Source of the DNA: a virus | IMG/VR virus record: IMGVR_UViG_3300025789_000108 | Coordinates: 1-31,240 of that record | DNA length: 31,240 bases | Direction: 5' to 3' (one strand) | Translations under genes and position numbers: made by a program | Shown: one piece after another, positions 1 through 31,240 of the stretch | Layout of the letters: every line of letters starts with the position of its first letter | Numbering within the stretch: the stretch's first letter is position 1 | Notes under the pieces: generated by a model | The model's database searches: none | Seen by the model: the letters and a program-made list of their open reading frames with translations, nothing else | Told to the model about the DNA's origin: nothing

Positions 1-635
1 AAAGTCGTTGTTCCTGACCCTGTTTGGTAAGGTAAAGAACCATTTGCACCACCAGCAATGTTAGTTGAACTTGCTGCCAAAGTTGCAGTTGAGGCATTTC
101 CTGTCAAAGCACCTACAAAAGTGGTTGCAGTTACAGTCCCACTTGATGGGTTATAGGTTAATTTTGATGAGCTAACGTATTCTTGGGTAATGACACCAGT
201 ATTTACGTCTGTAAAGGTCAAATAACGAGTTGCATTGGTGCTTGTATCGTTAACAACAGACAAATTAGCACCAGATGTGCTCCAAGATGTGTTTGTACCA
301 TCTGTAGTTAGGTATTTACCTGCGTGAGTTGCTTGGCTAGGTAAAAGGTTGTTGATCGCACCAGTAGCAGTTGTAGCTCCTGTGCCACCATTTGAGACTG
401 AAAGCGTACCTCCAAGGGTAATTGTGCCACTTGAGACAATTGGGCCTCCAGTTGTGGTCAAACCAGTCGTACCACCTGAGACATCAACGCTAGACACACC
501 ACCAGCAGCACTCGTAAATGGCAGACCAGCAGGGCCAATGAACGTGATAAACGCTAAAGTTGTTGGGTCGTATAATGCCTGAACAGGCAATATATTAGTG
601 GTAACTGTGTTGGAGACGTTATTGCTTGCAGTCAT
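1..635 (-). CDS. Tail fibre / receptor-binding protein, N-terminal part (runs off the left edge)
   Basis: An open frame starts at ATG 635 and reads 211 codons to the window edge without a stop, so only the N-terminal part is present. The protein is rich in Gly, Thr, Ser, Val and Asn. It contains the run SVSNGGTGATTATGAINNLL (about residues 73-92), a linker motif common in phage tail-fibre shafts, followed by GKYLTTDGTNTSW. This is known fibre-type sequence, so a role in adsorption is likely; the receptor-binding end is outside the window. It lies downstream of the coat-region genes, separated from them by a strong terminator at 652-672, so it probably has its own promoter or depends on read-through. 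Confidence 0.75.
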   Translation of the reverse strand, partial: MTASNNVSNTVTTNILPVQALYDPTTLAFITFIGPAGLPFTSAAGGVSSVDVSGGTTGLTTTGGPIVSSGTITLGGTLSVSNGGTGATTATGAINNLLPSQATHAGKYLTTDGTNTSWSTSGANLSVVNDTSTNATRYLTFTDVNTGVITQEYVSSSKLTYNPSSGTVTATTFVGALTGNASTATLAASSTNIAGGANGSLPYQTGSGTTT

Positions 636-651
636 GTTGAACCCTAAGAAA

Positions 652-672
652 AAGGGGGAATTTCACCCCCTT
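652..672 (-). terminator. Rho-independent terminator after the head gene block
   Basis: The arms AAGGGGG and CCCCCTT (652-658 and 666-672) form a 7-bp stem with a 7-nt loop. Read on the minus strand the stem is followed by TTTCTT. It begins 4 nt after the stop codon of the gene at 676-1017 and precedes the fibre gene at 635. Confidence 0.8.
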
Positions 673-675
673 AGA

Positions 676-1017
676 TCAAGTTTGATCGGACATCGGTGTT
701 ACATACAAGGTGCTTGTACCTGTACCGATTGTTGTAACTGAAAATGAATTGGGAGGAACTGCCACCACCATTGGTGATGTCATTGCAACCCCAAGCACAA
801 AGCTATTGCTAGGCGTTCCTGCCACAGGCAACACCGCTGCGGGTGCGCTTGTAGGCGTGATCGTCACGGCAATAACGTTATTACTTGTATTCAAAAATCC
901 AGCATAGTTGATCTGGTCATTACCGTTAGGAGTGATCGTAACTGCAGTTGAAGATGCAGTAGTCACACTAATAGCAGTAGTAGGGCCAGCAATTCTAAAT
1001 ACTGATGTATTTGACAT
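676..1017 (-). CDS. Small Thr/Ser/Val-rich phage protein, possible head decoration or minor virion protein
   Basis: This 113-residue protein has no signal peptide or membrane segment. It is made of short beta-prone runs rich in Thr, Val, Ser and Pro. It is the last of three similar small genes (1434-1874, 1020-1343, 676-1017) after the coat gene, and its start lies 2 nt after the stop of the gene before it. Small beta-rich proteins next to a coat gene are often decoration or head-tail joining proteins, but no family motif identifies it. The function is inferred from position only. Confidence 0.6.
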   Translation of the reverse strand: MSNTSVFRIAGPTTAISVTTASSTAVTITPNGNDQINYAGFLNTSNNVIAVTITPTSAPAAVLPVAGTPSNSFVLGVAMTSPMVVAVPPNSFSVTTIGTGTSTLYVTPMSDQT

Positions 1018-1019
1018 TT

Positions 1020-1343
1020 TTAGACCACGTTAACAGGCAAAGGATTATCTTCACAAGATTTAACGCCAACCAACAGAGTGGCAGCAGCTTGAACCACTTG
1101 TGCTCCTGTCAAGTTCATCAAACGAACAGTAATTTGATTGTCTGCGTTTGTATAAGCATTGCCAATACCAACACCTACAGTCATTGCTGCGTCAACTTGA
1201 ACTTGAATCATGTCCGTGGCTTTAACACCAGGGCAAGCAATCGTAACTTCTGTGGTTGTAGTAGAAAAGGTTGTGGCGGGTAATGTTAATTGGCAAATTG
1301 TATGCGCTATAACATTTCCACGACAAATGGTAGTTTTTGACAT
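1020..1343 (-). CDS. Small conserved-looking phage protein downstream of the coat gene, function unknown
   Basis: The 107-residue product starts at ATG 1343 with AAAGGA about 6 nt upstream. It is rich in Thr, Val and Ala, with four Cys residues spread along the chain, and looks like an all-beta globular protein without membrane segments. It sits between two terminators (1385-1411 upstream, 652-672 downstream) with the gene at 676-1017, so these two genes may form a separately dosed unit. A minus-strand TACAAT at about 1368-1373 could be a -10 box, but I see no convincing -35. A virion role is inferred only from the neighbourhood. Confidence 0.6.
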   Translation of the reverse strand: MSKTTICRGNVIAHTICQLTLPATTFSTTTTEVTIACPGVKATDMIQVQVDAAMTVGVGIGNAYTNADNQITVRLMNLTGAQVVQAAATLLVGVKSCEDNPLPVNVV

Positions 1344-1384
1344 GGTTATTCCTTTAAAGAATGATTTATTGTATCTTAAAAGCG

Positions 1385-1411
1385 AAAAAAGCCACCCCTT
1401 TTGAGGATGGC
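1385..1411 (-). terminator. Rho-independent terminator between post-coat genes
   Basis: GCCATCC and GGGTGGC on the minus strand (1411-1405 and 1397-1391) form a 7-bp stem with one G-T pair and a 7-nt loop, followed by TTTTTT (1390-1385). It lies 23 nt after the stop of the gene at 1434-1874 and before the gene at 1343. Confidence 0.75.
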
Positions 1412-1433
1412 CTTTTCCTTATTTACTCACAAA

Positions 1434-1874
1434 TTAAGGTAAAAATGTGAGGTCATAGCCATAAACAAATACGTCACAAGTCGCTGCAATCGTAGTTCCA
1501 ACATTAACGTACATATTGGAGAAGCTAGAAATAGCGGTGTTTGCATTTGTTGCGCTAGAGATTGTCACATAAGGGCCACCTGTGTTGCCAGTTAAAGCAG
1601 CGGTAGTCAATACGGTCGAACCTGTTGCACCTGTATTTGTGTAAACGCCAACAGTAGCAGTAGCAATAGTGGTTGTGTTACCACTAGAGTTCAAGCCATT
1701 GGTGATGATTACGCTAACTGGTACAAATTTGCTAACGTCAATAACTGTCATAGCGGTATCACCGGCTTGTGACAAGTTAACGGATTGTGCAGATGCAATC
1801 AAACGCAACGCTTGGTTTGTGGCCAAGTTTTGTGGGTGATTGCTTACTGTGGTTGCGGGTCCTGGATTTGCCAT
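1434..1874 (-). CDS. Small virion-type protein directly downstream of the coat gene
   Basis: The 146-residue protein starts at ATG 1874 with AAGGAGA 8 nt upstream. It begins MANPGPATTVSNHPQNLA and is rich in Thr, Ala, Val and Asn, with the look of a beta-rich domain. It follows the coat stop (1893) by 18 nt and is clearly co-transcribed with scaffold and coat. The terminator at 1385-1411 follows it, so it shares the high expression expected of the coat gene, as a capsid decoration protein would. That role is inferred from position; I do not recognise a named family. Confidence 0.65.
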   Translation of the reverse strand: MANPGPATTVSNHPQNLATNQALRLIASAQSVNLSQAGDTAMTVIDVSKFVPVSVIITNGLNSSGNTTTIATATVGVYTNTGATGSTVLTTAALTGNTGGPYVTISSATNANTAISSFSNMYVNVGTTIAATCDVFVYGYDLTFLP

Positions 1875-1892
1875 AATTTAATCTCCTTAATG

Positions 1893-3146
1893 TTAAGCTG
1901 CAACGCGGCAAGCGAGTTCTGGATAAAGTGGAGCCCACCCGTACAAGACATCCAAACGAGTCGGAATGGAGTCATTGTTGATGGTGTACTGACGCACAAC
2001 ACGCATTGACAAACCAATTTCCTTGTCGCTTGCACGACCAGCAAAGTGGACACCCTCCGGCAACTCAAGATCCGCTACGGCAAGCGTAAATGCGTTACGG
2101 TGCATGATAATGTTTTGTGGAGAGTACACAGAGTTGGAAGACACACCGATTTGGTAAGGTGTTACTGCAACGCCTGATGTGGGAGAAGCAGTTACGTTTT
2201 GGAACTGTCCACCGTAGATCAAAGCGGGGCTAACTGTCACGCTTGTGTTTCCGTTAGTCAACGCAACTGCTGATTTAACAACAAAGTTACGCAACTTGTT
2301 AGAACCATACGCTTGACGGTTTTGGGGGTTAACTGCGTACACACCAGCAAAATTGATAACGTCACCAGGGTTCAATGTACCTGTTGCAGTTGCAGTAATG
2401 TTGATGGTAGAAGTTTGCGCCCAACCTGATGCGAGACCTTGGTTAGAGCCATTAACGGTGATAGAACCAGCAGTAGAACCTGTCCAGAATCCAAAACCTT
2501 GGGCTACAACGTTTTGATCGAGACGCCAGTTCATGCCGCCGCTGTCTCGGCCCATGAGGCCTTTGCGGTATTGCTCACCAATCGCTTCTTGAGGAACAAA
2601 CAATCCTTTGAGTGAATCAACGATTGTTGCAGAAGTGAAAGGCTCAACGATACATGATCTACGTCCGTCACGAGGAGCACCTTCAGAGTCCAAATACGCT
2701 TGACCAGTCAAGTATGTAATCAAACCTGTGGGAGGTGTGCCAGGTGTACCAACGATGTTGGCGGTGTTCAGATTAGCCATGACCAAACCGTCACGGTCAA
2801 TCTTGTTGGCGATAGCTGCAACTGCGGGCTTAAGCACACGGTCGCTGAACATATCGAGAGACAAAGCCAAGTCTTGCGTGGTGAATTGAGTGTCAACGTG
2901 GAATTGAGTGCTCAAAGTCACAGGAACGCTAGTCTCGTTGAAGTCTTCAACGTTCAAAGCTGGGCCAGTTGTACCAATGAAACGGCCTGGTCTACGAACG
3001 TTAACTGTGTTACCGATCTTAGCGCCAACAACCGCAAACTGGTCATCGTAGTTTCTGTCGACCTCTGATGTGAAGGTCAACTCATTTTCCAAGACCATCA
3101 ACGCTTCATTGGTGATCTTGGATATGGTAAGCAGATTATTTGCCAT
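1893..3146 (-). CDS. Major capsid (coat) protein, P22 gp5-like family
   Basis: The 417-residue protein matches the style and size of the P22 coat family (P22 gp5 is 430 aa). The N-terminus has the typical run MANNLLTISKITNEALMVLE, then SEVDRNYDDQF, IGNTVNVRRPGRF (about 45-57) and the region around FHVDTQFTTQDLALSLDMFSD (about 82-102). The C-terminal half includes the conserved MHRNAFTLAVADLELPEGV stretch and ends with the LDVLYGWAPLYPELACRVAA type tail. It should form the HK97-fold icosahedral shell with the scaffold at 3175-4044. The start ATG 3146 has AAAGGA about 10 nt upstream. It sits in the usual order portal, scaffold, coat. Confidence 0.93.
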   Translation of the reverse strand: MANNLLTISKITNEALMVLENELTFTSEVDRNYDDQFAVVGAKIGNTVNVRRPGRFIGTTGPALNVEDFNETSVPVTLSTQFHVDTQFTTQDLALSLDMFSDRVLKPAVAAIANKIDRDGLVMANLNTANIVGTPGTPPTGLITYLTGQAYLDSEGAPRDGRRSCIVEPFTSATIVDSLKGLFVPQEAIGEQYRKGLMGRDSGGMNWRLDQNVVAQGFGFWTGSTAGSITVNGSNQGLASGWAQTSTINITATATGTLNPGDVINFAGVYAVNPQNRQAYGSNKLRNFVVKSAVALTNGNTSVTVSPALIYGGQFQNVTASPTSGVAVTPYQIGVSSNSVYSPQNIIMHRNAFTLAVADLELPEGVHFAGRASDKEIGLSMRVVRQYTINNDSIPTRLDVLYGWAPLYPELACRVAA

Positions 3147-3174
3147 GATTTATATCCTTTAAAAGAAAAAAGTT

Positions 3175-4044
3175 TTACCTAATCTTCTTAGCCTGTCTTT
3201 GTTCTTTCCATTGCTGATAAGTACCATGAAACTCACCATTGGAGTCCACATTGGTATCTGTAGCAGCACTAGAAGCACGAATAGGGCTAATCGGTTTCGG
3301 TGCGTTTGATTTCACAACAGGTTTCACTTCTTCTTGAGGAGCTTTTTCTAGCCTTGCCTCTAACTTCCCAATCTCTCGTAAAGCGCCTAGCGTTGACATC
3401 TTGCCTAGCTTTTCAGCTATTTCAGGATTTTCTGCTAAGTGGTATAGGATTCTTGGGCCTACATCACTCTCGAAAATCGCATCTCTAACTTGGTCGCTCA
3501 CAACAACCTCGCTAGATGCAATCATGTCATCGTAATCAGGCAACTCGGCTTTGATCTCTGCTTGGCGTTTGTTCCATGCCTCAAATGTTTTGGCACGTTC
3601 CTCCGCTTGCCTTCTCTCTACCTCTTGCTGGTCACGTTGCTTTAACGCTTTCTCGGTTGAAAACTCAGCTAGAGCCTTTGCATACTCAAATGCGTCCTGA
3701 AACTGGTCAGGCCTTGGCTCCTCATCAAGATTAGGCTTTGGCGAAATCTTGGCCTCAAGTTCTCTTAACCTAGTTTCCAACTCACTAGCACGTTGACGCT
3801 CTCGTTCAGCTTCTTGACGAGCCATCTCACGTTGCTTTGTTATGTCAGAAAACCTCTTTTCAAGTTTATTGGGCTTCGGTTCTTCTGTTGGTTTTGGTTC
3901 TTCTAACGCTTCAGGTTCACTCTTTGGAGGTTCTGTAGGTTCTGCAGCTTCTACAGGTGTCTCGTTAGCTAAACCTAACTTTTGTGCGTAAAAATCACCA
4001 GAATTTTCACTTGTGAGCACTTGGCTCGCTTCTTTATCAGACAT
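3175..4044 (-). CDS. Scaffolding protein
   Basis: The 289-residue, highly charged protein directs procapsid assembly. It has a Glu/Pro/Lys-rich N-terminal third with repeated EP/PKP units, then a long coiled-coil region (about 65-160) full of Arg, Glu, Gln and Ala heptads. A C-terminal globular part includes PISPIRASSAATDTN and a basic tail (QWKEQRQAKKIR), as expected for a coat-binding helix-turn-helix. I chose ATG 4044 because TTGAGGA lies 6 nt before it; the longer frame would need the TTG inside that Shine-Dalgarno. It lies between portal and coat, behind its own promoter and 5' hairpin. Confidence 0.85.
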   Translation of the reverse strand: MSDKEASQVLTSENSGDFYAQKLGLANETPVEAAEPTEPPKSEPEALEEPKPTEEPKPNKLEKRFSDITKQREMARQEAERERQRASELETRLRELEAKISPKPNLDEEPRPDQFQDAFEYAKALAEFSTEKALKQRDQQEVERRQAEERAKTFEAWNKRQAEIKAELPDYDDMIASSEVVVSDQVRDAIFESDVGPRILYHLAENPEIAEKLGKMSTLGALREIGKLEARLEKAPQEEVKPVVKSNAPKPISPIRASSAATDTNVDSNGEFHGTYQQWKEQRQAKKIR

Positions 4045-4060
4045 GAGTTTCCTCAAGAAT

Positions 4061-4084
4061 TTACCCTATGAACCTCATAGGTAA
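4061..4084 (-). promoter_or_regulatory. 5' leader stem-loop of the scaffold-coat mRNA
   Basis: The arms TTACCCTATGA and TCATAGGTAA (4061-4071 and 4075-4084) pair over 10 bp with one bulged base and a 3-nt loop. No U-run follows on the minus strand; the scaffold Shine-Dalgarno does. The predicted transcription start of the promoter at 4094-4122 lies at about 4087, so this stem would sit at the very 5' end of the capsid mRNA. That is the arrangement of an mRNA-stabilising 5' hairpin. On the plus strand it is followed by T-rich sequence, but no plus-strand gene precedes it. Confidence 0.55.
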
Positions 4085-4093
4085 GGTTTTGTG

Positions 4094-4122
4094 TTTTTAA
4101 CACGAAATGCTTATTTTGTCAA
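4094..4122 (-). promoter_or_regulatory. Sigma70-like promoter for scaffold and coat genes
   Basis: On the minus strand a perfect -35 box TTGACA (4122-4117) is followed by a 17-nt spacer and a -10 box TAAAAA (4099-4094, 4 of 6 matches). The -35 box overlaps the stop codon of the gene at 4119-4448. It would add transcription of scaffold, coat and the first small downstream gene, which are needed in large amounts. Confidence 0.55.
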
Positions 4123-4448
4123 TCATTAGGTTTTGTGTAATCCCATGCTTCAGTTACATGATTTCTCATGTCACCCATTCTTTCGTTATATTTTTTATTT
4201 TTTTGTTTTTCGTTTAATCCAGTAAAAGTTTTAATTTGATTTGCAATCCCGCTTGCGTGTTCTTTAATATGGGGTTCATTCACCTTTACAAATTCAAAAT
4301 AATCTTTATGTGGATTAAGTTTTTCTTTATATTTACTGTAAAAATCATTAGATGGGCTAATCTTTCGTTTTTCTTTTAATTGACCACGTTTTTCCATTGT
4401 TTCACGATCAAATTCTTTTTTGTTTTCGCTTGTTACTGTTGGCATCAT
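4119..4448 (-). CDS. Small basic protein of unknown function between portal and scaffold
   Basis: The 109-residue protein is very rich in Lys, Glu and Asn, with no Cys and no membrane segment. I do not recognise a family. Its ATG at 4448 overlaps the portal stop in an ATGA junction, so it is translationally coupled to the portal. The stretch is clearly more AT-rich than the flanking portal and scaffold genes, with runs such as TTTTTTATTTTTTTG. This suggests it was acquired separately. An accessory head or packaging role is possible from position, but there is no direct support. Confidence 0.65.
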   Translation of the reverse strand: MMPTVTSENKKEFDRETMEKRGQLKEKRKISPSNDFYSKYKEKLNPHKDYFEFVKVNEPHIKEHASGIANQIKTFTGLNEKQKNKKYNERMGDMRNHVTEAWDYTKPND

Positions 4449-6535
4449 TGAACTCCTGGTTGTAAACCTTGCACTGACTCATTTGCATACCTATATTGTT
4501 CAGCATTTCGAGCAGCAATTTCTTTTTCAAGCCTAGATGTATCCATGTGATGAACTAAAAGCTCCATAATAGACTCAATTTCTGTCTTGTTTTGGCTAGT
4601 GACTGCTTTCATGTTCACATCGTGTACACGAGCTTCAAGCATAGATTCTGTGTTGTGCGCTTTGGCAGTCTGACGCATGAGTTCACGCTTGGTTTCTGCC
4701 TCTTGCTTGACGCTCTCAATGTCTTGACGTTGCTTAATGACCATTTGCAACTGTTGAATTTGTTGTTGCATGGCTTGAGCTTGTTGTTGAGACTGAGCCA
4801 ACTTCATCTGAACTTGTGGGGGAATCGCAGATTTATCGTCAATGTTAGCCAAGGGGTTGTTGACTGCCAAACGATCTGCGATGACTTGAGCACCTGGGAA
4901 GTCCATATTGCGAATGAATAGGTCACCAGCGACTTGCATGAGTTGTGGGTCTGCGCTAAACAAAGGCATCATGGCTTGAACTGCCTCTTGACGCTTGGAG
5001 TTGTACCCTGGGCCTGTGTCCATCACCACATCATATTCACCAACTGTTACGTCATTCAGTATCTTATTGATGCCAAACTCGTCAGTTCCAGGCGTATTGA
5101 GGGTCACCAAGTCAGGCTTACCATCGTCACCAATGATACGCATTACACGCTCTGTGTCGTAAATCTTAGGCACTAAATCTAAGATGATTTTGCCAATGTG
5201 ACGAATAGAACGAGTTAAATTGTCGTAAAAGTGGTAATTAGATAGGTCAACTTGTTGTTGTTGACCGTTTAAAGCCTTGCCTGAGATATTACCTTGGGGC
5301 AGTTGGTTAGGATCAACAATGCCAATAACTGCTTGCAAGTCCATAGAAACTTGGGCAGAGGCAGTCATAATGCCCGCAGGAGGCGCTTCAGGTTGGATGC
5401 GAGTAGGAACAGGAGCTGGTCTGCCCTCGATGTCCACTTGCTTATATCTGAGCACAGGCGCAGATTTAACGTTTGCTTGTGCCCACTCGTTCTCATGGCC
5501 CTCGTCTTGACCTTCCGCCAACAACCACTTAGGCTTGGGCGCTAAAGCCACAGATTCTGTCATGGATGTTTGCCAAAAGTTGTACATCCTTTGTGGGTCT
5601 TTAGCCTGGCGCACCAAACCAAACTTCTTGCGCTTGTTCTCAACAATCAATTGGTGACCGTAAACAGGAACGATAGGGATATAACGACCTGCCCACACGC
5701 CTTCTTCTAAGATTTGCATCCCTGTGAGCTTTGCCCAACGGATTTCCTTTTTGACCGTGTCCCTTTGGTCAATGATTAAATTTGGGTCACCTTTATACAA
5801 GTCTTTGTATATTTTTGACCCATCTGCCAAAAGCAATAACTTGGTTTTTGTGCGTACTGTATAGAAGTATTCTGCGATGCGAATATCTTCTTTCATCACC
5901 CATTCTGCATTTGTGTCCCCAGCTCCCCTTTGGTTGAACTGAACACCCTCGTCTGCGTCAGGGTACATATCCTTAAATTGCTTCTTAGAAATAACCTCAG
6001 TAATTAGAACTTTCTCTGCGTCTGAACCGTCAGGCAATATGGAATTAGGATCAAAATAAACCGTAAATGGGTTCATGATCGACTTGATGAAGATTTCTTG
6101 GTCAAAAGAATCCTCTCTCACATAGTCTGTATTGACCCTAATAAAGCCCCAACCCATGCGAACTGCGTAGTCTGCAGCGTTATCATAGGCTTGGTCTGCG
6201 TCTGAGTTGACCTCGATGTGCCTACAAATGCCTGTCAAGATGTCTGCCATCTTCTCATCAGATTCATTGTTTACACCATGAACCTTGATGCGTGGGCGTT
6301 GTTGGCGTATGTTGTTAGTAACCTGTCGACAATATGCGTCTATCTTGTTAATAGTTAGGCATGGGCGTGACTCTAAAGTGCGTGAGTTTTGAATTTCAAC
6401 AGGCCATTGGTCACCAGCGCTAAATCTAAGGTCTTCTAGCGCCTCAGTACGGTTCATCATATCTGCCTCTACACATAAGTGCAAAAAGGCTTGTGCGTCT
6501 GCTATTAAGTCGCTAGATTCAAGATCATCTACCAT
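4445..6535 (-). CDS. Portal protein, P22 gp1-like
   Basis: The 696-residue protein (P22 portal is 725 aa) should form the dodecameric ring through which DNA enters and leaves the capsid. Typical features are the N-terminal helical region with LRFSAGDQWP, the CLTINKIDAYCRQVTNNIRQ stretch, IKVHGVNNESDEKMADI and the DAYDYAVRMGWGF-like segment (here YDNAADYAVRMGWGFIRVNT). A long C-terminal Gln/Met-rich helical barrel region (about 575-660) matches the crown/barrel of P22-type portals. I chose ATG 6535 because the longer frame needs a TTG start inside the terminase gene. It follows the large terminase directly. Confidence 0.9.
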   Translation of the reverse strand: MVDDLESSDLIADAQAFLHLCVEADMMNRTEALEDLRFSAGDQWPVEIQNSRTLESRPCLTINKIDAYCRQVTNNIRQQRPRIKVHGVNNESDEKMADILTGICRHIEVNSDADQAYDNAADYAVRMGWGFIRVNTDYVREDSFDQEIFIKSIMNPFTVYFDPNSILPDGSDAEKVLITEVISKKQFKDMYPDADEGVQFNQRGAGDTNAEWVMKEDIRIAEYFYTVRTKTKLLLLADGSKIYKDLYKGDPNLIIDQRDTVKKEIRWAKLTGMQILEEGVWAGRYIPIVPVYGHQLIVENKRKKFGLVRQAKDPQRMYNFWQTSMTESVALAPKPKWLLAEGQDEGHENEWAQANVKSAPVLRYKQVDIEGRPAPVPTRIQPEAPPAGIMTASAQVSMDLQAVIGIVDPNQLPQGNISGKALNGQQQQVDLSNYHFYDNLTRSIRHIGKIILDLVPKIYDTERVMRIIGDDGKPDLVTLNTPGTDEFGINKILNDVTVGEYDVVMDTGPGYNSKRQEAVQAMMPLFSADPQLMQVAGDLFIRNMDFPGAQVIADRLAVNNPLANIDDKSAIPPQVQMKLAQSQQQAQAMQQQIQQLQMVIKQRQDIESVKQEAETKRELMRQTAKAHNTESMLEARVHDVNMKAVTSQNKTEIESIMELLVHHMDTSRLEKEIAARNAEQYRYANESVQGLQPGVQ

Positions 6536-6537
6536 GT

Positions 6538-7818
6538 TTAACCCATCCAAGAAGATTGAATATTTACAGGCGCTTTCTTAACGACTTTTTTAGGTTCGCT
6601 AATCATTAACCCAATGTACCTAAAGGCATCAGCACCATGACTGTAATTGTCATGTAAAGGCGTCTTAGAGAACATCCCAGTATCAGGGTCTACTTCATAG
6701 CGATAATGCCTCAGAGCTTCTAGCCCTTGATGGCAGTTCTCACGATCAAAGTAACAGTTACTGAAAATGGTTCTCGCAGCGTTAATGGAATCCACAATTG
6801 GTACTTTAGGCACTATTCTAGTCTTATAACCTAAATTTCGTACAATTTCTTCAATACTGCGACCATTTCCAGCCAAAGTTTTGTTCTCTGCGTCATGGGG
6901 CAACCACAAAGTATCGTAAATATACCCAAATCCTTGCATCTTGTTGAGGATGCTAGACATGGTTTCTTGGTTGGTCTCAAAGTACCTTATAAGCCTATTT
7001 TCCATGCCTACAAACTGCATGAACCAAATAGCAGTAGCATCGCTCCACCCAAGGTCAAAAATGGCGTGTACAGGCTTTGTAGCGTCATAAGGCACTCTAG
7101 TGATGCGCCCATCTAGCTCTGCAAATTGGATTTCTTTGGCAAAGATAGCGCCATCTACCGTTTGCCTACATAGACCCTCCCAAACCGTGTTATAGGCCTC
7201 TGGGTCTCTAGCTCTTAATGCGTCTTTCTCAAGTCGTAGCGTTTCAGGAAACCAAGGATTGTCAGACCAATTGACCTTGGCAACTACGGAATTTTCAGGC
7301 GCATTGACAATAAAACGTTGATAGGTTTCGTCCGTTTCTAACTCTGGGTTAAACGTGATCCATATTTCAGAATCCTCTTTTCGGATCGTTGGAATCAATA
7401 CGTTCCATGACATTCTTGAAACCGTTTGGGCCTCCTCCACCCAACAAATGTCTATTCCTTCAAATGATTTTACGTTAGCAATGTTATTCTTCAACCCAAC
7501 AAAGGCGAACTCTGTACCATTTTTACCTCGTATAGAATTTTGGGTTATTTCGTAAAACGTTGACAAACCCAATAAGTCAATTTGGTCGCACAGTAGTTTG
7601 TGTACAGAATCCCTAATAGACGTTTGGAACTCACGAGCACACAAGATGCGTAAGGTTGCCATTGCTCCCTTGACCAATAGCGCTTTTGCGACCGAGTGAG
7701 ATTTGCCACCCCCACGACCGCCATAGATCGTGCGATAGCGAGCTTTCTCAGGAACAAATAAACATTGGAGTTTTTGGGGAAACTCTGCCCTACTTATCGC
7801 CTCTTGAATTTCATTCAT
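6538..7818 (-). CDS. Terminase large subunit (packaging ATPase and nuclease)
   Basis: The 426-residue protein has both domains of a PBSX/terminase_3-type TerL. The ATPase domain has Walker A GGRGGGKS (33-40) and Walker B ICWVEEA (124-130, catalytic Glu 128/129), with the coupling motif TFNP (155-158). The C-terminal RNase H-like nuclease shows FDLGWSDATAI (D255, D260), LWLPHDAENK (D309) and HGADAFRY (D397) as likely metal ligands. It docks on the portal (next gene, start 3 nt after its stop) and works with the small subunit encoded just upstream, overlapping by 8 nt. Confidence 0.95.
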   Translation of the reverse strand: MNEIQEAISRAEFPQKLQCLFVPEKARYRTIYGGRGGGKSHSVAKALLVKGAMATLRILCAREFQTSIRDSVHKLLCDQIDLLGLSTFYEITQNSIRGKNGTEFAFVGLKNNIANVKSFEGIDICWVEEAQTVSRMSWNVLIPTIRKEDSEIWITFNPELETDETYQRFIVNAPENSVVAKVNWSDNPWFPETLRLEKDALRARDPEAYNTVWEGLCRQTVDGAIFAKEIQFAELDGRITRVPYDATKPVHAIFDLGWSDATAIWFMQFVGMENRLIRYFETNQETMSSILNKMQGFGYIYDTLWLPHDAENKTLAGNGRSIEEIVRNLGYKTRIVPKVPIVDSINAARTIFSNCYFDRENCHQGLEALRHYRYEVDPDTGMFSKTPLHDNYSHGADAFRYIGLMISEPKKVVKKAPVNIQSSWMG

Positions 7819-8203
7819 TGGGCTTTACAAAACTAACTTGTATGTGTGGAATCAATGGCGCTCCACCTTCACCAGTCAACTCAATCTTAGAGTTATCTCT
7901 ATACTTCTTAGGAAACCTAGCAGCCATCGACCTAGACCACAATGTTGCGTTCAGTTTTGGCCCATCTTTGTGCTCTAACATATACGCTTGAGCTTGATCT
8001 TCCCACCATGCTTGCTCTAATTCCTTAGCTGTGTTTAAGGCTTGCATAAACTGTGGATAAGTATCTCTCCATAAGTATAAAGTTCTAATAGCAAAGCCTA
8101 ATTCTTTGGCTATTTGCTCTACAGACTTACCCATAGCGCCCAACTCCACGACTTTATCGCAGAATGACTCATCGTAATCGGTTGGGCGTCCTCCTGGCAT
8201 CAT
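7811..8203 (-). CDS. Terminase small subunit
   Basis: The 130-residue protein starts MMPGGRPTDYDE, a typical phage TerS opening. A helix-turn-helix follows (about 22-48: KSVEQIAKELGFAIRTLYLW) that should bind the packaging site, then a helical oligomerisation region and a C-terminal tail (IPHIQVSFVKPNE) likely to contact TerL. Its ATG forms an ATGA overlap with the stop of the 52-aa gene upstream, and its end overlaps the TerL start by 8 nt. Confidence 0.88.
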   Translation of the reverse strand: MMPGGRPTDYDESFCDKVVELGAMGKSVEQIAKELGFAIRTLYLWRDTYPQFMQALNTAKELEQAWWEDQAQAYMLEHKDGPKLNATLWSRSMAARFPKKYRDNSKIELTGEGGAPLIPHIQVSFVKPNE

Positions 8204-8358
8204 TCAGCCTTTGGTGCTTCTTGAACTTCAGGCTTGGGGGCTTGAGCTTGTGCTTGGGCAATCATCTTGCCCAATAACTCTTGCATATCACGAATCTTAT
8301 GTTCCATAGATTGAATAACCAAATTCAATTCTTGGGTTGTGTGTGTAAAATTAAACAT
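8200..8358 (-). CDS. 52-aa helical protein upstream of TerS, function unknown
   Basis: The frame starts at ATG 8358 and ends TGA 8202-8200, overlapping the TerS start. The protein opens MFNFTHTTQELNLVIQSMEH and continues as an amphipathic, probably coiled-coil helix with Gln/Ala repeats (IAQAQAQAPKP), then an acidic Pro-rich tail. The start shares one base with the previous stop (TAATG). No known function; an accessory packaging role is only suggested by its place. Confidence 0.65.
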   Translation of the reverse strand: MFNFTHTTQELNLVIQSMEHKIRDMQELLGKMIAQAQAQAPKPEVQEAPKAE

Positions 8359-8507
8359 TATTTCTTACCTTTCATTGTTTTCTTTTCTGCTTCACGCTTA
8401 ATTGCGTAACTGATGGCAACTGCTTGCTTAACTGGCTTACCAGCCTTCACTTCAGTTTCGATGTTTTTCTTTTGAGTCTTCTCAGACTTACCTTTAATGA
8501 GTGGCAT
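8358..8507 (-). CDS. 49-aa Lys-rich phage protein of a type often seen near terminase genes
   Basis: The frame starts at ATG 8507 with AAGGA 8 nt upstream and ends at TAA 8360-8358. The product begins MPLIKGKSEKTQKKNIETEV and contains the run AGKPVKQAVAISYAIKREAEKK. Short Lys-rich proteins with an MPLIK start and a KQAVAIA-like core occur in many phages near packaging genes. No function is established. Its Shine-Dalgarno lies inside the 3' end of the HNH gene upstream. Confidence 0.75.
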   Translation of the reverse strand: MPLIKGKSEKTQKKNIETEVKAGKPVKQAVAISYAIKREAEKKTMKGKK

Positions 8508-8972
8508 TTAACAGTTCCTTTGTAAAAATTGTCCGTTTTTAGAATCACGAGGCAATGGATTTAAAACTATTGGATGGATTCTAGAATGTTCAATTGTTTT
8601 CATAACTCTCAAATTTTCAACTCGATTGTCATTATGAATACCATTGATGTGATCGACTTGCTCTCCATCTTCCAATTCTTTAATAAATGCGTGGGCAACT
8701 AAACGATGAACAAGTTTTTGTTTACCATGTATTGTTCTAATGTTTCCATTTCGTAAACATACTGTTGCATACGGTCTTTGCCTTCCGTTGTCTTGTTTAA
8801 TGTGCAGCTTCATTATTTTTTCAACTATTGGCACTAAACAATTGTTTTTCCCTTTCCTGGTACGAGCCAAAGATTTAACTCTACCAAGATTGCTCACTTG
8901 ATATTTACCTTCAAAATCGGCAATATCAACCCAAATTTCAACAATTCCAGTTTCGCATTGATGCTCTAGCAC
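8508..8972 (-). CDS. NUMOD4/HNH homing-type endonuclease
   Basis: A NUMOD4 DNA-binding motif (EIWVDIADFEGKYQVSNLGR, about 12-31) is followed by an HNH nuclease domain. The HNH core reads VHRLVAHAFI, then EQVDHINGIHNDNRVENLRV, with the Asp-His and Asn-Asn-x-x-x-Asn ligands expected. I chose GTG 8972 (AAGGG 5 nt upstream); the open frame extends to 9017 and a rare ATT start at 8945 is possible. The gene overlaps the end of the gene at 8938-9207 out of frame and ends TAA directly before the next ATG (TAAATG). The stretch is more AT-rich than its neighbours, in keeping with a mobile free-standing endonuclease. Confidence 0.8.
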   Translation of the reverse strand: MLEHQCETGIVEIWVDIADFEGKYQVSNLGRVKSLARTRKGKNNCLVPIVEKIMKLHIKQDNGRQRPYATVCLRNGNIRTIHGKQKLVHRLVAHAFIKELEDGEQVDHINGIHNDNRVENLRVMKTIEHSRIHPIVLNPLPRDSKNGQFLQRNC

Positions 8973-9207
8973 GGCTACCCTTTTCAGTTTTTTCTGCAAT
9001 AGGAGCCATTCTAGCACAAAAAGACTTTTTCCTAGCTTTATCGCTTTCGGTCTTGGGGTTTGGGGCAGGTGCTTTCAAGTTTGAGCCATTCTTAGCGTTG
9101 TACTCTGCCCTTCCTTTGGCAGTCATACCAGCGCCTTTGTCCGTAGGGTTGTAGGTTTTACCCTTCCCTACGGTTTTGTGCTCGATTGGTTTATCGTGCT
9201 TTTTCAT
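8938..9207 (-). CDS. DUF6321-like small phage protein
   Basis: The 89-residue basic protein contains the runs KGAGMTAKGRAEYNAKNGSNL (about 25-45), LKAPAPNPKTESDKARKKSF and SFCARM, and ends in RASMRNWNC. This Gly/Lys-rich pattern with a terminal WNC matches a family I recall from many phages as DUF6321. No function is known. Its ATG 9207 follows the previous stop immediately (TAAATG). The last 35 nt overlap the HNH gene. Confidence 0.72.
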   Translation of the reverse strand: MKKHDKPIEHKTVGKGKTYNPTDKGAGMTAKGRAEYNAKNGSNLKAPAPNPKTESDKARKKSFCARMAPIAEKTEKGSRARASMRNWNC

Positions 9208-9375
9208 TTAGGCAACTTCTTCGTCCTCGTCATCTTCTTCCCACTCAATCTCGTCTTCAGCAAAAGCTACAAGCAAGTCAGCCAACTCTATCCAATCTGT
9301 TGTTTCAGGACCGACTTGGTCAATAGCGTAACGTGCAACTTCGTATCTGAATTCTCTGTCTGTAGTCTCAAACAT
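9208..9375 (-). CDS. Acidic 55-aa protein, function unknown
   Basis: I chose ATG 9375: GAGGAG lies 6 nt upstream, overlapping the stop of the co-chaperonin gene; the longer frame needs a start inside that gene. The product starts MFETTDREFRYEVARYAIDQ and ends in a strongly acidic tail (EDEIEWEEDDEDEEVA), with no Cys or membrane segment. An acidic DNA-mimic or partner-binding tail is possible; no family is recognised. Confidence 0.65.
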   Translation of the reverse strand: MFETTDREFRYEVARYAIDQVGPETTDWIELADLLVAFAEDEIEWEEDDEDEEVA

Positions 9376-9377
9376 AA

Positions 9378-9635
9378 TCACTCCTCTAGAATGGCGCATA
9401 TATCTGCTTCTTGAATAATTTGATAGTCTTGACCGTCTATCCTCTGAACAGGCCAGTTAAGATAATCACCGTTCCCATACTTAATAAAGTCACCAACCAT
9501 TGCCTGATCGACCAATGGCCCAATAGCAACAATAGTACCTTCATTAAAGGGTTCTTTATTATCAACATAGATTATGTCAGATATGTTTCTGACCAACGGC
9601 TTCACAACCACTCGATCTCGTAAAGGTTTAAGCAT
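9378..9635 (-). CDS. GroES-like (Cpn10) co-chaperonin
   Basis: The 85-residue protein resembles GroES. It starts MLKPLRDRVVVKPLVRN and has a shortened mobile loop with the hydrophobic triplet IIY (about 22-24) where GroES has its GroEL-binding IVL. It continues with EGTIVAIGP, VGDFIKYGNG and a C-terminal strand pair ending EADICAILEE. Phage co-chaperonins (T4 gp31 is the classic case) cap host GroEL for coat folding. This fits a gene a short way upstream of the packaging and capsid genes. ATG 9635 is preceded by GGGAGG 11 nt away. Confidence 0.85.
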   Translation of the reverse strand: MLKPLRDRVVVKPLVRNISDIIYVDNKEPFNEGTIVAIGPLVDQAMVGDFIKYGNGDYLNWPVQRIDGQDYQIIQEADICAILEE

Positions 9636-9867
9636 TTTTTGTTGGCCTCCCACGTTTCTTTGGCTCTTGGTAGATCGTTAAACTTGTTAGTTCCCTTGCC
9701 ATGCTCTCAAAAGTAGGAATAGGCGTGGGTTCATCGGAATATTTTCTATTCTCGAATTCTCCACACCATTCGTTCTCATGTCTGTTTTGGTAAACAGGAT
9801 ACCTACGACATTGCCCTAGTGTATCTTTACCCAAGAAATAACGACATGACTTACAATGACTATCCAT
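9628..9867 (-). CDS. Small Cys-rich, probably zinc-binding protein
   Basis: The 79-residue product has Cys pairs in the pattern CKSCRYF (6, 9), GQCRRYP (20) and EWCGEF (35), which fits a single four-Cys metal site. A C-terminal basic segment KKRGRPTKNA resembles an AT-hook core (RGRP). Proteins with a CxxC, CRRYP and WCG pattern occur in many phages without a known role; DNA binding is an inference from the RGRP tail. ATG 9867 has AAGGAG 5 nt upstream; a GTG lies one codon earlier. It overlaps the co-chaperonin start by 8 nt. Confidence 0.72.
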   Translation of the reverse strand: MDSHCKSCRYFLGKDTLGQCRRYPVYQNRHENEWCGEFENRKYSDEPTPIPTFESMARELTSLTIYQEPKKRGRPTKNA

Positions 9868-9890
9868 CACAACTCCTTTTGTGTTGGCTA

Positions 9891-9934
9891 GAAGCCCCTA
9901 AAAGACTGCAATCTTCTAGGGGTTTCGCTTTTTA
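9891..9934. terminator. Strong hairpin after the gene at 9932-10267, terminator-like
   Basis: The arms CCCCTA-a-AAGA and TCTT-c-TAGGGG (9895-9905 and 9912-9922) form a stem of 10 bp with one mismatch and a 6-nt loop. On the plus strand TTTCGCTTTTT follows; on the minus strand only CTTCT follows. It begins 9 nt after the stop of a minus-strand gene. So it may stop minus-strand transcripts weakly, block antisense reading, or act as a processing site. Confidence 0.5.
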
Positions 9935-10267
9935 CATATCTTGAACGTGATCGTAACGCTTGTGATCGTAGCAAGATTCTTCTGAAACCTTACCCTTCAT
10001 CTCACCCATGCGTCCATCGTGATGGCCCATGTGTGATGCTTCACGCATACCAATACCGTCTGCTTTACCCATGCCAACTCCACCTTCGATGGGCATCTTA
10101 CGCTCACCACTTGTGTCGCTGCTCAAAGCTCCCTTAGGAATCTTCTCACCAGATGCGCCAGGCACAAACTTCTCTTTGTCCATTTTGGGAACGCTAACCT
10201 TTTTATCACCAGTCATATCTGATGACATAACGCCCTTAGGCATTTTTTCCATTTTTGGATAACCCAT
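9932..10267 (-). CDS. Low-complexity Met/Lys/Gly-rich phage protein with an internal repeat
   Basis: The 111-residue product starts at ATG 10267. It contains two related units of about 25 residues: KMPKGVMSSDMTGDKKVSVP and KIPKGALSSDTSGERKMP. After these come a Gly/Met-rich stretch and a His-rich segment (HMGHHDGRMGEMKGK). It looks largely disordered; the His/Met runs could bind metal. No family or function is recognised. Confidence 0.6.
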   Translation of the reverse strand: MGYPKMEKMPKGVMSSDMTGDKKVSVPKMDKEKFVPGASGEKIPKGALSSDTSGERKMPIEGGVGMGKADGIGMREASHMGHHDGRMGEMKGKVSEESCYDHKRYDHVQDM

Positions 10268-10317
10268 TTTTAATTCCTTTGTTTCTTTGCAAAAAACACT
10301 ACTCTTGTAGCACTTTT

Positions 10318-10326
10318 ACTATATCA
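10318..10326 (-). promoter_or_regulatory. Possible extended -10 promoter for the gene at 9932-10267
   Basis: On the minus strand TGATATAGT fits the extended -10 pattern TGnTATAAT with one mismatch. It lies just after the stop of the gene at 10331-10558. No good -35 box is visible. Confidence 0.3.
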
Positions 10327-10330
10327 CAAA

Positions 10331-10558
10331 TCAAAATGGAATACTACTATCCTCAAACTGCTCTTTTGGCTTGGGTACGTTTAAATATGCCCAACCATTC
10401 CAATGCTCATCAGTCAAAGGCATAAGGTCTAGTTTTAACATCAATCCATTCTTGGTGTCAATGACCGACCCAATTCTTTGGTATCTGTTCTTTTTCTCAC
10501 CGTTTGAATTGGTATAAGACCCAACAATTGCGGTCACTTCATATTGCGTTCTTGACAT
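10331..10558 (-). CDS. Small protein with an SSB-like C-terminal tip, possible ssDNA-binding protein
   Basis: The 75-residue protein starts MSRTQYEVTAIVGSYTNSNG and has alternating beta-strand character with aromatic residues (WNGWAYLNVPKPKE). It ends FEDSSIPF. Bacterial SSB proteins end in an acidic tip such as DDDIPF that recruits partners. The order ERF annealing protein, winged-helix protein, YqaJ exonuclease, then this gene fits a recombination module that needs an ssDNA-binding member. It is much shorter than SSB (about 170 aa), so a minimal OB-like protein or an SSB-tip mimic are both possible. Its first 20 nt overlap the exonuclease gene. Confidence 0.7.
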   Translation of the reverse strand: MSRTQYEVTAIVGSYTNSNGEKKNRYQRIGSVIDTKNGLMLKLDLMPLTDEHWNGWAYLNVPKPKEQFEDSSIPF

Positions 10559-11168
10559 TTAAACTCCTTAAAATGTTTACTTTTTCACTAACTTCTAACA
10601 AAAACTGTCTGATTTCTTCTTCCAATGACTTGGCATAAAGTTGCTCTAAGTTCAATCTTTGGATGTAAAGCTGCAAATCTTCAGGCATCCTCGGATCAAA
10701 ACTCACAAAATCACACCAAGTCCGACCTGTACACAACATCTGCCACACCATTTGAGGCACATATTTGTCAGGAATCTTGTTCTTGACCAATGTGTCAATG
10801 TGGGTAGCTGAGTTAGGACACTTAATCTCTATCAATCCATCCCCTGCAAAGCCGTCAGGAGAAGCCCCAGACATCTCAATCGTTGGATGGTCAATAAACC
10901 CTACCTCCTCAACCAAAATGCCCTTGTGAAGCTCATATGCAGCTCTAGCAAGTGGTTCTGTCTCAGTACCCCATTGCATCGCAGCGTTGGTAAACCCCTC
11001 GCTTGGCTTATTAGTGAGTCTTTCAACCACCAACTGTGCCATATAGTTCTCACGACTTGCTGAGTACCCTGATTTGGTCTTGGCTATGACATCTGCAACC
11101 CTTGAGGCCGTAACTTTGCCTAAACGTTGTAAATGCCATGCCTCCGTTCTTTGTTCTACATCACTCAT
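10539..11168 (-). CDS. YqaJ-family (lambda Exo-like) recombination exonuclease
   Basis: The 209-residue protein has the YqaJ viral recombinase fold motifs in order: RLGKVTASRVADVI (15-28), QWGTETEPLARAAYE (65-79), SGASPDGF (100-107, D105), LIEIKCP (112-118, E114 and K116) and YVPQMVWQMLCTG (136-148). D105, E114 and K116 correspond to the metal-binding D-ExK core of lambda exonuclease. It should degrade one DNA strand to give the 3' overhangs annealed by the ERF protein at 12524-13072. It overlaps both neighbours, as expected for a tight operon. Confidence 0.9.
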   Translation of the reverse strand: MSDVEQRTEAWHLQRLGKVTASRVADVIAKTKSGYSASRENYMAQLVVERLTNKPSEGFTNAAMQWGTETEPLARAAYELHKGILVEEVGFIDHPTIEMSGASPDGFAGDGLIEIKCPNSATHIDTLVKNKIPDKYVPQMVWQMLCTGRTWCDFVSFDPRMPEDLQLYIQRLNLEQLYAKSLEEEIRQFLLEVSEKVNILRSLNVKNAI

Positions 11169-11574
11169 TTTTTTCCTTTAATTTGGCTTCAATGTCTTTG
11201 GCAAAATTCCATGCAGACCCCGCAGGAATGCGATAGTCAATAATGTATTCATCCTCGACTTCCGCAATCTCCTCATCCGTCAGTCCTACCCATGTGCGCT
11301 GTGGTGCAACATAATTTGGCCCCGCCATGTGTTCGTGGAACTGTTCCCACGCCACAGGCTCATCTTTTGTTTCTAGTCCTAACCTAGATTTTTGATCGTA
11401 CAAACCAAGCAAATAAGATTTTCTGTCTAATAATCCTTCTTTTGTTTCTAGTGCTTTTTTTGCTACCAGTTTGGCAAAATGTTCTAATTTATCTAGCCAC
11501 ATTAACCCACCACCAACATAGTCGTGAGGTAACTTTGCTTGTTTAGCCATTTCTATGATTTCTTCTTTAGTCAT
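11161..11574 (-). CDS. Hypothetical phage protein, function unknown
   Basis: The 137-residue protein starts MTKEEIIEMAKQAKLPHDYV, followed by a helix with LDKLEHFAKLVAKKALETKE. It ends with an acidic segment (GLTDEEIAEVEDEY) and a helical Lys/Glu tail. An MTREEII start with a FAxLV helix is common among small phage proteins of unknown role. ATG 11574 forms a TGATG overlap with the winged-helix gene upstream. The position between two recombination genes hints at an accessory role; nothing more can be read. Confidence 0.7.
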   Translation of the reverse strand: MTKEEIIEMAKQAKLPHDYVGGGLMWLDKLEHFAKLVAKKALETKEGLLDRKSYLLGLYDQKSRLGLETKDEPVAWEQFHEHMAGPNYVAPQRTWVGLTDEEIAEVEDEYIIDYRIPAGSAWNFAKDIEAKLKEKNE

Positions 11575-11846
11575 CAATAATCCTTTTGTAAAGCGTATTC
11601 GTACAAACCCGCTTTAATATATCGTTTGTTGATCGTGTAAGCCCCAAATCTAGGTTTCCTAAGATTCCTCAACTGAGCACTTACACTTGCTTCAGGGTCA
11701 CCAGTAATCTCGCTTAACTGTTTAAGCGTATACCATCTCCCATCGTTGATAGCTTCTTTCACTCGCAATAGTTGACCTGTTAGCCTTTGACTATCACGCT
11801 CGTGATCGTAGTCAGCGCCATCAAATATCAGTTCGCTTTGAGTCAT
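11574..11846 (-). CDS. Winged helix-turn-helix phage protein
   Basis: I chose ATG 11846, giving 90 residues (MTQSELIFDGADYDHERDSQ); the longer frame back to 11966 is mostly a shadow of the gene at 11821-12006. A winged-helix domain spans about 22-75, with RVKEAINDGRWYTLKQLSEI as the first helices and TGDPEASVSAQLRNLRKPRF as the recognition helix and wing. Phage proteins of this pattern are common and probably bind DNA near replication or recombination genes. No strong Shine-Dalgarno is visible, so translation may be coupled to the gene it overlaps. Regulator or replication accessory are both possible. Confidence 0.78.
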   Translation of the reverse strand: MTQSELIFDGADYDHERDSQRLTGQLLRVKEAINDGRWYTLKQLSEITGDPEASVSAQLRNLRKPRFGAYTINKRYIKAGLYEYALQKDY

Positions 11847-12006
11847 CTGATACATAGCTAATCCCAACATAGTCAATATCGAGCTTGTCCATCTTCTCAT
11901 CGTAAAAAACAATGTGTGCAAAGTCATCAGGCTCAAACTGGTGAACCATTTCCATGTAAGACACAATCATTTTTATCAACTCAGGTTTGTTTACGTTAAT
12001 TCTCAT
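11821..12006 (-). CDS. 61-aa protein of unknown function
   Basis: The product starts MRINVNKPELIKMIVSYMEM. It has an N-terminal helix, then an acidic segment with FEPDDFAHIVFYDEKMDKLD. Its ATG forms an ATGA overlap with the upstream stop, and its last 26 nt overlap the winged-helix gene. No family is recognised. Confidence 0.6.
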   Translation of the reverse strand: MRINVNKPELIKMIVSYMEMVHQFEPDDFAHIVFYDEKMDKLDIDYVGISYVSDDSKRTDI

Positions 12007-12179
12007 TTTCTGTCCTTTAATATATCTGCTGCCAATTCATCGTAGTAATACTGCGACATCATTTCTTTCAACAATTTGTAAAACTCTCTCTTTTCCTCAG
12101 ATTCAAACGTATTGAATTCATCCGTAGGTTTGACCCACAATTCACCGTTCTTATTCAAGTCAACATTAAATAATCTCAT
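12003..12179 (-). CDS. 58-aa protein of unknown function
   Basis: I chose ATG 12179 because GGAGG lies 6 nt upstream; the longer frame to 12230 runs inside the neighbouring gene. The product starts MRLFNVDLNKNGELWVKPTD and ends with a charged helix (EEKREFYKLLKEMMSQYYYD). Its end is coupled to the next gene by an ATGA overlap. Function unknown. Confidence 0.62.
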   Translation of the reverse strand: MRLFNVDLNKNGELWVKPTDEFNTFESEEKREFYKLLKEMMSQYYYDELAADILKDRK

Positions 12180-12321
12180 CCCATTCCTCCGTTTCTTCAC
12201 ATCGCTCGCAACCAGGGTGCTCTGGGTCACGACAATGTGGTGCTCTGTTTAACAAATATCTGTAGTTTCTCTGTGCTTGTTCTAGCATCCTGTACTCGTG
12301 TACAACATCTTCGTCAATCAT
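12166..12321 (-). CDS. 51-aa Cys/His protein, possibly zinc-binding
   Basis: This short frame starts at ATG 12321 in an ATGA overlap with the upstream stop and ends at TAA 12168-12166, overlapping the next gene by 14 nt. It starts MIDEDVVHEYRMLEQAQRNY. It then has the cluster PHCRDPEHPGCERC (about 28-41), with three Cys and two His that could hold one zinc. The tight couplings on both sides argue that it is a real gene. The role is unknown. Confidence 0.65.
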   Translation of the reverse strand: MIDEDVVHEYRMLEQAQRNYRYLLNRAPHCRDPEHPGCERCEETEEWDEII

Positions 12322-12527
12322 TTTTCTCTCGCTTTCATCATTTCATCTGCCAATGTGTATGAATCTAATGCAATAACACTTGCTGGCACATCTTCATAAT
12401 CAGGACGGCTATTCATTGACTGCATAGCAAGACCAGCAAACCAATCTCTCAAATCCATTCCATAATTGGTACAAGTAGCAACATGACCATCAATAATTTG
12501 GTCATAAGTGTGTGGAAATGCTTTCAT
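12318..12527 (-). CDS. 69-aa phage protein of unknown function
   Basis: The product starts MKAFPHTYDQIIDGHVATCT, continues MDLRDWFAGLAMQSM, and ends with DSYTLADEMMKAREK. Small proteins with a DWFAGxAMQ-like helix and a YxLADxMLKAR end are frequent in phage early regions; their role is not known. It is coupled by ATGA overlaps to the ERF gene upstream and the 51-aa gene downstream. Confidence 0.72.
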   Translation of the reverse strand: MKAFPHTYDQIIDGHVATCTNYGMDLRDWFAGLAMQSMNSRPDYEDVPASVIALDSYTLADEMMKAREK

Positions 12528-13072
12528 TTGAACTTCGCTTTCATTTCATCTTTGGTTGCAATAATCTTTTTTTGCCATACTGCGTCACCTTGAGCTGCTT
12601 GGTAAGCGTCCTTGTACGCAATCTGTAAATCGTTCACGTTGCTAACACTCTTGATGTTGGTAATGTGATCTATCATTACATTCTCGTTCACCGTAGTCTT
12701 ACGCACCGCAGCGTTGCCGTCATCGTCTTCAGGAGCTATGCCACAAGCAGACATTAGCGAATAGCGTCTTGCATAGGTCAGGGCAGACCCAAACCCTTGG
12801 GCATCGTGTTTGTTGGCAGGGATAAATATATCTCCACATTCAAGCATCTCACCACTCTCATGGAGCAATACGGTCTGTACATTAACTCCAGCATCGTTTG
12901 ACATCAGTTTCTGAGTCAAGAAAATACCGTTGTTATTCAGACCATCAATCACCGCCTCAATACACGCAGACAAGTCAGCATAGCGTGATTTAAAGTGCGG
13001 ATTGGTAGATGTCTTTAGCGCAGGGCCAAACTCTTTTTGTGCCTTTACCAAGGCCGTTGCTATGTTCTTCAT
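12524..13072 (-). CDS. ERF-family single-strand annealing protein
   Basis: The 182-residue protein shows the ERF pattern: IATALVKAQKEFGPALKTST, NPHFKSRYADLSACIEAV (24-41), GLNNNGIFLTQ, then the conserved GSALTYARRYSLMSACGIAPEDDDGNAA region (about 96-123). It promotes annealing of complementary ssDNA made by the YqaJ exonuclease three genes downstream. P22 Erf is about 200 aa, so the length fits. It is coupled to both neighbours by ATGA overlaps. Confidence 0.92.
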   Translation of the reverse strand: MKNIATALVKAQKEFGPALKTSTNPHFKSRYADLSACIEAVIDGLNNNGIFLTQKLMSNDAGVNVQTVLLHESGEMLECGDIFIPANKHDAQGFGSALTYARRYSLMSACGIAPEDDDGNAAVRKTTVNENVMIDHITNIKSVSNVNDLQIAYKDAYQAAQGDAVWQKKIIATKDEMKAKFK

Positions 13073-13272
13073 TCAGTCACCTTCATTAGTTGCTCTAGAT
13101 CAGACAATGTGTCTTTGAGGATTTCTATTTCTTGAAACGCAGTTCTTAGGTAGCTCTCAAGCATACCAATGCGGTAGATATAGCCCATTCGTCTTGAATA
13201 GTCTGTGTCTTCTAGTGCGTAGTACATCTCTGCCAATTGCTTGGCATTGGCAATACAGTATTCAGCGTTCAT
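13069..13272 (-). CDS. 67-aa coiled-coil-like protein of unknown function
   Basis: The product starts MNAEYCIANAKQLAEMYYAL and is almost entirely helical, with a C-terminal coiled coil (EIEILKDTLSDLEQLMKVTE). Its stop overlaps the ERF start (ATGA). No family is recognised. Confidence 0.62.
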   Translation of the reverse strand: MNAEYCIANAKQLAEMYYALEDTDYSRRMGYIYRIGMLESYLRTAFQEIEILKDTLSDLEQLMKVTE

Positions 13273-13273
13273 G

Positions 13274-13465
13274 TTATCTCCAGAAGAATAAATCTAGAAC
13301 TAAAACGAATAGTGCGGTTGCGTAGATGTAGGGAAGAACAACCTCAGACAATGGTTTTGTCTTAGCGGTTAATATGAACTTGATGAGTTCTTCTTCTGCG
13401 GTGATGGTGTGTGGTTTGCGTGGCTCGTAAAATTTACCGATCACGACTTTGCCTGTGTCAATCAT
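13274..13465 (-). CDS. 63-aa protein with one C-terminal membrane segment
   Basis: The product starts MIDTGKVVIGKFYEPRKPHT. After a cytoplasmic-type N-terminal half it has a hydrophobic segment, VVLPYIYATALFVLVLDLFF (about 42-61), at its C-terminus. This would make a tail-anchored inner-membrane protein. The stop lies 1 nt before the next ATG. Early small membrane proteins of phages sometimes modify the host envelope or exclude other phages; here that is a guess. Confidence 0.6.
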   Translation of the reverse strand: MIDTGKVVIGKFYEPRKPHTITAEEELIKFILTAKTKPLSEVVLPYIYATALFVLVLDLFFWR

Positions 13466-13494
13466 AATGTTTCCTTAAAAGTCCCTTGCGGGCG

Positions 13495-13737
13495 TTAATC
13501 GTAGTAACTGTCTTCCTCTAGCTCTGGTTCACCGATACCATGCTCTCTCTCAACATCCCTAGCAAACTTTCTCCAATCCATTGAATGTCTGTACAAAGAG
13601 TATAAACGTTCGTCAGATAAAGGCGCTTTGGTCAGTCTGTTAATGATAGCTTGTTTTCGGTTAAGTTCCATCGCATATTCAAAAAGTAATTCCTGAATAT
13701 TCTTCAACTCAAACTGGAGGCTTTCAACTTCTGTCAT
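13495..13737 (-). CDS. 80-aa helical protein of unknown function
   Basis: The product starts MTEVESLQFELKNIQELLFE with a coiled-coil N-terminal half. It then has SLYRHSMDWRKFARDVEREH and an acidic tail (EPELEEDSYYD). Its ATG forms an ATGA overlap with the stop of the 34-aa gene before it. The pattern of a coiled coil followed by a WxKFAR segment is seen in other phage early proteins. The role is unknown. Confidence 0.65.
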   Translation of the reverse strand: MTEVESLQFELKNIQELLFEYAMELNRKQAIINRLTKAPLSDERLYSLYRHSMDWRKFARDVEREHGIGEPELEEDSYYD

Positions 13738-13838
13738 AGGTCACCTGTAGTCATTAGAGCTTGGTTAATTATGTACAAAGGATAAATCATCCCATGCTTC
13801 CAATTACTCAAAATCTGATTGGCTTCAGTCCTTGACAT
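13734..13838 (-). CDS. 34-aa early phage protein
   Basis: The frame starts at ATG 13838 with GGAG 6 nt upstream and ends TGA 13736-13734, in an ATGA overlap with the next gene. The product includes MSRTEANQILSNWKHGMIYP, then YIINQALMTTGDL. I recall small phage proteins with this W-K/R-x-G and INQAL-x-TGDL pattern as first genes of early operons. It is the first gene of the leftward early operon, next to the divergent promoter region. Function unknown. Confidence 0.7.
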   Translation of the reverse strand: MSRTEANQILSNWKHGMIYPLYIINQALMTTGDL

Positions 13839-13946
13839 TGCGTTCTCCTTTTTGTTAACGCAAGTGAATGTTAAATCATTGTCAACATATTTGTATTAGG
13901 GATTACCCTAATATTAAATAAATTTACAACACTTTATGATGGAAAA
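13839..13946. promoter_or_regulatory. Divergent early promoter region
   Basis: This 108-nt gap separates the leftward and rightward early operons. Leftward, a perfect -35 TTGACA lies at 13885-13880 on the minus strand, with only a weak -10 about 17 nt further on. Rightward, TTGTAT (13891-13896) and TTAAAT (13914-13919) are spaced by 17 nt and flank the palindrome at 13894-13913. The layout resembles a repressor-controlled divergent switch, although no repressor gene is in the window. Confidence 0.55.
13894..13913. promoter_or_regulatory. Perfect palindrome, probable operator
   Basis: TATTAGGG and CCCTAATA form an 8-bp perfect inverted repeat around a 4-bp ATTA centre. It lies between the possible rightward -35 and -10 boxes and 8 bp upstream of the leftward -35 box. 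Two-fold symmetry of this size fits a dimeric helix-turn-helix repressor. It is too short and has no U-run to be a terminator. Confidence 0.6.
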
Positions 13947-14141
13947 ATGGATTACCCAAAATGCTTTCCCAATTACGATCACTACAGGAGTTGGGTAGAA
14001 CTAGCTCGTTTGGCTCGTGAAGTTGTCTCACCTTGCGATGATTGCAACGTGAAATATCAATTAAAAATGAAAAAGTTGGATTTGTGCGACAGAGATCGTG
14101 TAAAGACAATTGTGATTCGTATGCAACGTAAAAAGGTATAA
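13947..14141 (+). CDS. 64-aa Cys-containing protein, first gene of the rightward operon
   Basis: The product starts MDYPKCFPNYDHYRSWVELA, followed by ARLAREVVSPCDDCNVKYQL with a CxxC pair (30, 33) and a further Cys at 47. Small phage proteins with MDYPxCPxxY and SPCxDCxxxYQ are common in early regions and may bind zinc. The role is unknown. ATG 13947 has GGA 5 nt upstream. It ends just before the structured leader of the next gene. Confidence 0.7.
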   Translation: MDYPKCFPNYDHYRSWVELARLAREVVSPCDDCNVKYQLKMKKLDLCDRDRVKTIVIRMQRKKV

Positions 14142-14147
14142 TGTTTT

Positions 14148-14240
14148 GAAACCTGGCTAGGGTAGCTCCCGAAAAGACGATTCTTCACCGTCCTGCCAAA
14201 GTTTCTTTTCCGTGAAGTCAACCTATGAAGTAAGGTTTAT
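14148..14240 (+). ncRNA. Structured RNA leader of the replication gene (riboswitch-like candidate)
   Basis: This 99-nt gap can fold into a three-way junction. The closing stem pairs GAAAC (14148-14152) with GTTTC (14201-14205) and TGGC (14154-14157) with GCCA (14195-14198). One hairpin is GGG/CCC (14160-14162, 14168-14170) and another GACG/CGTC (14176-14179, 14189-14192). The loop of the second hairpin holds CTTCAC (14183-14188), complementary to GTGAAG (14212-14217), which would make a pseudoknot. A last hairpin AACCT/AGGTT (14220-14224, 14233-14237) covers the AAGG Shine-Dalgarno. I do not recognise a known class. It was folded by eye only. Confidence 0.4.
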
Positions 14241-14993
14241 ATGCACTATTTCCCCTTTAATATTAAAGACTATGCCAGTCATACTGGTCACTTGTCCATC
14301 ATTGAAGATTTAGCCTACAGACGGCTACTTGAACAATACTATCTTTCTGAACGTCCGTTAGACGATTGTTTAACGGCTCTTGCACGTCTGATAAGGATGA
14401 AAGAGTATGAAGAAGAAATTAAAACTGTACTTTATGAGTTTTTTACATTAACGGACGATGGTTGGATTAACGAACGTGCGCTGAAAGAAATAAGCCATTA
14501 CCAATCAAAAATTGACCAAGCGTCTAAGGCTGGTAAAGCGTCTGCTCAACGCAGGTTAAACGGAAGTTCAACGGACGTTCAACCAACCAACAACCATAAA
14601 CCATTAACCATAAACCAAGAACCAATTATTAAAGAACCTAAAGGTTCTTTGTCCGAACCGAGGGTTCTGACTTGCCCTCAACAAGAGATTTTAAAACTTT
14701 GGAGTAAGCATTTGCCCCACTTAACGCAACCTAGGAGTTGGGAGGGTAATCGACAGGCAGCACTTCGGCAGAGATGGATTCAAGCGAGTAAACCCTCAAA
14801 CTATTCGCCTAAAGGCTATGGTACTGTCGAGGATGGGCTATCCTGGTGGGATTCGTTTTTTGGTTACATTGCCAACGATACAACCTTAGCCAAAGGGTTT
14901 GAAACGAAAGACCGAACGTGGAGGCCAGACTTGGAATGGATCGTAAATGCAACCAATTTTCAAAAAATCATTGATGGGAAATACAACAAATGA
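14241..14993 (+). CDS. DUF1376 (YdaU-like) replication initiation protein
   Basis: The 250-residue protein begins MHYFPFNIKDYASHTGHLSI, then EDLAYRRLLEQYYLSERPL (about 22-40), the hallmark of the DUF1376/YdaU domain (about 1-95). A GKASAQRR segment and a low-complexity Asn/Pro/Thr linker (about 105-140) follow. The C-terminal domain has the pattern WxSFFGYIANDTTLAKGF...WRPDLEWIVNATNFQKIIDGKY (about 203-250), typical of phage proteins related to DnaT/GntR-like primosome parts. It probably acts as an O-like replisome loader. AAGG precedes ATG 14241 inside a hairpin, so translation may be regulated. Confidence 0.85.
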   Translation: MHYFPFNIKDYASHTGHLSIIEDLAYRRLLEQYYLSERPLDDCLTALARLIRMKEYEEEIKTVLYEFFTLTDDGWINERALKEISHYQSKIDQASKAGKASAQRRLNGSSTDVQPTNNHKPLTINQEPIIKEPKGSLSEPRVLTCPQQEILKLWSKHLPHLTQPRSWEGNRQAALRQRWIQASKPSNYSPKGYGTVEDGLSWWDSFFGYIANDTTLAKGFETKDRTWRPDLEWIVNATNFQKIIDGKYNK

Positions 14994-15190
14994 GCTTTGC
15001 TAAACCTGAAATAATGCGTGAAACACCTGATGAAACACACCGTTTGATGTGTTCTGTAAACGGTTGTAACAACAGATGGTCTGTCAACATGGGGTCACCA
15101 AAATGCTCGTTTCATCAATGGGGGCCTAAAACACAAAATTCAACAACCAAAGTTGTGAGCAATTGGTACGAAAAGGAGAATCATGAATGA
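14990..15190 (+). CDS. 66-aa probable zinc-binding protein
   Basis: Its ATG forms an ATGA overlap with the replication gene. The product has the pattern CSVNGCNNRW (C21, C26) and then KCSFHQW (C39, H42), which suits one zinc. It starts MSFAKPEIMRETPDETHRLM. Its last 8 nt overlap the methyltransferase start and its last 4 the start of the overprinted gene, so three frames are in use at 15187-15190. Its role is unknown; a DNA- or RNA-binding helper of replication is possible. Confidence 0.72.
   Translation: MSFAKPEIMRETPDETHRLMCSVNGCNNRWSVNMGSPKCSFHQWGPKTQNSTTKVVSNWYEKENHE
15173..15189 (+). promoter_or_regulatory. Shared ribosome binding site for two starts 4 nt apart
   Basis: AAGGAG (15173-15178) lies 4 nt before ATG 15183 (methyltransferase) and 8 nt before ATG 15187 (overprinted gene). 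The second spacing is nearer the optimum, so one site could feed both frames. Confidence 0.6.
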
Positions 15191-15923
15191 GTTGGCTCTT
15201 TTCGCAGGCGCTGGTGGAGGAATACTTGGGGGACATTTGCTCGGATGGAGAACAGTCTGTGCCGTTGAGTGGGAACAATACCCAGCAAGCGTACTGTGCG
15301 CCCGACAAAATGACGGCCTTCTCCCGCCTTTCCCGATTTGGGATGACGTACAAACCTTTGACGGAAGACCGTGGAGAGGAATTGTTGACGTTGTTTCGGG
15401 AGGATTTCCATGCCAAGACATCTCAGCAGCAGGAAAAGGCGCAGGAATTGATGGAGAACGATCAGGAATGTGGGGACAAATGGCTCGCATCATTCACGAG
15501 GTACGACCAAAGCACGTCTTTGTGGAAAACTCACCAATGCTCACTTCTAGGGGACTTGGACGAGTTCTTGGAGACTTGGCCTCAATGGGGTTTAATGCGA
15601 GATGGGGAGTGTTGGGAGCAGGTGACATTGGAGCGCCACATCAGAGAGATAGAATTTGGATTGTCGCAAAAGAAGTGGCCCACACCAGTTTGCCAGGATT
15701 CAAGACACGCAATCAGCAGACATCTAGACTCGACCAACCAACATTGGAAAAGCAATCTTGGAGAAGTGGTGATGAGCTTAGAGCCAACTACGGATGGCCG
15801 GTTGAACCCAACGTGGGTCGAGTGGTTAATGGGATGGCCTCTAGAGTGGACAGACTTAAAGCCATTGGCAATGGACAAGTTCCTAGAGTGGCAGCAGTTG
15901 CATGGAATATACTCTCAGAATGA
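15183..15923 (+). CDS. C5-cytosine DNA methyltransferase, compact phage type
   Basis: The 246-residue protein has the C5-methyltransferase motifs. Motif I is LFAGAGGG (6-13, AdoMet binding), motif IV GGFPCQDIS (73-81, catalytic C77) and motif VI VFVENSP (112-118, E115). Motif VIII is HQRDRIWI (153-160) and the motif X-like LKAIGNGQVPRVAA (225-238). The target-recognition part between VIII and X is very short (about 45 residues), so specificity may be relaxed or set differently. Phages use such enzymes to escape restriction. The whole gene is overlapped by a second ORF in the +1 frame (15187-15930). AAGGAG lies 4 nt upstream of the ATG. Confidence 0.92.
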   Translation: MNELALFAGAGGGILGGHLLGWRTVCAVEWEQYPASVLCARQNDGLLPPFPIWDDVQTFDGRPWRGIVDVVSGGFPCQDISAAGKGAGIDGERSGMWGQMARIIHEVRPKHVFVENSPMLTSRGLGRVLGDLASMGFNARWGVLGAGDIGAPHQRDRIWIVAKEVAHTSLPGFKTRNQQTSRLDQPTLEKQSWRSGDELRANYGWPVEPNVGRVVNGMASRVDRLKAIGNGQVPRVAAVAWNILSE

Positions 15924-15930
15924 TGTTTAA
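15187..15930 (+). CDS. Overprinted gene in the +1 frame of the methyltransferase (SLWKT/ETWPxxGLM family)
   Basis: An uninterrupted 247-codon frame covers the full methyltransferase gene. Its product has ordered motifs I recognise from free-standing phage proteins: MSWLFSQALVEEYLGD (1-16), LSRFGMTYKPLTE (48-60), SLWKTHQCSLLGD (111-123), ETWPQWGLMRDGECW (129-143), WPTP (164-167) and LNPTWVEWLMGWPLEWTDLK (206-225). Such proteins are usually annotated hypothetical or methylase-like; none of the motifs is a catalytic signature. The start ATG lies 8 nt after AAGGAG, better spaced than the methyltransferase start. Trp is unusually frequent. A shadow frame this long is improbable at this base composition, and the motifs argue that it is translated. 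Confidence 0.75.
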   Translation: MSWLFSQALVEEYLGDICSDGEQSVPLSGNNTQQAYCAPDKMTAFSRLSRFGMTYKPLTEDRGEELLTLFREDFHAKTSQQQEKAQELMENDQECGDKWLASFTRYDQSTSLWKTHQCSLLGDLDEFLETWPQWGLMRDGECWEQVTLERHIREIEFGLSQKKWPTPVCQDSRHAISRHLDSTNQHWKSNLGEVVMSLEPTTDGRLNPTWVEWLMGWPLEWTDLKPLAMDKFLEWQQLHGIYSQNDV

Positions 15931-16120
15931 AATTGAGCAATTTATTGACCATTACGCACGTCTAGCCATGATGCCAGGATGGATTGACCATGCACGATAC
16001 CAAGTTGGGATCATGGAGAAAGACCCAACAGGTTTGTTTACAGGGTTAGGTAAAGCCATTGCAGCGAGAATTAAGGAACTAGAAAATGAGAGCAGCAAGA
16101 GTGGATCAGAATCACGTTGA
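15920..16120 (+). CDS. 66-aa phage protein of unknown function
   Basis: The protein starts MMFKIEQFIDHYARLAMMPG, then WIDHARYQVGIMEKDPTGLF, and ends in a helix (GLGKAIAARIKELENESSKS). A frame back to 15902 exists. I chose ATG 15920 or 15923 because they overlap the methyltransferase stop (ATGATG), which suggests coupling. Proteins like this often follow phage methyltransferase genes; the role is unknown. Confidence 0.65.
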   Translation: MMFKIEQFIDHYARLAMMPGWIDHARYQVGIMEKDPTGLFTGLGKAIAARIKELENESSKSGSESR

Positions 16121-16364
16121 GATCGTTAAAGCTCTGAGAGATCACGGTGCTTTTGTGGTTTCCCTAGCAACTGTGGGTAAAGGTGTTCCTGATCTGCTTG
16201 TTGGCTATAAGAGAAACACGATCTTGATGGAGGTGAAACATGGAAAAAATCACCTTACTGAAGACCAAATCACATTTCACGGCAAATGGCCTGGTGGCAC
16301 TTTGGCTATTGTGACCGACATTGAGTCGGCCATTAGGGTGCTTAAACTTGTGGATGCGCTATGA
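16086..16364 (+). CDS. VRR-NUC domain nuclease
   Basis: The 92-residue protein is a stand-alone VRR-NUC domain. It has HVEIVKALRDHGAFVVSLA, then GKGVPDLLVGYK (31-42, D36), ILMEVKHGKNHLTEDQITFH (46-65; E49, K51, Q61) and a C-terminal alpha/beta part with TLAIVTDIESAI. D36, E49 and K51 form the PD-(D/E)xK active site. Phage VRR-NUC proteins probably cut branched recombination or replication intermediates. ATG 16086 has AAGGA 8 nt upstream; the gene overlaps its predecessor by 35 nt and its successor by ATGA. Confidence 0.88.
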   Translation: MRAARVDQNHVEIVKALRDHGAFVVSLATVGKGVPDLLVGYKRNTILMEVKHGKNHLTEDQITFHGKWPGGTLAIVTDIESAIRVLKLVDAL

Positions 16365-16690
16365 ACCCTGAAAAACACGCAGAATTTATAGCCCTAAACG
16401 CTAGTGTGTACGCAAGTGCTAAATCTAGACGGATTGGCGCTGAGATGAAACTAAAAACAATTAAAGCCCATGCGATGCGTGATGCGTTGGAAAATGGCTA
16501 CACCCAAGTTTCTGCCCAAGAACGTGAGGCTTACGCTAGTGAGTTGTACGCTCAAACCATAAACGAGCTTGTAGACGCTGTAAAGGTCGAGGAAACGCTT
16601 AAATACGAACTTGAGGCCTCTAGGTTGTCCATTGATATATTTCGCACCAGAGAGGCTTCTGAGAGGCTTGGAATCCGTTCCCATGAATAG
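16361..16690 (+). CDS. 109-aa helical protein of unknown function
   Basis: The product starts MNPEKHAEFIALNASVYASA and is helical and charged throughout, with a likely coiled coil (about 70-95, VKVEETLKYELEASRLSIDI). It is coupled to the VRR-NUC gene (ATGA) and overlaps the next gene by 8 nt. Helical proteins with this kind of start accompany VRR-NUC and Ref-like genes in other phages, but no function is known. Confidence 0.68.
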   Translation: MNPEKHAEFIALNASVYASAKSRRIGAEMKLKTIKAHAMRDALENGYTQVSAQEREAYASELYAQTINELVDAVKVEETLKYELEASRLSIDIFRTREASERLGIRSHE

Positions 16691-16949
16691 CAAGCTCACC
16701 AAACGTGAACGTGAGCACTTGGGTAGGGTTAAAGAGCTACCTTGCTCGGTCTGTGATGCAAGTGGCCCATCAGATGCCCACCATATAAAACAAGGCTTGA
16801 CCTATACCTGTGTTGCGTTATGTAAAGACTGCCACCAAGGTCCAATCATGGGTTGGCATGGTCAAAAACGTATGTGGGCTATCCAAAAAATGGAAGAATT
16901 GAATGCCCTAAACGTTACGATTGACCGATTACTTTCTCATGTTAGGTAA
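16683..16949 (+). CDS. Ref-like HNH nuclease / recombination protein
   Basis: I chose ATG 16683, giving 88 residues; the frame back to 16611 is inside the previous gene. The sequence shows LPCSVCDASGPSDAHHIKQG (19-38) with CxxC and His-His, then CVALCKDCHQG (43-53) and GWHGQKRMW (57-65). This is the zinc-bound HNH pattern of the Ref family (P1 Ref, RecA-dependent nuclease) and related phage proteins. It probably takes part in recombination. It closes the rightward operon and overlaps the convergent gene at 16929 by 21 nt. Confidence 0.82.
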   Translation: MNSKLTKREREHLGRVKELPCSVCDASGPSDAHHIKQGLTYTCVALCKDCHQGPIMGWHGQKRMWAIQKMEELNALNVTIDRLLSHVR

Positions 16950-17150
16950 TGGGGCTTTGGTTTGACCGTGAACTGTTGCACTAGGTGAGTGCATTGGATG
17001 TGCGTGAGTCATGTCTGTCTTCTCATGGGCACGCAATTCTTTTTCAAGCGCCATGATTTTTTCACGTTCCTTTTTGTGCTCACGAATAACTTCGTAAACT
17101 TCACCCTTAGTGGGTTTATTTTTAGTTTGGGTAATCTTAAAGTTTGTCAT
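16929..17150 (-). CDS. 73-aa basic coiled-coil protein
   Basis: The product starts MTNFKITQTKNKPTKGEVYE, followed by a charged coiled coil (REHKKEREKIMALEKELRAH) and a His/Met/Pro-rich tail. ATG 17150 starts 1 nt after the phosphoesterase stop with AAAGGT upstream. Its end overlaps the Ref-like gene on the other strand. No family is recognised; the tight spacing supports it as real. Confidence 0.6.
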   Translation of the reverse strand: MTNFKITQTKNKPTKGEVYEVIREHKKEREKIMALEKELRAHEKTDMTHAHPMHSPSATVHGQTKAPLPNMRK

Positions 17151-17151
17151 G

Positions 17152-18102
17152 TTAGACCTTTATAACTTGTCCTCTGAACTCGATGTGGTCTTTATCGTAC
17201 ACTTTTACCACTTCAGGCCACAATAATACACCTTTGTGAAACGTAAGTATAGCAAAACCCGACCTCCAATTGGTCGGTGCGTGCTCTAGATAATTCTCAA
17301 ACTGTGGGCCTGTAGGCTCTGCTAACGTCCCTGTATCCACACCGTATCGTGTGCCGTTATAGTCATCGTATGGGGTTACTTTGAGGCTATGTAGATGCCC
17401 TGTGACCATAGAAACACCAGAATTAAGGGTATTGGCATGGGTAGCGTGTGTGCCACCTTTCCAACGATGTTTCACGATTACGGTTTCATTTAGCCAAACT
17501 GACCAACATGGATGCCAAGCAGGGAAGTGGTCTTTTAAGCTAAACCCTTTAATGTGTTCATACTGTGGAGCATTAGCAGCTAATTTATTCTCAAATCTAG
17601 CGTCATGGTTGCCTAAAGGCCACATCAACTTAACATTTTTGTTAACTTTTTTGGCTTCATCTTCTATTTCACCAAGAGCTATCTCGCACGTTTTGACCTC
17701 GTCAATCAAAGATGGTGTTTTATCCCACCCAATTCTAGGAAAACGACTAATAGATGCGCCATCAAATGCGTCACCATTGTTGATGACTGCCTTGACGTTT
17801 TCCACGTTCTTGATGGCCCAAATCAATCCATCGTAGGCAGTTGTACGGATGCCAGGCCAAAAGTGTGCGTCAGAGAAAACGATGACTGTGCCGTTCAATA
17901 TGCCTAAATCAAGTCTAGGAGGCTTTGGCTCAACCCTATTCTTAGCCTCTACGGTTTCTAATTGAATCTCATATCTGCCTTCTAGAGCGTTTCTACGAGC
18001 GTATATAGCCCTTTCAGACATACCAAGCTCAGAAGCCATTACGCTAGGGCTTTTGTACAACTGAAACAACATGATAAATTCTTCGTCAGAATAGTATTTC
18101 AC
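17152..18102 (-). CDS. Calcineurin-like metallophosphoesterase with an N-terminal HTH
   Basis: I chose GTG 18102: GGAGAA lies upstream and it forms a GTGA overlap with the acetyltransferase stop (316 aa). A helix-turn-helix-like segment (about 15-42, SPSVMASELGMSERAIYARR) precedes the phosphoesterase domain. Metal-binding motifs are SDAHF (77-81; D78, H80), INNGDAFDG (107-115; D111), LGNHDARFE (163-171; N165, H166), GGTHATHAN (216-224) and TGHLHS (234-239; H236, H238). All ligands are present, so it should be active on a phosphodiester or phosphomonoester. The substrate is unknown. Phage phosphoesterases of this type are common, but the fused HTH suggests DNA as target or a regulatory link. 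Confidence 0.88.
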   Translation of the reverse strand: MKYYSDEEFIMLFQLYKSPSVMASELGMSERAIYARRNALEGRYEIQLETVEAKNRVEPKPPRLDLGILNGTVIVFSDAHFWPGIRTTAYDGLIWAIKNVENVKAVINNGDAFDGASISRFPRIGWDKTPSLIDEVKTCEIALGEIEDEAKKVNKNVKLMWPLGNHDARFENKLAANAPQYEHIKGFSLKDHFPAWHPCWSVWLNETVIVKHRWKGGTHATHANTLNSGVSMVTGHLHSLKVTPYDDYNGTRYGVDTGTLAEPTGPQFENYLEHAPTNWRSGFAILTFHKGVLLWPEVVKVYDKDHIEFRGQVIKV

Positions 18103-18518
18103 AGTCTTTTTCTCCAATAAAGAGTTCTACGTCCCCCCCAAGGAATAGAGGGGTTGAATAGTTTGTAACCGCATGAAATAAGAGAATTAGACGATGGAGG
18201 ATTATCAGTCGTATCTGTGATGATCCAATTGAAGCCTAGCTTCCTAGCCTTGCGTTCTCTAACTCTGATAAGGTCTTTTTGTATTCCTTTGCCTCGATAT
18301 CGCTTAACAACACCCGCGCGGCAAAAATAACCAGTATCGCTCCAACGTTTAGAGCGAACAAGACCACTAAATCCAATAGGCTGATCGTTGTCATAAGCTA
18401 TCCACCACCATCCATCTAATACGTTATATAAATCATCATGGGGCAAACACTCTTTTTGAAGATCATTCAAAAGATCATAGTTCTCTATAACAGTTGCATC
18501 TATGATTTTGATTTGCAT
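18099..18518 (-). CDS. GNAT-family N-acetyltransferase
   Basis: The 139-residue protein has the GNAT fold: DGWWWIAYDNDQPIGFSGLV (about 35-54, strands beta3-beta4), AGVVKRYRGKGIQKDLIRVR (about 68-87, motif A with R/Q-x-x-G-x-G/A as RYRGKG for acetyl-CoA) and FNWIITDTTDNPPSSNSLISCGYKL (motif B with the N/SxxLISxGY pattern). The substrate is unknown; protein or small-molecule acetylation is possible. It starts an operon with the phosphoesterase behind an inverted repeat (18526-18545) and just after the lysis-gene terminator. Confidence 0.85.
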   Translation of the reverse strand: MQIKIIDATVIENYDLLNDLQKECLPHDDLYNVLDGWWWIAYDNDQPIGFSGLVRSKRWSDTGYFCRAGVVKRYRGKGIQKDLIRVRERKARKLGFNWIITDTTDNPPSSNSLISCGYKLFNPSIPWGGRRTLYWRKRL

Positions 18519-18525
18519 AACTAAT

Positions 18526-18545
18526 TGTCACTTTTGTGTGTGACA
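18526..18545. promoter_or_regulatory. Inverted repeat upstream of the GNAT gene
   Basis: TGTCAC (18526-18531) and GTGACA (18540-18545) are perfect 6-bp arms 8 nt apart, 8 nt before the GNAT start codon. It could be a protein-binding operator or an RNA hairpin near the ribosome site. No clear -35/-10 pair is visible. Confidence 0.4.
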
Positions 18546-18554
18546 GTTTTAAGG

Positions 18555-18581
18555 CAAAAAAAAGGGGAAAAAATTCCCCTT
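18555..18581 (-). terminator. Strong rho-independent terminator after the lysis genes
   Basis: AAGGGGAA and TTCCCCTT (18562-18569 and 18574-18581) form a perfect 8-bp stem with a 4-nt loop. On the minus strand it is followed by a run of eight or more U. It lies about 20 nt after the endolysin stop and closes the virion/lysis operon. Confidence 0.88.
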
Positions 18582-18601
18582 AAAAGTTTGGCAACTGAGT
18601 C

Positions 18602-19033
18602 TCAACTGTACTTCCTCGTGCCTTGTTTGTCAATAATAAGCGCCATTTTGCGAGGCTTATCATAGGCATTGTTAGGCACAGAAATGTGAGTCCAACGATC
18701 AAATTCTCTAATCACTTGGTCATATCCAAGGTCGGAGGCTATGATTTTCTGTACTACTTGGTCAGGAGTGAGGCCAGGTACACGGATGTCAGCAGCACAA
18801 CCAACCCTATGCTGAGAAGTATCTTTACTTCCAACAGAGTCATTAACTGCTTTAGACCTAAACGCTGAGTTAACCATAATTGGAGCACCGCCAAGTAGTG
18901 TCTTGACATCTTCCAAAAAGACTGCCAATCGCATGAGATTAGCTTTCTCAGTTTCATTTGGAGTGTTGTCAAGTTCACGATGGTCAGTAAAAGTTAATTC
19001 TTCTAAAGTGAAGTGTGTGGTTAGTGTACTCAT
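18602..19033 (-). CDS. Endolysin, M15A-type zinc peptidase (L-Ala-D-Glu or D-Ala carboxypeptidase type)
   Basis: The 143-residue protein matches small phage peptidase_M15_3 enzymes. It opens MSTLTTHFTLEELTFTDHRE, has the SAFRS motif (56-60), then SQHRVGCAADIRV (73-85; H75 and D82 as zinc ligands) and RWTHISV (113-119; H116). It should cut the peptide part of peptidoglycan after the holin opens the membrane. Its ATG overlaps the holin stop (ATGA). It has no signal peptide, so it depends on the holin. Confidence 0.9.
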   Translation of the reverse strand: MSTLTTHFTLEELTFTDHRELDNTPNETEKANLMRLAVFLEDVKTLLGGAPIMVNSAFRSKAVNDSVGSKDTSQHRVGCAADIRVPGLTPDQVVQKIIASDLGYDQVIREFDRWTHISVPNNAYDKPRKMALIIDKQGTRKYS

Positions 19034-19527
19034 TTTGCTACAGGTGTTGATTGATGAAGTAACTGATCTTTGGCTTGGCTAGATGCAGAAGAACCAAAAT
19101 AGAAACTTATAACTCCTGTCCAAGCAGTACCAAGAGAACCTATAAGCATCATAAGTGCCTCAGATGACTGAAAGTGACCAGACATCATGCCATACATAAT
19201 ACCAAAAAACCCAATTGTTATCCCAATGGCTAATATAGGGGGAATCCATGACTTAACTGACATCTGCATATCCCTTGCAGATTTACGATCAGTAACTGCC
19301 AATTGCTCAAAATCCAAGCCCATTTCTTGAGCTTTGGTCTTTAAAGTCAATTCAGCCTGTTGGATAGAGACTATTTGTTCAGCAGATAACTTACCAGAAT
19401 TGATCGTGTCTTGTACGTCTTTAGGGTCTACACCAATCGCCTTAGACACCGCATCAACGGCTAAACCAGCTAAAGGGCCACCCAAAGCAGTAGCGATTGT
19501 GGGGGCAATTTGTTCAATCCAACTCAT
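19030..19527 (-). CDS. Holin of the 3TM / gene-transfer-release type
   Basis: The 165-residue protein begins MSWIEQIAPTIATALGGPLA with a Gly/Ala-rich hydrophobic segment. A charged helical middle follows with LSAEQIVSIQQAELTLK and DRKSARDMQ (about 80-88). Two clear membrane segments come next: IPPILAIGITIGFFGIMYGM (about 95-114) and ALMMLIGSLGTAWTGVISFYFGSS (about 124-147). The TDRxSAR motif and layout fit the GTA holin_3TM family. It is directly upstream of the endolysin. ATG 19527 has GGAGA 6 nt upstream and overlaps the stop of the frameshifted product. Confidence 0.85.
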   Translation of the reverse strand: MSWIEQIAPTIATALGGPLAGLAVDAVSKAIGVDPKDVQDTINSGKLSAEQIVSIQQAELTLKTKAQEMGLDFEQLAVTDRKSARDMQMSVKSWIPPILAIGITIGFFGIMYGMMSGHFQSSEALMMLIGSLGTAWTGVISFYFGSSASSQAKDQLLHQSTPVAK

Positions 19528-20086
19528 ACGCTCTCCAAATGATATTTAGTTTTTAAGTAATCTTGACGTACCCAGTACATCAACCCAACGAATTCCAAGA
19601 CAAGGCACAAAATACCGATGCTAACGACCACTCTGACCTTGTATTTATCAATGAGTTCTTGGCGCTTTCGTAAAGCGTCCATTGCGGCTTTTTTGCCTCA
19701 CGCTCTGCGGATTCTTGCTCCTTTCTGAGCCTCGCTCTCTCCGCTTCAAACTCTGTCCAAATAGCGCCCCAACCTGGTGTTTGGTAGATCAGGAACTCTC
19801 TTAACTCTTTTTCTGCCTCTTGCAGTTGACGCAACTTCATTATGTTGTCAAAAGCACGCTTGTTCAAACTCTCACCACGAGCAGGAGGAGATTTCTTAGA
19901 TTCCTCAACCGCTTTAGCCATCGTCTCGCTATGTTCCATAAAGGAACCTATGTGGCCTGTCACCTCTGCGGTAATCTCAACCACATCAGCGCCAACTTCT
20001 TTGGCCTCTTTATAAAGCTCAACGCACTTCTTTACACCGCTAATCGCAGCTTGAGCCATCGCAAAAGCTGAGATTGGATCAATCAT
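19524..20086 (-). CDS. Membrane-anchored long product made by -1 frameshifting (187 aa)
   Basis: Residues 1-133 are read in the zero frame. After AAA AAG at 19693-19688 a -1 shift gives a further 54 codons. These run ...AAMDALRKRQELIDKYK, then a hydrophobic segment VRVVVSIGILCLVLEFVGLM and a short tail YWVRQDYLKTKYHLESV. The stop TGA 19526-19524 forms an ATGA overlap with the holin start, just where a real gene end would be expected. In the zero frame the last 35 residues lose the membrane segment. The long form would be a cytoplasmic helical protein with a C-terminal membrane anchor. The role is unknown; a lysis-control or spanin-like partner is possible. A simple sequencing error in the A run is the main alternative. 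Confidence 0.75.
19580..20086 (-). CDS. Zero-frame product of the frameshift gene (168 aa, soluble)
   Basis: The protein starts MIDPISAFAMAQAAISGVKK, then has a helical region with KEVGADVVEITAEVTGHIGS and MKLRQLQEAEKELREFLIYQ (about 85-104). The segment PGWGAIWTEFEAERARLRKE leads to a highly charged coiled coil. Proteins with an MIDPISAFAxAQAA start and an EAEKELRE-IxY segment are familiar from aquatic phages near tail or lysis genes; their function is not known to me. After residue 133 the zero frame leaves the conserved-looking charged helix for an unlike sequence (WTLYESAKNSLINTRS). ATG 20086 overlaps the previous stop (ATGA). Confidence 0.7.
   Translation of the reverse strand: MIDPISAFAMAQAAISGVKKCVELYKEAKEVGADVVEITAEVTGHIGSFMEHSETMAKAVEESKKSPPARGESLNKRAFDNIMKLRQLQEAEKELREFLIYQTPGWGAIWTEFEAERARLRKEQESAEREAKKPQWTLYESAKNSLINTRSEWSLASVFCALSWNSLG
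19661..19694 (-). promoter_or_regulatory. -1 programmed frameshift signal: slippery heptamer plus stem-loop
   Basis: On the minus strand the heptamer A_AAA_AAG (19694-19688) is in the correct phase for tandem -1 slippage and is the same as the E. coli dnaX site. A 7-nt spacer (19687-19681) leads to the stem-loop at 19680-19661: GG-A-CGCTTT pairs with AAAGCG-CC around an ACG loop. This gives 8 bp with one bulged A. GAGG lies 1 nt before the heptamer, closer than the usual stimulatory distance. Confidence 0.72.
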
Positions 20087-20283
20087 CTTACAAAGCGTTC
20101 AGCAAAAAAATGGATCACGCCACCAATCATTGACGCTATTGTCATTCCCACCCAAAATCCACCTTTAGATTTGTTAGCCAACTCAAGCAAAACTTTCAAA
20201 TCTGCTTTCATCTCGCCAACTTCTTTTTCAAGAGTGTCGACTTTGGAAATAATTTGACCATATTGAACGAGATCAATATCCAT
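20083..20283 (-). CDS. XhlA-like small membrane protein of the lysis cassette
   Basis: The 66-residue protein has an N-terminal coiled coil (MDIDLVQYGQIISKVDTLEK to MKADLKVLLEL) and one C-terminal membrane segment (GFWVGMTIASMIGGVIHFFA, about 42-61). A coiled coil followed by a single membrane helix matches the XhlA/hemolysin-type accessory holin layout. ATG 20283 shares a base with the fibre stop (TGATG); a GTG lies one codon earlier. It is followed by the frameshift gene, holin and endolysin. Confidence 0.72.
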   Translation of the reverse strand: MDIDLVQYGQIISKVDTLEKEVGEMKADLKVLLELANKSKGGFWVGMTIASMIGGVIHFFAERFVR

Positions 20284-21143
20284 CACGCACCCCTCAAAAA
20301 TGCAATAGACATGGTTGTGGCATTACTTGAACCAGTAACGCTTGACAATGTACTACCTGAAGATTGTGCAGCAATAGCAGTAATGTAATCAGTCGTTCCA
20401 TTGCAATAAACGATGGTTGAGCAAACAGGCGTTGTACCATCTGTGCCTGAAGTACCAACTGCAGATGATGCTGCAACGTTATAGTCTTTCAAAGTATTGT
20501 TGACTGCTACACCCACACCACATTGGTAACCTGTTGTTGTAGACGCAAATGAACATGAAACGTTAACTTGGTAGTACCCAGCGATCTGTGGCACATAAGC
20601 ATGAGTTGAGCTATTCCAATAACTATTGCTATCAAAGTCAACTGTATCGTATGTGATTACATAAGTTGTAGCAGTATTAAAAGACTGAGCTGTTGATTGA
20701 TGGATAAAGAACACAGGAGGGCTAGAAACTCCTGTACCACCACTTGTACGACCAATGACACCAGTCAAAGATACGTTAGGTGTTGTTCCTGAAGTAACTG
20801 TGATTGGGCTTGTGCCTGTTACAGATGTAACTGCAGTTGATGGGCCATAATAGCTAGACAAGCCTGAAATGTTATCGTATGTACCAATTTGATTGCCCAA
20901 CGCATCAGTCAACAAAAACTTGTAGTTGTAAGCAGATTGCAACCAAATCTCAGTCTGTGGTCTGCCATCAGTACCAAGGGTAATAGGATTGGTGTTAGCA
21001 ATCGTACCCAAGTTATCAGAATAGGTTGTCAATGGTGTGCTTGATCCTGCTTGATATGTATAAAGCAGGCCACCATTAAGAGGCAATCCAGTAGTCGTGG
21101 TTTGAGCTACTGCGTTAAAAATAGGGGAAAGATTGACGCTCAT
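20283..21143 (-). CDS. Tail fibre/adhesin with conserved virion-binding N-terminus and C1q-like head
   Basis: The 286-residue protein starts MSVNLSPIFNAVAQTTTTGL. Residues about 20-90 (LNGGLLYTYQAGSSTPLTTY, LGTDGRPQTEIWL, YKFLLTDALGN) form a domain widely shared at the N-termini of phage tail fibres, and here probably anchors it to the particle. After a short Thr/Gly linker, residues about 145-286 resemble a C1q/TNF-like jelly roll (FIHQSTAQSFNTATTYVITY, YVPQIAGYYQVNVSCSF, MSIAFLRGA). Such heads trimerise and bind receptors. It is coupled to genes on both sides (ATGA and TGATG). Confidence 0.85.
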   Translation of the reverse strand: MSVNLSPIFNAVAQTTTTGLPLNGGLLYTYQAGSSTPLTTYSDNLGTIANTNPITLGTDGRPQTEIWLQSAYNYKFLLTDALGNQIGTYDNISGLSSYYGPSTAVTSVTGTSPITVTSGTTPNVSLTGVIGRTSGGTGVSSPPVFFIHQSTAQSFNTATTYVITYDTVDFDSNSYWNSSTHAYVPQIAGYYQVNVSCSFASTTTGYQCGVGVAVNNTLKDYNVAASSAVGTSGTDGTTPVCSTIVYCNGTTDYITAIAAQSSGSTLSSVTGSSNATTMSIAFLRGA

Positions 21144-23260
21144 TTTCCAATGTCCTTAAGTTTAATTCCAGCACCAGGCTTTAATGATTGTTTTGCAGCT
21201 TTGGTTGCACTTCTCTTTTCCAATGCTTCACGAGTCAATGTTCCAACAGGGATAACGCCTGCACCCAAACCAACGTTTGCAGTCTTTTCAAGGCCACTTG
21301 CAGCCAAAGATTTAAGACCTTGAACAATAGTGTTGGATTCATTAACAAAAGCACCCTTGGGTCGTGCCTCAATGTAGCGACCAGTTTTCACTAGATTTCT
21401 AAGAGTGTTTGCTTCTTCACCAAACAAAGGTTGCAATTTTTTGTCAACATCTAATTTATCAATAACTTTGTTGAACTTAGCTACTGAGAAATTACCACTC
21501 GCATCTGTTGAATCACGAATGATAAAATCTAAAGTTCCTGAACGCAAATGCTCTAACGCTTGTGGGTCTTGAGACAATAAATTCAATGTGTTATTAAAAT
21601 CAGAATTCTTTGACCTGATTACAAATGATTGAATAGCATCTTTGGTATCAGCTTTGTCATTAACAATTTTGTTATAAAAATCATTATTACGCTCAAGGTC
21701 AAAATCTGCTTTTGCAGTAGACCTAGCTATGTCTGCAAAATGCTTAACTTCAGCCGTGGCCTCTGTCATGGGCAAGTTTTCTAGTTCTTGCCTAACTAAA
21801 CTTAGGGCATGAACTGCGTTTCCATCATTAGATGCTTGTGCTTTTCTAGTCTCATTGGCAATCTTAGTTCTTAGGTTTTCAAAACCATCAAACGTCATTT
21901 GCTTGTCACCAGACGCATATTCTTTTACCAACTTACCAATTGTGCTGGGTAAAAAATCAATGTCTTCACGAGCCATCAATTGACCCATAGCATTTTTGCC
22001 AAACAACTGAGCATCAATTGGGAACTTGCCACCCGCTTGAGCCTCAAGGTCTTTGTATGCTTGTTGAGTTTTAGCTACGTTTTCAGCTTTAATTTTCTTT
22101 CCAATGTCAATTAAATTGCCTGCGTCATCAACGTAGTCAGTTGTAAATACATTTGGAGAAGCTCGCTCTTTAATTGCTTGTGCGTTAGCCATCAAATCTT
22201 TGTTTTGTTGATTCAAACGCTCAACAAATTGCTCTTTCACACCACGTTCATTTCGCTCTTTGGAAATCAAACTGGGGTCTTGTAATGCTTGGCCTTCAGT
22301 TAAAGTGATAGGCACAGGCAATGAATCTGCCTCTAGATGACGATTAAGCGCCTCTGGATTGAATTTGTTAGGATCAACTGTTTTTAATTCTTCTTTTAAA
22401 GCAGGTGATGCTTGAGCAATTGCTGCATCTAAAATAGCTTTTTTAGTTGTTGCCGCTGCGCCCGCATTTTGCAATCCACCTTTGGCAGTAAATTGTTCTT
22501 GCAAATTAGCTTTAGGCAAAGGGCCTTCTTTAGTCACACTTGGCGCTAAATGTATTGCTTCAGGCATGATAGATGGCAAATGCGCTGCTTCCAAAGCCTT
22601 GTTCAATGACTCAAGATAACCTTGAGCCTCTTCTGTCTTAGGTTGGTAAGTCAAAGCCTCTTGTACTTTGCCACCAAGTTTCTCACCTGCTTGCACGCCT
22701 TCTTGCGTACCAAACTTACCTGATGTCAACGCACCACCTATACCAGCAATAGAACCAACCACAGGCGCAATGAGTCCACTAGCAACTCCTAATGCTGCCT
22801 CACCAAGTCCTGTAGGTGTAGCAAATTTGGGTTGGAATTTTTCTTGTACTTGCTGAATAACTGATTTGGTTTGTGGTTTGATTTCTTCATCAACTGGCGT
22901 AGATTCCCACAAATTAGCCAAAGTCTGTGTGCCTTTAGAACTAGGCATGACTTGAACGTGAACTGGGTCATTTTTAACAGGTCTATGCAACCCAAATCGA
23001 TTCAAGAATGATTCAGGAACATTAGGATCAATGTCAATCGCATCACCTGTCTCATGGGCAGATGTGCCAGGCCTAGCTACAGGGTATTTATTGGGCTTAG
23101 ATGCCAAAGCAGCCTGTTGTTCAGTAGTTCTAAAACCACTTGTAACAGGCAATTCTTTACCAAATTGTTTGCGATAAGCATCTTTGGCTTGATTTAGACG
23201 CTCATTAAGATCGTCCTTCAAACCTTCGTCAGTACCCCATAGATCAGCAAGTGTAGCCAT
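21140..23260 (-). CDS. Ejection/internal virion protein with an N-terminal M15 (VanY-like) peptidase domain
   Basis: The 706-residue protein carries a D,D-carboxypeptidase-like domain at about 10-105. It shows ELPVTSGFRTTEQQAAL (36-52), PGTSAHETGDAIDID (64-78; zinc ligands H69 and D76) and NDPVHVQV (97-104; H101). A glycine-rich, partly hydrophobic region (about 150-190) and a long helical body rich in Gln, Lys and Ala follow. It is the third of a row of large helical virion proteins, in the place of P22 gp16. The likely role is to enter the periplasm with the DNA and cut peptidoglycan locally. TLADLW (3-8) recurs as TLANLW (113-118) around the peptidase domain. Confidence 0.85.
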   Translation of the reverse strand: MATLADLWGTDEGLKDDLNERLNQAKDAYRKQFGKELPVTSGFRTTEQQAALASKPNKYPVARPGTSAHETGDAIDIDPNVPESFLNRFGLHRPVKNDPVHVQVMPSSKGTQTLANLWESTPVDEEIKPQTKSVIQQVQEKFQPKFATPTGLGEAALGVASGLIAPVVGSIAGIGGALTSGKFGTQEGVQAGEKLGGKVQEALTYQPKTEEAQGYLESLNKALEAAHLPSIMPEAIHLAPSVTKEGPLPKANLQEQFTAKGGLQNAGAAATTKKAILDAAIAQASPALKEELKTVDPNKFNPEALNRHLEADSLPVPITLTEGQALQDPSLISKERNERGVKEQFVERLNQQNKDLMANAQAIKERASPNVFTTDYVDDAGNLIDIGKKIKAENVAKTQQAYKDLEAQAGGKFPIDAQLFGKNAMGQLMAREDIDFLPSTIGKLVKEYASGDKQMTFDGFENLRTKIANETRKAQASNDGNAVHALSLVRQELENLPMTEATAEVKHFADIARSTAKADFDLERNNDFYNKIVNDKADTKDAIQSFVIRSKNSDFNNTLNLLSQDPQALEHLRSGTLDFIIRDSTDASGNFSVAKFNKVIDKLDVDKKLQPLFGEEANTLRNLVKTGRYIEARPKGAFVNESNTIVQGLKSLAASGLEKTANVGLGAGVIPVGTLTREALEKRSATKAAKQSLKPGAGIKLKDIGK

Positions 23261-24579
23261 TATGGTATCAATCCTAATCTTTTAGCTTCTTTAATCTTGT
23301 TATTAAACTCGATTCGTTCAGCAGCACTCATTGACTGTTTCAAAGATTTTACTTGTTCAGGCGTCATTTCTTGCAACAAACGTGGATCAGCAACCTTAGA
23401 AAACTCAAGTGCTTTTTGTTGGAACAATGATGGATTGTCTTTGAATGGCGCAAGTATTTCAGCTTTTTTAGCTTTTAATTTTTCTGTTGCTATCAATTGA
23501 TTTGATGCTTCTTTGATGGCATCGTAGTTCATCTTTTTGTTAGGATTAGCAGCTTCAGCAATCTGTCTAGCCAAGTCTGTGTTACCACCAGCAAGGGCTA
23601 ACAAATTACTGTTCTTTGCTAGAACGTCTGTATTGGCTTTTTCAACTTCAAAAGCTGGAATTCCAATAGCGTTAGCCAAACCTGCAATAAACTCTTTACG
23701 TTGACCACCAACGCCAGTAAATGCTTTACCAGCCAAGTCTTTAATGTTTTGCAACAAACCAATTCTATTTTGTGCTTGTTGTGCGTCTTGATAAGTTTGA
23801 CTCCAATCGCCTGCAGCAAGATTGACGTTCTTTTCTATGTTTTGCGCTTGACCTGGGGCTAGTCCACTTTGTACAAACTGTTGTTGGTTTTGTGGGCCAA
23901 GATACCCAGGCGTGCCTTGAGGATTGACAATAGGCGTTGTGGGAGGCAATACGTTTTGAATTGCAGGTGTTTGTCCAGGGCCACCACCTTGATATGGTGA
24001 TTGGTAAATAGGCACTTGCATTTGTCCTGTGTTGACATAATTTGCAGGCGCATTGACTTGAGAAAATTGTTCTGCGTTAGTGCCAGCTTGTTGGATGCCA
24101 TTTTTAATCATTTGAAAGGCTTGCTTGGGGTCTTTGTTGACCATTTCTTTCAATTGATCGTGCATTTTAGATTCGTGCGTGGGAATTCCAACATCTTCTA
24201 AAAAGCCTTTGGCCTTTTCTAACTTTTCTAGCATCTTTTCTTTGTTGCCAGATTGAAAGTCAGGGTCAGTAAGAAGACCACCATATACACCACGAGCTAT
24301 ATTTGCATAGTGATTTTTAACATCTACACCAGTTTTATCAGCCTCTAGTGCCAATCTTTTTGCTTCTGATTCTTTGGCGCTGATTTGTGGTTTAAGTGTT
24401 TTTTCTGCCAATTCTGTGCGAGCAGACTGTTCTCTAACCGCTAATGGATTAGTTAATTGAGCTTGTTGGTACGCTTGTGCAGCACGAGCCATATTAACCA
24501 TATCCCCAAGGCTCATTTGTTGGGGTGAGTTGACTTTAGAGGCTACGTCAGAAAAATTAGCGTTTACTGTGCTGGTCAT
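23260..24579 (-). CDS. Ejection-type internal virion protein (P22 gp20-like position)
   Basis: The 439-residue protein starts MTSTVNANFSDVASKVNSPQ. It has an N-terminal helical region of Ala/Gln/Lys heptads (about 25-130), a central Pro/Gly/Gln-rich flexible segment (about 185-240), then another long helical half. There are no enzymatic motifs and no membrane segments. With the gp7-like gene upstream and the peptidase-bearing protein downstream it forms a set of three, like P22 gp7, gp20 and gp16. Function is inferred from this order and composition. It joins its downstream gene by a TAATG overlap. Confidence 0.72.
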   Translation of the reverse strand: MTSTVNANFSDVASKVNSPQQMSLGDMVNMARAAQAYQQAQLTNPLAVREQSARTELAEKTLKPQISAKESEAKRLALEADKTGVDVKNHYANIARGVYGGLLTDPDFQSGNKEKMLEKLEKAKGFLEDVGIPTHESKMHDQLKEMVNKDPKQAFQMIKNGIQQAGTNAEQFSQVNAPANYVNTGQMQVPIYQSPYQGGGPGQTPAIQNVLPPTTPIVNPQGTPGYLGPQNQQQFVQSGLAPGQAQNIEKNVNLAAGDWSQTYQDAQQAQNRIGLLQNIKDLAGKAFTGVGGQRKEFIAGLANAIGIPAFEVEKANTDVLAKNSNLLALAGGNTDLARQIAEAANPNKKMNYDAIKEASNQLIATEKLKAKKAEILAPFKDNPSLFQQKALEFSKVADPRLLQEMTPEQVKSLKQSMSAAERIEFNNKIKEAKRLGLIP

Positions 24580-24588
24580 TTCTTTTCC

Positions 24589-25380
24589 TTATGGATAAGT
24601 TCCAGAACCTAAAGTTCCACTTGTGTTTGTTACTGGGTAAGTAATTGGTGTGTTAGGTGTTTGGAAACCTGTCATGTCTTGAGCACCAGTATAAGTATTG
24701 GGGTTTAATAGTGTAGCCAAATAGTTATTTTGTGCTGCACTAGTTAATCCACCACTAAATGCATTTGCTGCACCTACTTGTCCTGCTGCTGTTGCGTTTG
24801 CTGCACCAACACCCAAGTTAGCTATGTTGGAAGCATTGCCAGTAGCCAAATTAGACAAGCCTGAAACTGCATTTTGACCTATCCCTGCTATGCTAGACAA
24901 CCTATTAAAAATAGCACCTTGTTGAGTTTGATAGTTGTTAAACGCATTTTGGTAAGCATTTTGTGCCGTGTTTTGCGTATAGTCTTCAAGACCTTTCATC
25001 GCATTACCACCAATCAAACCACCAGTTGCATTGTTGGCAGCGTTGGTTGCTGCTTGACCTTGTTGCAGTTGGAAAGCGTAATTAGGAGCTAAATTTTGGT
25101 TTAATTGTTGTGGCCCAAATGATTGAGTTAAGCTAGGCAAAGAAGACGCAAGTTGATTTAGTCCTGTTTGCCCTGTTTGCAAATAAGGATTGTAATTAGG
25201 TGCTAAGTTTTGAAAGTTTTGTTGCAACTGCTGTTGTGCTTGAGTTGCTGCATTTGCTTGGGTGCTCGCTGCACTTTTGGCAGCATTAGCTCCAATCAAT
25301 GAACTTCCAATATTAGCTGCAGCAAGCCAAGTTAATGGATTAGCACCTGAAACTGCATCAACTACATATGCTAAAGGCAT
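24589..25380 (-). CDS. DNA transfer protein, P22 gp7-like
   Basis: The 263-residue protein is rich in Gln, Asn, Ala and Gly. It has the pattern NPLTWLAAANIGSSLIGANAA at the N-terminus, then AAKSAASTQANAATQAQQQL, NYNPYLQTGQ, GGLIGGNAMKGLEDYTQNTA and FNNYQTQQGAIFNRLSSIAG. These runs are typical of phage ejection proteins annotated as DNA transfer protein p7. It should be carried in the capsid and ejected first with the DNA. It lies 2 nt after the cupin stop. Confidence 0.82.
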   Translation of the reverse strand: MPLAYVVDAVSGANPLTWLAAANIGSSLIGANAAKSAASTQANAATQAQQQLQQNFQNLAPNYNPYLQTGQTGLNQLASSLPSLTQSFGPQQLNQNLAPNYAFQLQQGQAATNAANNATGGLIGGNAMKGLEDYTQNTAQNAYQNAFNNYQTQQGAIFNRLSSIAGIGQNAVSGLSNLATGNASNIANLGVGAANATAAGQVGAANAFSGGLTSAAQNNYLATLLNPNTYTGAQDMTGFQTPNTPITYPVTNTSGTLGSGTYP

Positions 25381-25382
25381 GA

Positions 25383-25724
25383 TTAACTCCTAGAAATCAA
25401 AACTTCATCGACCTTGGAAACATCTTTTTCATCAGTCGAATGAATACAAAACCAAACACAATCTTCAAGAGCCTCAATGGAATGATGAGTCTCAGCAATG
25501 ATGTTCAAACAATATGGTGCTACTACTTCTTTATTATATTCTTCAGTTTTAATTAACGCACGCCCAGAAGCAAGGATACTTAAATGAGAAAAAACGTGCT
25601 TGTGCATCCCTGCAACATAACCCTTGGGTATGACCATTTCTTTGGCATACAGGTTATCAGAGAAGTGATGCTTAACCTGTGGGTCAACATCGAATTTGCC
25701 TTCTAGGTCTTTATGGTAAGTCAT
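25383..25724 (-). CDS. Cupin-domain protein
   Basis: I chose ATG 25724 (113 aa, MTYHKDLEGKFDVDPQVKHH); a start at 25751 is also open, and neither has a strong Shine-Dalgarno. The core fits a single cupin barrel. Motif 1 is around YVAGMHKHVFSHLSILASGR (two His as metal ligands, then the Gly turn), and motif 2 around ETHHSIEALEDCVWFCIHST. Related small cupins are found in phage structural clusters. Its role in the particle or infected cell is unknown; a metal or sugar-binding structural part and an enzyme are both possible. Confidence 0.8.
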   Translation of the reverse strand: MTYHKDLEGKFDVDPQVKHHFSDNLYAKEMVIPKGYVAGMHKHVFSHLSILASGRALIKTEEYNKEVVAPYCLNIIAETHHSIEALEDCVWFCIHSTDEKDVSKVDEVLISRS

Positions 25725-25935
25725 AGTATGGGACTTTGTATTGTTTGCCATTCACAGTCACTTGCATATAGCCTTTTGGTTGGCTAGGCAATGCAGGCGT
25801 TGTGTTCGTGGCGCTAAAGTTTAATAAATTGATGAAAAACTGCTGCCAAGGTCTTGTAGGCCTCTTAGAAGCAGTATCCAAAAACTCACTTTGTGGGTAA
25901 GGATTGTTCTGTGGTGAACCATAAATACTAGGCAT
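25711..25935 (-). CDS. 74-aa protein between gp10 and the cupin, function unknown
   Basis: The product starts MPSIYGSPQNNPYPQSEFLD, then TRPWQQFFINLLNFSA, and ends with a beta-strand pair (YMQVTVNGKQYKVPYYDLP). The ATG shares a base with the gp10 stop (TAATG). Its end overlaps the cupin gene. It may be a small tail or fibre-connector protein by position only. Confidence 0.68.
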   Translation of the reverse strand: MPSIYGSPQNNPYPQSEFLDTASKRPTRPWQQFFINLLNFSATNTTPALPSQPKGYMQVTVNGKQYKVPYYDLP

Positions 25936-28142
25936 TAGTTTTCCCCTACGCTAGATTTAAGGTTGCTAGAAACGATTGTAGCGAATACTGGATCGCTAAC
26001 CACGACCTCAAATACTCTATCCCTTGACCATCCCAATCGTCTCCAAATGGCACGATTTTTATATTTTCCTTGCTTACCAATAGACACCCAATGCTCGTTT
26101 GACCATGTAGAGCCACCATCAGATGACCATCTAAGCATGGCTTGGGGGTTGACACCACTTGTAGAGCTTGTGGAAACGCCAGATGTGCCTGCGACTGCTA
26201 AACCTGCGATGGCAATCCCAGCTATTGCCGTGGTCGATGTGCTCGATGTTGTTGGATTTAACCCTACTGCAGGTTGAAATTGAATCTGCAACTCATCAAA
26301 ATACTGTCTCTGCAAATCAGAAACCAAGTGAGGAGCACGTCTAAGCCTTCTCACCTCTTGACCGTTGTCTGTGTAATTATTAGGGTCTAGCTTGTAAATG
26401 TTGCCATTTTGCCAATCACCAACGTACACATAGCCACCAAAAGTAGCAGAACAGTTACCACGATGCCTATGGTAGTTGTTGTAGTTGTCAACCCAAAGCC
26501 ACTTGTGCCACATCGTAGTGGTCACATCGTAAACCCATGTTAGGTCTAGGCTAGGAAAGGAAATGACGTAGCACTCATGGCCTTCTAACTGATAAGTCCA
26601 AGCAATAGCATCGTCAATCTTTTGGTTGACCAATGTATTCTCAACTGCGTGGGTACTGATCCTAGTTGGAACGTAGCCATTCATCATCACGATTTGGCCT
26701 TGGCCTCGTTGATTTCTAGATAGGTAAGCAAATGAATTACCTACCCTTGACAAAGAAAACTTAGCAATAATGCCATGTTGCGTTGATGTGCCTGGGATTC
26801 TTTGCAAAGGGAAAGGGAATGACCCAACATCCACCCACACCTCTGAACTCACTTCACCCAACAAATAAACTTCTCTATGGTCAACAATGAGAGAAACAAG
26901 TTGGTCAGGCGCACCGTCTTTGCTTGAGAAAGACAAAGGATTGGTCAGAGTCTGTAATAAATTAGATGTAGCAAATTGTTGCGAGTTGGGTCTGTTGTAA
27001 ACAAAATAGTTATCCACAACATCCACAACGTCTGCGCCCACAAACGCACCATCGTTGCTTGGTAAAATGGTGAAGTTGTTAGCGGTAAAGGATTGTGAGC
27101 TACCCAATGGACTGTAATTAGCAGTTCCTGTCTCTCCTGTGCCTGAACCAGTTGCAGACAATACAGGCGCAGAAGTATAGAACGACCCATTGTTGGTCAT
27201 TGTGTAGTCGTTGTTCAACCCAAAGACTAGGTTGATCGTTGCCCCTGTACCCTTACCACCTACAAAAGTAACTGGTGAAGTTGGTGCAGACTGATAGACA
27301 CCATTAACGACCACTTGATAGGTCACAATAGCGCCACTAGAAACGGTCAAAACCTTGATTTGAGCTGCAATAGTATAAGCACCCCCAAACGCAGTTAAAA
27401 CGTCTCCTACGCTATATCCTGAACCCCCAGTAGCCAATGTTGATGATACAACTGTAATCGAGTTCCAAGTAACAGTAGCAGTCGTGCCATAACTAGGGCT
27501 AGCGATGGTCACCGATGGGGGTGAAGTGAATCCACTCCCTGCGTTTGTAATTGTGATCCCTGTCACAGTTCCGTTGGTAACAGAATTGTTAAGGGTGTAG
27601 ATTCCTAGACCATTTGAGGTATTAGGAACTGCGGTGATGATTGTGTTAGCAGGAACTCCTGTCCCTGTGATTGACTGACCCACATAAAGCGAGCCTGATG
27701 CAATACTTGTGACGTTGATCTGATTACCAGAAATAATGCCATTAAAGGTTGCAGTTTGAGTGGTAGAGATATACCAAGAATAGCGATTAGCGCCATCGGT
27801 AATCATCACTTGTAGACCGTTATCTACGATGCCAACACGCCCTGTGGTTGTTAGCAATTGACCAATTTGTGTAGAGTTACCGTTTTGGTCTAAGTAGTAG
27901 ACATACGAGCCAGCCACGGCAACCATGTATTTACCACCAGACAAGGTGCGTAAACCCCTAACTTCTGCGTTTGCTAAGGTAGCAAAGGGAGTGAGTCCTG
28001 GGGTTGGGTACAGAGCAACAACACCACGTTGCCCAGGTTGCTTTAATGGGTCAATCTCAGGACGAAAGTTAATGCACTCACTATCATCTTGATAAATTGA
28101 GGCTGCTGTATAACTAGGCCCAACAAAACCCATTTCAGGCAT
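25935..28142 (-). CDS. Packaged DNA stabilisation protein, P22 gp10-like, with a large insert
   Basis: The 735-residue protein has the gp10 beginning (MPEMGFVGPSYTAASIYQDD, SECINFRPEI, GVVALYPTPGLTPF) and, in the second half, the conserved segments VDVVDNYFVYNRPNSQQF (372-389), PDQLVSLIVDHREVYLLGE and SLSRVGNSFAYLSRN, plus the DDAIAWTYQLEGHECYVISF and WVYDVTTTMWHKW run. P22 gp10 is 472 aa. The extra length is mainly a Gly/Thr/Ser-rich beta insert at about 130-348, after the segment VMITDGANRYSWY. gp10 plugs the portal with gp4 after packaging and carries the tail. I chose ATG 28142 over a longer frame that enters the fibre gene. Confidence 0.86.
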   Translation of the reverse strand: MPEMGFVGPSYTAASIYQDDSECINFRPEIDPLKQPGQRGVVALYPTPGLTPFATLANAEVRGLRTLSGGKYMVAVAGSYVYYLDQNGNSTQIGQLLTTTGRVGIVDNGLQVMITDGANRYSWYISTTQTATFNGIISGNQINVTSIASGSLYVGQSITGTGVPANTIITAVPNTSNGLGIYTLNNSVTNGTVTGITITNAGSGFTSPPSVTIASPSYGTTATVTWNSITVVSSTLATGGSGYSVGDVLTAFGGAYTIAAQIKVLTVSSGAIVTYQVVVNGVYQSAPTSPVTFVGGKGTGATINLVFGLNNDYTMTNNGSFYTSAPVLSATGSGTGETGTANYSPLGSSQSFTANNFTILPSNDGAFVGADVVDVVDNYFVYNRPNSQQFATSNLLQTLTNPLSFSSKDGAPDQLVSLIVDHREVYLLGEVSSEVWVDVGSFPFPLQRIPGTSTQHGIIAKFSLSRVGNSFAYLSRNQRGQGQIVMMNGYVPTRISTHAVENTLVNQKIDDAIAWTYQLEGHECYVISFPSLDLTWVYDVTTTMWHKWLWVDNYNNYHRHRGNCSATFGGYVYVGDWQNGNIYKLDPNNYTDNGQEVRRLRRAPHLVSDLQRQYFDELQIQFQPAVGLNPTTSSTSTTAIAGIAIAGLAVAGTSGVSTSSTSGVNPQAMLRWSSDGGSTWSNEHWVSIGKQGKYKNRAIWRRLGWSRDRVFEVVVSDPVFATIVSSNLKSSVGEN
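27543..27749 (-). other. Beta-rich module inside gp10 that also occurs in gp4
   Basis: Residues about 132-200 of the gp10-like protein (NGIISGNQINVTSIASGSLY, SITGTGVPANTIITAV, GIYTLNNSVTNGTVTGI) line up with residues 43-112 of the gp4-like protein at 30840-31049. See the separate finding. Confidence 0.6.
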
Positions 28143-28143
28143 T

Positions 28144-29676
28144 TTATAGCCCCACTTTCGCAATAATGTCCTGTACTGCCTGAATCAAATAAGGCATAAC
28201 AAAACTATTATCAACACCTTGATAAACTGGGTTACCATGTGCGTCAACTGCGTTGGGTTGCCCATGTACTGCATTAGGAACTTCTGCTTGTAGCTCATCA
28301 GCGATAAATCCAACGTCTTGCGTACCATTAGATTCCCAAACAAACGATCTAGGCAACAACGCTTTGATCTTAGCGATTCCAACACCTGCTTTTAGGTTTG
28401 TAATGTTTGTTTTTAATCTTCTATCAGAAGATGTTGCGTAAGTGGTTGTTGTACCGTTAGTTGCAATGTAACCCACAGTTGAATAACTAGAGGGTGTACC
28501 ATAACCAAAGTAAGCTAAGTTAGTGCTTGAGTTATTAACAATCGCACCAAAAGCAGTACCACTTGAGCTTGAATTGTAAGCGCCAACTGCAGTTCCACCA
28601 GAAGTAGATGTTGTGCCATATACAGTTACTTGGGTTGACCAAGAGTTAACCGTTCCAAACACCGCATTGCCTGAAACATACATTGAACCCCAAGGGTAAG
28701 ATGATGATCCAAGGCTAATAGATGTGCTTGAGGGCACAAAAGCAGAGCTATACATGGCAACTGCGCCACTACTATTCGCCAATCCTACAGTCGTTGCACT
28801 AGCAGAAATACCATAAGCGCTACCCCAAGGGAATGTGGTAGATGCGCCAATGTTAACGCCATTAAATGCTGCAGCGTTGGTTGAGGTATTACCCGCAGCC
28901 ACAACTGCTTGCAATGTAGGAGTAGCGCCACCAGAGGGCGTTGCCCAAGTTCCATCGTTTCTCAAGAAAGTCGTAGTGCTACCAGTAGGAGCTGGAATAG
29001 AGTAAGAATTCCAATAAAAGCTACCTGCAACTGCCAAGCCTGACCAACGATAGCCTGATGTGCCTAAAGCTATCGAGTTATCCGTAGCAGGCACAAAAGT
29101 GTTGTTGTTTAAGATAACTGTGTTGGTTGAGCCACCATAGTTGTTTTGAATACCAACTGCAGACCCATTACCTGATATACCTTGTAGGCTAGAACCAATC
29201 GCTACACCAATATAAACACCATTGATGTTTGCACCGACAGTAGCATTGTTGCCAGCAGTTAAGACTTGTTGGAGAGTAGGAGTTGAGCCACCAGTACCGT
29301 TAGAAGCTGCCGTGATGCGTCCATAAGCATCTACTGTGATGTTTGCAGACGTATAACTGCCTGCCGTTACTGCTGTTGTGGCAAGCCCAATCGTACCAGA
29401 AGAAGTGATTGGCCCACCAGTTAATTGACCTGATGTTGTGCCTACCGATGTCACAGTTCCTATGCCTGAACCACCTGGCGTTTGCCATGTACCATCGTTT
29501 CTCAAGAACGTAGTGGTAGAACCTGATGGCGCTGGGATTGAATACCCATTCCAAGTGAAGTTGGTCGTGGTCAAAGAGGCGTTGGGGAATACGCCAGTAT
29601 AAACGGCAGTATTAACATCATTAAGCCATGATGACCTGATTACCGTTACGCCATCTGTAAAAGTTGTTGAACTCAT
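28144..29676 (-). CDS. Tail fibre with C-terminal S74 self-cleaving chaperone domain
   Basis: The 510-residue protein starts [20 protein letters not shown], a common fibre N-terminus. It continues with a shaft of Gly/Thr/Ser repeats, including two copies of YSIPAP[14 protein letters not shown]. The C-terminal 94 residues are an intramolecular chaperone (peptidase_S74): [10 protein letters not shown] (Ser at about 417 and Lys at 422 form the cleavage pair), [13 protein letters not shown] and [13 protein letters not shown]. The domain trimerises the fibre and then cuts itself off. The ATG overlaps the stop of the HNH gene (ATGA), whose 3' end supplies the AAGGA. Confidence 0.9.
28952..29508 (-). 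repeat. Direct repeat within the fibre shaft
   Basis: CCATCGTTTCTCAAGAA occurs identically at 28952-28968 and 29492-29508, and the surrounding codons give the two SIPAP...FLRNDGTW units. It marks an internal duplication of the shaft. Confidence 0.7.
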
Positions 29677-30248
29677 TTATTTTCCTTATAGCTATCACCA
29701 CGAATCAAAGACTTCATACTAGCCAAACTAATATTAAATAACTCAGCCAACTTTTTAGTGCTTATGCCATTTTGCTTCATTTGTCTTGCCTGTCTTACTT
29801 GATCCATTGTTAATTTACACCTCGGGCCTTTGTCACCACTAAAGTCAGCACTTCTACCTTTACTGACTTTATCTTCCATGTTCTTCTTGTGGTCACCAAC
29901 AACTAAATGTTTTGGATTACAACAAGGAGGATTATCGCAAGTATGCATTAAGAAACCAAATGCTTTTGGGTTTTTTGGCCCTGCTAAAGTAATTGTGTTT
30001 GGATTTGCCAAATCAAAAATTACTCTATGCGCATAATAGGACATCCCATTTATTTGCGTTCTTCCATATCCTCCTGCTCCTATCCAACCTTTCCATTCCC
30101 AACAATCATCTGGGCCTTTAATATCCACCTTACTCCAAAGAACCTCTGGTGTATTTGCTGGTCTACCAGCATTTGGTGATGCAAGGCCCGCCTTTCTTCT
30201 TCTGTAACTTTCTCTTGCTTTTGCATTTATGGTTTCTCTGTCTTGCAT
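29673..30248 (-). CDS. HNH endonuclease with a C-terminal HTH, probable homing-type insertion
   Basis: The 191-residue protein has a basic N-terminus ([20 protein letters not shown]), then an HNH domain: [20 protein letters not shown] (47-66), [13 protein letters not shown] (71-83), and [20 protein letters not shown] (101-120) with [11 protein letters not shown]. Residues about 146-185 form a helix-turn-helix ([40 protein letters not shown]) for DNA binding. It splits the tail gene row between gp4 and the S74 fibre. No flanking intron or intein is visible. Confidence 0.87.
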
Positions 30249-30275
30249 ATTAAGTCCTTTGTTAAAAACTTAATA
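30248..30275 (-). promoter_or_regulatory. Hairpin holding the HNH ribosome binding site
   Basis: TATTAAGT (30248-30255) and ACTTAATA (30268-30275) are perfect 8-bp arms. The Shine-Dalgarno AAAGGA lies in the 12-nt loop, and the first base of the start codon is in the stem. It can slow or time translation of the endonuclease. Confidence 0.5.
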
Positions 30276-30308
30276 ATACCTAAATACTCCCATAAAATCA
30301 ATGAATCT

Positions 30309-31240
30309 CTAAATAAAGCCTCCGTGAAGGATGAAACCAGCATCCCTAGTCTTAGTAGATGTGAGCACGTTGTCATAACGAGCCAACTGAACAGGTTTCA
30401 TATTCGTGCGCTTGATCGTGCTCTTACCTTGAGCAGCGTATTGTTGAATCATCGCTATTTGGGTTGGGCTTGCTTTGCCATACATGGGCATCAAACGTTC
30501 TGCTAAACACCACCTAAGAGCCATGTTATAGCCTTCAGGCAACGCTAAAACGTCATACATGGACGTATTGCGAGTGAAAATGTTGTCACAGAAAATGTGC
30601 ATTTCACCTTGAGCAGGGTTAGGCCATACAAAAATATTGCCCAAAACCTCTGTGGGTTGGTAATAAACTGCTTTAGGCCAAGGGCCATTTAGCGATTTAA
30701 GACCAATCATTTCGTACTCTTCAACATTGAGCACAGAAACTGGGTAATCCAAACCACCACCTGTGATTGCTACGCCATTAGAAGTTGTATTCACCCTAAC
30801 AAACGCAGAGTTGATTGACAATGGACGCTTGTAATAGCCAGTAATTGTTGTCGAGGCAACATTTTGGGAGATGTTTACAGTATATGTGCCTGCTTCAAGA
30901 ATCTGACCCCCTGCGCCTGTTCCAAACCCTGTAATCGTAGTACCAGGTGTGATACCTATACCACTTAACATCATATTTGTGTTAATACCACCAGAGTTTA
31001 GCGATGTGATCGTGAGCACATTACCTATGATTGACCCAACAAAATTAGCTTGAACAGACCCTGTTGGGCCTACTGTGTAGTTAATTTGCCCAGGCGTGAT
31101 GGGAAATATGATCTCAGTCTTGTAAAAGACCATCATGGACTCGTTAGACCATTGATCTAACATATCCTGCAACATCTCGTAGGCATCAGTAGCTGCTTCA
31201 GGAGTAGGGATTTCTCCAGCCTCTAGTGCTCCAATGTCCT
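30309..31240 (-). CDS. Tail accessory / head completion protein, P22 gp4-like (N-terminus beyond the right edge)
   Basis: The frame stays open to the edge, so the start is missing; residues before the internal ATG 31175 read DIGALEAGEIPTPEAATDAYE, then MLQDMLDQWSNESMMVFYKT. This ALxxMLDxWSxExLxV pattern followed by ITPGQINYTVGPTGS is typical of P22 gp4-like proteins, which bind the portal after packaging. A beta module is inserted at about 43-112 (counted from 31175), longer than in P22 gp4. The C-terminal half has the YEMIGLKSLNGPWPKAVYY, MHIFCDNIF and LPEGYNMALRWCLAERLMPM runs common to the family. Confidence 0.86.
   Translation of the reverse strand, partial: DIGALEAGEIPTPEAATDAYEMLQDMLDQWSNESMMVFYKTEIIFPITPGQINYTVGPTGSVQANFVGSIIGNVLTITSLNSGGINTNMMLSGIGITPGTTITGFGTGAGGQILEAGTYTVNISQNVASTTITGYYKRPLSINSAFVRVNTTSNGVAITGGGLDYPVSVLNVEEYEMIGLKSLNGPWPKAVYYQPTEVLGNIFVWPNPAQGEMHIFCDNIFTRNTSMYDVLALPEGYNMALRWCLAERLMPMYGKASPTQIAMIQQYAAQGKSTIKRTNMKPVQLARYDNVLTSTKTRDAGFILHGGFI
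30840..31049 (-). other. Beta-rich module inside gp4 shared with gp10
   Basis: The stretch NFVGSIIGNVLTITSLNSGG, MLSGIGITPGTTITGFG, AGTYTVNISQNVASTTITG matches the order of elements in the gp10 insert (27543-27749). Confidence 0.6.

Follow-up and report, generated by a model that had tools for sequence, protein, structure and literature searches.

What does the 99-nt gap in front of a putative replication gene of this virus encode, and does it control the gene behind it? The window analysed here is the whole stretch of DNA, a 31,240-base virus record, and its scanned open reading frames include genes for head, portal, terminase, tail and lysis proteins. The gap (14142-14240) separates a 64-aa ORF (13947-14141) from a DUF1376 gene on the + strand (14241-14993; Pfam PF07120, E = 7.8e-22, and PHROGs), which is primosomal or replication-initiation-like and is the predicted regulated gene. 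A preliminary description of this DNA had placed the gap correctly and read it as a three-way-junction RNA with a pseudoknot and a hairpin over the Shine-Dalgarno (SD) sequence, acting as a riboswitch, a protein-binding leader or an antisense-controlled site that gates replication. Further along the same strand, two ORFs of 246 and 247 aa (15183-15923 and 15187-15930) occupy almost the same bases, each in its own frame. The 246-aa product is a C5 cytosine methylase (PF00145; phrog_363, E = 2.3e-66); that of 247 aa has a match to a DNA methyltransferase family (phrog_1008, E = 5.6e-24) and to no Pfam family, and the two ORFs are possibly an overprinted gene pair.

An Rfam scan of the whole window returned a single match, to the int-alpA RNA (RF02996) at 14150-14218, with a score of 39.6 bits against a gathering cut-off of 35.8 and with model positions 1-71 of 71 covered. 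The RNA at 14150-14218 is a full-length int-alpA RNA, a predicted transcript of an already known family that the preliminary description, which had proposed such a scan, missed. The unconstrained minimum-energy fold of 14140-14260 includes both features on which that description had staked its proposal, the three-way junction and the AACCT/AGGTT hairpin. All elements of the junction lie on the + strand. Stem P1 pairs a 5′ strand at 14148-14157 (GAAAC plus TGGC; fold and Rfam alignment) with a 3′ strand at 14196-14205 (CCA plus GUUUC; fold), and encloses the joining strand J1/2 (UA, 14158-14159; Rfam consensus), the P2 hairpin GGG-UAGCU-CCC (14160-14170; fold and Rfam alignment), J2/3 (GAAAA, 14171-14175; Rfam alignment and DUF1376 leaders), the P3 hairpin GACG-[AUUCUUCAC]-CGUC (14176-14192; fold and Rfam alignment) and J3/1 (CU) with the G that closes P1 (14193-14195; Rfam alignment). 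The RF02996 joining strands UA, GAAAA and CU are present by both the Rfam alignment and the fold. The fold is about as stable as its base composition would predict (z = -0.04; 88 of 200 shuffles equally good), and stability was dropped as evidence, so the case rests on the comparison of homologues, which upholds the junction alongside the fold and the Rfam match.

RF02996 is typed “sRNA” by Rfam and its model holds the three-way junction only. The window matches the whole model above the gathering score and has in common with it the junction and a U-rich tail, whereas the Rfam structure line contains no pseudoknot, no P4 hairpin and no gene start. The consensus carries a loop CCuUua and a terminal uaAgGG, which resemble the pairing of loop L3 with site A described below and are left unmarked in the structure line. 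The name int-alpA presumably refers to a gene neighbourhood; among the ORFs scanned with Pfam and PHROGs there is no integrase or AlpA gene beside the element, and this neighbourhood is not taken as a defining feature of RF02996. The family is said to come from a 2017 report. Within the excerpts that the literature search returned, int-alpA appears only as a genome match in a listing, RF02996 is absent, and there is no description of a loop with two targets. Because this coverage is limited, the claim to novelty is restricted to what the Rfam model omits, the pseudoknot and P4, and others may have noticed these before.

Homologues came from two pattern scans of viral contigs, one of genome contigs, and a DUF1376 protein search that used no RNA pattern, giving at least 426 sources including the window. 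The parser required CTA-P2-GAAAA-P3-CTG and a P1 of at least 2 pairs; among the matches listed it found 342 hits in 333 of the 426 sources, and 325 hits in 317 sources passed the pair count. At least 280 unique int-alpA members were parsed, and the family is larger than the sample; where the parser found nothing, the source is a chance hit of the pattern, a leader cut short, a variant of the exact strings or a DUF1376 locus that lacks the element. A gene start is present in 77 of the 80 DUF1376 loci, and there are 59 unique leaders in this set. The exact CTA..GAAAA..CTG strings occur in 46 of them, and by eye the other 13 are five near variants, two leaders truncated by the contig end and six without the element, the last (6/59) running contrary to a general rule. 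Two DUF1376 leaders without the junction (L157 and L159) have a hairpin-like tail (GACCAAC...GAGGT) before the start, possibly a decayed or split form of the element. The P2 hairpin is almost fixed in a large part of the family (GGGTAGCTCCC in 142 of 280 members among the matches listed, a constancy partly imposed by the search patterns), and in DUF1376 leaders it is often swapped for a long form with GAAGTCATGAG in its loop. E. coli genomes searched with one leader region gave no match.

The position of the element relative to genes is regular, with a start codon 28-74 nt 3′ of the junction in 263 of 280 members among the matches listed. The genes themselves are diverse: clustering the proteins encoded first after 256 of the members gave 102 protein clusters, of which the largest has 67 members (DUF1376 representative) and the next 25, all among the matches listed. 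Some of the 86 cluster representatives scanned, out of 102, match antirepressors (P22_AR_N, Rha, AntA, KilA-N), and others HNH and GIY-YIG nucleases, integrases, replication initiators, a primase and a helicase. The earlier idea that the RNA gates replication agrees with the DUF1376 gene downstream in this phage, and is too narrow for an element that precedes about 100 gene families.

The loop of P3, which we call L3 (14180-14188, +), is antisense-like and, from covariation and the P4 analysis, is a candidate to pair with either of two downstream sites. Its bases CTTCAC (14183-14188) are the exact complement of GTGAAG at 14212-14217 (+), the proximal partner or site A, with which they would form a pseudoknot; this pairing had been proposed in the preliminary description and is reinforced by the covariation of L3 and A in homologues. 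That description recognised this one downstream partner and overlooked a second, competing target, site B (TGAAG, 14226-14230, +), in the loop of the P4 hairpin beside the SD sequence. For each homologue, site A was taken as the best antiparallel match to L3 between P1 and the start codon, outside the last 14 nt, and site B as the best L3 match after A, while the null gave each L3 the downstream stretch of a different member, one with no 4-mer of L3 in common (300 swaps). Column-based pair counting was discarded because spacing varies. Over 163 distinct loops among the matches listed, site A scores 14.51 against 8.56 when swapped (sd of the swap means 0.17, maximum 8.98) and site B 13.30 against 9.52 (sd 0.17, maximum 10.05), so that in the homologous leaders, where the preliminary description had suggested looking for covariation, both sites track L3. 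The covariation of A and B holds, again among the matches listed, with one member per protein cluster (n = 90), in genome contigs (n = 63), in DUF1376 leaders (n = 19) and in viral pattern loci (n = 81). Individually, 127 of the 163 listed loops exceed the 95th percentile of swaps for A, 53 for B and only 45 for both. In the window alone, 3 of 115 swapped leaders do as well at site A and 27 of 115 at site B, the latter not significant by itself. In nine-base loops, C-G, T-A and A-T pairs occur at positions 4-8 whichever of the two sites is considered, and G-C pairs at some of these positions.

Site A starts a median of 15 nt after CTG, and site B lies a median of 7 nt after A and ends a median of 6 nt before the start codon, among the matches listed. 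Both exceed modest thresholds in 148 of the 163 listed loops, usually with 4-6 nt of loop overlap, and 102 of these 148 have a site B that shares bases with the best SD match. Since A and B claim the same L3 bases, L3 is predicted to have two mutually exclusive targets, one of them at the ribosome site, and its overlapping footprints give the exclusive pairings that are typical of a riboswitch. As further L3 targets, neither GTGAAG nor TGAAGAAT shows a clear excess in the window; a GTGAAG pair near 8390-8450 was rejected as a target, lying inside a coding stretch.

The P4 hairpin, AACCT-[ATGAAGTA]-AGGTT (14220-14237, +), covers the SD sequence AAGG of the DUF1376 gene (14232-14235, +), as the preliminary description had noted, and is supported by the minimum-energy fold and by stem scores in homologues. 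Among the matches listed, the stem flanking B has a score of 8.94, where swapped 5′ flanks give 4.92 (maximum 5.61), and the stretch after A folds with a mean of -3.45 kcal/mol compared to -1.51 kcal/mol for shuffled sequence. The stem has at least 4 bp in 95 of 148 listed members and fewer than 4 bp or none in 53, so P4 is common, not universal. A two-codon mini-ORF, ATG AAG TAA (14225-14233), had also been pointed out here. It is not conserved: among DUF1376 leaders examined by eye, L136 carries AGAACGTAAGG at that place and therefore has no such mini-ORF, and the motif is best explained as the P4 loop, a second copy of the L3 target.

The folded leader of the preliminary description was accurate as far as it went, and passed over a promoter-like box belonging to the element. 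A TATAAT (14137-14142, +) shares bases with the stop codon that ends the upstream ORF. It begins 20 nt before CTA, a spacing more frequent than any other among the homologues listed. Hexamers resembling a -10 box (at least 5 of 6 matches) lie 16-29 nt before CTA in 81 of 215 non-redundant upstream stretches among the matches listed, a zone chosen after the box was seen in the window, compared to 11, 14 and 6 in three zones of equal width and 29.7 (sd 4.7) after shuffling. There is no good -35 box at the TATAAT of the window, and a strict scan for -35/-10 consensus does not list 14137-14142. The 20-nt distance predicts an RNA start at the foot of P1, near 14148-14150, and transcription probably begins at the first base of P1. 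An intrinsic terminator before site A was rejected as a general feature, because a run of four T precedes A in only 35 of 127 members among the matches listed.

From these patterns we favor, with a probability of roughly 0.6, a mechanism in which L3 represses translation at the ribosome site and site A acts as its competitor. The junction would present the P3 loop as an antisense arm. Bound to B, L3 would block the ribosome and turn the gene off, and bound to A, which would serve as a decoy or insulator, it would be kept away from its own ribosome site. In this phage, the DUF1376 replication protein would be limited. Covariation supports site A itself, while its decoy role and the repression at B are what we infer. 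Of the three roles suggested earlier, the antisense-controlled site comes nearest, and the earlier interpretation as a whole is partly supported. Within the repressive reading, action purely in cis and action in trans have about even odds. In the trans version, a short form without A, produced by termination or processing, may hit B on other transcripts as C4 RNA does, and the long form would be the mRNA.

The loop codes bear on this choice. A search with RF02996 of 98 records reached through the sampled loci found two copies in 9, among the matches listed. In the 7 records whose copies were parsed, each loop suits its own A better than the A of the other copy in all 14 comparisons, and for B the same is true of 11 of 14 (matches listed). 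One such pair (L448 and L449) has a similar backbone, with loop, A and B changed together. In the record of leader L124 (L452 and L453), the DUF1376-leader copy is followed after about 1.3 kb by another int-alpA RNA, whose loop code differs. Loops are identical in 12% and 10% of pairs at protein identities of 60-70% and 70-80%, respectively, among the matches listed. Rapid, insulated loop codes are the pattern of trans-acting antisense systems, and drift in cis could resemble it. A tentative extension, which we hold to be somewhat less probable than its opposite, is that int-alpA RNAs are widespread self-coded antisense switches in the phages and prophages of many bacterial groups, in which a constant junction bears a freely variable loop with two matching targets, with the loop code setting which phages or gene copies silence one another, as in immunity or incompatibility.

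The strongest rival, though an unlikely one, is a purely cis-acting riboswitch, whose junction would bind a small molecule or protein and shift L3 between A (on) and B (off). The junction letters barely vary while the loops do, although outside the DUF1376 set the search patterns account for part of this constancy. The pairing energies of A and B are similar, with a mean difference of -0.74 kcal/mol over 148 members among the matches listed; in the window, L3:B is weak, at -4.2 kcal/mol versus -6.6 kcal/mol for L3:A, which speaks against the repressive reading. The very diverse downstream genes would suit a shared signal, yet gene content suggests no ligand, and a cis riboswitch needs neither fast code turnover nor non-matching codes in co-resident copies, although drift could yield them.

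It is a good deal more doubtful that pairing of L3 with B activates the gene, perhaps because it opens or holds the P4 hairpin. Site B does sit in the loop of the hairpin that contains the SD sequence, and pseudoknots activate in some plasmid replication leaders, such as that of ColIb-P9 repZ. Excerpts of the IsrK literature offer a phage precedent in which the short form activates (PMC4825925). Against this, the overlap of B with the SD match (102 of 148, matches listed) means that pairing at B should block the ribosome. A DNA element, such as origin repeats or an operator, is very improbable: two direct repeats and inverted repeats do adjoin the replication gene, but the junction letters, their orientation and their distance are tied to a start codon (the 263 of 280 listed members above), about 100 protein families lie downstream, and a covariance model matches. 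A chance fold in an intergenic gap, with which the z of -0.04 would agree, is refuted by the Rfam match and the comparative data (loop/site covariation and P4 scores).

The repressive reading gives a concrete, testable mechanism for a family known in Rfam only as a predicted sRNA, and the Rfam model probably omits the working part of the int-alpA RNA. If the loops act in trans, reading their code from sequence could predict interference between phages. Designed translation switches could also draw on a code of loop, decoy and ribosome site for which nature offers orthogonal examples.

Among known systems, IsrK (RF01394) of Gifsy-1 likewise exerts translational control over a downstream phage gene. 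Excerpts of its description report a short RNA and a read-through mRNA made from one promoter, and activation of anrP in trans (PMC4825925). IsrK differs in that it activates and in its fold, which is unlike that of the window RNA, and the whole-window Rfam scan, which lists int-alpA only, contains no match to RF01394. The P4 CI RNA, as given in excerpts of the same source, is an antisense RNA for which a single leader holds two complementary sites, seqA and seqC (PMC4825925). The two sites on one leader are a likeness; in the CI RNA, however, one site lies upstream and one downstream, the target is transcription termination, and the RNA belongs to the C4 family. Identity of the window RNA with P4 CI or N15 CA RNA was rejected, as those regions match the C4 and IsrK models, not int-alpA. 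In both N15 (L430) and P4 (L431), an RNA of the IsrK family adjoins one of the C4 family.

The closest parallel is with C4 RNA (RF01695), which is encoded just before its target. In the excerpts available, it is described as an antisense RNA whose sequence complements the ribosome-binding region in the mRNA of a phage gene and which sets P1/P7 heteroimmunity (PMC12197685). The window RNA resembles it in having a loop complementary to a ribosome-binding region (site B, at the level of the family). The C4 fold is longer and different, and the Rfam scan finds no match to the C4 model in the window, while P4 and N15 do match it. The best reading, by analogy, is that the window RNA would work like C4 and is not a member of the C4 family.
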